In this document: positions 1 to 44,945 of the stretch, one piece after another
Layout of the letters: every line of letters starts with the position of its first letter
Position numbering within the stretch: position 1 is the first letter of the stretch
From: a virus
Reading direction: 5' to 3' (one strand)
Virus record (IMG/VR): IMGVR_UViG_3300003322_000020
Coordinates: 1-44,945 of that record
DNA: 44,945 bases
Position numbers and translations under genes: made by a program
The notes under the pieces: model-generated
What the model saw: the letters and a program-made list of their open reading frames with translations, nothing else
The model's database searches: none
Told to the model about the DNA's origin: nothing

Positions 1-64
1 GCGCGGTCATACGCGGTCTGGACAAGGTTCGCCATAGCAGTAGTGCCGGTAAAGGCGTTAGCCA
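1..64 (-). CDS. Major capsid protein, 5' end (duplicate of the start of 43948-44934)
   Basis: The first 21 codons of the major capsid gene are repeated here because of the contig overlap. The ATG is the complement of 62-64. On the circular map this is not a separate gene: it joins the full copy at 43948-44934. Scaffold (87-593) lies just upstream of it, the usual scaffold-capsid order. Confidence 0.85.
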
Positions 65-76
65 TGATTCACCACC
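1..76. repeat. Terminal direct repeat (contig overlap), left copy
   Basis: Bases 1-76 are identical to 44870-44945. The repeat holds the first codons and start region of the major capsid gene. A physical terminal repeat cutting the capsid gene start is unlikely, and 76 bp is typical of a k-mer overlap left when a circular assembly is linearised. I read it as proof that the genome is complete and circularly mapping, either circularly permuted or with ends elsewhere. Confidence 0.9.
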
Positions 77-86
77 TTAGGTGTTA

Positions 87-593
87 TCACATACGCTGCG
101 CACGTTCCATGGCAGCGATGATGTCCTGGAGAGAGGAAGCGTTGCCGAGTTCAGACTGGGCAGCCTCGAAGTTCCCCTGCGGGGTACCCTGCTGGCCAGC
201 CTCGGTCAGACGCTGGAACTGGGCCTGCATGCTGGGCGGGATCGCACCAGTCTGCGGCACCTGCTCCTGAGTCGGAGCGTTGTCGGCAACAGGCGGGGTT
301 CCGCCCTGGTTGCCACCGAACACTGCCTGCATGGACTTAGCCCATTCTTCAGCAGCCTTCGGGTCGGCAGGTCCCTGGTACACCGAAGCGGCACCAGGAA
401 TGCCAAGGTTCTCGAAAACGGACGCAACCCTCTGCTTCTCTTCGCGCTCAAGGAAGCTCGTCAGCTTCGCGTTCAGCTCGTCGTTCTGCTTCTTGAGGGA
501 CGCGTATGCATCGCGCAGGGCCTTGGGGCCAGTCATCTCGTTGTCGTTGCCCAGGCCGTCGTTGTCGTTCTCTTCGAAACCCCAGTTGGTCAT
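87..593 (-). CDS. Putative scaffolding protein
   Basis: This 168-residue acidic protein is rich in Glu, Gln and Ala. A helical stretch (about residues 15-60, with LKKQND and a run of charged residues) looks like coiled coil, and the middle is Gln/Pro/Gly-rich and probably disordered. Size, composition and position directly upstream of the major capsid gene fit a capsid scaffold that binds and shapes the procapsid. I chose the ATG at 593-591 because GGGAGGG lies a few bases upstream. The reading frame stays open to 899, but that extension crosses a tRNA gene and is not coding. No sequence-specific scaffold motif is visible, so the call rests on context. Confidence 0.7.
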   Translation of the reverse strand: MTNWGFEENDNDGLGNDNEMTGPKALRDAYASLKKQNDELNAKLTSFLEREEKQRVASVFENLGIPGAASVYQGPADPKAAEEWAKSMQAVFGGNQGGTPPVADNAPTQEQVPQTGAIPPSMQAQFQRLTEAGQQGTPQGNFEAAQSELGNASSLQDIIAAMERAQRM

Positions 594-627
594 AAGACCC
601 TCCCTAGATGGTGAGGCCAGAAACCGT

Positions 628-648
628 ACGCAGGGGGTGCGTACGACT
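628..648. other. Hairpin in leader of the scaffold-capsid transcript
   Basis: CGTACGC and GCGTACG form a perfect 7-bp inverted repeat around a 7-base loop. It lies between the tRNA gene and the scaffold start. It could be an mRNA stability or processing hairpin or an operator palindrome. There is no U-tract, so a terminator is unlikely. Confidence 0.5.
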
Positions 649-720
649 CGCTCCTCAATTCGGTACTGCTCTGATCCGGACTTACTACGTGACTCAGGGG
701 CCGGTCGATCCTGGCACGAG

Positions 721-794
721 TGGCGGGGGCGGGATTTGAACCCGCGACTTCTGGGATATGAGCCCAGCGTTCTACCGAACTGAACTACCCCGCT
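721..794 (-). tRNA. tRNA-Met (anticodon CAT), initiator-like
   Basis: This is a 74-nt cloverleaf: acceptor, D-arm (GTTC/GAAC), anticodon arm CTGGG-CTCATAT-CCCAG, and T-arm GCGGG-TTCAAAT-CCCGC, with discriminator A and no encoded CCA. Two hallmarks of bacterial initiator tRNA are visible: an unpaired 1-72 position (A1 against C72) and three consecutive G-C pairs at the base of the anticodon loop (29-31 with 39-41). The D-stem pair 11-24 is U-A, as in elongators. The anticodon arm and T-loop closely match the actinobacterial fMet tRNA as I remember it. It sits in the late operon, five bases downstream of a strong hairpin and upstream of scaffold and capsid, and is presumably cut out of the late transcript. 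tRNA-Ile2 (lysidine-modified CAT) is possible but fits less well. Confidence 0.9.
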
Positions 795-799
795 AAGCA

Positions 800-821
800 G
801 GACACGCCCCCAGGCGTGTCC
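800..821. terminator. 9-bp hairpin between the 829-2034 gene and the tRNA
   Basis: GGACACGCC and GGCGTGTCC are perfectly complementary around a 4-base loop. In the late-transcript direction the hairpin directly follows the stop of the 829-2034 gene and precedes the tRNA by 5 nt. No clear U-run follows, so it may be a partial terminator, a 3'-end stabiliser or a processing signal. Confidence 0.55.
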
Positions 822-828
822 CTTTGTG

Positions 829-2034
829 TTATCGAGCGCCTCCGCCTGCGGAGAGGCCGCCACCAGCGGCCGATCCTTCACGCCCACCAAATGCGCCACG
901 CTCTTGCGACATCAGGCGCCTCTGCTTCTTCTGGGCCTCAGTGCTTCCCTCGGTACCGAAAGTCGCAGCCTCAGAGTTCTTGAGGTTCCAGTCTTCGCCG
1001 TAAACGGCTCCCAGCGCCCTCATGGTGTCAAGCTCGCCAGCGATCTGCTGGAAGCCTTGACGTGCCTGATCTGCCGAGATGCCCATGGTGGCGAGCTGCT
1101 CGGCGTAGCCCTGGTCGAACTGAAGGTTGTTGCGGAGAGCCTCAGCACCGATCTGAGCGGTTGCGGCAGCCTTCTGGAGGTACGGCATCGCTCGGTTGGT
1201 GTCGAGGAAGTAGGCGGTCAGGTGGGCGTCGTCAATGCCCATCTGGTTGAGCGCCTTGCGGTAGTCCGGGTTGGCCAGGACGGTGGCCTGAGTCGCCAGA
1301 TCTACTCGCTGCTGAATCTCGGACGGGGAGATGTTCTTCCCGATCCAGTTGTTGAAGTCGGAGTTGCTGTCATAGAAGCCAGTGGGCATACCCGCTGACG
1401 CCATGATCTGCTTGTAGCTGGTCTCGGTGGCGAGATACTCGGCGGGAGAAAGGACAGGCAGTCCGTTCTTCTTACGTAGCTCGTTGCCAGCGAATCGCTG
1501 CTTGTACTCTGGCGTGTCCTGGAGCTGAATGCTGATCGTGTCAGCAGACTCTCCATTCTTCACGTAGTTGTAAATCTTGTCTGCCAGAGAACCAAGACCG
1601 TAGCTCTCGAACAGAGACTTAAGTGCGAGGTACGCGTCCCTGTTCGAACCAGTAAGCAGCTTGTCATACTGGCCGGTCTCCTCGTAGTACTTGTTCTGGA
1701 GGGTGGGGATCTTGGTTTGCAGCGCCTTGATGGTCGCTGCATTCGCCTTGATCAGTGCGTCGTACTTGGCGACCTGCGCCTTGTACTTCGCCACCGCCTT
1801 CTTGTCCTTGGGGTTCGGCTTCTTGAGGTGAGCCTTGGAAGCCTGGAGGATCTTGGCCTTGTCCTGCGCGCCCTTGAGCTGCTTCTTGGCTGCGTCAAGC
1901 TGCTGGCTGGTAGTGAGGGGAGGACGGCCGTAGCCGGGATCCCCGCCGATCGGGCCCTTAGCCCACGGAGGCGTTCTGATTCCGACAGGAACCTGTCTCG
2001 CCCAGTCGGGCAGTTGCCTGGTAGGTATGGCCAT
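829..2034 (-). CDS. Putative virion protein, coiled-coil N-terminus and Gly-rich tail
   Basis: This 401-residue protein is not assigned to a family. Residues 35-130 are highly charged and helical (Lys/Ala/Gln-rich, likely coiled coil). The middle, with a SYGLGSLADKIY segment and a QLQDTPEYKQRF segment, resembles the helical repeat domains of the two hydrolase-bearing neighbours. The last 40 residues are Gly/Ala/Ser-rich. It follows the two peptidoglycan-hydrolase virion genes with a 9-base gap and an AGGAGG-type ribosome site, so I infer it is another internal or ejected virion protein. Confidence 0.6.
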   Translation of the reverse strand: MAIPTRQLPDWARQVPVGIRTPPWAKGPIGGDPGYGRPPLTTSQQLDAAKKQLKGAQDKAKILQASKAHLKKPNPKDKKAVAKYKAQVAKYDALIKANAATIKALQTKIPTLQNKYYEETGQYDKLLTGSNRDAYLALKSLFESYGLGSLADKIYNYVKNGESADTISIQLQDTPEYKQRFAGNELRKKNGLPVLSPAEYLATETSYKQIMASAGMPTGFYDSNSDFNNWIGKNISPSEIQQRVDLATQATVLANPDYRKALNQMGIDDAHLTAYFLDTNRAMPYLQKAAATAQIGAEALRNNLQFDQGYAEQLATMGISADQARQGFQQIAGELDTMRALGAVYGEDWNLKNSEAATFGTEGSTEAQKKQRRLMSQERGAFGGREGSAAGGGLSAGGGAR

Positions 2035-2043
2035 CTCGCCTCC

Positions 2044-3354
2044 TTAGTACTTGAGTCCGAAGTCGGCAAGCACCTGGTGACCAACCTGCATCAGGCTGTC
2101 CTGTGCGTTCTGCGTCTTCTTCCATCGTGGATCGTTCCGCAGCTCGTTCTCGAACTGCCAGAGCGGCTTGGCCTGACCCTCACCAGTGTTCGGGTCCTTG
2201 TAGTTCAACGCCTTCTTGATCGTCGGGTCGAACAGGTTGATGCTGCCTCCGGGCAGCTCAAGGATCTGAGCCATGGTGGTGAGGTACGGATTGGCCAGGT
2301 CCATCACGCTCTGTCCAGCATCGATCTGCTTGGACCACTGCGGGAACTGGGCCTTGGCCTGCTTTCGGATCTGCGACATGTAGTCCTGCTCGGTGCCCAT
2401 ACCTCGCACGATGTCTCGCGCTCCGTTGGTGAACCAAGTGGAAGCCATGGTGACGCCCATCGAGTAGGCGTAGTCCTTCAGCTTCTGGACCTCTTCGCCG
2501 CCCTGTCCGTACCAGTGATCCCCGTCGAAGTAGACACGCTTGCCCATCTCAGCTCGGAGCTGGTCATCGGACCAGCCCTTCGCGGCCACGTTGTAAGCCA
2601 TGGCGTTCAGGAACTTCTTGGTCTGATCGTTGGGCTGGATGCCGAGCTGAGCAGCTAGCTGCTGCACGTGGGTATATGCAGCGTGATACTCCTGCTTCGC
2701 TGTGGCGGGGTCGCCGTAGGTCTTGGTGAGGTAGTCGCGCTCCTGCTGGCTGTGCGACTTCCACCAGTGAGTGTCTCGGATTGCAGCTTGGAACTTCTCG
2801 GTGGACCAGCCCTTGTCAACCGCCTTGTTGAAGAGCTTCTTCAGTTCGGGGACGGCGTCGAACAGTGCTGTCACATAACCGTAGCTCTCGGCTGTCTCGC
2901 CTCTGCTCATCGGTACCTTGTTGTCCTCTCCGCCACCGCCTCCACCTCCCCCACCACCAGAACCTCCGCCCTTATAGGCGGAGGCGTGGTTGAGGACGCT
3001 GTCGACGTAACCCTTGATGCTCGGCCCGCCAGGCTGAGAGTGGGTGGACATGTCCAAGTCGTGGTTGCCGGGTCCGGCGTACCATGCGGCTGCCGCACCA
3101 CGCGCTCCCCACTTCTTGTAGTAGCCGTAGAGGATGCCGCGCACGATCTTCTCCTGAAGATCTGGGCGGTCCCTGAAGGTCTGCCAAGAGATGGAGTAGC
3201 CGAGTACCTGCTTGGACCAGCCAGGCACGTTCGACTTCAGGACCTGGTACTTGCCGACTGCGCCATAGGCGTTGACCTTGCCGTAGTCGACTGTCCCGTG
3301 ACCGCCAGTCTCCTGAATGGCGATGCCGTACATCAGTTGATCGAAGGTGGTCAT
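2044..3354 (-). CDS. Virion-associated lysozyme/transglycosylase-like protein with shared C-terminal domain
   Basis: This 436-residue protein has three parts. Residues 1-125 look like an SLT/lysozyme-type muramidase domain: an early Glu (E15 in AIQETGG), then GAVGKYQV and an AAAAWYAGPG segment. A Gly-rich linker follows (about 127-145). The remaining 290 residues are a helical domain clearly homologous to the C-terminus of the neighbour at 3365-4660: both share TEKFQAAIRDT.WWK, KQIDAGQ, FDPTIK.ALN and RNDPRWK. The ATG at 3354-3352 has AAGGAG upstream; the longer open frame to 3579 overlaps the neighbour. The likely role is local cell-wall degradation during DNA entry rather than lysis, because a separate endolysin lies at 13678-14511. 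Confidence 0.8.
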   Translation of the reverse strand: MTTFDQLMYGIAIQETGGHGTVDYGKVNAYGAVGKYQVLKSNVPGWSKQVLGYSISWQTFRDRPDLQEKIVRGILYGYYKKWGARGAAAAWYAGPGNHDLDMSTHSQPGGPSIKGYVDSVLNHASAYKGGGSGGGGGGGGGGEDNKVPMSRGETAESYGYVTALFDAVPELKKLFNKAVDKGWSTEKFQAAIRDTHWWKSHSQQERDYLTKTYGDPATAKQEYHAAYTHVQQLAAQLGIQPNDQTKKFLNAMAYNVAAKGWSDDQLRAEMGKRVYFDGDHWYGQGGEEVQKLKDYAYSMGVTMASTWFTNGARDIVRGMGTEQDYMSQIRKQAKAQFPQWSKQIDAGQSVMDLANPYLTTMAQILELPGGSINLFDPTIKKALNYKDPNTGEGQAKPLWQFENELRNDPRWKKTQNAQDSLMQVGHQVLADFGLKY

Positions 3355-3364
3355 GGGCTTCTCC

Positions 3365-4660
3365 TTAGCTCGCGAGGCCCATGTTCTTGAGGACCGAGAG
3401 GCCGACGTTGAAGGCGTTGTCCTGGGCGGCGTCTGTCTGCTTCCAGCGTGGATCGTTGCGGAGTCTCTGCTGGAAGTCGGTAAGGCTGAGGCCGGTAGGC
3501 TTGCCATCAGGAGACAGGCCGTTGAGAGCAGACTTGATAGTCGGATCAAAGACCGTGATCTCAGCGTCAGGAATCTCAAGGGTCTGCGCCATCATCTGAG
3601 TGTAGGGCGACGCGATGTCCTTCACCGTTTGCCCCGCATCGATCTGCTTGGCGTACGCTGGGTACATCGACTTCGCATGCTCTCGAACCAGCGACTCATA
3701 GTCCTCGGTGGTTGCCACCTTGCGGACCACGCGCTGAGCCTGGTTCTTGATCGTCTGGTCGTCGAGCGTGATGCCCATGTTGGCCGCGTACTCCTTCATG
3801 GTGAACTCGTGCATCCCGGCCTCACCCTGGAGCGTGCCGTTCTTCGTGAAGTTCACATACTGACCGAGGACATTCCTCAGAAGGTCCTCGTCCATGTTTG
3901 TCCGGAGCGCAGTCTCAACGATGTGCTTCAGCTTCTTGCTCGGGATGGCCGCCCCTATCTGGGCGGCGAGCTGCTTGACCTTGATGGTCTCAGCATCAAC
4001 CATGGCATCCCACGTTGCCGGGTCTGTCTTCTTGGTGATCTCGGCCTGACGCATGGAATCCGAGTTGGTCTTCCACCACTTCGTGTCACGAATGGCGGCC
4101 TGGAACTTCTCGGTGGTCCAGGTTTCCTTGACCGCCTGGCTGAAGATCTTCTTCAGATCCTTGTTGCCCTCAAGGAATGCGTAGGTGAAGCCGTAGGAGC
4201 TAGCCAGCTCCTCGGGCGTCATAGTCTTCAGCGGGTCAGAGTGGTCCTCGGGGCCCTGATTCTCGGCCCACACGCTGTCGATTCGCCGACCACCCATGAA
4301 GCGATCGGCATAGTAGCCCTGTGTGATGTCGGTGATCTGAACCTTCTTGCCGGGGCGAGGAGCTTCGATCATCTTTCCGCCACCCGCATAGATCCCCACA
4401 TGGTCGGGGCCGGGCTTGTTGTGATCAGTGTCGAAGAAGACGAGGTCTCCTACGCGGAGACCTCTCATGCTGATTGCCTGACCCTGTGACCACATTGAGT
4501 ACGAAGTGCGAGGAAGGTTGATGCCGAACTTGGCGAAGCCCTGCTGAATGAGTCCCGAGCAGTCAACGCCTGTCTTGAGATCGTTGCCACCCCAGACGTA
4601 GTTCGTCTTCCCGACGAACTGCTTCAGGTAGTTGACGATGTCAGCACCCATAACAGCCAT
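3365..4660 (-). CDS. Virion-associated NlpC/P60 peptidoglycan endopeptidase
   Basis: This is a 431-residue protein. Residues 6-115 form an NlpC/P60 domain: YVWGG followed by DCSG with catalytic Cys34, RTSYSMW, GDLVFFD, and His87 in the PDHVGIYAG motif. The rest is the helical domain shared with the 2044-3354 product. The family cleaves the D-Glu-diamino acid bond in peptide stems. It starts at 4660, overlapping the stop of the upstream gene by one base. Two different hydrolase folds joined to the same tail suggest virion enzymes that open the wall for genome ejection. Confidence 0.88.
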   Translation of the reverse strand: MAVMGADIVNYLKQFVGKTNYVWGGNDLKTGVDCSGLIQQGFAKFGINLPRTSYSMWSQGQAISMRGLRVGDLVFFDTDHNKPGPDHVGIYAGGGKMIEAPRPGKKVQITDITQGYYADRFMGGRRIDSVWAENQGPEDHSDPLKTMTPEELASSYGFTYAFLEGNKDLKKIFSQAVKETWTTEKFQAAIRDTKWWKTNSDSMRQAEITKKTDPATWDAMVDAETIKVKQLAAQIGAAIPSKKLKHIVETALRTNMDEDLLRNVLGQYVNFTKNGTLQGEAGMHEFTMKEYAANMGITLDDQTIKNQAQRVVRKVATTEDYESLVREHAKSMYPAYAKQIDAGQTVKDIASPYTQMMAQTLEIPDAEITVFDPTIKSALNGLSPDGKPTGLSLTDFQQRLRNDPRWKQTDAAQDNAFNVGLSVLKNMGLAS

Positions 4661-5613
4661 CAGCCACCGCCAATCATCTGCATCAGCGCGTTGAAGTAGG
4701 TGGTACCGCTCTGGTACTTGCCGTACTCCTTCGTGCCCTTCACCTTCTCGCCTACCAGCGAAGCACGAGCGGCGTCCGTAACGCCGCCACTGTGAACCAC
4801 ATCAGAGGCGGTCACGTTGCCCATGTCGTCATAGTGCTCAGTGGTCGTGGTGATCTCCGGATGATCACGCTCATAGCCATTCAGACTGGCCTTGAACTGA
4901 GCCAGCTCCTTGGCGGTCGGAGCACGACCGATCATCTGCGTGAGCGTCTGCTCAGCAATGGCCTGCACCTGCTTCGGGTCCGAAAGGTCGATGGCTGTCT
5001 GCTTGGTTGTCTTCGTCTTCGGGCCGACATACTTGACGCGTTCGCCGGTCGCGTTATCGATCAGCCAGTCACCCTCGCGATGAGTACCCATGGAGCCGGG
5101 CTTCTTGTTGTACGACTCCAGGATGTCCCACGGGGACCAGTTGGCCTTCGTGCCACCCGTCTGCGACTTGTTCAGGGTGATCGCCATTTTGAGCAGATCA
5201 TCCCAGGCGCTCATCGCCTCAGGGATGCCCATGTCGGCGGATGCTCCCGGATACTTGTACATGATCAGCTTGGACACGAACTGCTTGTAGAGGTTCGGGT
5301 TGCTGTTGTACCAGTAGCCAGGAAGGGACTGAGCCTCCTGGTAGGTCATGTCGTCAGTGCTGGACCGACGCCAGCCCATGCCTTCGAGTCGGATCTCAGG
5401 CTTGTACTGCTTGCCGATCTTGACCTTGTCCCCAGGCATGGGGGCCGAGTTGTTGAACCCGCCCCCCAACGTGCCTGCCTGAAGTTGGCTCTGACTCATT
5501 CCAGTAAGGCCGAGAGGATTGCTGCTTGAGCTAGTGCTCGGGTTGGTGCCGGGAAGATCGCCGGTCACGGGACCGCCGTAGGTTCCCCCACCGCCACCAC
5601 CGCCGCCTGCCAT
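4660..5613 (-). CDS. Putative virion protein with Gly-rich N-terminus
   Basis: A 317-residue protein of unknown family. It begins with eight consecutive glycines (residues 3-10) and a Ser/Thr/Pro-rich, probably disordered region to about residue 60. A mixed domain follows with MSAWDDLLKMAITLN (helical) and, near 190-250, a TPKELAQF-like helix pair that also occurs in actinophage internal proteins. It lies between the giant virion protein and the NlpC/P60 gene with near-zero spacing, so it is probably made with them and packed in the virion. A GGAGG ribosome site precedes the ATG. Confidence 0.6.
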   Translation of the reverse strand: MAGGGGGGGGTYGGPVTGDLPGTNPSTSSSSNPLGLTGMSQSQLQAGTLGGGFNNSAPMPGDKVKIGKQYKPEIRLEGMGWRRSSTDDMTYQEAQSLPGYWYNSNPNLYKQFVSKLIMYKYPGASADMGIPEAMSAWDDLLKMAITLNKSQTGGTKANWSPWDILESYNKKPGSMGTHREGDWLIDNATGERVKYVGPKTKTTKQTAIDLSDPKQVQAIAEQTLTQMIGRAPTAKELAQFKASLNGYERDHPEITTTTEHYDDMGNVTASDVVHSGGVTDAARASLVGEKVKGTKEYGKYQSGTTYFNALMQMIGGG

Positions 5614-5622
5614 GTCGCCTCC

Positions 5623-8600
5623 TTACTGAAGGTCGTCGTTGCTGAGGTACCTGTTGAACAGCTTGCCGAACTGAACCGAGCTGTTCTTGAAGTACATCTG
5701 GTACTGCCTCCACGCGTACCCGAGATCCTGAGCCTGCCCAGCAGGCAGGCCAGCCTCATTGAAGCTGAGCTGCTGGAGCCCCCTCTGGGCGAGCATTCCC
5801 TTGAACTGGTTCCGCACGATGAGGTACTCCCTCAGGACCTGAGCATCCTTGCGGAGAGGATCGTTCATGATCCGAGGATCAGTCACCATCTTCTCCATCC
5901 AGGAGATCCGGTTTGGAACCGCATTGCGGTCCGTCGTGCCGAACGCCTTGGCCCACCCAGGGTTCTGGGCTCCAAGGTTGTTCACCAGGTTCTGCTTCGC
6001 CTGCTGGAAGACTTCAGCCCCTCGCTGTGTATACGAGGTGAAGCCAGCACGGATCAGCTCTGCATCCAACGCTGTGGTTGTCTGCATGTACTGACGCCAG
6101 CCCTCCTGGACTCGCATGTCCGCGATGGCCTCTTCGGCAGTCAGCTTACGCCGGACCCTCTCGCCACCCACTTCATCGTGGAGCTGCTTGAGGTAGACCG
6201 AGCTGGAGAACGGTCCGCCGTTGTAGACGTCACCGATGGCGAGGGCCGCCATGTCAGGATCCTCAGCGATGAGGTCCTTGTACTTCTCCATCTGCCTGTC
6301 GGCGGAGATCGTGGAAGCGATACCCATGCTCTTCGTCAAGCTGGCCGTGAAGCCAGCGTAGTCCTCGCCGAACATGGCAAGGAACTGATCCCGAGCATTG
6401 ACCGGGTCAGCCGCCTGGAGCGCCTTGTACTGGTCCACGAAGAACTGGTACTTGGTGCCAGACATCGGCGTGTTCTTGACGCTTACAGGGCTCAGCCAGT
6501 CCGTCAGAGTCTGAAGCCAGAGGAAGTTCTTGGCGTCCTTCTGGATGTCAGACATCTTCGGGGGGTCAGCCTTCTTGCCCGCACGAAGATCCTCGTAGTA
6601 GTGAGCGACCCTCATGTTGTAGATGTCGAGTACTGCCTGCTGATACTTCTCGTTCTCCGTATCCTTGCCGACGTACGCGTTGTACGCGTCTGCCATGTAC
6701 TTCGGAGTGAACAGATCGATCGTGCTATCCTGCGGTCCGTACGGAAGGATCTTAGCCCACTGGAGGAAGTCGCCCATCTGGGGCGACGTCTTCGCGAGCT
6801 GGTTACCCGCCACCTGAACGATCGGGCCAGAGCCCGGATCGAACCACGGGTCTCCAGGGAGAATCGTGTTCAGGCTGTTCATGCGGATAGACGCAAGCTC
6901 CTTGCCGGGGCCAGTAGCCCACGGAGCCTTGAGGTGCAGCACTCGGTCCTTGAGGGGAACGAAGCGCCTCTCGGTGATCACCTTACCAGTGACCGGATCA
7001 ACCGTCTGGACTTCAGCGTAGCCGTCCGTCCCAACGTGATGGCCCTCATTGTCAGTGACCAGGTTCGCAGCAACAGGAGCGTTGTAGATCTTGCTCAGCT
7101 TGCTGAGCTGCTCCGGACGCTCGGCGACGAGACCGGCCCACCGGTCAACGCCATCGATCCATGGCTTGAAGAACGGATACACGAAGCGCAGGCCCTGCGA
7201 GCCCACAGTGTTTACCGGGTCGTACACGACCTGGCTCATCTGCTTCTTCGCCCGAGCAGCCGCCTTCTGGTTCATCTGCTCCCACTCCTTCGGCGTGATC
7301 GTATCATCACCGAAGTTCTGCATCTTGTAGTGGTACTGCTGACGAATCAGGTTTTCCATCTCATGCTGGTGCATCTGAAGGAAGAGCGGGTGTCGAGAGA
7401 GGACGTCCGCAGGGACGTCCGCCAGTTGCTTCCAAGCCTTCTCCACCTGGTTGTCAAGCCAGGCGTTAGCCGTCTTGTGGATAGCCAGCGAGCTGTGCTG
7501 CTTGATCTCTTCACCGTGCACCACCGGGAACTCATCCCGAGGGAACGCCGCCCTGAGGTCGGCTTCAGTGATGATCTCGTTGTTGGCGAGCTTCCCCTTG
7601 AGGAAGTCATCACCGAGATACTTGTCGATCATGAACCGAACGTTGCGCACGAACTGAGGCTTGTTCTGGTTCCAGTAGCCCATGTTCCGCATGTAGGCCC
7701 TACCAGGCCCTTCGCGGGTCAGCCACTGGAGAGCCTGCTTGTCGGTAGCGCCACCAGCGATCATGCGATGGAAGGGATCCTGCCGGATCTGCTTGTTCAC
7801 CGCATCGAGCCAGGACTGCATGTGGCCAGGGTCGTCCGGAGTGATCAGCTTGTACGCACCGGTCTTCTCGGCGTGAGACCAGAACCGCTGCCTGTCGATC
7901 ATCTCTCCACGGGTGAAGAGGTTCTTCCAGGCAGACTCGGAGCTGATCTGATCCCGAGGGATCGGGTTGTCCCACTCGTCACTGAACGCCTGCGGCACTC
8001 GGTAGGTCGTGGAGCCGATCTTGTACTTGAAGTCGGAGTCGCCAAGGCGGCGCCCCTTACTGACCTCAGCCTTTCGGAGGATCTCGCCGATGTAGTCGTG
8101 GTACTCATCGATCACATTCTGGTGGTCATCGAGTCGGGCCTTCAGTGCATCGATGTATCCCTGGTCAGGATCCTCCGCCTTCCTGGCCTTGGCCAGTTCG
8201 ATCTGAGTTTCCTTCAGGGCATCGTTCTCGTCAGAGATCCGACCGTACGCCATGCGCAGAGTCGGAGGCACCTTGATGCGAGAGGTCTTGAGACCTCGCG
8301 CCTCGGCCTTAGCGATGAGCGCTTCGTCGTCGAGAGCCACGATCGCCCGGTTGGATGCGATGCCCTTGCCGGTCGTGGGGACGTAGGACCCCTTGCCCAC
8401 AATCGCACCAACCTGCCGGGAACGGTTGGACAGGAAGTGCCCCATACCCTTGCCGGTGTCAAGCAGGGTGGCCATGCCGCCGAACTTGAACATGCGAGCG
8501 AGGACCTCATCAGACACCATGCGAGGGATGAAGCCGGGACGCAGGAGCGTCGCCGCCTTCCACAGGTTGTCGAATCCGTCGAGTCGCTTCACCACCCAGT

Positions 8601-10917
8601 CCTTAGCCTCGCCAGCACCCCCACGGAAGCCCTGGAAGGATCCCTTAGAGCGTGCGACGAGTCGGTTGATCTCCTGGACCGGGAAGAGGATGTCGTTGCT
8701 GGAGAGCTGCGTCTGAGCCAGCGGGCTGATCACCAGTCCGTGGCCGTCCTCTTCGGTCACAACGCGATCGGACCGGACAGGCTTGGCATTGTCGACCAAG
8801 TCGTCCACTGACTGTCCAGTCAGCTTGGCGATGTCATCAGGGCTGGTGGCCTCGGGGCCGAAGCGCTGCGACACGTTGGTCGGAGCCTTGCCCGTCAGCT
8901 CGCTGATCTTGGAGGCGATGCCGTCCTTGATCGCACCCTTCAGAACATCAGCGATGTCCGGGTGCAGTCCGTGGGTGCCGAGGATGTGATTCATGACGGC
9001 GTCGTGAATCTGATCCAGAGCCTGGGACCGCTCGATCTTGTTGCTCGCACCGTTGTAGATCTCGATGAGATCCAGGCGCTGCGAAGGCTGCATGCCCGGG
9101 ACCTGCTTCAGCATGTCGAAGACGCGGTCTCGTGCATCGTCTGCGTTGTGGTCGACGAACCCCTGAGGGGTTCGGTCTCCGAAGTTGTGGATGATGGTCA
9201 TAGGTGCACCCATGCCGCGCTTGACCGCAGTCATGACGAAGTTGCCACCGATCGGCTTGGGCTTCTTGCCAGCCGACAGGAGAGCACGCTTCTCGGCCGC
9301 CTTCTCCGTGTTCCTCACGGCAAGACCACCCATGCGGTACATGGTGTTGATCGCGCCGAAGAGCGGGGATGCAGCCGGTGACCAGTTGTCCATCTGTCCG
9401 AGAACACTGCCGAGGTAGCGCTCGTTGTTGATCAGCTCGTCGTAGTCGTCGGCCAGCGTTTCCAGCTTGGCAGCCTTCCACTGCTCGGCCTTGAGACCAT
9501 CAGCGAGCGTGGTCTGCTCCGCAGGACCCACCATCTTCAGCGGAGTCTTGCGAGCGATCTCAGCAGCGGCCGTACGGTTGACGGCAGACTCCCGAGCGAG
9601 TCGTCCCCACGTCTGATCCCATCCGTCCTGACGCGGCCCCGGAGTCACGGGTCGCGGGAAGGGCGGCTCAAGGAGCTGAGGGAACTTGGACTCGGTGTCA
9701 GCCATGGCGGTGCCAGGCTGCTTGCCAGCCCACTCGCCAGAGAGGGCGTCGTCCTCGTAGTTGGCCTTGAAGTGCTGAAGCATCGGGAGGTTCATCCGGG
9801 TGCCCTGGAGCAGGATCCGGTTGTCCATGGTCTGTCCGACCTTCTTGAGCACCTGAGGGGCGCTCTTCGCCAGGTCGGCCGCAGCGTTGGAGTCACCAGC
9901 GGTGAATCTCCAGAGCTGCTCCATATTCTCACGCGGAGTGTCGTGAGCGAGCTTCGCGATGTCGTAACGAGCCGGGTTGGCTCGACGACCCTTACCCCAC
10001 ATGGGGTGGTTTGCAATCTCCTCGACGGTGCGACCGTCTTCCTTCATCCAGTCGAAAGCCTTCTGCATGGAGGGAGCGGCAGCAACCTGCTCGGGAGTCT
10101 GCTGCTTCACAAAGAGGTCCACGATAGGCCCGCGCGTGCGGGCCACACCAGCAGAGCCAGGAACCTTGGCCGCGTACTCCGCAGCCTGCGGAACCATCTT
10201 GACTCCACGGGCGGCCTTAATGGTGGAAGAGGCGCCCTGAACGATACCGCCAGTAGCGGGATCGATCACGTTGAACATGAAGTCGAGGGAGCCGGAACCG
10301 ACGTTGTACTTCCAGCCGCCCTTCTTCTTCCAGAAGTCTGTGTCGTAGATGAACCGGTCAGTGTTCTGCTTGACCATGTCCTTCTCGTGCTGGCTCATGT
10401 TGGAGCCAGCGTCACCCCACAGTGAAGTGAAGATGGACTCTTGCCCAGTGGCAGCAGCAGTGTTCTCGATGTTCGTGAACGCCTGGCCGGGGGAGATGTG
10501 CTCCGCCTTCTTCCAGTCGTCGCCCCATCCCCAGGAGAACAGTCCGGACCATTCGCCGGACGGACCCTCGTTGATGTTGTGGGCCGAGTGGAGGAGCAGG
10601 GTAGAGATCGGCTGAGAGATAGCGTTGGAGTAGATCCACCGCAGACCAGACGCCGTCTTGTCGATCGGGTAGGACACCGCCTGCTTGGCGATGCCCCAGC
10701 CGGGGATGTTCGACAGCCAGGAGTCCGCTGTGTGGAAGACTCCCATGATGCCGCCCAGGAGTCCCCCGCCCTGCTGGGCCTGCTCCTCGTCGAACTTGAA
10801 CTCGGACTGCTGCTGCTTGAGGTTCTGAGGGACCGTGGCGACGTTGATCGCCAGGTTGGGGTCTGCGTACAGGGCCTGACTTGCGTCGGCCATGTCGGTG
10901 TCCCACCACTTGCTCAT
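5623..10917 (-). CDS. Giant virion (internal/ejection) protein, 1764 aa
   Basis: This is the largest gene, about 12% of the genome. The protein is mostly helical, with hydrophobic or amphipathic patches near residues 50-110 (GWGIAKQAVSYPIDKTASG) and around 790-830, long charged helices (about 860-910) and no recognisable enzyme motif. T7-like and related podoviruses encode one very large internal core or ejected protein beside virion-associated muramidases. Size, place in the late operon and the adjacent hydrolase genes fit that role. No tape-measure-type repeat pattern is obvious. The stop is 9 bases before the next gene, which has a good ribosome site. Confidence 0.65.
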   Translation of the reverse strand: MSKWWDTDMADASQALYADPNLAINVATVPQNLKQQQSEFKFDEEQAQQGGGLLGGIMGVFHTADSWLSNIPGWGIAKQAVSYPIDKTASGLRWIYSNAISQPISTLLLHSAHNINEGPSGEWSGLFSWGWGDDWKKAEHISPGQAFTNIENTAAATGQESIFTSLWGDAGSNMSQHEKDMVKQNTDRFIYDTDFWKKKGGWKYNVGSGSLDFMFNVIDPATGGIVQGASSTIKAARGVKMVPQAAEYAAKVPGSAGVARTRGPIVDLFVKQQTPEQVAAAPSMQKAFDWMKEDGRTVEEIANHPMWGKGRRANPARYDIAKLAHDTPRENMEQLWRFTAGDSNAAADLAKSAPQVLKKVGQTMDNRILLQGTRMNLPMLQHFKANYEDDALSGEWAGKQPGTAMADTESKFPQLLEPPFPRPVTPGPRQDGWDQTWGRLARESAVNRTAAAEIARKTPLKMVGPAEQTTLADGLKAEQWKAAKLETLADDYDELINNERYLGSVLGQMDNWSPAASPLFGAINTMYRMGGLAVRNTEKAAEKRALLSAGKKPKPIGGNFVMTAVKRGMGAPMTIIHNFGDRTPQGFVDHNADDARDRVFDMLKQVPGMQPSQRLDLIEIYNGASNKIERSQALDQIHDAVMNHILGTHGLHPDIADVLKGAIKDGIASKISELTGKAPTNVSQRFGPEATSPDDIAKLTGQSVDDLVDNAKPVRSDRVVTEEDGHGLVISPLAQTQLSSNDILFPVQEINRLVARSKGSFQGFRGGAGEAKDWVVKRLDGFDNLWKAATLLRPGFIPRMVSDEVLARMFKFGGMATLLDTGKGMGHFLSNRSRQVGAIVGKGSYVPTTGKGIASNRAIVALDDEALIAKAEARGLKTSRIKVPPTLRMAYGRISDENDALKETQIELAKARKAEDPDQGYIDALKARLDDHQNVIDEYHDYIGEILRKAEVSKGRRLGDSDFKYKIGSTTYRVPQAFSDEWDNPIPRDQISSESAWKNLFTRGEMIDRQRFWSHAEKTGAYKLITPDDPGHMQSWLDAVNKQIRQDPFHRMIAGGATDKQALQWLTREGPGRAYMRNMGYWNQNKPQFVRNVRFMIDKYLGDDFLKGKLANNEIITEADLRAAFPRDEFPVVHGEEIKQHSSLAIHKTANAWLDNQVEKAWKQLADVPADVLSRHPLFLQMHQHEMENLIRQQYHYKMQNFGDDTITPKEWEQMNQKAAARAKKQMSQVVYDPVNTVGSQGLRFVYPFFKPWIDGVDRWAGLVAERPEQLSKLSKIYNAPVAANLVTDNEGHHVGTDGYAEVQTVDPVTGKVITERRFVPLKDRVLHLKAPWATGPGKELASIRMNSLNTILPGDPWFDPGSGPIVQVAGNQLAKTSPQMGDFLQWAKILPYGPQDSTIDLFTPKYMADAYNAYVGKDTENEKYQQAVLDIYNMRVAHYYEDLRAGKKADPPKMSDIQKDAKNFLWLQTLTDWLSPVSVKNTPMSGTKYQFFVDQYKALQAADPVNARDQFLAMFGEDYAGFTASLTKSMGIASTISADRQMEKYKDLIAEDPDMAALAIGDVYNGGPFSSSVYLKQLHDEVGGERVRRKLTAEEAIADMRVQEGWRQYMQTTTALDAELIRAGFTSYTQRGAEVFQQAKQNLVNNLGAQNPGWAKAFGTTDRNAVPNRISWMEKMVTDPRIMNDPLRKDAQVLREYLIVRNQFKGMLAQRGLQQLSFNEAGLPAGQAQDLGYAWRQYQMYFKNSSVQFGKLFNRYLSNDDLQ

Positions 10918-10925
10918 CGGTCACC

Positions 10926-11342
10926 TCACATCGTCTGAGCTTGTATCTGCCTCACTAGGTTGCGGGCAGCGTCACTGTTGCCGTTGTCGGCCATGTACTC
11001 CAGGGCGGGCAGGTATGCGCGCAGCTTGTCGAGCCCAGGGTTGGGCTGACCTCCTGGGAGTATCTCGGACCCGGCACCAGGTCCAGCATCAGCTCCGTCA
11101 GTTACGGGAACGTCGGGCATCGTGGTGTCCTCACCGAGACCAACGACGCCATCAGCCGCTCCTGCGAACATGGAGCTGAGATCAGGAGCGCCCTGGCCTT
11201 GAGCCATGGGCGCACCCTGGAGCTGCTCTTGGTATGCAGCCTGCTCCCCATAGTCGGGGTTGGGGAGGCTCCGGTTCGCCTCTGAAACGGCCTTGTCGGT
11301 CCTCTTGGAGAACTGTCCAGGACCGCTAACAGGTGTGCTCAT
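10926..11342 (-). CDS. Small late protein, unknown function
   Basis: A 138-residue acidic protein, Pro/Gly/Asp-rich in the middle. The C-terminal 40 residues (LRAYLPALEYMADNGNSDAA then RNLVRQIQ) form a predicted helical hairpin. It sits 8 bases upstream of the giant virion gene in the same operon, so a minor virion or assembly function is likely, but I do not recognise the family. Confidence 0.55.
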   Translation of the reverse strand: MSTPVSGPGQFSKRTDKAVSEANRSLPNPDYGEQAAYQEQLQGAPMAQGQGAPDLSSMFAGAADGVVGLGEDTTMPDVPVTDGADAGPGAGSEILPGGQPNPGLDKLRAYLPALEYMADNGNSDAARNLVRQIQAQTM

Positions 11343-11356
11343 GGAGCCTCCTCAAC

Positions 11357-11629
11357 TCACTTGGCGAGCGTACCGCCCGGCCCGGTAAGGCCGGTGTTGA
11401 CGATCGAGTGCGTCCAGGCGGTCGGGACCGGAGCCCCACCGTTGCTGTCGACTCGGCCGTCGTTGTAGTTGGTGTCCTGCTCGGAGAAGGAAAGCTCGGG
11501 CGGCGTGAGAGCCGGACCCTTCAGGGAAGCGAACACGCCCTCAGGGCCGTGGTCGCCAGCGAAGAGTTCACCCTTCAGCTCACCTTCATGCGAGGCGGAC
11601 GAGTTGACCTGGTGGTAACCAGTGCTCAT
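11357..11629 (-). CDS. Small late protein, unknown function
   Basis: A 90-residue acidic protein without cysteines or membrane segments. A short motif-like run (LTPPELSFSEQDTNYNDGRV) lies in the middle. It is part of the late operon between a two-helix membrane protein and the 138-residue protein. The start is chosen by the ATG at 11629 with AGGAGGATG just upstream. No function can be assigned. Confidence 0.55.
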   Translation of the reverse strand: MSTGYHQVNSSASHEGELKGELFAGDHGPEGVFASLKGPALTPPELSFSEQDTNYNDGRVDSNGGAPVPTAWTHSIVNTGLTGPGGTLAK

Positions 11630-11632
11630 CTG

Positions 11633-11839
11633 TCATCCTCCTAGAATGTGTACGAGAAACCAGGCGGAGAAGGCCAGCCATGCCGCAGTGAAGACCGTCT
11701 TGCCGATCTTTGTCTTGGTACGGAATAGCGACCGTGTCCGTTCGGACAGAGTATCTCCACTCTTCCTGTTGAAGATGGTGTAGATCTCATACGCTCCGCC
11801 AATGGCGAAGAGCGTACCCCACACGATGTTAGGGTCCAC
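11633..11839 (-). CDS. Two-helix membrane protein, holin candidate
   Basis: A 68-residue protein with a hydrophobic segment at about 5-23 and another at about 48-66. Between them is a polar loop carrying GDTLSERTRSLFRTKTK. Similar small proteins with a GDTLSE-R motif are common in actinophages, to my knowledge without a proven function. Two membrane spans and small size fit a holin, and the endolysin gene is two genes upstream. An equally good holin candidate lies at 35806-36048. Confidence 0.55.
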   Translation of the reverse strand: MDPNIVWGTLFAIGGAYEIYTIFNRKSGDTLSERTRSLFRTKTKIGKTVFTAAWLAFSAWFLVHILGG

Positions 11840-11848
11840 GGTTCTCCT

Positions 11849-13663
11849 TTACTGAAGCGGAGACTGGCGTTGGGTTCGGGCGGACATCTGAGCCTTCCCG
11901 CCTCCCGTCAGTCCCGCGAGCAGGGTCATCATGTCGAGTCCCTGCGGTCCTTGGCCACCAGCTCCAGGAGGTGCGCCGGGTGCTCCGCCCGGTCCAGGTG
12001 GCGCAGATCCCTGGCCACCTCCACCCATAGCCTCAGCCAGCGGATTGGATGGCGCAGCACCCGGAGGGGCCTGCTTGGGGGTGAAGACCTTGAGAACAGC
12101 ATCGTGCACCGGCTCTCCCTTCTCCCGAAGGGCGATGAGCTGAGCGACCTTCTGGAGTGCATCCAGGGGATCCTGCCCCTGTAGGGCCATCTGAGGGATG
12201 GCCTGCATGTAGCCCATCATGCCCTGCTTGAGGGCGTCGGTGAACTGTTCGTTGTCGATCTGGGTCTGCATCTGCACGACGTCGATCCCCATGGGGAGCT
12301 GACGCTGGAAGAAGTCGCGGGAGATGAGCTGGTCACCACGAAGCTGGAGTAGGCCGACGATTGCACGAGCAGGATCCTGACCGGCCGCGAAGCCGTAGGT
12401 CACATCACAGGTGAAGTCGTCGCCTATGTCCTTGCGGGGAACGTAGGTCTCCTCGAACGGGGTGCCCTGAGCGGTACCCCTGATTGTCTTCTTCTCAGAC
12501 GGCCAGAGCATCTGGTCCATCTCGAAAGCCAGCTCGATGGCGTAGCGGAGCGCCTCGCCGATCACCGTCTGGCCGGTGGTGACCACCGTGTTGAATCCGC
12601 CCATCAGGGCCTGGACTCCCTTACCAGTGATGATCGAAGCGTCTACGTTACCGCTACGAGCCTCAGGGGTGCGCGTTCCTACGCGCAGCTCCTGTTCGAG
12701 CACCTGGCCTTCCTGGAAAGCTGCCTGCGGTACGTCGATGCCAACTCGCCGGATCTTGTCCGGGTTGTCGGTGCGAATGACTGCGTCATCCCCGAAGGTC
12801 ATCTTCTGCACGTCTCGCGGGACAGCGAGAGGAGCGCGTACAGTTTTCTCTGTGGCCTCCAGACCCAGCAGGGCCATGCGCGCCTTGGCGAGCTGGACCC
12901 AGATCGCGTCATCGAACGCACCACGGACTTCGTTGTCGTATCCCGGCCGGTGGCCGATGGAGACGAAGATCTTGCCCATAGGGTTCGGCATGTCGTCGAT
13001 GACGTGGTTTCCGTGAGCGGGCATGTAGAGGACGATGCGCTCATCGTCCACGTACTTGGCAAGCTCGATCTCACGCTCTGCCCAGCCGAGGTCGGTCTGG
13101 CCGACCGAGTTCGTCTGAAGCATTCGAGCAAGGCCGGGGAACTTGGAGACCAGGTGGATGGCCTCTTCCCTCCAGACCTTGGTGTAGCTCTTGAGGCGGC
13201 CGAACATGTCGGTGTCGGGATAGACGCCCATCGGGTTCTCCACCCGTATATGGGGGCGCTTCATCTCGAAGTCCGGCTCAACGACGTAGATTGCAAGACC
13301 GTACGTCGTGTAGTAGTCCGCCAGCTCGACCTGCTTACCGGCGTTCAGCTTGGAGGACTGGATGTAGTAGTTGGCAACCTTGGTCTTCTTGCTGCCGAAC
13401 TTCTTGGCCTTATCCGTGGTGAGGATACCCGTCGAGCAGTTGACGCTCGGCATGGTACCCATCACCTCGGCGAGGTCTCTGGCAGACGTGTCGATCAGGT
13501 TGGCAACGATCGGCTTGGGCCATGCTTCAGGCATGGACCCAGGAATGACTGTGTCGATATCGCCAGACCGCACGTCATGCACGTCACGGTGACGCTGGTC
13601 ACGGTCGGCGGCAGCACGGCGCAGAGCTTCGACTCGGGAGAAGATGTTTTCGAGACTGGCCAT
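11849..13663 (-). CDS. Portal protein
   Basis: A 604-residue protein with the expected length and position (after terminase, before scaffold/capsid) for the dodecameric DNA-entry vertex. Visible segments include an N-terminal helix region, the conserved-type stretch PKPIVANLIDTSARDLAEVM (about 47-66), a long acidic/aromatic wing region, and a SGNVDASIITGKGVQALMGG segment (around 340) typical of actinophage portals. The last 100 residues are Gly/Pro/Gln-rich and probably disordered. AAGGAGG lies 5 bases upstream of the ATG. I call it from sequence character and synteny rather than a single motif. Confidence 0.85.
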   Translation of the reverse strand: MASLENIFSRVEALRRAAADRDQRHRDVHDVRSGDIDTVIPGSMPEAWPKPIVANLIDTSARDLAEVMGTMPSVNCSTGILTTDKAKKFGSKKTKVANYYIQSSKLNAGKQVELADYYTTYGLAIYVVEPDFEMKRPHIRVENPMGVYPDTDMFGRLKSYTKVWREEAIHLVSKFPGLARMLQTNSVGQTDLGWAEREIELAKYVDDERIVLYMPAHGNHVIDDMPNPMGKIFVSIGHRPGYDNEVRGAFDDAIWVQLAKARMALLGLEATEKTVRAPLAVPRDVQKMTFGDDAVIRTDNPDKIRRVGIDVPQAAFQEGQVLEQELRVGTRTPEARSGNVDASIITGKGVQALMGGFNTVVTTGQTVIGEALRYAIELAFEMDQMLWPSEKKTIRGTAQGTPFEETYVPRKDIGDDFTCDVTYGFAAGQDPARAIVGLLQLRGDQLISRDFFQRQLPMGIDVVQMQTQIDNEQFTDALKQGMMGYMQAIPQMALQGQDPLDALQKVAQLIALREKGEPVHDAVLKVFTPKQAPPGAAPSNPLAEAMGGGGQGSAPPGPGGAPGAPPGAGGQGPQGLDMMTLLAGLTGGGKAQMSARTQRQSPLQ

Positions 13664-13677
13664 GTCACCTCCTTAGG

Positions 13678-14511
13678 TCAGGATGGCTTGCGTACCTTGA
13701 GCAGCTTCCACGTCAGCGGACCGAAGTGCCCATCGGCGTCACCCCGAAGTTCGGCGTGCTGCTCCTGGAACCACTTGATGCCACGGCGGTCGGCAGGCCC
13801 GAAGACCGGAGACGGCCCGATTCGGTAACCCTTGTAGCCCGCGCGTACTAGCGCGCGGCCGACCTCGGTGACCAGCTTGCTGGTGCGACCGTAGAAGAAG
13901 TACTTGTCGCCGGGGAACGGTGCATAGATCGGAGTCGGCTTGGGGGCCGCAGCACCGAAGATGTCACCGAGCGGGCCCGGATCGACGTGCGAGTTGCCCG
14001 GCACCTGGTTGTGTCCGTAGTGGCCACCCTTGTGGAGCCAGGTGTCCAGCGACACAGTGTCGCGGGCGAAGGACTTGGGTTCACCTCCAGGCCAGGCATC
14101 CACAATGCCCAGCGATCGCAGCCAGTTCACGATGACGCCGAGGTTCTTGCGAGGCGTCTCGGCCACCGTGTGATACACCTTGCCGTTCACGGTCTCACCG
14201 GCCGTGAAGACAATCTCGATCTGGATGTTGTACTTGCCGGTCCGGTTCGTACGAACATCGCCAGCGTTCTGGAGCGAGAGGCTCCGAGAGTCAGCGGGGA
14301 AGAACTGAGCGATCTGCCCAGTGAAGGGATCCCACAGGATGTGAGGCGCTACGCCAGCGCCGCCACCTGTGAACCACCCGAACTCATTGGCGAAGGTGTG
14401 GTCCTTCGCATTCGAGGTGATATGCCAGGTAGCGCGGCTAGGGCCGCCCTCCATCGCACCGTGGTTCCCGAGGTCATGCCGAGAAGCTCCCGGCAGCCAC
14501 AGGTCGACCAT
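13678..14511 (-). CDS. Endolysin: N-acetylmuramoyl-L-alanine amidase (PGRP/Amidase_2) with C-terminal wall-binding domain
   Basis: This 277-residue enzyme cuts the bond between MurNAc and L-Ala in peptidoglycan. Zn-ligand candidates are His30 (in TWHITSNA), and His167/His175 with Asp177 in the GHNQVPGNSHVDPG block, the classic Amidase_2 pattern. A Pro-rich linker near 190 leads to a C-terminal domain (about 200-277) with PVFGPADRRGIKWFQEQH and DGHFGPLTW, matching PG_binding_1. There is no signal peptide, so release should need a holin. It is unusually placed between terminase and portal. Confidence 0.92.
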   Translation of the reverse strand: MVDLWLPGASRHDLGNHGAMEGGPSRATWHITSNAKDHTFANEFGWFTGGGAGVAPHILWDPFTGQIAQFFPADSRSLSLQNAGDVRTNRTGKYNIQIEIVFTAGETVNGKVYHTVAETPRKNLGVIVNWLRSLGIVDAWPGGEPKSFARDTVSLDTWLHKGGHYGHNQVPGNSHVDPGPLGDIFGAAAPKPTPIYAPFPGDKYFFYGRTSKLVTEVGRALVRAGYKGYRIGPSPVFGPADRRGIKWFQEQHAELRGDADGHFGPLTWKLLKVRKPS

Positions 14512-14526
14512 GACTTGGATACCTCC

Positions 14527-16473
14527 TTAGTTGCCCCACCACTCACCACCGCCGCCATACATGCTCTGCTGGCTGAGGTAGTCCAGATCGATGGTGTGCT
14601 GCTTGTCCCGGTCTCTGGGGGACTGATATTCGTTGGACAGGTGGAACACCGTCTCGATGTCGTTGACCAACTCACGAGCCCGCGTCTCTGCGAACCAGAG
14701 GGCCATGACGGTGTCCTGCTTGGCCTTGGTCTGGGGGAACCAGGTTACGAGCTGTTCGATGAGGGCCTTGACGCCCTCGTTCTGAGAGCGGCTCGGCAGC
14801 CTGATCAGGCCCCGATCTTCCTTCGCTCCGTCGAACAGCATGCTCATGGAAGCGACACCGAAGTCGGCGTCGTTCTTGTTGTTGCCAGTGAAGTGTTCCT
14901 TCAGGATCGTACCTCGTGAGCCGAGGAAGTTCCGGAGGTCACGGTTCTGCGTGACCATCAGGTTCATCGCGTTCTTCTCGATGACCCACTCGTGCATGTG
15001 GTACTTGACCGTCCAGTCCTTCAGCTTGTTGAAGAGATCATCTGGTTTCTGGTTGCCAGCAGTCCAGACGTCGAGTACATACCGCATGCCGGACATGCGG
15101 TCAACCCCGAGCACCACCGCAGCAGCGTATCCAGTGATAGCTGGATCGAAACCGCCGACGACATACAGACCATCCATTCCGTGTGGCCTGTGACCGGGAG
15201 CACCAGGTGACATGAGACCAGCCGCGCGCATTCCGTCGACAGAGGCTGCAACCTTGTCAGCCGGGAAGATCGCATCCTCAACCACCTGTTCCTGCTGGTA
15301 GACCATCTTCCAGTTCTGAGGCGAGCTTGTGGCTCGCCGCCTGGCTAGCGACTTGCCCGAGTGCCAGGGGAAGAGTCCGTCTGCGTTCGCTTCCACCAGC
15401 TTTCTTGCTCCGAGCGATACTGGGGGTCGGTTGGTCCAGGGTGCGAGAACAATCCAGTCGTCTGGGTCTTCGGCGAACTCAAGGACTGCGGGCTGAGTGA
15501 GGTAGGTCCAAGGCGACTCTTCGTCCTGGCCGTACCACTCAGGCTTCTGGATCTCACTGTATAGCTCGACGGGCGCAAGGCGCGTACCCACCAGGAGCAG
15601 AACTCCACCAGGATAGGTGAGTCGGTTGATGACCTCTCGCTGGATCCAGTCGATCTGCTTCTCGAACTCATGAGCGTTCTTACCCGTCACCGTGTCGTCG
15701 AGGATGATGAGGTCAGCACGGTTGCCGTAGATCTGACCGTTCATGCCCAGAGCCTGCACGGTAGGCGTAGCCTCACCGGAGTCACGGGCTTCAGCGTTCA
15801 CGTAGATACTGTCGGCGGTCCACGACGCACTGTTCGCGTCGAAGCCCCCTTCAGGGGCGAAGTCGACCTGGAGCTTCTTGTACGCGTGGTTCGCGCCAGC
15901 CAGTCGATCCTTGATCGCCCGGAGGAACCGCTTCGCCATCTCCTGCGTCTGCGAGACGATGATGATACGGATGTTCGGGTCCTGGCAGATCCGCCACGTG
16001 GTGTAGTTCACCGTGATGGTCGTACTCTTCGCATGCTCCGGAGGAGTGTTCACGATGATCATGCCGGGGTCTCCCGGCTTGTAGATCTGGTTCTCGTGAA
16101 GGTTCCTGGGCCGACGTCCCTCAAGGACGTCGTACCACTGGAGCTGGTGGTTGAACAGCTTGGTGTCGAGGTACTCCTCGCAGAACGTCGGGAAGTCGGG
16201 CACGGCAACCTTGCCAGCCTCGGCTCCCGCCGTCTTCATCAGGCGCAGTCTCTCGTACTCCGCCCGGAAGCTCTTGTCGCTGTTCTTGTAGTACTGAACC
16301 GTCTGGTTCGTGATCCCCAGGTCTCGGCAGGCTTCAGCGACCGTGATCCCCTGACGCATGTACGTCAGGATGGTCTCCTTCTTCTCCTTGACGGAGCGGT
16401 TCGCCTTGCGACCCGGCTTCCGCTGCACCTTCTCGACGAGGTTGCCCTCGTCGTCCACGTAGACCTTGGCCAT
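14527..16473 (-). CDS. terL: Terminase large subunit with N-terminal DNA-binding (small-terminase-like) domain
   Basis: This 648-residue packaging motor has three parts. Residues 28-75 form a helix-turn-helix of small-terminase type (KETILTYMRQGITVAEACRD then NQTVQYYK). Next is the ATPase domain with a divergent Walker A (PPEHAKST, 144-151) and Walker B plus catalytic acid (LIILDDTV, about 236-243). The RNase H-like nuclease domain has an acidic strand VGGFDPAI near 420 and a later Asp-rich stretch. The ATG at 16473 has GGAGG upstream; the open frame to 16551 runs into a leader hairpin. No separate small terminase gene is visible, so the HTH may replace it. Confidence 0.92.
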   Translation of the reverse strand: MAKVYVDDEGNLVEKVQRKPGRKANRSVKEKKETILTYMRQGITVAEACRDLGITNQTVQYYKNSDKSFRAEYERLRLMKTAGAEAGKVAVPDFPTFCEEYLDTKLFNHQLQWYDVLEGRRPRNLHENQIYKPGDPGMIIVNTPPEHAKSTTITVNYTTWRICQDPNIRIIIVSQTQEMAKRFLRAIKDRLAGANHAYKKLQVDFAPEGGFDANSASWTADSIYVNAEARDSGEATPTVQALGMNGQIYGNRADLIILDDTVTGKNAHEFEKQIDWIQREVINRLTYPGGVLLLVGTRLAPVELYSEIQKPEWYGQDEESPWTYLTQPAVLEFAEDPDDWIVLAPWTNRPPVSLGARKLVEANADGLFPWHSGKSLARRRATSSPQNWKMVYQQEQVVEDAIFPADKVAASVDGMRAAGLMSPGAPGHRPHGMDGLYVVGGFDPAITGYAAAVVLGVDRMSGMRYVLDVWTAGNQKPDDLFNKLKDWTVKYHMHEWVIEKNAMNLMVTQNRDLRNFLGSRGTILKEHFTGNNKNDADFGVASMSMLFDGAKEDRGLIRLPSRSQNEGVKALIEQLVTWFPQTKAKQDTVMALWFAETRARELVNDIETVFHLSNEYQSPRDRDKQHTIDLDYLSQQSMYGGGGEWWGN

Positions 16474-16523
16474 CCTTGTGTACCTCCACTTGATACGGCA
16501 TGCCATGTTTACTTGTACTAGCT

Positions 16524-16543
16524 CCACGGCCGCAGGGCCGTGG
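16524..16543. other. Hairpin in the leader of the terminase transcript
   Basis: CCACGGCC and GGCCGTGG pair perfectly (8 bp) around a GCAG loop, 50 bases upstream of the terminase start. It has no U-run. It may insulate the late operon from upstream transcription or protect the 5' end of its mRNA. Confidence 0.55.
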
Positions 16544-16611
16544 ACTACCATGGCGGGGAGGTATTCCGCGAAGCGGCATCCGGAGGATGTATATGGCAGT
16601 CTATGACCACG

Positions 16612-16633
16612 ACCAGGCCCTTAGGGGCCCTGG
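16612..16633. other. Hairpin, late-operon leader
   Basis: ACCAGGCCC and GGGCCCTGGT can form a 9-bp stem with one bulge around a TTAG loop. Together with 16524-16543 it gives two stable hairpins between the presumed late promoter region and the terminase gene. Confidence 0.4.
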
Positions 16634-16963
16634 TCTATCGGGTGGAGCAGTCTGTCTGTGGTAGCTCACGTCCGACATATACAACTTCAGGGGCTCACTC
16701 TCTATACGGGGTGTTTCACGCCTTGACGGTCAAGCAGCGTTACCAACTCTTTACCAATGTTCTACTCAGCGTGACGAAGAGGCCCTGGATCGTCACTCTG
16801 TGGTGATATGTTATGGTACATTTCTATGGGGTCTCACACACTCACTCTCGCGCCCGATTTAACACCCCGGGGTACGCTATGTCACCACATGGCCACACAT
16901 CGTCCATCATGTCCGACTTGGGTGCATGCGTGGTGATCCAGCCCGATCTGTCCAGCGTGGCCT

Positions 16964-16993
16964 GCTCATGTGAGCGCAGCGTGTGCTCATGTG
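16964..16993. repeat. Direct repeat GCTCATGTG, 21 bp apart
   Basis: Two exact 9-bp copies begin at 16964 and 16985. The 21-bp spacing equals two helical turns, which would place bound protein on the same DNA face. Immediately to the right lies a second repeat pair (17024-17065). Confidence 0.6.
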
Positions 16994-17023
16994 TGCAATA
17001 TGTACAGCCAAACCTTAGATATG

Positions 17024-17065
17024 TAGGCAATGTGTGCGCCTAGCCTGCGATTGTTAGGCAATGTG
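17024..17065. repeat. Direct repeat TAGGCAATGTG, 31 bp apart
   Basis: Two exact 11-bp copies begin at 17024 and 17055, about three helical turns apart, in a locally AT-richer stretch. Iteron-like binding sites for a regulator or replication protein are plausible. Confidence 0.6.
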
Positions 17066-17229
17066 CTGCGTTTGACGTGGATCTGAAGGTGGGACAGTCC
17101 ACCCTGCCTCAGGATCGAAGGCCATACGCGCGTGTCTTCCACCTCTCACGTGACGTGCAGGCACCTCTAGCAAACGCAGGGAACATGGATGGATGATCAT
17201 GGAATCACTGGAGTCTGAAGATCTTTTGG

Positions 17230-17242
17230 CCTAGTTCCTAGG
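17230..17242. promoter_or_regulatory. Inverted repeat CCTAG-N3-CTAGG
   Basis: A 13-bp perfect inverted repeat lies in the non-coding control region close to AGATCTT-type repeats (17219, 17318). Size and symmetry suit a dimeric regulator. Confidence 0.4.
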
Positions 17243-17273
17243 TCAGACGTGCTGGACACCATGGATCATGTGG

Positions 17274-17287
17274 GTTCTGTACAGAAC
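17274..17287. promoter_or_regulatory. 14-bp perfect palindrome, operator candidate
   Basis: GTTCTGTACAGAAC is perfectly self-complementary over 14 bp and is followed at once by a second short palindrome (CGTACG). It does not match the actinobacterial LexA box as I know it. A phage repressor or Cro-like site is a reasonable guess. Confidence 0.5.
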
Positions 17288-17692
17288 GTACGATCTTTGC
17301 TCCTCAGAGCGACCAGAAAGATCTTGAAAACTCATAGTAGTCCCAGGTCAGCAGCGGTGAGGGGCTCCTGTAGGTCGCCCCGCCCGAGATCACTTGACCT
17401 GCGGTGATGCGGGGAGAGTTGCTGTGCGCAGTAGCAAATCTCACCTTATCGTCACTCAGCCGCTATGCCTCTGACCTGCGATGCTTGACGTAACCCGCTG
17501 CAAAGGTGTCTCTGGAGCTTGTCGCCGCTACGACAGGGCGACAGAGCGACAGACAACTCCACAGCGGCCCGCGAGTCACGCACCACATACGCTCGCATGC
17601 GACCAGTGATCCACTCCGCGCTCACGATGTGACCGGACGGTGAAGGGTAGGCACCGGCTTGACCGGCGGCCCTAAGGGCGAGAGCAAGGGGC

Positions 17693-17721
17693 TTGACAAG
17701 CGGGCGGCATCGGAGGATAGT
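17693..17721 (+). promoter_or_regulatory. Rightward promoter, sigma-70/HrdB type
   Basis: A perfect -35 (TTGACA, 17693-17698), a 17-bp spacer and GATAGT (17716-17721) as -10 match the main vegetative promoter class of actinomycetes. It points toward the early block. Transcription would start near 17728, giving a leader of about 550 nt that includes the rrn-leader-like element and several hairpins. Confidence 0.65.
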
Positions 17722-17866
17722 CGTTCTCGCAACACCAGCACGGGACACCGGCAGCCGGTACGGCTCCCTTACGGGGGTCAGGGGCTACAGGTGTCAGGTG
17801 GGACCTTCCAAGGGCCTGTAATGGGCACCGAGGGCCTGGCTACAGATGCGTCGGGGATCAGCTCCC

Positions 17867-17884
17867 CGCCGTATGGACGGCGGT
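17867..17884. other. Leader hairpin
   Basis: CCGCCGT and ACGGCGG pair over 7 bp around ATGG, about 140 nt into the predicted early transcript and just upstream of the rrn-leader-like element. Confidence 0.45.
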
Positions 17885-17909
17885 AGCAGGAGTCGAGAAC
17901 ACCAGGGCC

Positions 17910-17931
17910 GTTCCTTGAGAACTCAACAGTG
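17910..17931 (+). promoter_or_regulatory. rRNA-operon-leader-like element (possible antitermination signal)
   Basis: The stretch TTCCTTGAGAACTCAACAGT (17911-17930) closely resembles the conserved sequence upstream of 16S rRNA in Streptomyces and relatives, where a boxA-type signal loads Nus factors. Here it lies about 185 nt downstream of a strong promoter at the head of an operon full of stable hairpins. I infer that it makes early transcription resistant to termination by host factors. The match is from memory and was not aligned. Confidence 0.55.
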
Positions 17932-18164
17932 AGCAGTGCACGAGCTAAACGCTCGCCGCTAGGGCTACTCCTGCCACCCGCTGACAGGCTGCCCGACCGC
18001 TAGGCGCGATCATGCCGCATCCATTGGGAATGCTACCGCCGAACGTCGGGATCACAGCCGGTCAGGTCAGGGTTTAAGGCGAGTCGTCTGCCTCGGTCCA
18101 GGGTGTACCCCAGACCTTGACAGCTTCCGAACGTGAGCTAGTCGGTTCGTGCACAGTCCAATTC

Positions 18165-18189
18165 CCTGTAAGAGCCATCGGCTACAGGT
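18165..18189 (+). other. Hairpin in early leader
   Basis: CCTGTA...AGCC pairs with GGCT...ACAGG around an ATC loop with a small internal bulge, 85-110 nt upstream of the first early gene. Confidence 0.4.
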
Positions 18190-18272
18190 GAGTGGTGACG
18201 GCAGGCCCTTTGGGCCGCCTGATCCTGCTGTCTCACCTGTGGCCTCTTGGCTCCGCAGAGAGAGGATCGATC

Positions 18273-18464
18273 ATGAAACACATCTGCAACGGGTGCGATG
18301 AGCACCCTCCGGTGTGGGCATGGGAGACCGCTGGACGTGGGTGGAAGTTCCTGTGCGAGGGCTGCTATGAGTGGTCCACGCCCATACTCCAGATGTACTG
18401 CGAGCCGTTCGATGCTGCGCGGTACTACCCCACGTACAACTACGACACCCGGACGGTGTCGTGA
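18273..18464 (+). CDS. Small zinc-finger-like early protein
   Basis: A 63-residue protein with paired cysteines CNGC (residues 5-8) and CEGC (about 30-33), then another Cys at 44: a likely zinc-binding domain with aromatic-rich surroundings (WAWETAGRGWKF). It is the first gene after the long leader, so it is expected very early. The ATG at 18273 follows an AGAGAGGA ribosome site. Such small actinophage proteins often bind host factors, but no function is known here. Confidence 0.7.
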   Translation: MKHICNGCDEHPPVWAWETAGRGWKFLCEGCYEWSTPILQMYCEPFDAARYYPTYNYDTRTVS

Positions 18465-18529
18465 TGGGCATACTGATCGCTGTAGCGTTCGTGGTGGCCA
18501 TGCGTCTCTACATGAAGGGTGTGATCTGA
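18464..18529 (+). CDS. 21-residue membrane micro-protein
   Basis: The start codon overlaps the previous stop (TGATG), giving translational coupling. The product is one hydrophobic helix (GILIAVAFVVAMRLYM) with a short Lys/Gly end. It directly precedes the next gene by one base. Very short genes can be chance, but the coupled start and continuous packing support it. Confidence 0.45.
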   Translation: MGILIAVAFVVAMRLYMKGVI

Positions 18530-18530
18530 C

Positions 18531-18800
18531 ATGAGTGCAGTCCTGAACTCGATGATGGTGAACGCTGCCCGACAGGGCAGCACCCATGGTGGGTATCAGG
18601 TCGGCGACTACGTGATCGCTGATCATGCCGAGCATGACACGTTCGAGGGCCAGACCTTCAAGGTCGTGGCCCTTGGGTACAACCTGCTCGGTAAGGCGCT
18701 GGTTCACGTGGTCGACATCGCGACCATGCACAAGATCCAGCCGTCTCGCACCTGCTTCTACCCGCATGAGCTGTCCTACGAGGACGGCACCAACCCGTGA
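18531..18800 (+). CDS. Early protein, unknown function
   Basis: An 89-residue protein with a compact beta-rich look: YQVGDYVIADHAEHDTFEGQ suggests an SH3-like barrel fold (GDYV...F.G..F.VV). No catalytic residues are obvious. The ATG lies one base after the micro-protein stop. It is followed by the first tRNA-like intergenic cassette. Confidence 0.65.
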   Translation: MSAVLNSMMVNAARQGSTHGGYQVGDYVIADHAEHDTFEGQTFKVVALGYNLLGKALVHVVDIATMHKIQPSRTCFYPHELSYEDGTNP

Positions 18801-18844
18801 GGTGATCCACTTCTAGTCTGCCCGCTGTGAAGCGTTGCGGACGG

Positions 18845-18886
18845 GGGCGAATGGTTGTAGGCTCGGTTCGATTCCGGCCCGCTCAC
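18845..18886 (+). ncRNA. Anticodon-less tRNA-like element, copy 1
   Basis: Acceptor-like helix GGGCG/CGCTC (18845-18849 with 18880-18884, one G-U). The 5' linker has a GGT D-loop-like core. T-arm: loop TTCGATT (18867-18873) on a stem with one C-C mismatch. ACT follows the helix, then after two bases the hairpin GGCGCA-CGG-TGCGCC (18889-18903), then AGGAGG and the next ATG. It is the most divergent of the TTCGA-loop copies but keeps the same layout. Confidence 0.6.
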
Positions 18887-18888
18887 TA

Positions 18889-18903
18889 GGCGCACGGTGC
18901 GCC
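18889..18903 (+). other. Cassette hairpin 1
   Basis: GGCGCA and TGCGCC pair perfectly around CGG, directly after the tRNA-like element and 10 bases before the AGGAGG of the next gene. Confidence 0.6.
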
Positions 18904-18923
18904 TTGGCTTACAGGAGGACATC

Positions 18924-19322
18924 ATGAACGCTTACGACGTCGCCCTCACGCTGTCCGTCATGGCTCGTGCCAAGGAGGACGGGACGGTCGACTCGTTCGC
19001 CAACCTGGACGGTTTCGAGCAGGACTCTCTGCCCAAGACCGGGTTCTACGTGGGTGGCGTGCGTCCCTCGCTGGTGATCTCCAACATCGCTGACCTCGAC
19101 CGGGGTGACCTGGCCTGGTTCATCGGTGGCACGGAGGCTCGCTACTTCGGCGTGTGGACGGACACCGAGACCGGCATGATCTACTTCGACGCCGTGACTC
19201 ACGTTGACAACTTCCACGACGCATTCTCTCTGGGTGCGGAGCGTGGAGAAATCGCCATCTGGGACATCGAGCGTAACGAGGAGATCCGTGTCAAGGCAGA
19301 TCAGGGTACAGAGGCCGAGTAA
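18924..19322 (+). CDS. Early protein, unknown function
   Basis: A 132-residue acidic protein. It starts with a helical segment, then FANLDGFEQDSLPKTGFYVG, and has a repeated pattern of aromatic residues (ARYFGVWTDTETG, IYFDAVTHVDNFHDAFSLG). No cysteines or membrane segments. A strong AGGAGG 6 bases before the ATG sets the start. Flanked by tRNA-like cassettes on both sides. Confidence 0.65.
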   Translation: MNAYDVALTLSVMARAKEDGTVDSFANLDGFEQDSLPKTGFYVGGVRPSLVISNIADLDRGDLAWFIGGTEARYFGVWTDTETGMIYFDAVTHVDNFHDAFSLGAERGEIAIWDIERNEEIRVKADQGTEAE

Positions 19323-19358
19323 ACCTCGGCCTCAGCCCGAACCGGACACCCGGACGCC

Positions 19359-19386
19359 TAGTGGCAGGCCCTTGCCCTACTAGGTG
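19359..19386 (+). other. Inverted repeat CCTAGT...ACTAGG
   Basis: CCTAGT and ACTAGG flank an inner GCA/TTGC pairing. The hairpin lies between the 18924-19322 gene and tRNA-like copy 2. It could be a processing or attenuation hairpin. Confidence 0.45.
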
Positions 19387-19414
19387 ACCGGCAGAGCCCC
19401 CTAGGGTGGGGGCT

Positions 19415-19458
19415 GCCCCTGGAGTAGCCACATTCGAGTGCAAGTCTCGACAGGGGCG
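19415..19458 (+). ncRNA. Anticodon-less tRNA-like element, copy 2 (7+5 bp form)
   Basis: GCCCCTG/CAGGGGC gives a full 7-bp acceptor-like helix (19415-19421 with 19451-19457). TCGAG-TGCAAGT-CTCGA forms a 5-bp T-arm whose loop differs from a canonical T-loop (TTCAAGT) by one base, keeping C56, A58 and T60. The 12-nt linker is GAGTAGCCACAT. The total of 12 stacked pairs equals that of a real tRNA acceptor/T domain. No perfect hairpin follows directly; a GGAG ribosome site is 16 bases downstream. Confidence 0.6.
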
Positions 19459-19483
19459 CTGGCTTACTGGATTGGAGATCATC

Positions 19484-19702
19484 ATGGCCGAATACACCAC
19501 TGTGCGTGGATCCCGAGTGATCCGCGTCAGCAAGGTGGGCGGCGGCACTCTCGGACGCAAGTACGAGGGTGACTGGGAGGTCACTGTCTCCGACAGTGGC
19601 ACGGTTGTGCTGGATGACATCATCAGCACCGGTACGCCCAAGTTCTACCACGAGGTCGCAGACCTTGCGGAGGACTTCGCCGACGACGCAGATGAGGTGT
19701 GA
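19484..19702 (+). CDS. Small early protein, unknown function
   Basis: A 72-residue protein, beta-rich in the first 50 residues (TTVRGSRVIRVSKVGGG, YEGDWEVTVSDSGTVVLDD) with an acidic C-terminal helix (HEVADLAEDFADDADEV). The acidic tail recalls DNA-mimic proteins, but that is only a resemblance. The start is set by the ATG after GGAGATC. Confidence 0.65.
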   Translation: MAEYTTVRGSRVIRVSKVGGGTLGRKYEGDWEVTVSDSGTVVLDDIISTGTPKFYHEVADLAEDFADDADEV

Positions 19703-19704
19703 TC

Positions 19705-19791
19705 ATGAGTGACAAGAAGTGCACGTGCAACGGCATGGAGTTCCTGTGGAACCGCTGGGTCTTCACTGGCCGCTGCACATGTAAGAAGTGA
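19705..19791 (+). CDS. 28-residue CxC/CxC micro-protein
   Basis: Starts two bases after the previous stop. Cysteine pairs CTC (6-8) and CTC (24-26) flank a Trp-rich core (FLWNRWVF), a minimal zinc-binding arrangement. A Lys-rich end follows. Cys pairing and tight gene packing make it more likely than chance. Confidence 0.5.
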   Translation: MSDKKCTCNGMEFLWNRWVFTGRCTCKK

Positions 19792-19802
19792 CGAGAGTCA
19801 CA

Positions 19803-19844
19803 GGGTGACCGGCAGGCATCAAGGTTCGAGCCCTTGACACCCAC
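19803..19844 (+). ncRNA. Anticodon-less tRNA-like element, copy 3
   Basis: GGGTG/CACCC (19803-19807 with 19838-19842). The 11-nt linker ACCGGCAGGCA is the core consensus. The T-arm is 6 bp, TCAAGG/CCTTGA, around TTCGAGC (19825-19831). It starts 11 nt after the upstream stop. The stems stack to 11 bp. A 14-bp self-complementary hairpin at 19880-19893 follows later than in other copies. Confidence 0.75.
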
Positions 19845-19879
19845 GCATTCGCCGCCTAGTGTGGTGTTCGCACAGGGAT

Positions 19880-19893
19880 CCGCTGATCAGCGG
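19880..19893 (+). other. Cassette hairpin 3
   Basis: CCGCT-GATC-AGCGG, 5-bp stem (14-bp palindrome), 18 bases before the GAAAGG ribosome site of the next gene. Confidence 0.5.
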
Positions 19894-19924
19894 GCAACAG
19901 TAAATCCAACCGAAAGGTACTGTC

Positions 19925-20293
19925 ATGCGACTGATCAATGCTCAGAACGAGGAGATCCACCAGGGTTCTCGGGTCGTGGCCATTCAGGGCCGCGAGACGG
20001 GGCAGATCTGGAACTTCTCCCACGTTGTTGAGCACCCCATCGATGGGCACCGGGTCCACGTGACCCGTCGCCACCCGCGTATGGGACACGTCCACCGCGA
20101 GTTCCACCCTGCGATCTTCGGACTGCACGTGGTGGTGGACATCACCTGGCGTAAGCACCTGGTCAACAAGGTGCACCACGTCCGGACAAAGTTCGACGAC
20201 TACCTGCTTGCGGGTATCGTCGCACTCCTGCCGCTCGCACTGTTCGAGCACTACCACATTGCGGAGCGGCTGCCCGAGATCCTTGGGCACTGA
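19925..20293 (+). CDS. Early membrane protein, unknown function
   Basis: A 122-residue protein. Residues 1-60 are beta-rich (INAQNEEIHQGSRVVAIQGR, GQIWNFSHVVE) and could form an SH3-like domain, followed by a His-rich region. A hydrophobic helix at about 98-113 (YLLAGIVALLPLALF) suggests a membrane anchor near the C-terminus. GAAAGG precedes the ATG. No family recognised. Confidence 0.65.
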   Translation: MRLINAQNEEIHQGSRVVAIQGRETGQIWNFSHVVEHPIDGHRVHVTRRHPRMGHVHREFHPAIFGLHVVVDITWRKHLVNKVHHVRTKFDDYLLAGIVALLPLALFEHYHIAERLPEILGH

Positions 20294-20301
20294 GCTTGAT
20301 C

Positions 20302-20344
20302 GGGTGAACGGCATACAGTCTGGGTTCGAGTCCCGGCCACCCAC
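20302..20344 (+). ncRNA. Anticodon-less tRNA-like element, copy 4
   Basis: GGGTG/CACCC (20302-20306 with 20338-20342), linker AACGGCATACAG, T-arm CTGGG-TTCGAGT-CCCGG (one U-G), then ACT and after one base the hairpin GCGCCC-CTTGA-GGGCGC. It starts 8 nt after the upstream stop. Confidence 0.75.
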
Positions 20345-20345
20345 T

Positions 20346-20362
20346 GCGCCCCTTGAGGGCGC
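20346..20362 (+). other. Cassette hairpin 4
   Basis: GCGCCC and GGGCGC pair perfectly around CTTGA, starting one base after the ACT end of tRNA-like copy 4. AAGGAGG of the next gene begins 6 bases later. Confidence 0.65.
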
Positions 20363-20377
20363 TAGCAAGGAGGAATC

Positions 20378-20506
20378 ATGGACACCGTAGCTCACATCAT
20401 GGCCATGCCCTACGTGGGCCCTGGCATCATCGCCGCCGTCTCCTTGACGGCAGCATGGGTGATGGTCTACGTTCAGCACAAGCGGCACCCGGAGGACTTC
20501 TCATGA
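20378..20506 (+). CDS. 42-residue membrane protein
   Basis: A perfect AAGGAGG site precedes the ATG. The product has one hydrophobic segment (about 11-32, PGIIAAVSLTAAWVMVYV) and a charged end (QHKRHPEDFS). It overlaps the next start (ATGA), so the two small membrane proteins are probably co-translated and may work as a pair. Confidence 0.6.
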   Translation: MDTVAHIMAMPYVGPGIIAAVSLTAAWVMVYVQHKRHPEDFS

Positions 20507-20580
20507 TGGTCGCACTAGCTCTCGTGCTGTACCTGGGGACGCCCGCCCTGGGCGGCTTCCTGATCTACCGTAGCTGGTGA
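20503..20580 (+). CDS. 25-residue membrane micro-protein
   Basis: The ATG overlaps the previous stop (ATGA). The product is almost entirely one hydrophobic helix (MVALALVLYLGTPALGGFLI) ending in YRSW. It ends 6 bases before the next tRNA-like element. Its role is unknown; a partner for the preceding membrane protein is a guess. Confidence 0.5.
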   Translation: MMVALALVLYLGTPALGGFLIYRSW

Positions 20581-20586
20581 CAGCTA

Positions 20587-20628
20587 GCCTGACTGGCAGG
20601 CACCTACGTTCGAGCCGTAGGCAGGCAC
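20587..20628 (+). ncRNA. Anticodon-less tRNA-like element, copy 5
   Basis: GCCTG/CAGGC (20587-20591 with 20622-20626), linker ACTGGCAGGCA, 6-bp T-arm CCTACG/CGTAGG around TTCGAGC. Compared with copies 3, 6 and 7, both helices have changed sequence with pairing kept. ACT then leads into hairpin GAGACG...CGTCTC. Confidence 0.8.
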
Positions 20629-20629
20629 T

Positions 20630-20650
20630 GAGACGCTACAGGGGCGTCTC
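20630..20650 (+). other. Cassette hairpin 5
   Basis: GAGACG and CGTCTC pair perfectly around a 9-base loop, one base after tRNA-like copy 5 and 3 bases before the GAGGAGG site. Confidence 0.6.
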
Positions 20651-20666
20651 TCTGAGGAGGACAGTG

Positions 20667-21122
20667 ATGAGCACCAAGTTTCGTACCTGGTACATGGACG
20701 ATGCTGTGTTCAACCTCGCCGAGGTGATCGAGACCGCAAAGAAGCGGCTGGCCAACGTCGATTTCGACACCCTGGTCGGCACTGGCTTCTCTGGGGGACT
20801 TGTGATCCCCACCCTCGCACTCCAGATGGGCAAGAAGTTCGTCCTGATCCGCAAGGAGACGGACGACTCGCACCACGGCAAGGGTCGCCTGCTCGGTGAG
20901 CTGGGTGACAAGTGGATCCTGGTGGACGACTTCGTGTCGTCCGGCAAGACCCGCAGGCGTGTGATCGAGAAGATCAACGAGGCCGTCGAAATGTGGGGCG
21001 AGGAGGGTCGACCTGAGATGGTCGGCGAGTACATGTACAAGGCGTTCGACAACTACGACCAGGAGGTCCCTGGGCGCTTCCTGCCCTACGACCCCCAGTG
21101 GTCGTGTGAGCCGCGTTGGTGA
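20667..21122 (+). CDS. Phosphoribosyltransferase-like protein
   Basis: A 151-residue type I PRTase fold: the PRPP-binding loop is ILVDDFVSSGKT (84-95, Asp87-Asp88 and SSGKT), preceded by a beta strand at 58-62 and by GTGFSGGLVIP (38-48), which resembles the PPi loop. The family transfers phosphoribose between PRPP and a base or related acceptor; the substrate cannot be read from the sequence. Such enzymes in phages may salvage bases or modify host metabolites. The start is the ATG 6 bases after GAGGAGG. Confidence 0.8.
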   Translation: MSTKFRTWYMDDAVFNLAEVIETAKKRLANVDFDTLVGTGFSGGLVIPTLALQMGKKFVLIRKETDDSHHGKGRLLGELGDKWILVDDFVSSGKTRRRVIEKINEAVEMWGEEGRPEMVGEYMYKAFDNYDQEVPGRFLPYDPQWSCEPRW

Positions 21123-21132
21123 CGACGTGGTA

Positions 21133-21174
21133 GCCAGACCGGCAGACACCTGGGTTCGAGTCCCAGGCTGGCAC
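21133..21174 (+). ncRNA. Anticodon-less tRNA-like element, copy 6
   Basis: GCCAG/CTGGC (21133-21137 with 21168-21172), linker ACCGGCAGACA, 6-bp T-arm CCTGGG/CCCAGG around TTCGAGT (21155-21161), then ACT. It is followed after one base by a perfect 8-bp hairpin. Fully paired 5+6 bp stack. Confidence 0.82.
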
Positions 21175-21175
21175 T

Positions 21176-21196
21176 GGACGCCCTCCCTGGGCGTCC
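21176..21196 (+). other. Cassette hairpin 6
   Basis: GGACGCCC and GGGCGTCC pair perfectly (8 bp) around TCCCT. It ends 9 bases before the AGGAGG of the lipoprotein gene. Without a U-run it is unlikely to stop transcription. Confidence 0.65.
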
Positions 21197-21214
21197 TGGC
21201 CTACAGGAGGACAT

Positions 21215-21640
21215 ATGCGTAAGAGCCGTATCGTCGCTGCTACCCTTGCGGCGATCACTCTGGGCATCACCGCGACTGCGTGTTCGAGCGATGCTGACGT
21301 GGCGTCTGAGAACGTCAGCAAGGCTGCCGACAACTTCGAGGTCAACCGTCGGATCGTCGTGTTCAACGGCATCACCGACAAGTACCTGCTGGAGATCGAA
21401 GGCGCCTGCTCTCTCACGGTTGACAGCAAGGACTCTCAGCTCGAACTGATCTGCAAGACCGGTCCGGGCGAGTACGTGAAGGACTTCGTCGGCCTCTCGG
21501 ACAACGTCTCGTACTTCGTGGAGCAGGGCGAGCCTGTCAAGGCGTCGGCCTACCACTACCGCAAGACGTTCAAGCCGCAGTCCATCCTGCCGGACGTGGA
21601 CTTCCGTGGCAGCACGGATGACACGCCGCGCAACCAGTAA
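21215..21640 (+). CDS. Phage-encoded lipoprotein
   Basis: A 141-residue protein with a lipoprotein signal: basic start (MRKSR), hydrophobic core, then a lipobox-like TACS with Cys23 as the acylation site. The mature part is beta-rich (NFEVNRRIVVFNGITDKYLL) with Cys pairs that may form disulfides. To my knowledge similar lipoproteins occur widely in actinophages without a proven function. A surface lipoprotein made early could block superinfection. AGGAGG stands 5 bases before the ATG. Confidence 0.8.
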   Translation: MRKSRIVAATLAAITLGITATACSSDADVASENVSKAADNFEVNRRIVVFNGITDKYLLEIEGACSLTVDSKDSQLELICKTGPGEYVKDFVGLSDNVSYFVEQGEPVKASAYHYRKTFKPQSILPDVDFRGSTDDTPRNQ

Positions 21641-21646
21641 CAGGTA

Positions 21647-21688
21647 GGGTGACCGGCAGGCACCGGGGTTCGAGCCCCCGGCACCCAC
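21647..21688 (+). ncRNA. Anticodon-less tRNA-like element, copy 7
   Basis: GGGTG/CACCC (21647-21651 with 21682-21686), linker ACCGGCAGGCA (identical to copy 3), 6-bp T-arm CCGGGG/CCCCGG around TTCGAGC, then ACT. It starts 6 nt after the lipoprotein stop. The T-stem differs at several positions from copy 3, always in pairs. Confidence 0.82.
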
Positions 21689-21689
21689 T

Positions 21690-21712
21690 AGTGCAGGCAA
21701 AGTGCATGCACT
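21690..21712 (+). other. Cassette hairpin 7
   Basis: AGTGCA (21690-21695) pairs with TGCACT (21707-21712), with an alternative TGCATGCA palindrome inside. GGAG of the next gene follows. Confidence 0.5.
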
Positions 21713-21729
21713 GTTCCATGGGAGTGGAC

Positions 21730-22257
21730 ATGATTGGCAACGCGGAAGAGGCTAAGTTCATCCACGAGTGGCACCACAGCCCGCGTCCCCGATGGGACGC
21801 CACGGCTCCAAATGCCCCCGAAGGCTGGACATACCTGGGCAGTGGCTGCTATCGTGCTGGATACCTCGCCCCCAGTGGGGCGGTGTACAAGGTGCAGCAG
21901 AATGCCTCGGATAACAGTCTGTGGCAGACCAACCTGGGTGAGTGGAACACGTGGAAGCACCTGTACCTCACCTGCAAGATGCCGAAGTACTCTCGCCTGC
22001 CCCGCCTCTCGTTCTACGAGGTGCAGGACAACGGCGTGGGTGTCATCGCCATCGAGAAGCTGAGCAACGCCTACACCTACTACGGCACCTTCAAGGGTGA
22101 CGATGGTCAGGAGCATCGTTGGTCACAGGTCTGCAATGCGATCACCTCCGCCACTGGCGTGGGCGATCTCTACGGAGACAACCTCATGATCGACGAGAAG
22201 AACACTCTGCTTGTCCCGACCGATCTCGGCTGCGCGCCGAGTAGCGACGGGTCTTGA
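21730..22257 (+). CDS. Protein-kinase-fold protein
   Basis: A 175-residue protein with kinase landmarks: a glycine-loop-like YLGSGCYRAGYLAPSG (35-50), a lysine in VYKVQ (Lys54), a catalytic-loop-like GDLYGDNLM (145-153, Asp and Asn in HxDxxxxN-like spacing) and DLG (165-167) in place of DFG. It is much shorter than full kinases and ends just after DLG, so it may be a minimal kinase, an aminoglycoside-kinase-like enzyme or a degenerate pseudokinase. The start at 21730 is set by GGAG; the frame is open further upstream into the tRNA-like element. Confidence 0.65.
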   Translation: MIGNAEEAKFIHEWHHSPRPRWDATAPNAPEGWTYLGSGCYRAGYLAPSGAVYKVQQNASDNSLWQTNLGEWNTWKHLYLTCKMPKYSRLPRLSFYEVQDNGVGVIAIEKLSNAYTYYGTFKGDDGQEHRWSQVCNAITSATGVGDLYGDNLMIDEKNTLLVPTDLGCAPSSDGS

Positions 22258-22263
22258 CGGGCG

Positions 22264-22307
22264 GCCCTGAATGGCATACTCTGGGGTTCGAGTCCCCAGC
22301 AGGGCAC
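22264..22307 (+). ncRNA. Anticodon-less tRNA-like element, copy 8 (6+6 bp)
   Basis: GCCCTG/CAGGGC (22264-22269 with 22300-22305), linker AATGGCATACT, 6-bp T-arm CTGGGG/CCCCAG around TTCGAGT (22287-22293), then ACT. Twelve stacked base pairs match the length of a real acceptor/T stack. Hairpin GCCGCC-AGGTA-GGCGGC follows after one base. This is the best-paired copy. Confidence 0.85.
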
Positions 22308-22308
22308 T

Positions 22309-22325
22309 GCCGCCAGGTAGGCGGC
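22309..22325 (+). other. Cassette hairpin 8
   Basis: GCCGCC and GGCGGC pair perfectly around AGGTA, 5 bases before the AAGGAG of the next gene. Confidence 0.65.
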
Positions 22326-22341
22326 GTGCAAGGAGCAAGTG

Positions 22342-22530
22342 ATGGCTTTCTACAAGAATCCGATCATCGAAGAGCCTCCGAGGTGCCTCGTTTGCTCCGA
22401 CGTGATGCAATGGGACTCGCTCTCTCTGATCTGCTCAGCCACGTGCCAGGACATCTGGGACATGACTGGCAGGCAGATCGAGTCCGACAACCAGTACGAC
22501 CAGGATCCTGAGGAGTTGCTGTATGGCTAG
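22342..22530 (+). CDS. Small Cys-containing early protein
   Basis: A 62-residue protein with CLVC (15-18) and CSATC (31-35), the pattern of a small zinc finger similar to those in HNH-like or FCS-type fingers, and an acidic tail. AAGGAG is 6 bases before the ATG (a GTG directly upstream is also possible). It overlaps the next gene by 8 bases. Function unknown. Confidence 0.65.
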   Translation: MAFYKNPIIEEPPRCLVCSDVMQWDSLSLICSATCQDIWDMTGRQIESDNQYDQDPEELLYG

Positions 22531-22693
22531 CAAGAAGTCCCGTCGCTACGGCCAGGGCGGATCGAAGCACAAGCACACCCCCAACCTGGAGCGGCCCAAC
22601 GGTAAGGCGTGGAAGAAGAACCCCCGCGCATTCGACCTCGTGAAGGGTCGGCTCGTTCTGGCCGACAACCGGACCAAGGGCCTGTCCATCTGA
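22523..22693 (+). CDS. Small basic protein
   Basis: A 56-residue, strongly basic protein (SKKSRRYGQGGSKHKHTPN at the start, GKAWKKNPRAF later). High charge suggests nucleic-acid binding. It overlaps the end of the previous gene, with TGAGGAG as ribosome site. Not recognised. Confidence 0.55.
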   Translation: MASKKSRRYGQGGSKHKHTPNLERPNGKAWKKNPRAFDLVKGRLVLADNRTKGLSI

Positions 22694-22713
22694 TCACTGT
22701 GACTTAAGTGCAG

Positions 22714-22757
22714 CGCCCGGCTCGACCGGGCGTTGTGCCAGCATCACAGTGGTGCTG
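22714..22757 (+). other. Two tandem intergenic hairpins
   Basis: CGCCCGG-CTCGA-CCGGGCG (22714-22732) and CAGCATC-ACAGT-GGTGCTG (22739-22757, one U-G). They occupy the place of a tRNA-like cassette, but no T-loop is present. They could be processing or partial termination hairpins. Confidence 0.55.
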
Positions 22758-22776
22758 ATCTCGAAAGGGAGAGGAC

Positions 22777-23184
22777 ATGATCGTTTACCGAGTCGAGAGT
22801 ACAGAGTACGTCGACCCGCGTACCGGTCTCGGTGCAGGTCCGTTCGCTGGCATGTGGTATACCGCCAGCAATGACCCGCGCTGGTGGGATGTTCGTGACA
22901 TGCTCCTGGAGGCCATGAAAGAGGCCCGAGCCAGGGGTGTCGAACTCCCCACCCCGGCAGGGGATCCCCTCCTTGGAGGGATCAGCCCCTCTGAGGTGTG
23001 CGGTGTGGACAACATGAACTCGATCCGCACTTGGTTCGGAAGCCACCTCCAGGCTATACTGGATGACGGCTTCCAGGTCAGGAAGTACGAGGTGCCCGAC
23101 TGGGCATGTCGTCGTGGGCTGGCCGGGCAAGTGGTGTTCCGCCACGATCAGGCAGTACCGGTAGACAACGAGGAGAAGTACTGA
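22777..23184 (+). CDS. Early protein, unknown function
   Basis: A 135-residue protein starting with a beta strand and YRVESTEYVDPRTGLGAGPF, with a helical region (VRDMLLEAMKEARARG) and the motif CGVDNMNSIRTWF followed by ILDDGFQVRKYEVPD. The layout resembles small phage proteins with an ART-like or RolB-like feel, but I cannot assign it. The ATG follows AAAGGGAGAGG. Confidence 0.6.
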   Translation: MIVYRVESTEYVDPRTGLGAGPFAGMWYTASNDPRWWDVRDMLLEAMKEARARGVELPTPAGDPLLGGISPSEVCGVDNMNSIRTWFGSHLQAILDDGFQVRKYEVPDWACRRGLAGQVVFRHDQAVPVDNEEKY

Positions 23185-23681
23185 TGAGTGACGAGACTCC
23201 GGAGATCAACTCTGCCGAAGCTGAGGCTGAGGCGATCCTCCAGGAAGCGTTCACCAAGATCGACCTCGACGGTGAGGACTGCCCGCAGGGTGATGCCTGC
23301 GCCATCCACCACCGCAACGACGAAGAGATCGTCGATGAGGAGATCGAGTTCGGCCGTCTCATCACCTACGTGGGTGACTACGTGGTGATCACGACGGACA
23401 ACCCTGAGCTGGAGAATCCGATCTTCCTGCTCAAGATGATCCTCGGCCAGGTCAAGAAGGAGAACATTCCCGACCTGTACGAGACCTGCGTCATCCGTGT
23501 GGGTGACGGCGCGCTCGCTGACCTGCGAGCGGCGACGGACGACGTTCGTCGTGACTCCGTTCGGTTCGTGCAGAAGCACAACGAGTGGAGCAACTTCAAG
23601 GACGCCCACAACGTGGTCGTCAACGGGGTCAAGGAGGAGCTGATCGACGTCAGCAAGCCCGCGTTCCCCAAGGAGAAGTGA
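23184..23681 (+). CDS. Acidic early protein, unknown function
   Basis: A 165-residue, strongly acidic protein. The N-terminal 30 residues are Glu/Ala-rich helix. A likely metal site with CPQGDACAIHH (about 33-43) follows. The rest is mixed alpha/beta. It overlaps the upstream stop by one base (TGATG). No family recognised. Confidence 0.6.
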   Translation: MSDETPEINSAEAEAEAILQEAFTKIDLDGEDCPQGDACAIHHRNDEEIVDEEIEFGRLITYVGDYVVITTDNPELENPIFLLKMILGQVKKENIPDLYETCVIRVGDGALADLRAATDDVRRDSVRFVQKHNEWSNFKDAHNVVVNGVKEELIDVSKPAFPKEK

Positions 23682-23878
23682 TGGGCGTCAAGATCGAGTC
23701 CGAGGACAAGGTCACTGGCGTGGGCTGGGTGCAGTCGAGTGTCTGGAATGCTCGCGACATCCTGGAGCATATCGGTGACGGGACTCTGACCTCTGAGCTG
23801 GAACGTGATGAGCCCGAGTACTACCGGTACTCGGACAACGAGAAGTTCAAGGTCACCATCACAGTAGAGAAGGTGTAA
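23681..23878 (+). CDS. Small early protein, unknown function
   Basis: A 65-residue acidic protein (DILEHIGDGTLTSELERDEP, then beta-type KFKVTITVEKV). It overlaps the previous stop by one base with AAGGAG upstream. It is followed by a GCAA-loop hairpin and a structured RNA region. Confidence 0.6.
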   Translation: MGVKIESEDKVTGVGWVQSSVWNARDILEHIGDGTLTSELERDEPEYYRYSDNEKFKVTITVEKV

Positions 23879-23884
23879 CTCCGT

Positions 23885-23902
23885 CCGCCCCGCAAGGGGC
23901 GG
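23885..23902 (+). terminator. GCAA-tetraloop hairpin
   Basis: CCGCCCC and GGGGCGG pair perfectly around GCAA directly after the stop of the 23681-23878 gene. No U-tract; a 3'-end stabiliser or weak terminator. Confidence 0.5.
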
Positions 23903-23911
23903 CGGTCAAGT

Positions 23912-23991
23912 CGACACATGGGTCCGGCCTCAGATAGGCTGGCCGCGTAGGGCTGGTCACCCGATGATCGCGTTTGTTCGCTCATGTGTCG
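23912..23991 (+). ncRNA. Predicted three-way-junction RNA element
   Basis: A 9-bp closing helix CGACACATG/CATGTGTCG (23912-23920 with 23983-23991) encloses two arms: CCGGCCT-CAGAT-AGGCTGG (one G-U) and CGCG...GGG-CTGGTCA-CCC...CGCG (23944-23972). It lies in a 147-nt gap upstream of the 24026 gene. It could be a small RNA or a cis-acting leader. I recognise no known riboswitch family. Confidence 0.5.
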
Positions 23992-24025
23992 GCCTGTCCG
24001 CAGGTCGCGGAGAGAAAGGATGGAC

Positions 24026-24268
24026 ATGGGTAACGCAAGCACCGCATGGGTGGCGAGTAAGTCATCCAGCCCGTACCTTGCGCTGGTCAACGACAACGTG
24101 ATCGAGATTTGTGTCACGGGACCGAACCCTCGCAGCGATGCCGAGTCGTACGCCAAGGACTACGTCCTTGAGACCGGCAAGACCGCCTACATCTATGAGC
24201 TGGAGATCGCCCAGATCATGGGCTACAAGCTCTACAAGGAGGTGAACGCCTTTGTCCCTCCCAAGTAA
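24026..24268 (+). CDS. Small early protein, unknown function
   Basis: An 80-residue mixed alpha/beta protein (PYLALVNDNVIEICVTGPNP, later ETGKTAYIYELEIAQIMGY). I prefer the ATG at 24026 over 24020 because GAAAGG then sits at normal spacing. The next gene starts inside it at a TTG. Confidence 0.6.
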   Translation: MGNASTAWVASKSSSPYLALVNDNVIEICVTGPNPRSDAESYAKDYVLETGKTAYIYELEIAQIMGYKLYKEVNAFVPPK

Positions 24269-24833
24269 GGCGCAGCAGATAGCTGCCGTAGCCAAGTTCA
24301 TGGACTCAGACTTCACTGAGGGTAAGAGCCTGGACGAAGCAGCGAAGGCTGTGGTGGACGGCTACCATGAGGCACTAGTGAGCGGGCTCAAGAAGCCCGC
24401 CACACCTCTCCGTCAGGACATGCTCTTCAAGATGCCCATTGACAACAAGGTGCGCAGGGTGGCATGGTTGGAGGACGGTAAGGTTTGGATCGTCGGCGAG
24501 ACAGACTCATACGGCTGGCTTGGCAACGAGTCCGACTCTACCTGGGATCTCTGCGAGGAGTTCCGACCGAAGACCTACAAGGTGATCGAGGAGAAGCGCA
24601 AGCTGGTCGAGATGTCCGACGAAGAGATCGAGGAGACTTGGTCGAATCCGGACTGGATCGTGGGCGACGTCGTTTCACAGCGACAGAGGCAGTACATCTT
24701 CGAGATCATCGCTACCGGTCCGCAGTGCGTGCTCATGCGGAACGTCAAGACCGGCGTACTCAACGTCGACAGCAACAGTAGCCTGGACAAGCACTACCAG
24801 CGTGAACGCCAGGTCGGAAAGGTGGTCTGGTGA
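24252..24833 (+). CDS. Early protein, unknown function
   Basis: A 193-residue protein. The start is a TTG at 24252, preceded 7 bases upstream by a perfect AAGGAGGTG, so the site decides the start. Residues 1-40 are helical; two beta-rich halves follow (VRRVAWLEDGKVWIVGETDS and later IVGDVVSQRQRQYIFEIIAT). The second resembles an SH3-like barrel. It overlaps its neighbours on both sides. Confidence 0.65.
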   Translation: MSLPSKAQQIAAVAKFMDSDFTEGKSLDEAAKAVVDGYHEALVSGLKKPATPLRQDMLFKMPIDNKVRRVAWLEDGKVWIVGETDSYGWLGNESDSTWDLCEEFRPKTYKVIEEKRKLVEMSDEEIEETWSNPDWIVGDVVSQRQRQYIFEIIATGPQCVLMRNVKTGVLNVDSNSSLDKHYQRERQVGKVVW

Positions 24834-25018
24834 TACATGACTGGGTAGTTCTGATCATGTGGGTGACCAGTCTTCTGGTCACTCTCTGGGGTCAGAAGTG
24901 GAAGGCAAAGGCCGAGCGTCTGCACGACGCTCTGACGTACATGGTGGAGGAGCAGGCCGATGAAGGCGTGGCTGAAGAAGGCGTGGACGAAGAGTCAGAC
25001 CCAAGCGATCGGGTTTGA
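24830..25018 (+). CDS. Single-pass membrane protein
   Basis: A 62-residue protein: hydrophobic helix at about 4-20 (DWVVLIMWVTSLLVTLWG), basic linker, then an acidic helical tail. The GTG start overlaps the upstream stop (GTGA). Arrangement and size are spanin- or holin-like, but the position in the early block argues against lysis. Confidence 0.6.
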   Translation: MIHDWVVLIMWVTSLLVTLWGQKWKAKAERLHDALTYMVEEQADEGVAEEGVDEESDPSDRV

Positions 25019-25115
25019 GTTCACCACCAAGCGCGGCACGCACGTCCACGTCTACCTGACGTGGCTGGGCGTGTTCATCTGGGGGGCTGTCGCTACGTGG
25101 CTGATCTTCGGATGA
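24960..25115 (+). CDS. Small membrane protein, out-of-frame overlap
   Basis: A 51-residue protein beginning inside the previous gene in another frame (ATG at 24960 after GGAGGAGCAG). A basic N-terminus (KAWLKKAWTKSQ) is followed by a hydrophobic helix (YLTWLGVFIWGAVATWLIF). Its stop overlaps the next start (ATGA). The 59-base overlap with 24830-25018 is unusual, but the tight coupling supports it. Confidence 0.5.
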   Translation: MKAWLKKAWTKSQTQAIGFEFTTKRGTHVHVYLTWLGVFIWGAVATWLIFG

Positions 25116-25366
25116 CCAGCGAGCAGCTCACCATCCTCAAGACGTTCATCGAGGACGTTCGGGAGAACGGCAAGACCGAGGGTGTGATCTACCTCGGTGG
25201 TCCAGGCAAGAAGCTGGACTATGTGGACGTGTCGCTCGCTCGGTTCCAGTCCTATCGGGGCCGCACGACGGCGGCCCTCCTGGAGGAGCTGGAAGATCTC
25301 TGCGTAGGTGCGGAGTATCTCCACTTCCAGACCGAGGACATCATCGTCCACCTGCAAGCATCATGA
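25112..25366 (+). CDS. Small early protein, unknown function
   Basis: An 84-residue helical/beta protein (ILKTFIEDVRENGKTEGVIY, later GRTTAALLEELEDLCVGAEY). The start is coupled to the upstream stop (ATGA). It is the last gene of this rightward run and is followed by a terminator-like hairpin. Confidence 0.6.
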   Translation: MTSEQLTILKTFIEDVRENGKTEGVIYLGGPGKKLDYVDVSLARFQSYRGRTTAALLEELEDLCVGAEYLHFQTEDIIVHLQAS

Positions 25367-25370
25367 GAAA

Positions 25371-25390
25371 GGGCCCCCGAAAGGGGGCCC
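25371..25390 (+). terminator. GAAA-tetraloop terminator-like hairpin
   Basis: GGGCCCCC and GGGGGCCC form a perfect 8-bp stem around GAAA between the 25112-25366 gene and the tRNA gene. It marks the end of the rightward run. It lacks a clear U-run, which is common in high-GC hosts. Confidence 0.65.
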
Positions 25391-25393
25391 CAT

Positions 25394-25480
25394 GGGAGAG
25401 ATCGGTCGTTGGCTTGACCGGCGAGCTGTGCACCTCGCGACCTGTATGGGTCACCGGTGGTTCGAATCCACCCTCTCCCA
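25394..25480 (+). tRNA. Type II (long variable arm) tRNA-like gene, unusual anticodon loop
   Basis: An 87-nt element: acceptor GGGAGAG/CTCTCCC, D-arm GGT/ACC, anticodon stem GCGAG/CTCGC, variable arm GACC...GGTC, T-arm GGTGG-TTCGAAT-CCACC, discriminator A, no CCA. The anticodon loop is CTGTGCAC, eight bases instead of seven. Read from U33 the triplet would be GTG (His), but His tRNAs have short variable arms. The identity is therefore unclear: a Leu/Ser-type scaffold, a frameshift-suppressor-like tRNA or a non-decoding relative are all possible. Confidence 0.75.
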
Positions 25481-25481
25481 C

Positions 25482-26159
25482 TTAGCCTTCGTAGTCACGC
25501 TCTGTGCGAGCTGCGGAGGCCGCGTTGCCGGGCCTGTAGGGCACCTCTGCCGGGTTGCGAACCTGGCTCAGGTCCCTCTTGCCGAGGAACTGCTGAATGG
25601 CGCTCACAGCGCCATCGTGACGCTGCTTGGCAGCCTGGCGACTGATGCCCACATGGGCACCAATCTGCTCGAAGGTCTCGTTGTACTTGTACCGCCAGAC
25701 CAGCAGGTTGTACTGATCTTCTGGGAGTGACGTGATGGCGCGACTGACATCCGAGTACGAGGCGAGATTGTTGCCTCCGGTGGCAGGCTCAGCCTTGGCG
25801 CGAGGCATTCCTGCCTGCGCCGACTGGGCGAACGACTGCCAGTCTTCGTGTACGAACACCACTTCCAGGATGCTCTTGATCATGTCGAGCGGGTAGTTGA
25901 ACTGGTCCTCCTCATCGTAGCCGTAGCTGGCCGCGTCCTCCTTCTTGAGGGCTGTCTGAGCCGCACGAACCAGGTAGGTGTGAAGCACCGCCTCGTAGTT
26001 CTGCTCGGTGAGGATTCTGGTGACCGTGTTCTTGTTTTCCATGATCCACACCCAGATCTCCTGCTTGACGTCGGAGATGTCGTGGTGTGCAGGGAAGCTG
26101 GACTTAGCGGCACTGGCAGCACGCTCGACTGCCGGTGTCAATCTCGTGTAGTCGATCAT
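25482..26159 (-). CDS. Sigma-70-family-like transcription factor
   Basis: A 225-residue protein. The C-terminal part (about 140-190) looks like sigma region 4: ITSLPEDQYNLLVWRYKYNE, then TFEQIGAHVGISRQAAKQRH as helix-turn-helix. The N-terminal half has a helical region with DISDVKQEIWVWIM and VRAAQTALKKE that resembles region 2 (DLxQE..W). It probably directs host RNA polymerase to phage promoters or binds DNA as a regulator. It is transcribed opposite to its surroundings and ends next to the tRNA gene. The start chosen is MIDY with GGAAGGG upstream. Confidence 0.75.
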   Translation of the reverse strand: MIDYTRLTPAVERAASAAKSSFPAHHDISDVKQEIWVWIMENKNTVTRILTEQNYEAVLHTYLVRAAQTALKKEDAASYGYDEEDQFNYPLDMIKSILEVVFVHEDWQSFAQSAQAGMPRAKAEPATGGNNLASYSDVSRAITSLPEDQYNLLVWRYKYNETFEQIGAHVGISRQAAKQRHDGAVSAIQQFLGKRDLSQVRNPAEVPYRPGNAASAARTERDYEG

Positions 26160-26309
26160 TCGAGGTACCCTTCCAGTGAGCCGATGAACCCTAGCATCCG
26201 TGAGTCGCACGCCAGGTGGGCGTGCGCCCCTTCCTTCAGTTCCAACGCCGGTTGATCAGGAGTTATTTCCTTCCAGCACCAGACGCATACCGTGCCTGGC
26301 TGTACCGGC

Positions 26310-27077
26310 TCAATACTTATCGCCACGGAAGATGAACCCCCTGTCGACCATCGTGACCAGCTCGGGATACACCCGCTTACCGTCGTCCGTGAGGAATCCG
26401 AACGACATCGTCCAGTTCACGGCTCCGTCCTTGACGTACGTCGCAGCCACTGGATCCATGATGCTTCCCGCGTTCATCGTGAATCGCGGGGTAACCTTCC
26501 CGTCGTAACCGTACGAACGGGTAAGTAGGAAAGGTTGGTGTGTATGTCCGAAGACGAAGGACTTGTCGCTACCGTAGCGGCGAGCAAACTTCGTGTCCCA
26601 GGCGGAGGCACTGGCGCAGTACCCGCCAGACTCGTGGCCGTGTACCGCAAGTACATTGGTCGCGATCCGGGTGGGCCCTCGCTCATATCGCCAGTCGATC
26701 TCATCAAGCTCGAAGAGACGTGGCATGTCCAGCGCCCTGAGGGGTCCGAGTGGCGCAGCGTACTTCTTGATGAAGTCCTTGACGCGAGCGTCGTGGTTTC
26801 CCTCAAGCCAGAGGAGATCAGCGGCTGGAGCAGCCTCCCGGAGGGGTACCAGGACGTCTTCCCTGAAGCCGTCTATGTGCTCCTGTAGGGTCTGCTCGTA
26901 CTCCAGGGCAGTATCCTTGGCCCAGCGACTGACCGTAGGGAAGTCGATGCCATCGCCGATCTGGACGATTCTGTCCGGCTTGTGGTCGGCCGCTACCTTG
27001 ATCAGCTTCTTGAGTGCAAGCTCATCATGGTAAGGGTATTGCACATCCGGGATGATCAGTGTAGTCTTTGCCTTCAT
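26310..27077 (-). CDS. Calcineurin-like metallophosphoesterase
   Basis: This 255-residue protein has the ordered metallophosphatase motifs: PDVQYPYHD (Gln replaces the usual His in DxH), QIGDGIDF, LEGNHDAR, AVHGHES and FGHTHQP. It hydrolyses phosphoesters with a two-metal site; the substrate (nucleotide, DNA end or protein) cannot be read. It pairs with the sigma-like gene on the minus strand, with 150 bases between them. The ATG is at 27077-27075; upstream open frame is intergenic. Confidence 0.88.
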   Translation of the reverse strand: MKAKTTLIIPDVQYPYHDELALKKLIKVAADHKPDRIVQIGDGIDFPTVSRWAKDTALEYEQTLQEHIDGFREDVLVPLREAAPAADLLWLEGNHDARVKDFIKKYAAPLGPLRALDMPRLFELDEIDWRYERGPTRIATNVLAVHGHESGGYCASASAWDTKFARRYGSDKSFVFGHTHQPFLLTRSYGYDGKVTPRFTMNAGSIMDPVAATYVKDGAVNWTMSFGFLTDDGKRVYPELVTMVDRGFIFRGDKY

Positions 27078-27165
27078 AACACCATCGTAGCACGTCAAGC
27101 ACGTGTCTAAGGGTGTGACGCAGGTCACAAGAACTACCTGAAATTTTTCTGGGGAAACCTGGAAT

Positions 27166-27185
27166 ACAGCCCCCCTCGGGGCTGT
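27166..27185. terminator. 8-bp intergenic hairpin
   Basis: ACAGCCCC and GGGGCTGT pair perfectly around CCTC in the divergent gap between the metallophosphoesterase and the WhiB gene. The gap (27078-27286) probably holds both promoters. Confidence 0.5.
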
Positions 27186-27228
27186 TGATATGAGTAACCA
27201 TGGCAGACAGTCTGCATACCAACAGCTC

Positions 27229-27249
27229 AACGCCCCCTAACGGGGCGTT
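27229..27249 (+). terminator. 8-bp hairpin upstream of the WhiB gene
   Basis: AACGCCCC and GGGGCGTT pair perfectly around CTAAC, 38 bases before the WhiB start. It may attenuate transcription or stabilise the mRNA 5' end. Confidence 0.5.
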
Positions 27250-27286
27250 GGTTGGCTGGTAGACAGCACTTCTGAACAGGAGTAAC

Positions 27287-27841
27287 ATGGGTAGAACCCA
27301 GCAGTTCGACAAGACCAAGTGGAATCGAGACGTCTTCGATCGAACCACAGATGGTCTCGCTCCAGTGCGAGACCTCGACTGGGAGTACACAGCCAAGCTG
27401 AGTCGACCTGTCTACGATCCGTGGGCGGGGATGAGCAGAGAGTACGTCTGGACTGACGACGCTGCTTGCAATGGCGTGAATCCGGAGCTGTTCCAGATGA
27501 GCCAGACCGGCGATCCTGGACTCGAAGGCATTGGTACACACGAGCTGCGCAAGTTCAACGAGCGTAAGTTCGAGGACGCCAAGAAGTACTGTGAGGGTTG
27601 CCCCGTAAGGGCAACCTGCCTCAAGATGGCGGAGGAGTCGGACCGATACTTCTCGGTTCGTGGTGGTGAGAAGCCCCTCATGCTCCTCCCGCTGAAGGGC
27701 GGCGGTCGGCGTAAGCCTCCCGCCTTCCCGATCGGCGACTTCATCGAGTGGTCTTGCAAGCAGCACGGCAGGGATGCTATGCTGTTCCGGAAGTACAAGG
27801 ATGGCAGTCGGCCGTACTGTGGTACCTGCGCCAACACCTGA
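27287..27841 (+). CDS. whiB: WhiB-family transcription factor with C-terminal extension
   Basis: A 184-residue protein. Four Fe-S ligands are visible: Cys61, then the CEGCPVRATC block (Cys102, Cys105, Cys111; C-x2-C-x5-C). The G-[VI]-W-G-G turn is replaced by SVRGGEKP (123-130). A basic segment follows (GGGRRKPP), then an extra possible zinc site with Cys157, His160, Cys178 and Cys181 not found in ordinary WhiB proteins. WhiB factors are specific to actinobacteria and their phages; in phage TM4 one blocks septation and superinfection. AGGAGT precedes the ATG. Confidence 0.88.
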   Translation: MGRTQQFDKTKWNRDVFDRTTDGLAPVRDLDWEYTAKLSRPVYDPWAGMSREYVWTDDAACNGVNPELFQMSQTGDPGLEGIGTHELRKFNERKFEDAKKYCEGCPVRATCLKMAEESDRYFSVRGGEKPLMLLPLKGGGRRKPPAFPIGDFIEWSCKQHGRDAMLFRKYKDGSRPYCGTCANT

Positions 27842-27854
27842 TAGACTGGAGGGT

Positions 27855-28649
27855 ATGGCACTGGACTACATCAGCTACTCACAGTACAAGTCCTACTCGT
27901 GTCCCCGCAACTGGTACCTGTCCAAGATCCGCAACGCTGAGTCGAAGCAGACCTGGTACATCCCAGTTGGTACGGTGGTGCACGACGGGATAGAGGCTCA
28001 CCTCAAGGGTGAGCCGTTCGATCTCACCCAGAAGTTCTACGATCTGATCACCAAGCAAATGGAGATCGAGCCTGATCTCTCCCGCTGGCTGTCGGGCGGC
28101 CCGAAGGACGCCCCGGTGATCGAAGGAAAGGCGCTACAGCTTGCTCAGGACTGCTACGAGAAGGCTCTGGAGGAGCTGTCTCAGGTGGACGTATGGGAGG
28201 TTGAGTACGACGCGACAGGACGACTTCCATCCCTGGAAGTTCCCGTCGTGGCTTACGTTGACATCCTCGGGGAGCACAAGAAGAAGGGGCCAGTGATCCT
28301 CGACTGGAAGACGGGCAGCACCAAGCCTGACAACTTCCAGTTGGAGACCTATGCCGCGCTCCTCAAGAGCGCGCATCCCAGCATGTACCACCACTACTGG
28401 GGTAGGTATGTGATGCTCGCCCCCGGCAGGCCCAACACCAGGTACGTGGATCTCTCGGCCATCGACCCTGGGGAGGTTGGCAAGAAGTACCAGGCAGTGT
28501 ACGATCGGATGAAGGCCAAGCACTACGAGGCCAACGCCGGGTTCGACTGCAAGTTCTGCTTCAACCAGGACAACTGTCTGGTCAACGCTGGGATGACCCA
28601 GCGTGCGGTCTACTACGACAAGAGTGAGGAAGATGGGCTCCCGTTCTGA
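27855..28649 (+). CDS. Cas4/RecB-like PD-(D/E)XK exonuclease with Fe-S cluster
   Basis: A 264-residue nuclease. N-terminal Cys16 (SYSCPRNWYL) pairs with a C-terminal group Cys232, Cys235 and Cys241 (FDCKFCFNQDNC), as in Cas4 and AddB [4Fe-4S] nucleases. Catalytic residues are His43 (VVHDGIEAHL), Asp136 (VAYVDILGE), Asp150 and Lys152 (LDWKTG), followed by QLETYA. No CRISPR is nearby. In actinophages this enzyme class is found with replication/recombination genes and probably resects DNA ends. GGAGGG lies one base from the ATG. Confidence 0.88.
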   Translation: MALDYISYSQYKSYSCPRNWYLSKIRNAESKQTWYIPVGTVVHDGIEAHLKGEPFDLTQKFYDLITKQMEIEPDLSRWLSGGPKDAPVIEGKALQLAQDCYEKALEELSQVDVWEVEYDATGRLPSLEVPVVAYVDILGEHKKKGPVILDWKTGSTKPDNFQLETYAALLKSAHPSMYHHYWGRYVMLAPGRPNTRYVDLSAIDPGEVGKKYQAVYDRMKAKHYEANAGFDCKFCFNQDNCLVNAGMTQRAVYYDKSEEDGLPF

Positions 28650-28890
28650 CGACGCGTACTGGAACGACAAGTACGCCGAGGCGGTGGAGAACACGTACAG
28701 CATCACGCTGGGCGTGAGCGTTCAAGGGACCAAGGTCGAGGAGACCTACTCCCTTGAGGAGTTCGGCTGCTCCGATCAGGAGTGGGACGACAAGACCGAA
28801 GAGGAGCGCGAGAAGTTCCTCAACGACGCGGTTGCGGATCACGCAGCCAACTGGGTAGACTCGTGGGGAAAGGTGGAAACGGATGGCTGA
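28633..28890 (+). CDS. Small acidic protein, unknown function
   Basis: An 85-residue protein rich in Glu/Asp/Trp, with YSITLGVSVQGTKVEETYSL as a probable beta pair and a helical C-terminus. It overlaps both neighbours (17 and 8 bases), so it is part of the replication operon. AGTGAGGA serves as ribosome site. Confidence 0.6.
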   Translation: MGSRSDDAYWNDKYAEAVENTYSITLGVSVQGTKVEETYSLEEFGCSDQEWDDKTEEEREKFLNDAVADHAANWVDSWGKVETDG

Positions 28891-29332
28891 GATCGAGTTC
28901 CTGCTCCCGACCGTCCAGTACGGTAACGTGAAGGTGAGGGCAACTCCCGAGGAGCTGGGGATCGATGGTGTACAGGATGCCGGTGCGCTCGGCGTGGCGG
29001 CTGCCGTCTACCTGAACCTCTTCACGCAGGGCTTCAAGGTCGGCACGCAGGTCGACGTGACCTACGATGACGGAGGCCCCAAGCCTCCGCCCCCTGCGCC
29101 CATCGAGAGGGTCGAGGTGGATCCTGAGGAGCTGATCAAGACGCAGCTCGGAGCCACCACGGTCAGCGAGGACTACACGGCTGACCCCACCGTCCCGGAC
29201 GACGAGCCCGAGGGCGAGAACGAGAACATCCCGTGGAATCGGCAGGCGGTTGACACCAAGCCGAAGCCGTGGGAGACTGGAACTACCCCACCACAGAACG
29301 TGGTGAAGGTAGCAGAGATCAACTGGTCGTAA
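28883..29332 (+). CDS. Replication-operon protein, unknown function
   Basis: A 149-residue protein. The first 70 residues are mixed beta (EFLLPTVQYGNVKVRATPEE). A Pro-rich linker (PPPPAP) and an acidic, disordered tail follow, ending in VVKVAEINWS. An acidic flexible tail of this type is seen in single-stranded-DNA-binding proteins and their partners, but the fold is not diagnostic. Confidence 0.6.
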   Translation: MAEIEFLLPTVQYGNVKVRATPEELGIDGVQDAGALGVAAAVYLNLFTQGFKVGTQVDVTYDDGGPKPPPPAPIERVEVDPEELIKTQLGATTVSEDYTADPTVPDDEPEGENENIPWNRQAVDTKPKPWETGTTPPQNVVKVAEINWS

Positions 29333-29352
29333 GGTAAGCAGGAGGAAACACT

Positions 29353-29784
29353 GTGGCAACTCTGAATGATCTCTTCGGCGGCAACGGCGGCGCTCCGTTC
29401 TACCCGCTTCAGCAGCCCGGCGACAAGGTCGTCGGCGTCATCACCGAGGAGCCGAAGACCGACGTTCCGGTCTACGACTTCAACACCAAGAAGCCGAAGT
29501 ACTTCGTGGAGGTCACTCCCGGTACGTGGAAGGTGCTCCCGGAGGGGCAGTTCGACAAGGACTCCCAGAACCACCGGCCGGTCCACAAGATCGTGGTCAC
29601 CATCCAGACGGCGGACGGCAAGACCTACCGCATCGACTTCAACACGAAGCAGGAGCGGGAGGCTCTGAAGCAGGAGATGCAGAGCACCGGCCTGAACCTG
29701 GAGCCCGGTGTCACCATCGGCAAGCAGGTGACGGCACGGTCCGGCAACAACAAGACCATCGCGGTCAAGCTGGTGCAGGGCTGA
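29353..29784 (+). CDS. OB-fold-like protein, possible ssDNA-binding protein
   Basis: A 143-residue protein. It opens with TLNDLFGGNGG, then a beta-rich domain (GDKVVGVITEEPKTDVPVYD, KIVVTIQTADGKTYRIDFNT) and ends GVTIGKQVTARSGNNKTIAV. The order of strands and place between the nuclease and RecA-like genes resemble actinophage OB-fold DNA-binding proteins. The GTG start has AGGAGGA upstream. Annotation is tentative. Confidence 0.55.
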   Translation: MATLNDLFGGNGGAPFYPLQQPGDKVVGVITEEPKTDVPVYDFNTKKPKYFVEVTPGTWKVLPEGQFDKDSQNHRPVHKIVVTIQTADGKTYRIDFNTKQEREALKQEMQSTGLNLEPGVTIGKQVTARSGNNKTIAVKLVQG

Positions 29785-29806
29785 TCAACTTGGGCCTGGC
29801 ATGATC

Positions 29807-29848
29807 CACAGGAGATCCCTGTGACACCTGGCGGTGACGGCCGCCAGG
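29807..29848 (+). other. Two tandem hairpins upstream of the tmRNA-like element
   Basis: CACAGG-AGATC-CCTGTG (29807-29823) and CCTGGCGG-TGACGG-CCGCCAGG (29827-29848) are both perfect. They separate the OB-like gene from the tmRNA-like RNA and could terminate, stabilise or present processing sites. Confidence 0.6.
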
Positions 29849-29855
29849 CCCACTC

Positions 29856-29933
29856 GGGGCTGGAAGGTTTCGACGTCTGTGAAAGCCGCACGCGGACCGC
29901 AGACGGACACGGGTTCGATTCCCGTCAGCTCCA
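29856..29933 (+). ncRNA. tmRNA-like tRNA domain (mini-tmRNA)
   Basis: GGGGCTG/CAGCTCC (29856-29862 with 29926-29932) is a 7-bp acceptor stem with a G-U at the 3-70 position and discriminator A, the identity set of AlaRS and tmRNA. The 5' part continues GAAGGTTTCGAC, as in the stemless tmRNA D-loop. CGTCTG/CAGACG (29874-29879 with 29900-29905) corresponds to tmRNA helix 2. T-arm ACGGG-TTCGATT-CCCGT. Where tmRNA carries its reading frame and pseudoknots there are only 20 nt with a CCG/CGG mini-hairpin. No CCA is encoded. GGAGGT of the next gene follows at once. Confidence 0.75.
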
Positions 29934-29946
29934 CGGAGGTGATCCA

Positions 29947-30081
29947 ATGGGCAAGTACGACGGATGGCCCAAGGTGTGCAGCGTGTGCAGAGTCCCGGAG
30001 GGGACTCCTCCCGAGGCACACAAGATGAGCTGTCCCGTCTCCAAGCATGGCCGACCGGTCGTGTGGAAGGTGAAGCGTTGA
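29947..30081 (+). CDS. Small zinc-ribbon-like protein
   Basis: A 44-residue basic protein with CSVC (11-14) and a third Cys at about 29 (MSCPVSKHGR, with His nearby): a possible CxxC...CxxxxH zinc site. GGAGGT is 6 bases before the ATG, directly at the 3' end of the tmRNA-like element. The stop overlaps the next start (TTGA). Confidence 0.6.
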   Translation: MGKYDGWPKVCSVCRVPEGTPPEAHKMSCPVSKHGRPVVWKVKR

Positions 30082-30956
30082 AGACACTGGCCCGTACGGT
30101 GAAGCGTGGCGTCTCGGCTGGCGAACCTCTGCCGGACCCGTGGCCCATCTTCGCCGAGAAGAAGATGACTATTCGCAGGGGTAGCATCAGCATGGTGGCC
30201 GGACCTCCCGGCTCCATGAAGACGGTGTGGACTCTCAACGCCGTCAAGAACATGAACGTCCCTACTCTGTATCACTCGTCCGACTCGGACGACTTCACGA
30301 TGGCGTCTCGATCACTCTCCATGCTGACCGGGACGCCTTCTGATGAGACCGAGTTGTGGGTCATGGCCCAGAAGAGCCTGGCTTACGAGACGCTCAAGGA
30401 CATGGACTTCGTCCGGTGGTCGTTCAAGTCGAGCCCCACCCTGGAGCACATGTGGCGGGAGGCGGAAGCCTTCCGTGAGCTGAAGGGCGAGTACCCTCAC
30501 CTCACCGTCATCGACATCATGATGGACATTGACTACGAGGGCGCGGGTGAGCAGAACTACTGGGCACTGATGGCCGAGCTGAAGGACATGGCACGTGAGC
30601 AGGAAACTGCGATCCTGGTCGTTCACCATACATCCGAGTCGGCGAAGGCTGGATCGCCTCCGCCTCGATCAGCGATCATGGGTAAGGCAAACCAGCTACC
30701 CACTCTCATCATCACTCTTTGGGGTGACGCTTACGCTGAGACTCTCGACGTGGCGACCGTCAAGAACCGGTTCGGACCGCAGGACGCGATGGCCAAGAAG
30801 TACTTCAAGATGGCTGCGCACCCTGCGATCTGCCTCATCGAGGAGCTGGAGAATCCGGAACCGCCGCCGCTCCTGTTCAAGGACGGCCCCTACACAGACG
30901 AAGAGGACAAGGTAGATGTCTGGGCTGGCGACTTTGGCAGCAGAGACGAGCACTAG
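30078..30956 (+). CDS. RecA/RepA-like AAA ATPase, putative replicative helicase or loader
   Basis: A 292-residue P-loop protein. Walker A is GPPGSMKT (about 39-46; Met replaces the usual second Gly), and Walker B-like HLTVIDIMMDID is near 145-156. A later VVHHTSESAKAG has the His/Ser sensor character of RepA/DnaB-like RecA folds. Together with the adjacent primase genes it probably drives unwinding at the fork. The start is a TTG overlapping the upstream stop (TTGA), with GGAAGG 6 bases before. A downstream GTG at 30099 is the alternative. Confidence 0.8.
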   Translation: MKTLARTVKRGVSAGEPLPDPWPIFAEKKMTIRRGSISMVAGPPGSMKTVWTLNAVKNMNVPTLYHSSDSDDFTMASRSLSMLTGTPSDETELWVMAQKSLAYETLKDMDFVRWSFKSSPTLEHMWREAEAFRELKGEYPHLTVIDIMMDIDYEGAGEQNYWALMAELKDMAREQETAILVVHHTSESAKAGSPPPRSAIMGKANQLPTLIITLWGDAYAETLDVATVKNRFGPQDAMAKKYFKMAAHPAICLIEELENPEPPPLLFKDGPYTDEEDKVDVWAGDFGSRDEH

Positions 30957-31044
30957 TACTGGAGCCGGTGGAGTCGGGCTGATCATCCTTGTGGCGATCG
31001 TCCTGGTTATCGCTGGCTCCTCCGGTGGAGGACGTGGTCGATGA
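30916..31044 (+). CDS. Small membrane protein, out-of-frame overlap
   Basis: A 42-residue protein starting inside the ATPase gene in another frame and ending in an ATGA overlap with the endonuclease VII gene. One hydrophobic helix (GVGLIILVAIVLVIAG, about 19-34) and a Gly/Arg tail. Bridging exactly between two genes by coupled start/stop supports it. The ribosome site is weak. Confidence 0.5.
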   Translation: MSGLATLAAETSTSTGAGGVGLIILVAIVLVIAGSSGGGRGR

Positions 31045-31460
31045 CCAGAGGACTCAAGAAGTGGTGCAAGGATTGTCCTGAGGGGAGCCGTCGACCGGCT
31101 CCCCATCCGGGGCCACGATGCGCCACTCACCACAGAGCAGTCATGAAGGCCCGCAGAGAGGCCGCTCACGGCCGAGCAATCTTCGAGCGGTACGGACTGA
31201 CCAAGGAACAGTACGAAGCCCTGTACGAGGCACAGGGAGGCGTCTGCTACATATGCAGGAGAGCTACTGGACGCCGTAAGAAGCTGGCTGTCGACCACGA
31301 CCACGTGAGTGGATACGTGCGAGGCTTGCTTTGCTCTCCTTGCAACGGTATGCTCGCTCATGCACGAGACAACATCGAAGTCTTCGAGCGAGCGGCTGGC
31401 TACCTGGCCAGCCCACCAGCGCACGACGTAGTAGGGAAGGTGAAGCCCGATGGTGGGTGA
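31041..31460 (+). CDS. Recombination endonuclease VII (HNH)
   Basis: A 139-residue T4 gp49-type nuclease. The zinc site is CYIC (about 73-76) and LLCSPC (about 101-106). The HNH core is VDHDHVSGYVRGLLCSPCNG followed by MLAHARDN. The family resolves Holliday junctions and branched DNA before packaging. Another Cys group near the N-terminus (WCKDC) may be structural. The ATG is coupled to the upstream stop. Confidence 0.92.
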   Translation: MTRGLKKWCKDCPEGSRRPAPHPGPRCATHHRAVMKARREAAHGRAIFERYGLTKEQYEALYEAQGGVCYICRRATGRRKKLAVDHDHVSGYVRGLLCSPCNGMLAHARDNIEVFERAAGYLASPPAHDVVGKVKPDGG

Positions 31461-31635
31461 CAGTGACCTCGACAAGATCAAGAGGCACTTCGGAATCTAC
31501 TGGTCGAACACCCCGAAGTTCGACACGTCCATCAATGCGCTTCTCGGTCTCGGCATCCCTGTGGGTGCCGTCATCGAGATCGCCACGGGAATCTGGCGGG
31601 AGGCATGGGATGCGGGGAACTCGGAAGACCGGTGA
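31450..31635 (+). CDS. Small protein between nuclease and primase genes
   Basis: A 61-residue protein (DLDKIKRHFGIYWSNTPKFD, GLGIPVGAVIEIATGIWREA). It overlaps the ends of both neighbours, with GAAGGTGA upstream of the ATG. Function unknown. The amphipathic C-terminal half may be a protein-contact helix. Confidence 0.6.
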   Translation: MVGDSDLDKIKRHFGIYWSNTPKFDTSINALLGLGIPVGAVIEIATGIWREAWDAGNSEDR

Positions 31636-32011
31636 GTCGGAGTTCGAGTTTCCCATCTTTCCGATCTCGCCGATCCTGGAGAGTTACGGCGGTGTACCCG
31701 CTGTTGAGAACATCGGATGGAAGCCATACCGATGTCCGTTTCATGACGACCGAGATGCTTCAGGGTCAGTCAACACGCAGAAGCAGGTCTACAACTGCCA
31801 CGCAGCCGACTGCCCCAAGGGCAACGCGGTCCAAGTGATCATGCAGTACGAGAGGATGGACTATGCCAGCGCTGTCGAAAGAGCAGCGGAGATATCTGGA
31901 GCGAGCGACACTCACGTACGCCGAGAATCTGGACGTCGCGGCCGGATGGCTGGAGGGTCGAGGAATCGATCTGGCTCACGCTCGTTCAAGAGGACTTGGC
32001 GTAGTGACTGA
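31610..32011 (+). CDS. Primase zinc-binding domain (CHC2/DnaG N-terminus)
   Basis: A 133-residue protein with the DnaG-type zinc ribbon: YRCPFHDD (Cys-x2-His), SVNTQKQVYNCHAADCPKGN (Cys-x4-Cys) and VIMQYERMDYASAVERAAEI, the characteristic helix after the ribbon. It binds template DNA for primer initiation. After about residue 95 the frame becomes Arg/Ser-rich and loses family resemblance, while the homology continues in the next gene in the +1 frame (31863). The overlap is 149 bases. Confidence 0.8.
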   Translation: MRGTRKTGESEFEFPIFPISPILESYGGVPAVENIGWKPYRCPFHDDRDASGSVNTQKQVYNCHAADCPKGNAVQVIMQYERMDYASAVERAAEISGASDTHVRRESGRRGRMAGGSRNRSGSRSFKRTWRSD

Positions 32012-32501
32012 CCCGCTTCCAGGTCACGAGTCCTATGTGGGTCGGCTGGCCATTCCGTATCTCACGGATGTCGGCCCCGTCAACATGAACTTCAGGTGCA
32101 TGGAGGATCACAACTGCAAGGAGATTCCCCACCACAAGAAGTACCTGAAGCGTAAGGGTTCCGGAACGAACCTGTATGGTGTACAGTCTGCCTCGTGGGC
32201 CGACGACTGGATCGTCGTCACCGAGGGGGAGATCGACGCTCTGATCTGGCAGCAGATCGGCGTCCCAGCGATCGGCGTGCCTGGTGCCGAGAACTGGAAG
32301 GACTACTGGGTCAACGTCTTCGAGGACTTCAGCCGTGTATACTTGGCTGAAGACGGGGATGATGCGGGTAAGGATCTGTGGATCGCGATGACCGAGAACC
32401 TGACCAACGTCATCCGCATGAAGATGCCTGACGGAGAGGACAGCAACAGCATGTTCTTGAAGGAGGGCGGAGACTACCTACTGGGCAGGATCAAGCAGTG
32501 A
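31863..32501 (+). CDS. Primase catalytic (TOPRIM) domain
   Basis: A 212-residue protein. It begins with a DnaG-like linker (AAGWLEGRGIDLAHARSRGL), then TOPRIM motifs VVTEGEIDALIW (catalytic Glu) and YLAEDGDDAGKD (DxD). It supplies the primer-synthesis active site; the zinc domain is the overlapping upstream gene. Either separate translation (GAGAGGA lies upstream of the ATG) or a +1 ribosomal frameshift would join the two halves. Confidence 0.85.
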   Translation: MPALSKEQRRYLERATLTYAENLDVAAGWLEGRGIDLAHARSRGLGVVTDPLPGHESYVGRLAIPYLTDVGPVNMNFRCMEDHNCKEIPHHKKYLKRKGSGTNLYGVQSASWADDWIVVTEGEIDALIWQQIGVPAIGVPGAENWKDYWVNVFEDFSRVYLAEDGDDAGKDLWIAMTENLTNVIRMKMPDGEDSNSMFLKEGGDYLLGRIKQ

Positions 32502-32848
32502 GCCGATCGTGGCGTAACTCCTGGGGCCCGGAACTCAAGTTCCGGGAATCCCGGGAACATCGTAGCAACTGGAAGCGTTACATCTCACAGGAAGAGGAAG
32601 CAGTGTCCGACGAAATCAAGGTGTTCGTGATCGTCAACGAGTGGACCGACATCGCCAACAACACCTCCTCGGAGATCACGGGTGGCAAGTACTTCGCCTC
32701 TGAGGATGAGGCGTGGGACGCGCTCGACCTGATCGCACAGGCTCACAACGTGGAGCTGGACCCGGACGAGACGTCCCTCCAGCTCGAAGACCACAAGAGT
32801 GGACTCCAGTCCGAGGAGTACACGATCGAGGAACTGACGAGGGGCTGA
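32498..32848 (+). CDS. Small acidic protein, unknown function
   Basis: A 116-residue open frame from a GTG coupled to the primase stop (GTGA). A second GTG at 32603 with GAGGAAG upstream would give an 81-residue product starting VSDEIKVFVIVNEWTD; that part looks more like a folded beta/alpha domain, so the shorter form may be the real protein. Acidic, no motif recognised. Confidence 0.55.
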   Translation: MSRSWRNSWGPELKFRESREHRSNWKRYISQEEEAVSDEIKVFVIVNEWTDIANNTSSEITGGKYFASEDEAWDALDLIAQAHNVELDPDETSLQLEDHKSGLQSEEYTIEELTRG

Positions 32849-32850
32849 GC

Positions 32851-33009
32851 ATGGGGAAGCACAGCAAGAAGGACGACAAGAACTCGCAGCCGTGGGATCC
32901 CACGCTGACTCCCGCCGAGAAGGCGAAGGAGTTCGACGAGCAGTGGGCCCAGAACTCGGGCAAGCCGAAGCCGTTCATCGAGCGGCGTAAGGGGAGGCAC
33001 GGCAAGTGA
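32851..33009 (+). CDS. Small basic/charged protein
   Basis: A 52-residue Lys/Asp/Glu-rich protein (GKHSKKDDKNSQPWDPTLTP, ending IERRKGRHGK). Probably unstructured at both ends. It is two bases from the previous stop and coupled to the next start. Unknown function. Confidence 0.5.
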   Translation: MGKHSKKDDKNSQPWDPTLTPAEKAKEFDEQWAQNSGKPKPFIERRKGRHGK

Positions 33010-33071
33010 CCTGCAACAACTGCAAGAACCCGCCGCACTTCCCGCCGCACTGCGGGTGCCCGGCCGGATGA
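33006..33071 (+). CDS. 21-residue Cys/Pro-rich micro-protein
   Basis: GTGA overlap with the upstream stop and ATGA overlap with the downstream start. The product has CNNC and CGC with five Pro residues: a minimal four-Cys metal site. Coupling at both ends is the main evidence. Confidence 0.45.
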   Translation: MTCNNCKNPPHFPPHCGCPAG

Positions 33072-33376
33072 GTGCACATGACGCCTATGGCGTCGAGGTT
33101 GAGGTGGGGGATGTCGTCGTTTCGGCGGCGTCCTCTACCGGCCGCCATCGGATCGGCAAGGTCTACCGTCTCGACAAGAACGGTTACCCTTGGATCCAGG
33201 TAGCCGAGAAGGATCGGCGCAGCATGACCTATCAGTGGACCAAGACGTCTGCTGGTAGCTCGTTCATCATCCTGCACAAGAAGAATGCGGCGTGGCTCAC
33301 GCCCGCCGTGAACGACCGGATCGAGCTGGACTATGACGCAAGTGAGCCGTCCTTCCTGGGACGCAACCTTCCTTGA
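33068..33376 (+). CDS. SH3-like barrel protein, unknown function
   Basis: A 102-residue protein, beta-rich: YGVEVEVGDVVVSAASST, HRIGKVYRLDKNGYPWIQVA and NDRIELDYD suggest a small barrel as found in KOW/SH3-like nucleic-acid-binding proteins. The start at 33068 is coupled to the upstream micro-protein. Its end overlaps the deaminase gene by 44 bases. Confidence 0.6.
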   Translation: MSAHDAYGVEVEVGDVVVSAASSTGRHRIGKVYRLDKNGYPWIQVAEKDRRSMTYQWTKTSAGSSFIILHKKNAAWLTPAVNDRIELDYDASEPSFLGRNLP

Positions 33377-33734
33377 CATAGCCAGCATCTGGGCTGAGCG
33401 ATCGACGTGCTCCCGCCGCAAGGTGGGGGCCGTCGTCGTCAAGGACAAGAAGGTAATCGGACAGGGGTACAATGGGGTTGCCAGCGGTAAGCGTCATTGT
33501 GTCGATGGGGGTTGTCCTCGTGGACAGATGCCTTACTCGGAGGTTCCGCCGAATGCGGACTACAACCAGTTCCCCTGCTATGCCATCCACGCCGAACACA
33601 ATGCGATCCTTGATGCCGGTCTGGGATCGTGCGAGGGAGCAACTCTCTATGTCACGGAAGAACCGTGCCGACAGTGCCTCAACCTCATCGAGCACGCTCG
33701 TATCGGACGGGTCGTTGTTCTTGAGCGCCCCTGA
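33333..33734 (+). CDS. dCMP deaminase
   Basis: A 133-residue enzyme. The zinc site is HAEHNAIL (His86, catalytic Glu88) and EEPCRQC (Cys112, Cys115). The extra Cys/His region around 56-61 (HCVDGGCPRG) is the second zinc site of phage dCMP deaminases. It turns dCMP into dUMP, the substrate of the ThyX encoded three genes downstream, so the two form a dTMP supply line. Confidence 0.92.
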   Translation: MTQVSRPSWDATFLDIASIWAERSTCSRRKVGAVVVKDKKVIGQGYNGVASGKRHCVDGGCPRGQMPYSEVPPNADYNQFPCYAIHAEHNAILDAGLGSCEGATLYVTEEPCRQCLNLIEHARIGRVVVLERP

Positions 33735-33993
33735 GGCCCCGAAGACCATCACGCTCCACACCGTGGAACAGGAGCCCAGTGAGGGCGACTGGTACCAGGT
33801 GCAGGCGTGGCGCAAGGACGACTCCGCCTACTCGTTCATGTTCAACAACGAACGAGCCTGGCGTCCCTGGGGTCTCGGCTCCAAGACGCTCGACGGAGTG
33901 ATGGCGTCCTACGTGGACGCCAAGGAAGTGTACGCCAAGGTCCGCATCGTGAAGACGACCAAGGTGGTGATCACCGAAGATGACCTCTCCTGA
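33721..33993 (+). CDS. Small protein, unknown function
   Basis: About 90 residues from a TTG at 33721 (33715 is an alternative). The frame is open further upstream inside the deaminase gene, but that part is Ser/Arg-rich and reads as a shadow. The folded-looking part has TITLHTVEQEP, WYQVQAWRKDDSAYSFMFNN and a beta C-terminus. The start is uncertain because no strong ribosome site stands out. Confidence 0.5.
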   Translation: MSAPEAPKTITLHTVEQEPSEGDWYQVQAWRKDDSAYSFMFNNERAWRPWGLGSKTLDGVMASYVDAKEVYAKVRIVKTTKVVITEDDLS

Positions 33994-34306
33994 TCCGAAC
34001 TCCTGGGTGCAGTCGGCTCTCCAGGATCTGAGCTACAACCTGGCCACCAAGAACGAGGACTACCGAATCGACGGGGAGTTCAGCAACTTCGAGTCGGTGG
34101 CCAAGGCTCTCGACATTCCGGTTGAGACTGCCATCCTCACCCAGCTCTACACCAAGTTGGGCAGGCTTCAGGGGCTGTCGAACAGCCCCAACCATGAGGC
34201 CAAGATCGACACGTACCACGACCTTGCGGGGTACGCCGTCATCCTGTACGCTTACGTTATGAGCACTCGCGAGGACGTGCTCGACACCGAGCTTCCGGAG
34301 TTCTGA
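33980..34306 (+). CDS. MazG/DUF1599-like nucleotide-metabolism protein
   Basis: A 108-residue all-helical protein with YNLATKNEDYRIDGEFSNFE, ILTQLYTKLGRLQGL and KIDTYHDLAGYAVILYAYVM: the metal-binding E..D pattern and YHDLAGYA helix recall the nucleotide-modification-associated domain/DUF1599 proteins related to all-alpha NTP pyrophosphatases. Substrate unknown. It overlaps its neighbours and directly precedes thyX, consistent with deoxynucleotide metabolism. Confidence 0.65.
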   Translation: MTSPDPNSWVQSALQDLSYNLATKNEDYRIDGEFSNFESVAKALDIPVETAILTQLYTKLGRLQGLSNSPNHEAKIDTYHDLAGYAVILYAYVMSTREDVLDTELPEF

Positions 34307-35040
34307 TGAAGGTCTTCCTGATCGGCAAGACTGAAGTGGATCTGTTCCCGCCGAACGGGTCCAGCCGACACGTGATGCCTGGCAAGGCTGAAGGCTCTGC
34401 CTTCGAGAAGCGGGTGCGTCAGTCCGAGAACTTCTCGGTCGGCAACAACGAAGGCCAGAACCTCATCGAGTTCGCTGGTCGCCTGTGCTACGAGTCGTTC
34501 CACCTGCCCAACGAGGACACCGCCGACAACGGATCGTACGTACGGCACATCGTGGAGCAGGGGCACGAGAGCGTGCTGGAGCACGTCTCTGTCACGTTCT
34601 ACGTGGAAGGCGTGAGCCGCAATCTGACTCACGAGCTGATCCGACACCGGCATCTCAGCTTCTCCGAGCTGTCGCAGCGGTTCGTGAACATGGAGGACGC
34701 CAACACGGTCATGCCTCCTGCGTTCCAGGGCCTCGGGTTGGCTCCCCTGGAGCCGCTCGGGGACAACTTCAAGGAGAAGTACAAGCGGGCGGTCCAGTCC
34801 CTCAGGGACATCGGCAAGACCCGCAAGCAGGCCCGAGAGGCTGCCAGGTATGGCCTGCCGTCCGGTATGGAAACCAAGCTGGTGGTGAGCGGCAACCTGC
34901 GTGCGTGGCGGGATGTCCTGAAGAAGAGGCTCAGCGTCCACGCTGACGCCGAGATCCAGGAGCTGGCCATGAAGATCTGGGACATCCTGAGCTACGAGTA
35001 CCCGGACGTGTTCGCCGACATCGAGTACCAGGAGGACTGA
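34306..35040 (+). CDS. thyX: FAD-dependent thymidylate synthase
   Basis: A 244-residue enzyme with the ThyX signature RHRHLSFSELSQRF (113-126, matching RHRxxSxxExSxR), the upstream HESVLEHVSVTF substrate/FAD region and the C-terminal helix region. It makes dTMP from dUMP using methylene-tetrahydrofolate and NADPH through FAD. The ATG overlaps the upstream stop (TGATG). Common in actinomycetes and their phages. Confidence 0.95.
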   Translation: MKVFLIGKTEVDLFPPNGSSRHVMPGKAEGSAFEKRVRQSENFSVGNNEGQNLIEFAGRLCYESFHLPNEDTADNGSYVRHIVEQGHESVLEHVSVTFYVEGVSRNLTHELIRHRHLSFSELSQRFVNMEDANTVMPPAFQGLGLAPLEPLGDNFKEKYKRAVQSLRDIGKTRKQAREAARYGLPSGMETKLVVSGNLRAWRDVLKKRLSVHADAEIQELAMKIWDILSYEYPDVFADIEYQED

Positions 35041-35297
35041 TGGAAGACAGGATCCTGGAGCCTGAGGGCTCCATCGAGATCGCGGCGGAGAGGCATGGCA
35101 TCCCTGCCAGCGTGACGATCTACTTCGTCTTCGATGGCGACTGGGCCAACATGTACGACGACGGTACTGAGACTGAGGCTGACGCTCGTGCACTGTTCGT
35201 GCGTGAGGTTCAGGCGGCGCTGGAGGCGAGGCGCGATGAGGCGCGTGCGAGTCAGTCGGCAGAGGGGTCGGCTGATACTGAGAATCGAGGAGCATGA
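35040..35297 (+). CDS. Small acidic protein, unknown function
   Basis: An 85-residue protein: TIYFVFDGDWANMYDDGTET, then a long helix (ADARALFVREVQAALEARRD). It overlaps the thyX stop by one base and the next start by four. No family recognised. Confidence 0.55.
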   Translation: MEDRILEPEGSIEIAAERHGIPASVTIYFVFDGDWANMYDDGTETEADARALFVREVQAALEARRDEARASQSAEGSADTENRGA

Positions 35298-35572
35298 TGG
35301 CAGACGTGAACAACCTGGTGAAGGTGATCTCCGAGGAGATCGCTCGGGAGCTGATCCGAGAGCGCGGAGCAAAGGTGAGTGACACTGTCATCGCCTTCCG
35401 TGTCGGCGAGGCGTTCGAGGAGCTGAACCAGCTCGACGTGGACGACTTCCTCCAGCTCATCAAGGGGTACGTCGGTGTCGCCGACGTCCACGTGAGCATT
35501 CCGACGTGGCGTGTGGCTGACGACGGCCGCGTCAAGACCGAGAAGGAGCTGGAAGAGGAGTTGAAGTTCTGA
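35294..35572 (+). CDS. Small protein, unknown function
   Basis: A 92-residue mostly helical acidic protein (NNLVKVISEEIARELIRERG, VGEAFEELNQLDVDDFLQLI). Two adjacent ATGs (35294, 35297) follow GAGGAG. Coupled to both neighbours. Not assigned. Confidence 0.55.
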   Translation: MMADVNNLVKVISEEIARELIRERGAKVSDTVIAFRVGEAFEELNQLDVDDFLQLIKGYVGVADVHVSIPTWRVADDGRVKTEKELEEELKF

Positions 35573-35757
35573 TGGGCAAGAAGTACGACGCGTACGCCAA
35601 GGCTGCCCAGGCCGAGAATCAGGCTCGCACTCGACTCGAAGCCGAGAAGGTGGGCGGCGATCAGGCCGCCATCCAGCAGGCGAGCAACGACTTCAAGCAG
35701 GCTCACGAGATCGCCAAGGTCACGTATGACGAGTGGTCTGACGACATCACTGGCTGA
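35572..35757 (+). CDS. Small charged protein, last gene of the rightward block
   Basis: A 61-residue single long helix (KAAQAENQARTRLEAEKVGG, ASNDFKQAHEIAKVTYDEWS) resembling a coiled coil. The ATG overlaps the upstream stop (TGATG). It ends 15 bases before the convergent terminator. Unknown function. Confidence 0.55.
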   Translation: MGKKYDAYAKAAQAENQARTRLEAEKVGGDQAAIQQASNDFKQAHEIAKVTYDEWSDDITG

Positions 35758-35772
35758 GTCCTGAAACGCAGA

Positions 35773-35802
35773 AACGGCCCCCTCCTTCGGGAGGGGGCCG
35801 TT
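35773..35802. terminator. Bidirectional terminator between convergent blocks
   Basis: AACGGCCCCCTCC and GGAGGGGGCCGTT form a perfect 13-bp stem closed by a TTCG tetraloop, with A-rich sequence on the left and T-rich on the right. It lies exactly between the convergent ends of the early (+) and late (-) blocks and can serve both. Confidence 0.9.
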
Positions 35803-35805
35803 CTG

Positions 35806-36048
35806 TTACTTCTCTTCGTCAGCTTCCGAAGGGAGCGGGCTCGACGAATCCAGCCGAAGAGTCTTCAGAAGATTCTCCACCGCTGGTGACTGCATCAGGC
35901 GGGACAACAGCGAAGCTGCCGTCACCAAAGCTGCACCCGTTCCCACTGTCGCACTGAGGCCAAGAGCAGGCACCAGTACCGGAACCACAGGGATAAGGGC
36001 GATCAACACTTGGATCGCCGTACGGGCCGGTCGGACCCACTTGCTCAT
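35806..36048 (-). CDS. Holin candidate
   Basis: An 80-residue protein: basic N-terminus, two hydrophobic segments (AIQVLIALIPVVPVLVPALG at about 10-29 and VGTGAALVTAASLLSRL), and an acidic/Ser-rich C-terminal tail. Small size, end of the late operon and the neighbouring wall-binding and TM/coiled-coil proteins fit a lysis cassette. The ATG at 36048 has GAGAGG rather far upstream. An overlapping frame to 36058 is judged non-coding. Confidence 0.6.
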   Translation of the reverse strand: MSKWVRPARTAIQVLIALIPVVPVLVPALGLSATVGTGAALVTAASLLSRLMQSPAVENLLKTLRLDSSSPLPSEADEEK

Positions 36049-36067
36049 CTGACATCACTTACCTCTC

Positions 36068-36325
36068 TCACGCATACCGGTTGCGTAGCCGCTCGATCTG
36101 AACGGCAGTCTCTCTGTCGATCACACCTGTCGGGTTCAACCCGAACAGGTGCTGTAGGCCCTTGAGGTGGTCTACCGTAGACTTATCCATCTCCCCAGTC
36201 TGAGGTACCGCCAGTGTCCGCTGGATGTCACGGATGACATCTGCTGTGTAGACCTGGTGCGGGCTCCTGGGTTGAGGCTTGTACCAAGAGGGCGTCACGT
36301 CCTGTGGGTCATGCTCCATCTTCAA
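36068..36325 (-). CDS. Peptidoglycan-binding-like protein
   Basis: An 85-residue protein with a helical region like PG_binding_1: VIRDIQRTLAVPQTGEMDKS (about 30-49), then DHLKGLQHLFGLNPTGVIDRE, i.e. two P.TG..D/D..T turns. The start overlaps the upstream stop (ATGA type). It may help anchor a lysis factor to the wall or act with the endolysin. No catalytic residues. Confidence 0.6.
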   Translation of the reverse strand: MKMEHDPQDVTPSWYKPQPRSPHQVYTADVIRDIQRTLAVPQTGEMDKSTVDHLKGLQHLFGLNPTGVIDRETAVQIERLRNRYA

Positions 36326-36639
36326 GCACCTACCTTGATCGCGATACGATCGACCGTGTCCTTCACGAGAGACACCTTGACACTCAGTTCTTCAACCTCG
36401 GCTCGCTGAGTAACTAGCCCTTCGAGAATTTCTACCCGATGGCGTAGTTCCGTCAGCTCGGCACTCCGAGATTCCTTGTCCTCCTTCAGGAGGTCCACCT
36501 GAGCCTGAAGCATGTCGACGGTGTCAGATGCGATCTGACTCGCCGTGCTTCTACCCTGCATTCTACCACCAGCATAGCCGCCCACAGCGACTCCTATGAT
36601 GGTGGCCACACTGCCTATGGCACTGAGGTCCATCCCCAC
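36322..36639 (-). CDS. Membrane-anchored coiled-coil protein
   Basis: A 105-residue protein with an N-terminal hydrophobic segment (GSVATIIGVAVGGYAGG, about 8-24) and a long heptad-rich coiled coil (MLQAQVDLLKEDKESRSAEL, then VEILEGLVTQ and onward). TM plus coiled coil is the layout of spanin-like or holin-associated proteins. It is the first gene of the lysis-like cassette after the tail nozzle gene. Confidence 0.65.
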   Translation of the reverse strand: MGMDLSAIGSVATIIGVAVGGYAGGRMQGRSTASQIASDTVDMLQAQVDLLKEDKESRSAELTELRHRVEILEGLVTQRAEVEELSVKVSLVKDTVDRIAIKVGA

Positions 36640-36642
36640 CCC

Positions 36643-38580
36643 TTACGTAGCTTCGGCGACGGTTCGAAGAACGACCGTCAGGTAGCCCCCGAGCGTACTC
36701 GCATTCGGTCCCGGAGGACCGAGTTGCGTGAACTTCCAGTCGTCGATGATGACCAGGGTCGAGATGTTCTCGATCAGCTCCTGGAACACGACAACGTCAC
36801 CCGTCTTGGCGAGGTTCTTGAAGTCCTCGAACCTCTGACGAGCGTACCCGTCACCGCCGACACGCTGGCCACCCTTGTCCATCTCCTCATCGAAGAGCAG
36901 GAAGGTGTGGCTGATCAGCCTCTGTCGAGTGGAGCCGGGCAGAGCCTTGACCTGCCACCCGTTGAGGACACCACCCTTAGTGGTGTCCGTTCCGCGAGAC
37001 AGGGTGAACTTCAGTTGGATCCAGTTCTGACGTCCAGTTGGCGTTGGTGTTGAGACGTCGCCTGTGTTCGTACTGAAGGTCGGGCCGTACGTGATGTATG
37101 GAGTCTCGGAACCGCTCTCGTCGATCAGCGAGAACTGAACGTTACCGTCGAGAGTGTGGGGGGTTCGGAGTGAGACAAACTTGTAGAGCTTGGGCTCTTC
37201 GGTGTTGAACCGAATGCGTCCAGTCTTGAGGTAACCAGAGCTGATCAGCGTGCTGGTCGACTGCGTGAAGAGCGTGTCCTGCTGGCAGGTGAACATCAGC
37301 CTGTTACTCGCGCCGAGCATAGTCACACTGTTGATAGCTGCGTTGTGCCCTTCAGCGTACGCGTCACGGGCGTACGCGTACCGTATAGCCTTCGTGGTCT
37401 GCTCCTGGACAGTTGTACCCAGGTCGACCCTGAAGACGCCTGAGGCGCCATCGTGGGAGTTTGTGGACCCCACGAACATGAACCGGTCGTAGCCTACGAT
37501 GCTGGTGCATCCACCTGTCGGCTGGAAGAGCAGTGGGCCGTAGCTCACGTCACCCGTGTAGGTGTTGAACTCGCCGACTCGGAAGCCACGGGAAGTGGCG
37601 ATGCCCATGAAGCTGCCGATGTAGACGTACACGTTGTTGATGTACTCGCCAGTCGGCATGGTGGCAGTGACGGTCGGCAGGAAGACCTCAGTCGTTCCGC
37701 TGAAGTCAATGGTGATCTTGTAGATCGCCGACTGAGTCTGGTTCTTGCCAGCCACATAGATCCCCGAAGGGCCCTCCGTCACGGAGGTCCACTTCCAGTT
37801 GGGATCAGGGTGAGTGAACTTGAACTGGTTGTTGGTGTCGATGGCGAGCGAGCCACCAGTGTTGATCACGGCCAGGTAGAAGATGTTGTTGATCCCTACC
37901 CCGATGCGACCCTTGACGTACTCGATGCACCCCGAGGTCGGGGTGATCGGGAAGCTGTACATCTGGGCGGCGGCACCGCTCTCCACGTTGGTCCACACGC
38001 CGTCTGACATGTTGATCAGACTACGGTTACCCGCAACCGCCAGGTCGAGCAGAGAGCCAACCGATGCGAATGTGACACCAGCATTGAGTCCGGCGTCAAC
38101 ATTCCAGAGGTTGCCGCCATCCACCAGATAGGCGGCGTCCACGCCATTAGCACGTACATAGCCCCTCACTCTCTGAGTGGAGCCGATGAGCCCGGACTTC
38201 TGGACGTTCATCTGGCGCAGCAGGCTCAGCGAGCCTGATGTCCAGGGGTCAACTCCCAGGCTGTCCTGGAAGCGGTAGTTGAACTGGTTGTCGTTGTCCG
38301 GGTCCTGGTACAGGAGCCCGGCACCAGCGTTGAACGTGGACTGAGACCGAAGCCACCAGCCGTACAGCGACTGCTCACCAGGCTCCTGGAAGGAGTCGAA
38401 CTGCTGCTTGCGGATCTCCGCCATGCCCTCGGTGTAGGGCCACTGGTCACGCGTTGCCGACATGAACGGCAACCCGCCGAGGGCGTAGTCGAAGCGGTAG
38501 TCCTCAAGGTTGTAGCTGCCGCCGCCACTGGTGCCGAAGTTCGAGAGAGGATACGGTATCCGGTTAACGAGGTCAGCCAT
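36643..38580 (-). CDS. Tail nozzle/tubular-B-like protein
   Basis: A 645-residue beta-rich protein. The start MADLVNRIPYPLSNFG is followed by repeated beta-propeller-like units (GVWTNVESGAAAQMYSFPIT, KITIDFSGTTEVFLPTV, GGCTSIVGYDRFMFVG) and a C-terminal domain with an FKNLAKTGDVVVFQELIENI segment. Podovirus gp12-type nozzle proteins are beta-propellers of similar size. Position after the adaptor and fibre genes supports this. A minor tail or host-range protein is the alternative. Confidence 0.65.
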   Translation of the reverse strand: MADLVNRIPYPLSNFGTSGGGSYNLEDYRFDYALGGLPFMSATRDQWPYTEGMAEIRKQQFDSFQEPGEQSLYGWWLRSQSTFNAGAGLLYQDPDNDNQFNYRFQDSLGVDPWTSGSLSLLRQMNVQKSGLIGSTQRVRGYVRANGVDAAYLVDGGNLWNVDAGLNAGVTFASVGSLLDLAVAGNRSLINMSDGVWTNVESGAAAQMYSFPITPTSGCIEYVKGRIGVGINNIFYLAVINTGGSLAIDTNNQFKFTHPDPNWKWTSVTEGPSGIYVAGKNQTQSAIYKITIDFSGTTEVFLPTVTATMPTGEYINNVYVYIGSFMGIATSRGFRVGEFNTYTGDVSYGPLLFQPTGGCTSIVGYDRFMFVGSTNSHDGASGVFRVDLGTTVQEQTTKAIRYAYARDAYAEGHNAAINSVTMLGASNRLMFTCQQDTLFTQSTSTLISSGYLKTGRIRFNTEEPKLYKFVSLRTPHTLDGNVQFSLIDESGSETPYITYGPTFSTNTGDVSTPTPTGRQNWIQLKFTLSRGTDTTKGGVLNGWQVKALPGSTRQRLISHTFLLFDEEMDKGGQRVGGDGYARQRFEDFKNLAKTGDVVVFQELIENISTLVIIDDWKFTQLGPPGPNASTLGGYLTVVLRTVAEAT

Positions 38581-38590
38581 GTCACTCCTA

Positions 38591-40153
38591 TCAGAGCGGG
38601 TAGGTGAGGGTCACCCTAACGGTCTGCGTGTTGTCGATCGTGCTCGTGCTGTTGGCGTCGAGCAGTTCGAGCAGGCCAGTGCTGGGGTTGAGGCCCACCG
38701 CACCAGAGGTGAAGCCGGTTCCGAAGGTGAAGATCATGCGATCGGATCCGAAGGCCGCATTCGGCCTGTAGGACGCCGCAATTGTCGCAAGGCTGGTGTC
38801 GGTCAGGTTACCGGTGGACGACGCCGTAAGCGTCGCACCAGTGCGCGGAATGACCAGGTTCATGGTGACCCATCCACCCTTGACTACGGCGATCGTAGCA
38901 GCATCGATGGAGAATCCTGCTGCGGCAGTCGCAACCGAAGTGCCGGTTGCGGTGGTGACACCGCTGACCGTCAGGGTGCCAGTTACGCTCGCGCCAGCGT
39001 TGGCCACCAGCAGGCCGTTGGCGGTCAGTGCACCACCAGCAGTGACACTGGAGCTGAAGTTGGCTGCACCATCCTGGTTGACGAAGCCGACGATCACGTT
39101 GGCGGGACTGACCCACTGAGTCAGGTTGCCGGTATAGCCAGTGTTCGATCCGCCGACCTGAAGGACGGCACCGGAGGTGACGCCAGGCTGGGCGATCGTG
39201 GCACCCACGTTGGCCAGCATCTTACCGTTGCTCTGGATGGCGAACCAGGTGGAGCTACCAGCGTTGTTCTGGACACGCATGGTGTCAGCACTCTGCGAGG
39301 CAGCCGCCTGGATGTCGAACTGAGACCGGGCAGGCTGAGAGCCCACGATGTCCACTCGACCGTCGTTCCATACGGTGAAGCGCTCGTTGCCGCCGCCAGA
39401 AGCGGCGACTCGGATGGCGCGCTTGGTGTCCAGAAGGTCCGGAGCGATGACATCCACAGCGGGGAACGTGGTGGTGCTGGTCGGCGTGACCGCCATGGTG
39501 CCACCAGCAAGGGTGGCGAACCGGTCAGTCGTGCCATTGTTGTCAGTCAGGCGCAGGCGGTACGTGTTGTCGGCATCAGTCGACCGGCTGATCGACTTGA
39601 TCGCACCACCGGAGTTGATGTACGCCATGACGTTCAGTGAGGTCTCGTCATCGAGGATCTCGACTCGGTTGTTGGCCGTGTTGGCGGAGTCGCCGATGAT
39701 CTGGAGCGCGATCTGCGCAGCACCACTGGCGTAGATCTTGAAGTTCCTGGCGCTACCGAGCAGGTTGGTGACTGTCTTGTTGGTCAGCGTCTGAGTGTCA
39801 GACGTGCCCACCACGCTGCCTGTGACGCCGTGTACGCCGCTCGCAGAAGCCTCGTGGGTCCTACTGTCGGTGTGGTCGATTGCGGCTGCCACGTGACGAA
39901 TGACGGCCCCAGGGTTGTGGCTGGAGCCGGACGTGTTGTCGTACGCACGTGTGACCGTGAGGGTCGTGCCAGCCACACCAGTGACCAGCACGAGTTCCTC
40001 GTTGGCTGCACCGTAGTCGACGGCGAGGATGTAAGGCAACGAGCCGGGGAAACCGGTCGTTGCCGCCACGATCATCGTAGTGCCAGAGGCAGTGATGCCG
40101 CTAGTGAGCGTCGTCTGCTGCGCGATAGACGAGTAGTAGCGAGAGTTAGCCAT
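38591..40153 (-). CDS. Tail fibre protein
   Basis: A 520-residue protein. Residues 1-100 form a beta-rich virion-attachment domain with GFPGSLPYILAVDYGAANEE and VTRAYDNTSGSSHNPG, ending in an H.D.R.HEASASGVHGVTG motif common in actinophage fibres. A shaft rich in Thr/Ala/Gly/Val follows (DTQTLTNKT), with a C-terminal tip (ASYRPNAAFGSDRMIFTFGT). No peptidase or lyase motif is seen. It probably binds the host surface. Confidence 0.82.
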   Translation of the reverse strand: MANSRYYSSIAQQTTLTSGITASGTTMIVAATTGFPGSLPYILAVDYGAANEELVLVTGVAGTTLTVTRAYDNTSGSSHNPGAVIRHVAAAIDHTDSRTHEASASGVHGVTGSVVGTSDTQTLTNKTVTNLLGSARNFKIYASGAAQIALQIIGDSANTANNRVEILDDETSLNVMAYINSGGAIKSISRSTDADNTYRLRLTDNNGTTDRFATLAGGTMAVTPTSTTTFPAVDVIAPDLLDTKRAIRVAASGGGNERFTVWNDGRVDIVGSQPARSQFDIQAAASQSADTMRVQNNAGSSTWFAIQSNGKMLANVGATIAQPGVTSGAVLQVGGSNTGYTGNLTQWVSPANVIVGFVNQDGAANFSSSVTAGGALTANGLLVANAGASVTGTLTVSGVTTATGTSVATAAAGFSIDAATIAVVKGGWVTMNLVIPRTGATLTASSTGNLTDTSLATIAASYRPNAAFGSDRMIFTFGTGFTSGAVGLNPSTGLLELLDANSTSTIDNTQTVRVTLTYPL

Positions 40154-40161
40154 GCTTCACC

Positions 40162-41106
40162 TCATCCGTTGAAGTACTGACCAGCCTCGAACAGGCTGAA
40201 CAGGCGGTCTCGCTCTTCCTGGAGACGTCGCGTATACAGGTTCAGGTAGTACTGTGCAGCCTGAGCACCGGCACCAGTCGGGACCAGCGGAGCACGCTCG
40301 GTCGCTTCGATCTGCTGCTGCTGAAGTCGGGCAGCTTCGTACGCAGGGAGAAGGCGCCAGCAGGCGCCGTACACGATCATGTCGAGGTACCGCTCGGGGT
40401 ACCCTGTGACGGTCTCGAAGTCATCAGTTCCGTTGACCAGGATGTTCGGCTTCTTCTTGTACGTGACCCGGATGTTCCGACCGGGCACGATGAAGTCACG
40501 CATGATGTCCAGCGTCTTGCCGGTCGGGGTCGGGGTCGGCTTGACCTGGCCAGCAGTGGTGGAAGCCTGCGGGTTGAACCGCCACGAGCTGAGCGGGAAC
40601 CATACGGCCGAAGGGCCGATGGTGTTGACGTAGACCTTGTAGACGTCTTCGACGTCAGTCGGCAGCGGGTAGGAGTAGCGAGCGGCGATCTTCGGGAACT
40701 CGTACTCGCCGAACACCCAGAGGTCTGGGTAGGTGGCGTTGATCGTGTCGTTGATCGCTTCCTTGATCCGCTTGCGGGGATACATGGGGTCGTCGGTGAC
40801 CTCTGCGTTCAGGGCGTGAGTGGCAACAGTCGTGCCCTCGACCCCCCGTCCAGCAGTACCTCCGCTGAAGGATCCCATGAGAGTGACCGTGCCAGAAGCG
40901 CGGTCGAACTTCTTGACTCGCATGAGTTCATCGTCGATCTCAACGAGACCGCGAGAGATGTTGGTGACGGTGTCGGTATCCACCTGGAAGGTGTTGTCCG
41001 TCAAGCCCATCGGGGCCACCAGGTAGGAGATCGACGCCTGGTCCCTGGTGTATCCGAGAAGCTGCTGCTTGACGCGAGAGACAAGCTGATCGAAACTGGT
41101 GGCCAT
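40162..41106 (-). CDS. Tail adaptor/tubular-A-like protein
   Basis: A 314-residue protein with an N-terminal domain (FDQLVSRVKQQLLGYTRDQA) and a beta domain (LTDNTFQVDTDTVTNISRGL, EIDDELMRVK), then RKRIKEAINDTINATYPDLW, a segment typical of podovirus gp11-type adaptors that join portal and nozzle. The C-terminal helix is Gln/Arg-rich. Synteny (between neck proteins and fibre) agrees. Confidence 0.7.
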   Translation of the reverse strand: MATSFDQLVSRVKQQLLGYTRDQASISYLVAPMGLTDNTFQVDTDTVTNISRGLVEIDDELMRVKKFDRASGTVTLMGSFSGGTAGRGVEGTTVATHALNAEVTDDPMYPRKRIKEAINDTINATYPDLWVFGEYEFPKIAARYSYPLPTDVEDVYKVYVNTIGPSAVWFPLSSWRFNPQASTTAGQVKPTPTPTGKTLDIMRDFIVPGRNIRVTYKKKPNILVNGTDDFETVTGYPERYLDMIVYGACWRLLPAYEAARLQQQQIEATERAPLVPTGAGAQAAQYYLNLYTRRLQEERDRLFSLFEAGQYFNG

Positions 41107-41114
41107 GATTCTCC

Positions 41115-41654
41115 TTAGATCTCAGACCATGCGATGGAGATGTTCCACCTTGCGTCCACGTCGCCAGCCTCCTGACGAATGACCGTGCCCTCACCGGGAA
41201 GCAGCGTCAGGCTGCCCGCAGGGATGGTGGCAGGGACCTGGTGAACGAAGGGAGAGGAGCCCTTGGAGGCTCCGATCACGGGCGGCGAGTTGAACCAGGG
41301 CGCACCCAATGTGGCCGTAGGGTTCGTGTCCCTGATGACGCCAGTAGGGTTCGGCATGGTGGATCGGATCTTGCCGATGGTGCTTGCCGCATGAGTGACA
41401 CCACCAGAGATGCCAGTAGCGAGGTAGCCTCGCATTGACACCGAAGTGGTAGCGATGTCGGCCAGGATGAACGAGCTGATGAAGACACCAGCGATGAGGA
41501 TTACCTTCCCTGAGCCGGTCGGGTTCTCAAGGGAGAGGTAGTTGTTGGCCGCAGCCACGCCAGGAATGTCTTCCTGGCTGAAGACGTAACCCCCCGTGAA
41601 GATTGGATTGACGGCTGGGTAAGTTCCGATCAACCCGTTTACGGAGCTAGGCAT
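41115..41654 (-). CDS. Structural protein, beta-rich
   Basis: A 179-residue protein (VNPIFTGGYVFSQEDIPGVA, SFILADIATTSVSMRGYLAT, SLTLLPGEGTVIRQEAGDVD) with the look of a head/neck or decoration protein. The ATG overlaps the upstream stop by one base (TAATG), fixing the start; the longer frame to 41798 is a shadow. No family recognised. Confidence 0.6.
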   Translation of the reverse strand: MPSSVNGLIGTYPAVNPIFTGGYVFSQEDIPGVAAANNYLSLENPTGSGKVILIAGVFISSFILADIATTSVSMRGYLATGISGGVTHAASTIGKIRSTMPNPTGVIRDTNPTATLGAPWFNSPPVIGASKGSSPFVHQVPATIPAGSLTLLPGEGTVIRQEAGDVDARWNISIAWSEI

Positions 41655-42124
41655 TAGCTCGCCATAAGCGTAGCGGAGACTGTACCTCCGGTGATGTTGG
41701 TGGTAACGACTCCACGGGCGTAGCGCCAAGCGCCGCCCTGATTGGTCTGGAAGGTGGTACTTGCAGTACCTGTAGTCACAGGCGTACCTCGGAACCACAC
41801 CGAGTTGTCCTGGCTGACCTCAAGGGCCACAGCCCCAGCGGAGACACCGGCACTCGTCCTGATGGCCAGAGTGATGTTCGCCTTGCCGCTACCGAAGTCG
41901 ACAGTTGAGCCGGTGCCAGTGGCGACAGCGTTGAGCGTGGTGGACGCGATGAGCGAACCGGTCGACACGACCAGCCCAGCGCCCAGGTTGGGGTCGGGGA
42001 TGGCGACGTTGGCAGTGTTACCGCCCTGCGTCACCGTGATAGGCGCGGCCGTCGAGGACGCTCCGTCGAGGCGGATCGTCTTCTCAGCCAGGTCGCCGGT
42101 GATGTTGCCGTCAACTACTGACAT
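41654..42124 (-). CDS. Structural protein, beta-sandwich-like
   Basis: A 156-residue protein rich in Thr/Ala/Gly/Val, with alternating strands (ITVTQGGNTANVAIPDPNLG, GSTVDFGSGKANITLAIRTS, VALEVSQDNSVWF) similar in style to phage decoration or neck proteins. It overlaps the upstream gene by 14 bases. Function inferred only from context. Confidence 0.6.
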   Translation of the reverse strand: MSVVDGNITGDLAEKTIRLDGASSTAAPITVTQGGNTANVAIPDPNLGAGLVVSTGSLIASTTLNAVATGTGSTVDFGSGKANITLAIRTSAGVSAGAVALEVSQDNSVWFRGTPVTTGTASTTFQTNQGGAWRYARGVVTTNITGGTVSATLMAS

Positions 42125-42347
42125 TCTCGGCCTCCCTTATGGCCTTGTCCACCTGCCACCTCTGGGTGCCGGTGGGATTCAGGCCGTCCTTGACGGCCCT
42201 GTCATAGTGATCGAGGTCCTTGTCCCAGGCTCGCTGCTTGGTCGAGTAGCCATCGTTCACTGCGGGCGAGACCTGCAAGCTCTTGGCTCGCAGGCACTCG
42301 CCGTATGTGGAGTGGTCCTTGGTGGCGCACGAAGACGAGCAGCTCAT
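42111..42347 (-). CDS. Small late protein with Cys cluster
   Basis: A 78-residue protein. It begins with a Cys group (SCSSSCATKDHSTYGECLRA) able to bind metal or form disulfides, then a charged helical part (RAWDKDLDHYDRAVKDGLNP). Similar proteins occur beside actinophage capsid genes, with unknown role. The ATG is coupled to the upstream stop. Confidence 0.6.
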   Translation of the reverse strand: MSCSSSCATKDHSTYGECLRAKSLQVSPAVNDGYSTKQRAWDKDLDHYDRAVKDGLNPTGTQRWQVDKAIREAENVSS

Positions 42348-42562
42348 CGCTCACCCACCAGTCCGATGGCTTCGATCTTGGCCCACGGGATCAGGACGAT
42401 CTCGGTCTGCGGGGAGACGTGGATGTCCCAGCGGAACTTGACGAAGTTCTCATCGAAGTCGAGCACCTCCAGGTTCTGGAGCGTGCGTCCACCCTTCTCG
42501 ATGTTGACGAGCGTTCCCACCTGAAGGAGGGACTTGGTCACTGCGGTCTTCGTGGTAGCCAT
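42344..42562 (-). CDS. Small late protein, SH3-like
   Basis: A 72-residue beta-rich protein (LLQVGTLVNIEKGGRTLQNL, FVKFRWDIHVSPQTEIVLIP) that could form a small Sm/SH3-like barrel. It overlaps its neighbours by 4 and 1 bases. A head-tail or regulatory role is possible. Confidence 0.6.
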   Translation of the reverse strand: MATTKTAVTKSLLQVGTLVNIEKGGRTLQNLEVLDFDENFVKFRWDIHVSPQTEIVLIPWAKIEAIGLVGER

Positions 42563-42783
42563 TAGTTCAGGTACCCTTCACTCACTCGGTAGATGTCAGG
42601 ACGGAAGGTGTTGTGGCTCTGGGCCACAGCCTGGCGGCGGACTGCCTGAGCAGCCACCGAATCAACGCCAGCGGGCTGAGTGCTCGGACGGGAGATGGGT
42701 TGCGCCTTGCGCTCCATCCTCCGCTCCTTCATGCGCTCACGCCCCTTGCTCATCAGGTAGTCGTGGAAGTTCTCAGTCGGCAT
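42562..42783 (-). CDS. Small basic late protein
   Basis: A 73-residue protein starting MPTENFHDYLMSKGRERMKE, Arg/Lys-rich in the first half, Gln/Ser-rich later. The chosen ATG (42783-42781) overlaps the upstream stop region. Possibly DNA-binding or capsid-associated. The longer frame to 42897 is a shadow. Confidence 0.55.
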   Translation of the reverse strand: MPTENFHDYLMSKGRERMKERRMERKAQPISRPSTQPAGVDSVAAQAVRRQAVAQSHNTFRPDIYRVSEGYLN

Positions 42784-43036
42784 ACTTGCCGTCCGTGGAC
42801 TTGTAGACACCCTGAGCGTGCTGGTCATGGTTCGAGCCGAGAGACGCCACGCGGTGCATGCCGATGGCACGCCCCACCACAGCATCGAGGATGCCACGCT
42901 CGTTGTTCTCGGTCAGCGTGGCCTTACCACCAGGACCGGCGATCTCAGTCGGATAGTCGCTGGGGTCATTCTGGCGGTACTCGTACTCTTCGTCCTGGTA
43001 CTCCTTGACGGGGTCACGGTGAAGATCGCTCATCAC
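42773..43036 (-). CDS. Small late protein, unknown function
   Basis: An 87-residue acidic/His-containing protein (DPVKEYQDEEYEYRQNDPSD, AIGMHRVASLGSNHDQHAQG). Two adjacent ATGs (43036, 43033) follow AGGAAGGGGA. Actinophages often have such a gene near the capsid gene. Not assigned. Confidence 0.55.
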   Translation of the reverse strand: MMSDLHRDPVKEYQDEEYEYRQNDPSDYPTEIAGPGGKATLTENNERGILDAVVGRAIGMHRVASLGSNHDQHAQGVYKSTDGKYAD

Positions 43037-43221
43037 TTCCCCTTCCTGGCATCTCGACGCCCCTTGGCGGCGAGCTGGCCCATCTTCTTGGCGCCGTACT
43101 TCTTGCGGCCTACAGCGGCAGCGATGCGCTTACCCTTTTCTCCACCACCAGCCGCCTTGGCGACAGCAGCGAAGCGCCCACCCTGGCCGAGGGGGGCCTT
43201 CTTGTTCGGCTTAGCAGCCAT
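43033..43221 (-). CDS. Small highly basic protein
   Basis: A 62-residue protein with about one third Lys/Arg and many Ala/Gly (GQGGRFAAVAKAAGGGEKGK, GRKKYGAKKMGQLAAKGRRD). Composition suggests DNA condensation or capsid-interior binding, like head-packaging basic proteins. AAGGAG precedes the ATG. Confidence 0.6.
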   Translation of the reverse strand: MAAKPNKKAPLGQGGRFAAVAKAAGGGEKGKRIAAAVGRKKYGAKKMGQLAAKGRRDARKGK

Positions 43222-43230
43222 GGTTACTCC

Positions 43231-43566
43231 TTAGGGAGCCGGTGTGAAGTTGCTGGCATCGACGACGCCAGAGTTGATCAGGTCTGTGCGGTCCTGGTCC
43301 GAGACCAGGTGCTGATACCCACCACGGTAATACCGGAGTCCAGCAGCCGGGGCGGGGTAGAAGTTGGTGTCGTTCGCATTGGGGTTCGGAGGCAGGTTCG
43401 ATGCGCCGATCTCATCCGTGTATGCGTAGTACCTGTTCGTCGCGAACACACCAGGTGCTGTCTCAACGACCGAGAGGGCTCGATCCATGCGGAATCGCTC
43501 CATGAGCGGATTCCACGCGAAGGGAGCCTCAGCGACCGTAGGCGTAGTGAAGTACCAGTTAGCCAT
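43231..43566 (-). CDS. Head-associated protein, unknown function
   Basis: A 111-residue protein rich in Tyr/Asn/Pro (ANWYFTTPTVAEAPFAWNPL, ATNRYYAYTDEIGASNLPPN). Proteins of this look occur just downstream of capsid genes in actinophages. GAGGGGAG precedes the ATG. No enzyme motif. Confidence 0.6.
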   Translation of the reverse strand: MANWYFTTPTVAEAPFAWNPLMERFRMDRALSVVETAPGVFATNRYYAYTDEIGASNLPPNPNANDTNFYPAPAAGLRYYRGGYQHLVSDQDRTDLINSGVVDASNFTPAP

Positions 43567-43583
43567 GAGGCTCCCCTCTCACG

Positions 43584-43898
43584 TCAGAACGAGGTGATCG
43601 TGAACCACGCGGTACCGTCAGACACGATGCTGACGGCGTGGATCGCACCAGAGGCCAGGGCCTTCGTGGTGGCGCCGTCGATCGTCTCGGAACCGGAACC
43701 ATCGAGGGTCACGGCGTTGGTCGTACCCGTGGTGCGGACCACGAAGACACGACCGGGCTGGACAGAGGCGACTGCCGGGAGGTTGACCGTGATGGCACCA
43801 CCGGACGGGTCGGCCAGAAGGACGTAGTCGTTGTTCGTGAGCGTGGTCGTCGCGGTGACGGCACGCACGGTGAACGACGTATTGTCGAGACCAGACAT
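43584..43898 (-). CDS. Head decoration/fibre-like beta protein
   Basis: A 104-residue protein with a repeat seen in phage fibre tips and decoration proteins: NNDYVLLADPSGGAITVNLP, VFVVRTTGTTNAVTLDGSG, SETIDGATTKALASGAIHAV. It is the first gene after the capsid gene, separated by a perfect hairpin. It probably decorates the capsid or forms a head spike. Confidence 0.7.
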   Translation of the reverse strand: MSGLDNTSFTVRAVTATTTLTNNDYVLLADPSGGAITVNLPAVASVQPGRVFVVRTTGTTNAVTLDGSGSETIDGATTKALASGAIHAVSIVSDGTAWFTITSF

Positions 43899-43920
43899 GT
43901 ACCCTCCTTAGGGGTAGAGA

Positions 43921-43940
43921 GGGGGCCCCGAAGGGCCCCC
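43921..43940. terminator. Hairpin directly after the capsid gene
   Basis: GGGGGCCC and GGGCCCCC form a perfect 8-bp stem around CGAA, 7 bases beyond the capsid stop on the minus strand. A partial terminator or 3'-stabiliser here would raise capsid mRNA over downstream genes. Confidence 0.7.
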
Positions 43941-43947
43941 AATCGGA

Positions 43948-44934
43948 TCAGGCCGCGTTGCGAGCCGAAGAGGTGGACTGACCGACGATCAGAGCCTCGG
44001 GACGGTACAGAGACCAGCCCGCGACACCGTACCAGCCGAGCGGCTGGAAACGGGTCAGCTTGTCGACGACCGGACCGCGAACCGTGTGGAACTCCTCCGC
44101 CACAGCCTCGGCAAGAGCCTGCTGGCCGGTGAAGTAGGTGTTGAACACACGGGTCTGGGTGGAGCCGGAACCGGCACCAGACTGGACGTTCTGCACACGA
44201 GGAGTCTCGATGTAGCAGGCACCCTCGTACTCGCCGATCTCGGACGCCCAGATGTTGCCGGGAGCCGAGTACTCGTGCGGCTGACGCCACGAACCAGCAC
44301 CGGTCTCACGCTTCAGGTCGTAGGAGACCTGCGGGTGAATGTACGCGGTGTAGTAGCTACCCTTGTTCGGGTGCACCTTGTTGGTCCGGAGCTGCGTCAC
44401 GGCGAACCGAGACATGTCCGAGGTCCAGGTGGAGTCGGAGTCGATCGCGGTCAGGGCGACCGGGTTGGTCGGCGTGGAGCCGAAGCCGTAACCGATGACG
44501 CCACCACCGGAAGTACGCAGGGTCTGCGTACCGGCCGCGAGGACGTTCTGGACGAGCAGGTCGACGGAGTCGATCAGGTTCCACGCGACCTGGTTGACGA
44601 GACCAGCGGTCACGTCGGTGAAGCTGAACAGGTCGAGCTTGTTGGAAACGAGGATCGCGTTACCGTACTCGTTCAGGGTGACGCTGACCGTGGTCGGGTT
44701 ACCGGCCGCGACGGCGTCCGGGTCGACCAGCTCGTTCAGCGGAGTGATGGCCTGCGCCAGGTCCTGGTAGATCTCGAAGACGACCGAGGAGCCGGGCATG
44801 GCCTGCGCCACAGGCCGCTTGTCGGCGACCATGCGGAACATGGGCTGGGCACGGAGGGCGAACTCCAGCGCGCGGTCATACGCGGTCTGGACAAGGTTCG
44901 CCATAGCAGTAGTGCCGGTAAAGGCGTTAGCCAT
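43948..44934 (-). CDS. Major capsid protein (N4-gp56-like)
   Basis: A 328-residue protein with the features of the N4-gp56 capsid family: N-terminal LVQTAYDRALEFALRAQPMF, then the beta segments ITPLNELVDPDAVAAGNPTT and VSVTLNEYGNAILVSNKLDL, FSFTDVTAGLVNQVAWNLID, and later the A-domain with YYTAYIHPQVSYDLK. HK97-type fold expected. It follows the scaffold gene across the contig junction; its first 21 codons are repeated at 1-64. Confidence 0.88.
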   Translation of the reverse strand: MANAFTGTTAMANLVQTAYDRALEFALRAQPMFRMVADKRPVAQAMPGSSVVFEIYQDLAQAITPLNELVDPDAVAAGNPTTVSVTLNEYGNAILVSNKLDLFSFTDVTAGLVNQVAWNLIDSVDLLVQNVLAAGTQTLRTSGGGVIGYGFGSTPTNPVALTAIDSDSTWTSDMSRFAVTQLRTNKVHPNKGSYYTAYIHPQVSYDLKRETGAGSWRQPHEYSAPGNIWASEIGEYEGACYIETPRVQNVQSGAGSGSTQTRVFNTYFTGQQALAEAVAEEFHTVRGPVVDKLTRFQPLGWYGVAGWSLYRPEALIVGQSTSSARNAA

Positions 44935-44945
44935 GATTCACCACC
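44870..44945. repeat. Terminal direct repeat (contig overlap), right copy
   Basis: Identical to bases 1-76. It contains the start of the capsid gene (44934 downwards) and 11 bases upstream. See the left copy for interpretation. Confidence 0.9.

What the first reader, a model, noticed from the sequence alone, without database searches (positions are those of the whole stretch)
18845..22307. Repeated anticodon-less tRNA-like elements between early genes
Eight intergenic elements (18845, 19415, 19803, 20302, 20587, 21133, 21647, 22264) fold as acceptor-like helix + 11-12 nt linker + T-arm, about 42 nt each. Six share linkers close to ACCGGCAGGCA, whose GG could dock on the T-loop like G18-G19, and a TTCGAG loop. 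Helix arms differ between copies (GGGTG/CACCC, GCCTG/CAGGC, GCCAG/CTGGC, GCCCTG/CAGGGC, GCCCCTG/CAGGGGC) yet always pair: compensatory change. Known: bacterial RNase P accepts acceptor/T-arm minihelices. Inference: they are intercistronic processing sites, or small RNAs that engage tRNA enzymes (RNase P, RNase Z, CCA-adding enzyme, EF-Tu). I know of no described system with this layout.
Basis: partly seen in the sequence, partly recalled or inferred. Interest (0 to 1): 0.95.

Follow-up and report, generated by a model that had tools for sequence, protein, structure and literature searches.

The report
Mini tRNA mimics between phage genes
Between many early genes of this phage, and of over a hundred other viruses of bacteria and a few of archaea, sits an unannotated 40-letter RNA that keeps only the top half of a transfer RNA, probably a signal that makes the host's tRNA-trimming enzymes cut the phage's long messenger RNA into separate messages.

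Summary
Six copies in the window are textbook cases, 18845 is a second linker class, and 19415 is a UGCAA-loop variant. A pattern fixing only linker and loop finds them in IMG/VR phages, where 198 of 209 hits form at least 10 of 11 helix pairs (4 of 118 in chromosomes). They occur, unannotated, in Streptomyces, Mycobacterium, Gordonia and Riemerella phages and, weakly, in haloviruses; five of eight bacterial genomes searched with the model have none. Covariation extends to tertiary contacts: 7-13, 14-29 (linker to T-loop) and a G18-U55 to A18-G55 swap (GG with UUCRA 246:0, AG with UGCRA 16:0). So this is an acceptor arm plus tRNA elbow without D- or anticodon arm. It lies sense-strand between genes, usually 6-8 nt after a stop codon, often flanked by a hairpin on each side. 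Its 3' end (R-C, no CCA) matches CCA-less Streptomyces tRNA genes (C74 in 36/36). Best reading: host RNase P (perhaps also RNase Z) cuts here, giving monocistronic early mRNAs with protected ends. Structure is shown; cleavage is inferred. Closest analogues are plant mitochondrial t-elements and MALAT1 mascRNA. Not in Rfam 15; no paper found.

The parts
17693..17721 (+). Promoter-like site TTGACA-17-GATAGT upstream of the early operon
   Evidence: Consensus scan: one such site upstream; the only other hit lies inside a gene (21826); no terminator-like site in 17600-22800. About one chance promoter match is expected in a region this size.
18845..18884 (+). tRNA-like element 1 (second linker class, AATGGTTGTAG, T-loop TTCGATT)
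   Evidence: 38.4 bits with model R1; 44 nt after a stop codon, 39 nt before the next start
18889..18903 (+). Hairpin H2 (GGCGCA-CGG-TGCGCC) after element 1, before the RBS
   Evidence: Sequence
19415..19457 (+). tRNA-like element 2, UGCAA T-loop variant with AG in the linker (least certain copy)
   Evidence: UGCAA descriptor scan; AG/UGCRA association; MFE fold disagrees
19788..19801 (+). Hairpin H1 overlapping the stop codon, 1 nt before element 3
   Evidence: Fold
19803..19842 (+). tRNA-like element 3
   Evidence: 61.5 bits; 11 nt after a stop codon
20302..20342 (+). tRNA-like element 4
   Evidence: 51 bits; 8 nt after a stop codon
20346..20362 (+). Hairpin H2 after element 4
   Evidence: Fold
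20571..20586 (+). Hairpin H1 with the stop codon TGA in its loop, directly before element 5
   Evidence: Fold
20587..20626 (+). tRNA-like element 5
   Evidence: 58.2 bits; 6 nt after a stop codon
20630..20650 (+). Hairpin H2 after element 5
   Evidence: Fold
20667..21122 (+). Phosphoribosyltransferase-like gene between elements 5 and 6
   Evidence: PHROG 2068, E 2.7e-27
21110..21131 (+). Hairpin H1 with the stop codon, 1 nt before element 6
   Evidence: Fold
21133..21172 (+). tRNA-like element 6
   Evidence: 62.9 bits; 10 nt after a stop codon
21176..21196 (+). Hairpin H2 after element 6
   Evidence: Fold
21215..21640 (+). Recombination directionality factor-like gene (Phage_VG64) between elements 6 and 7
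   Evidence: PHROG 478, E 5.6e-54; PF25682, 180 bits
21647..21686 (+). tRNA-like element 7 (highest score)
   Evidence: 64.4 bits; 6 nt after a stop codon
21689..21713 (+). Hairpin H2 after element 7
   Evidence: Fold
22264..22305 (+). tRNA-like element 8 (6-bp acceptor)
   Evidence: 54.3 bits over 22265-22307; Rfam's nearest family is mascRNA-menRNA at 21.2 bits, below its cut-off of 42.5
22308..22326 (+). Hairpin H2 after element 8
   Evidence: Fold
25394..25481 (+). Full-size tRNA-like RNA with an 8-nt anticodon loop and a long variable arm, ending ACT like the elements, after a + gene and a strong hairpin
   Evidence: ARAGORN 'tRNA-???'; sequence and fold
29856..29936 (+). 81-nt tmRNA-like RNA without a tag reading frame, between two genes and directly before an RBS
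   Evidence: Rfam tmRNA 68.3 bits; gap-free 81-nt homologue in Streptomyces phage LuckySocke

Best explanation
The elements are a new family of minimal tRNA mimics (tRNA-like elements, TLEs) that punctuate a polycistronic early mRNA. Each folds into the top half of a tRNA: a 5-7 bp acceptor helix stacked on a 5-6 bp T-arm (mostly 11 bp in all), with an 11-nt linker that replaces D- and anticodon arms and docks on the T-loop like a D-loop. Host RNase P should recognise elbow, acceptor helix and R73-C74 tail and cut at the 5' side. That would free the upstream mRNA, whose new 3' end lies just after the stop codon and often just after a small hairpin (H1). The downstream mRNA would begin with the TLE, or after an RNase Z cut behind the discriminator with hairpin H2, followed by the RBS. 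Early genes would thus become separate messages with protected ends, using host enzymes only. Shown: fold, tertiary covariation, place, strand, flanking hairpins, host-like 3' junction, spread. Inferred: cleavage by RNase P (likely), by RNase Z (possible), and the benefit for mRNA stability or balance.
For: Unbiased retrieval: 198/209 IMG/VR hits of a linker-and-loop pattern form at least 10 of 11 helix pairs, against 4/118 in chromosomes. Covariation at 12 of 13 pairs, including 7-13 and 14-29, which the retrieval did not require to pair. GG with UUCRA 246:0 and AG with UGCRA 16:0, p 7e-26 uncorrected for relatedness. In 47 of 47 loci with three or more copies all copies share one strand. 80% of 340 non-redundant copies lie between an upstream stop and a downstream RBS plus start, against 18% of random places; the stop distance peaks at 6-8 nt. 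H1 within 3 nt upstream in 34%, against 7% shuffled and 11% at other gene ends; H2 within 5 nt downstream in 55%, against 11% and 14%. 3' junction: C74 in 94% and C75 in only 4% of TLEs; Streptomyces tRNA genes have C74 in 36/36 and mostly no C75. In annotated phages the copies cluster in one part of the non-structural gene block. The same strand holds two other RNAs with a tRNA top half. Bacterial RNase P is known to cut phage RNAs, pre-tmRNA and operon mRNAs (PMC11143913), and the 3' RCC motif matters for it (PMC12710915).
Against: No RNA-end or cleavage data were available. The stacked helix is mostly 11 bp, not the 12 bp of tRNA, so the cut could shift or weaken. C75 is absent, so the RNase P contact would be partial. 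Only a third of copies have a clear H1. Some phages carry tandem arrays of TLEs without genes between them, which plain punctuation does not need. Other phages, phiC31 included, do without TLEs.
Confidence: 0.6

Rival explanations
1. Translation enhancer: the TLE in the 5' leader of each downstream gene binds the ribosome as a tRNA mimic and raises initiation, without cleavage.
For: [quoted passage not shown] TLEs sit a median of 42 nt before the next start; the tmRNA-like RNA in the window is directly followed by an RBS.
Against: The tight peak 6-8 nt after the upstream stop, the host-like R73-C74 junction and H1 point to the upstream side as well. H2 stands between TLE and RBS.
Confidence: 0.15
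2. Barrier to exonucleases: the compact fold blocks 3'-5' or 5'-3' decay, or Rho, in untranslated gaps, without being cut by tRNA enzymes.
For: Stable GC-rich fold with hairpins on both sides; covers otherwise bare RNA between genes.
Against: A barrier does not need the exact tRNA elbow, the G18-U55/A18-G55 swap or C74.
Confidence: 0.1
3. Trans-acting RNA: processed TLEs accumulate as small RNAs that titrate host tRNA enzymes, EF-Tu or tRNA-targeting defence nucleases.
For: Up to 12 copies in one locus; tandem arrays without genes between copies in L048 and L006.
Against: In most loci the copies sit one per gene gap at a preferred distance from the stop codon, which a trans role does not require. 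No anticodon for anticodon nucleases.
Confidence: 0.1
4. DNA element: operator or stoperator of the phage repressor, or recombination linker, that merely looks like a hairpin.
For: R4-like Streptomyces phages are reported to have intergenic stoperators (PMC10276819). Shared linkers could help gene shuffling.
Against: Sequence changes freely while base pairs, including non-nested tertiary pairs, are kept, which a DNA site would not do. phiJoe has a different repeated word (CACTGTCAC) that is not among Lika's commonest words. The family also occurs in unrelated phages.
Confidence: 0.03

Closest known systems
Plant mitochondrial t-elements / tRNA punctuation of mitochondrial transcripts
   Same: tRNA-like structures at gene borders in long transcripts; cut by RNase P and RNase Z to define mRNA ends, CCA-tailed, not aminoacylated (PMC11658184)
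   Different: t-elements are homologous to whole tRNA genes in organelles. TLEs are 40-nt elbow-only folds with their own linker consensus and tertiary pairs, in phages. Cleavage of TLEs is not shown.
mascRNA-menRNA (RF01684) of MALAT1/NEAT1
   Same: Nearest Rfam family (21.2 bits); tRNA-like RNA cut by RNase P and RNase Z, with a stabilising structure just upstream at the new 3' end (PMC12941219), as H1 would be here
   Different: Far below Rfam's cut-off (42.5); mascRNA keeps D- and anticodon-like arms (model of 56 positions); eukaryotic and single copy, not repeated between genes.
RNase P cleavage of bacterial operon mRNAs and phage C4/M3 RNAs
   Same: Host RNase P cuts polycistronic mRNAs and phage RNAs (PMC11143913)
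   Different: From my own knowledge those are individual sites without a shared repeated tRNA-elbow family; not compared by sequence here.
T4-type mobile regulatory cassettes (promoter plus stem-loop between small hyperplastic genes)
   Same: Repeated structured intergenic modules between small early genes (own knowledge, not looked up)
   Different: Those carry promoters and terminator-like stems. No promoter-like site or U-tailed terminator was found in the TLE gaps.
yjdF riboswitch
   Same: tRNA-like elbow in an mRNA leader (PMC9142559)
   Different: Ligand-dependent switch; different architecture; not an intergenic repeat.

Membership tests
tRNA (RF00005) | Acceptor, D-, anticodon and T-arms; Rfam score above cut-off | tested here: not met
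   No RF00005 match at any TLE, even at E up to 10; ARAGORN finds none of them; no D- or anticodon arm
tRNA (RF00005) | T-loop and D-loop elbow (G18-U55, G19-C56) | tested here: met
   Conserved GG with UUCRA; swap to AG with UGCRA
mascRNA-menRNA (RF01684) | Score above gathering threshold (42.5 bits) | tested here: not met
   21.2 and 18.1 bits at two copies
mascRNA-menRNA (RF01684) | Cut by RNase P and RNase Z | not testable with these tools
   No RNA data
Mitochondrial t-elements / tRNA punctuation | tRNA-like structure at a gene border, sense strand | tested here: met
   Place relative to stop and start; strand in 47/47 loci
Mitochondrial t-elements / tRNA punctuation | Homologous to a whole tRNA gene | tested here: not met
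   40-nt elbow-only fold; no RF00005 match
Mitochondrial t-elements / tRNA punctuation | RNase P and RNase Z cleavage defines mRNA ends | not testable with these tools
   Inferred from the 3' junction and flanking hairpins
RNase P substrate | Acceptor-T stack of about 12 bp, T-loop, 3' RCC, unpaired N-1 | tested here: inconclusive
   Stack 11 bp in 297/340 and 12 bp in 28; R73 in 317/340 and C74 in 319/340 but C75 in 15/340; T at -1 in 5/340, so N-1 rarely pairs with A73
Phage repressor stoperator | Conserved DNA sequence bound by the repressor | tested here: not met
Intrinsic terminator | GC stem followed by a T run | tested here: not met
   0 found in 17600-22800

The most novel reading that the evidence does not exclude
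A previously undescribed RNA family, a 40-nt tRNA elbow mimic, by which many tailed viruses of bacteria (and possibly archaea) hijack host RNase P/Z to cut polycistronic early mRNA into single-gene messages: tRNA punctuation in viruses.
Probability: 0.5. Interest if true: 0.95.

Novelty: new variant of a known kind. Interest (0 to 1): 0.87.

Why it matters
The RNA family is repeated up to a dozen times per locus and found in laboratory phages, yet is absent from Rfam 15 and unannotated in the records seen. If cleavage is confirmed it would be tRNA punctuation in viruses of prokaryotes, a processing code that needs no viral enzyme. It would also give natural minimal substrates for RNase P, RNase Z and tRNA-modifying enzymes, a test of which part of tRNA those enzymes read, compact parts for separating genes in synthetic operons, and an explanation for the non-overlapping early genes of these phages.

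Tried and rejected
Halovirus HF2 intergenic repeats (PMC8707807) share the words 'tRNA-like' and 'intergenic repeat' but are promoters and an attP site, not this element. The phiJoe genome paper does not mention tRNA or intergenic structures. phiC31 and Gordonia phage Lucky10 have no full-length TLE. Full-length matches with real tRNAs were not seen, only partial T-arm matches of about 14-18 bits. Blast hits to annotated tRNA T-arms in Gordonia, Aeromonas and Acinetobacter phages were not counted. The genome contigs pattern search was mostly chance matches, useful only as background. Alternative loop patterns gave no enrichment except UUCRA and UGNRA. Aminoacylation identity such as G3-U70 is not conserved (G-U at pair 3-38 in 6 of 257). 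A search of relatives by taxonomy was not possible for a virus record. The paper on R4 stoperators was not held.
Full report
CHECK OF THE OBSERVATION. Copy 18845 belongs to a second linker class and scores 38 bits with a model built from relatives and window copies; the six others score 51-64 bits. Copy 19415 fits a UGCAA T-loop variant and is the least certain. ARAGORN finds none of them as tRNA, and Rfam 15 has no family for them. The nearest Rfam match, far below its cut-off, is mascRNA-menRNA.

A FAMILY. Although the pattern says nothing about the helices, 198 of 209 viral hits form at least 10 of 11 helix pairs, against 4 of 118 in chromosomes. BLAST of one consensus element finds 256 phage records, 142 with at least 80% of it, 113 of the 256 from Streptomyces phages; the best hits lie where nothing is annotated. 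The covariance model finds 9 copies in phage Joe, 7 in Lika plus one weak, about 14 in Mycobacterium phage Send513, about 8 in Cborch11 and one in Gordonia phage Rabbitrun. Riemerella phage GRAP2 (Bacteroidota host) has two, halovirus HHTV-2 one and HRTV-23 two weaker ones. phiC31 has none. Of eight bacterial genomes searched, five have none, two have one, and one has five within 4 kb, which looks like a prophage.

THE FOLD. On 40 diverse sequences, 12 of 13 proposed pairs vary on both sides with pairing kept. Acceptor and T-stem pairing was a selection criterion for that set, so the independent support comes from the pattern test above and from three contacts that were not selected for. Linker positions 7 and 13 pair (C-G, A-U, G-C). 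Linker position 14 pairs with the last T-loop base, 29 (A-U, G-C, C-G, U-A). Linker position 9 (like G18) changes with T-loop position 24 (like U55): GG goes with UUCRA in 246 sequences and AG with UGCRA in 16, with no GG-UGCRA or AG-UUCRA case. Different pair types occur within single genomes, so these are repeated events and not one inherited change. The element is therefore a tRNA top half: acceptor stacked on T-arm, with an 11-nt linker that acts as D-loop. The stack is 11 bp in 297 of 340 copies.

THE PLACE. Of 340 non-redundant copies, 92% follow an open frame's stop codon within 60 nt, 80% also precede an RBS with a start (random places 18%), and the distance from the stop peaks at 6-8 nt. 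All copies lie on one strand in 47 of 47 loci with three or more. In annotated phages they fill gaps in one part of the non-structural gene block. In the window they lie 1-5 kb downstream of a promoter-like site at 17693, with no promoter- or terminator-like site in the gaps; genes between them include a phosphoribosyltransferase and a recombination directionality factor. That these genes are early and form one operon is inferred from this layout. A small hairpin (H1) ends within 3 nt before the element in 34% of copies (shuffled 7%, other gene ends 11%), and 96 of 115 such hairpins contain a stop triplet. A hairpin (H2) starts within 5 nt after it in 55% (shuffled 11%, control 14%).

THE JUNCTION. 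After the helix comes A or G (317/340), then C (319/340), then rarely C (15/340). Tested on 36 tRNA genes of a Streptomyces genome, C74 is encoded in all and C75 in 8. The element's 3' border thus looks like that of a host tRNA gene without encoded CCA. T at -1, which would pair with A73, is rare (5/340).

MECHANISM. The sense-strand place, the elbow, the host-like junction and hairpins that would shield both new ends fit processing by tRNA enzymes best. The 3' RCC motif is important for RNase P, and lack of pairing between N-1 and the discriminator favours the normal site (PMC12710915). RNase P already is known to cut phage RNAs and operon mRNAs (PMC11143913). That an excised tRNA-like RNA can leave a protected transcript end is known from MALAT1 (PMC12941219), and that tRNA-like structures can define mRNA ends is known from plant t-elements (PMC11658184). 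Cleavage here is inferred, not shown. The 11-bp stack and missing C75 are the main biochemical doubts. The strongest rival is a direct effect on translation, since tRNA-like leaders raised expression 2- to 6.3-fold in one study (PMC9142559).

OTHER TOP-HALF RNAS ON THE SAME STRAND. Further along lie a full-size tRNA-like RNA with an abnormal 8-nt anticodon loop (25394, ending ACT) and an 81-nt tmRNA-like RNA without tag frame directly before an RBS (29856). Three structurally different RNAs that share only the tRNA top half, in the same kind of place, again suggest that the top half is what counts.

LIMITS. Literature was searched only in openly licensed papers. IMG/VR counts are lower bounds. 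Relatedness of sequences was not modelled, so p-values are indicative. The haloviral copies are few and weaker and could be a convergent form.

Noticed in passing
window 29856-29936 (+): Tag-less 81-nt mini-tmRNA (Rfam tmRNA 68 bits) between two genes, followed at once by a strong RBS (GGAGGTGATCC); a gap-free 81-nt homologue lies unannotated among tRNA genes of Streptomyces phage LuckySocke, with similar hits in GiJojo, pSt2308 and Shaeky. It could be an SmpB-binding decoy or a processing signal.
   Followed up: partly
window 25394-25481 (+): tRNA-like RNA with an 8-nt anticodon loop and long variable arm, ending ACT, preceded by a strong hairpin (GGGCCCCCGAAAGGGGGCCC) after a + gene.
   Followed up: partly
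L048 1600-3000 (-), L006 6600-7100 (-); also L040, L110, L118: Tandem arrays of 4-6 TLEs about 105-140 nt apart without genes between most copies, separated by GGCNNGGC-like filler; not explained by simple gene punctuation.
   Followed up: partly
L245 14487 and 14873, L244 15053 and 16369, window 18845: Second linker class (GGTYGNA- or GGTTTTC-like) with ordinary tRNA T-loops TTCGATT/TTCGACT; may be a separate subfamily with its own contacts.
   Followed up: partly
L026 (-): Phage contig whose TLEs have 6-7 bp acceptors and a different tail, in both UUCRA and UGCAA loop forms; its stacks are closest to the 12-13 bp of true tRNAs.
   Followed up: no
L245 17039-17200, 17633 and 36297: Annotated gene ends or starts of Mycobacterium phage Send513 overlap TLEs, so those gene calls are probably wrong.
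   Followed up: no
L243 (phage Joe): A separate repeated word CACTGTCAC / TCACACTGTC near early genes, possibly the repressor's stoperator.
   Followed up: no
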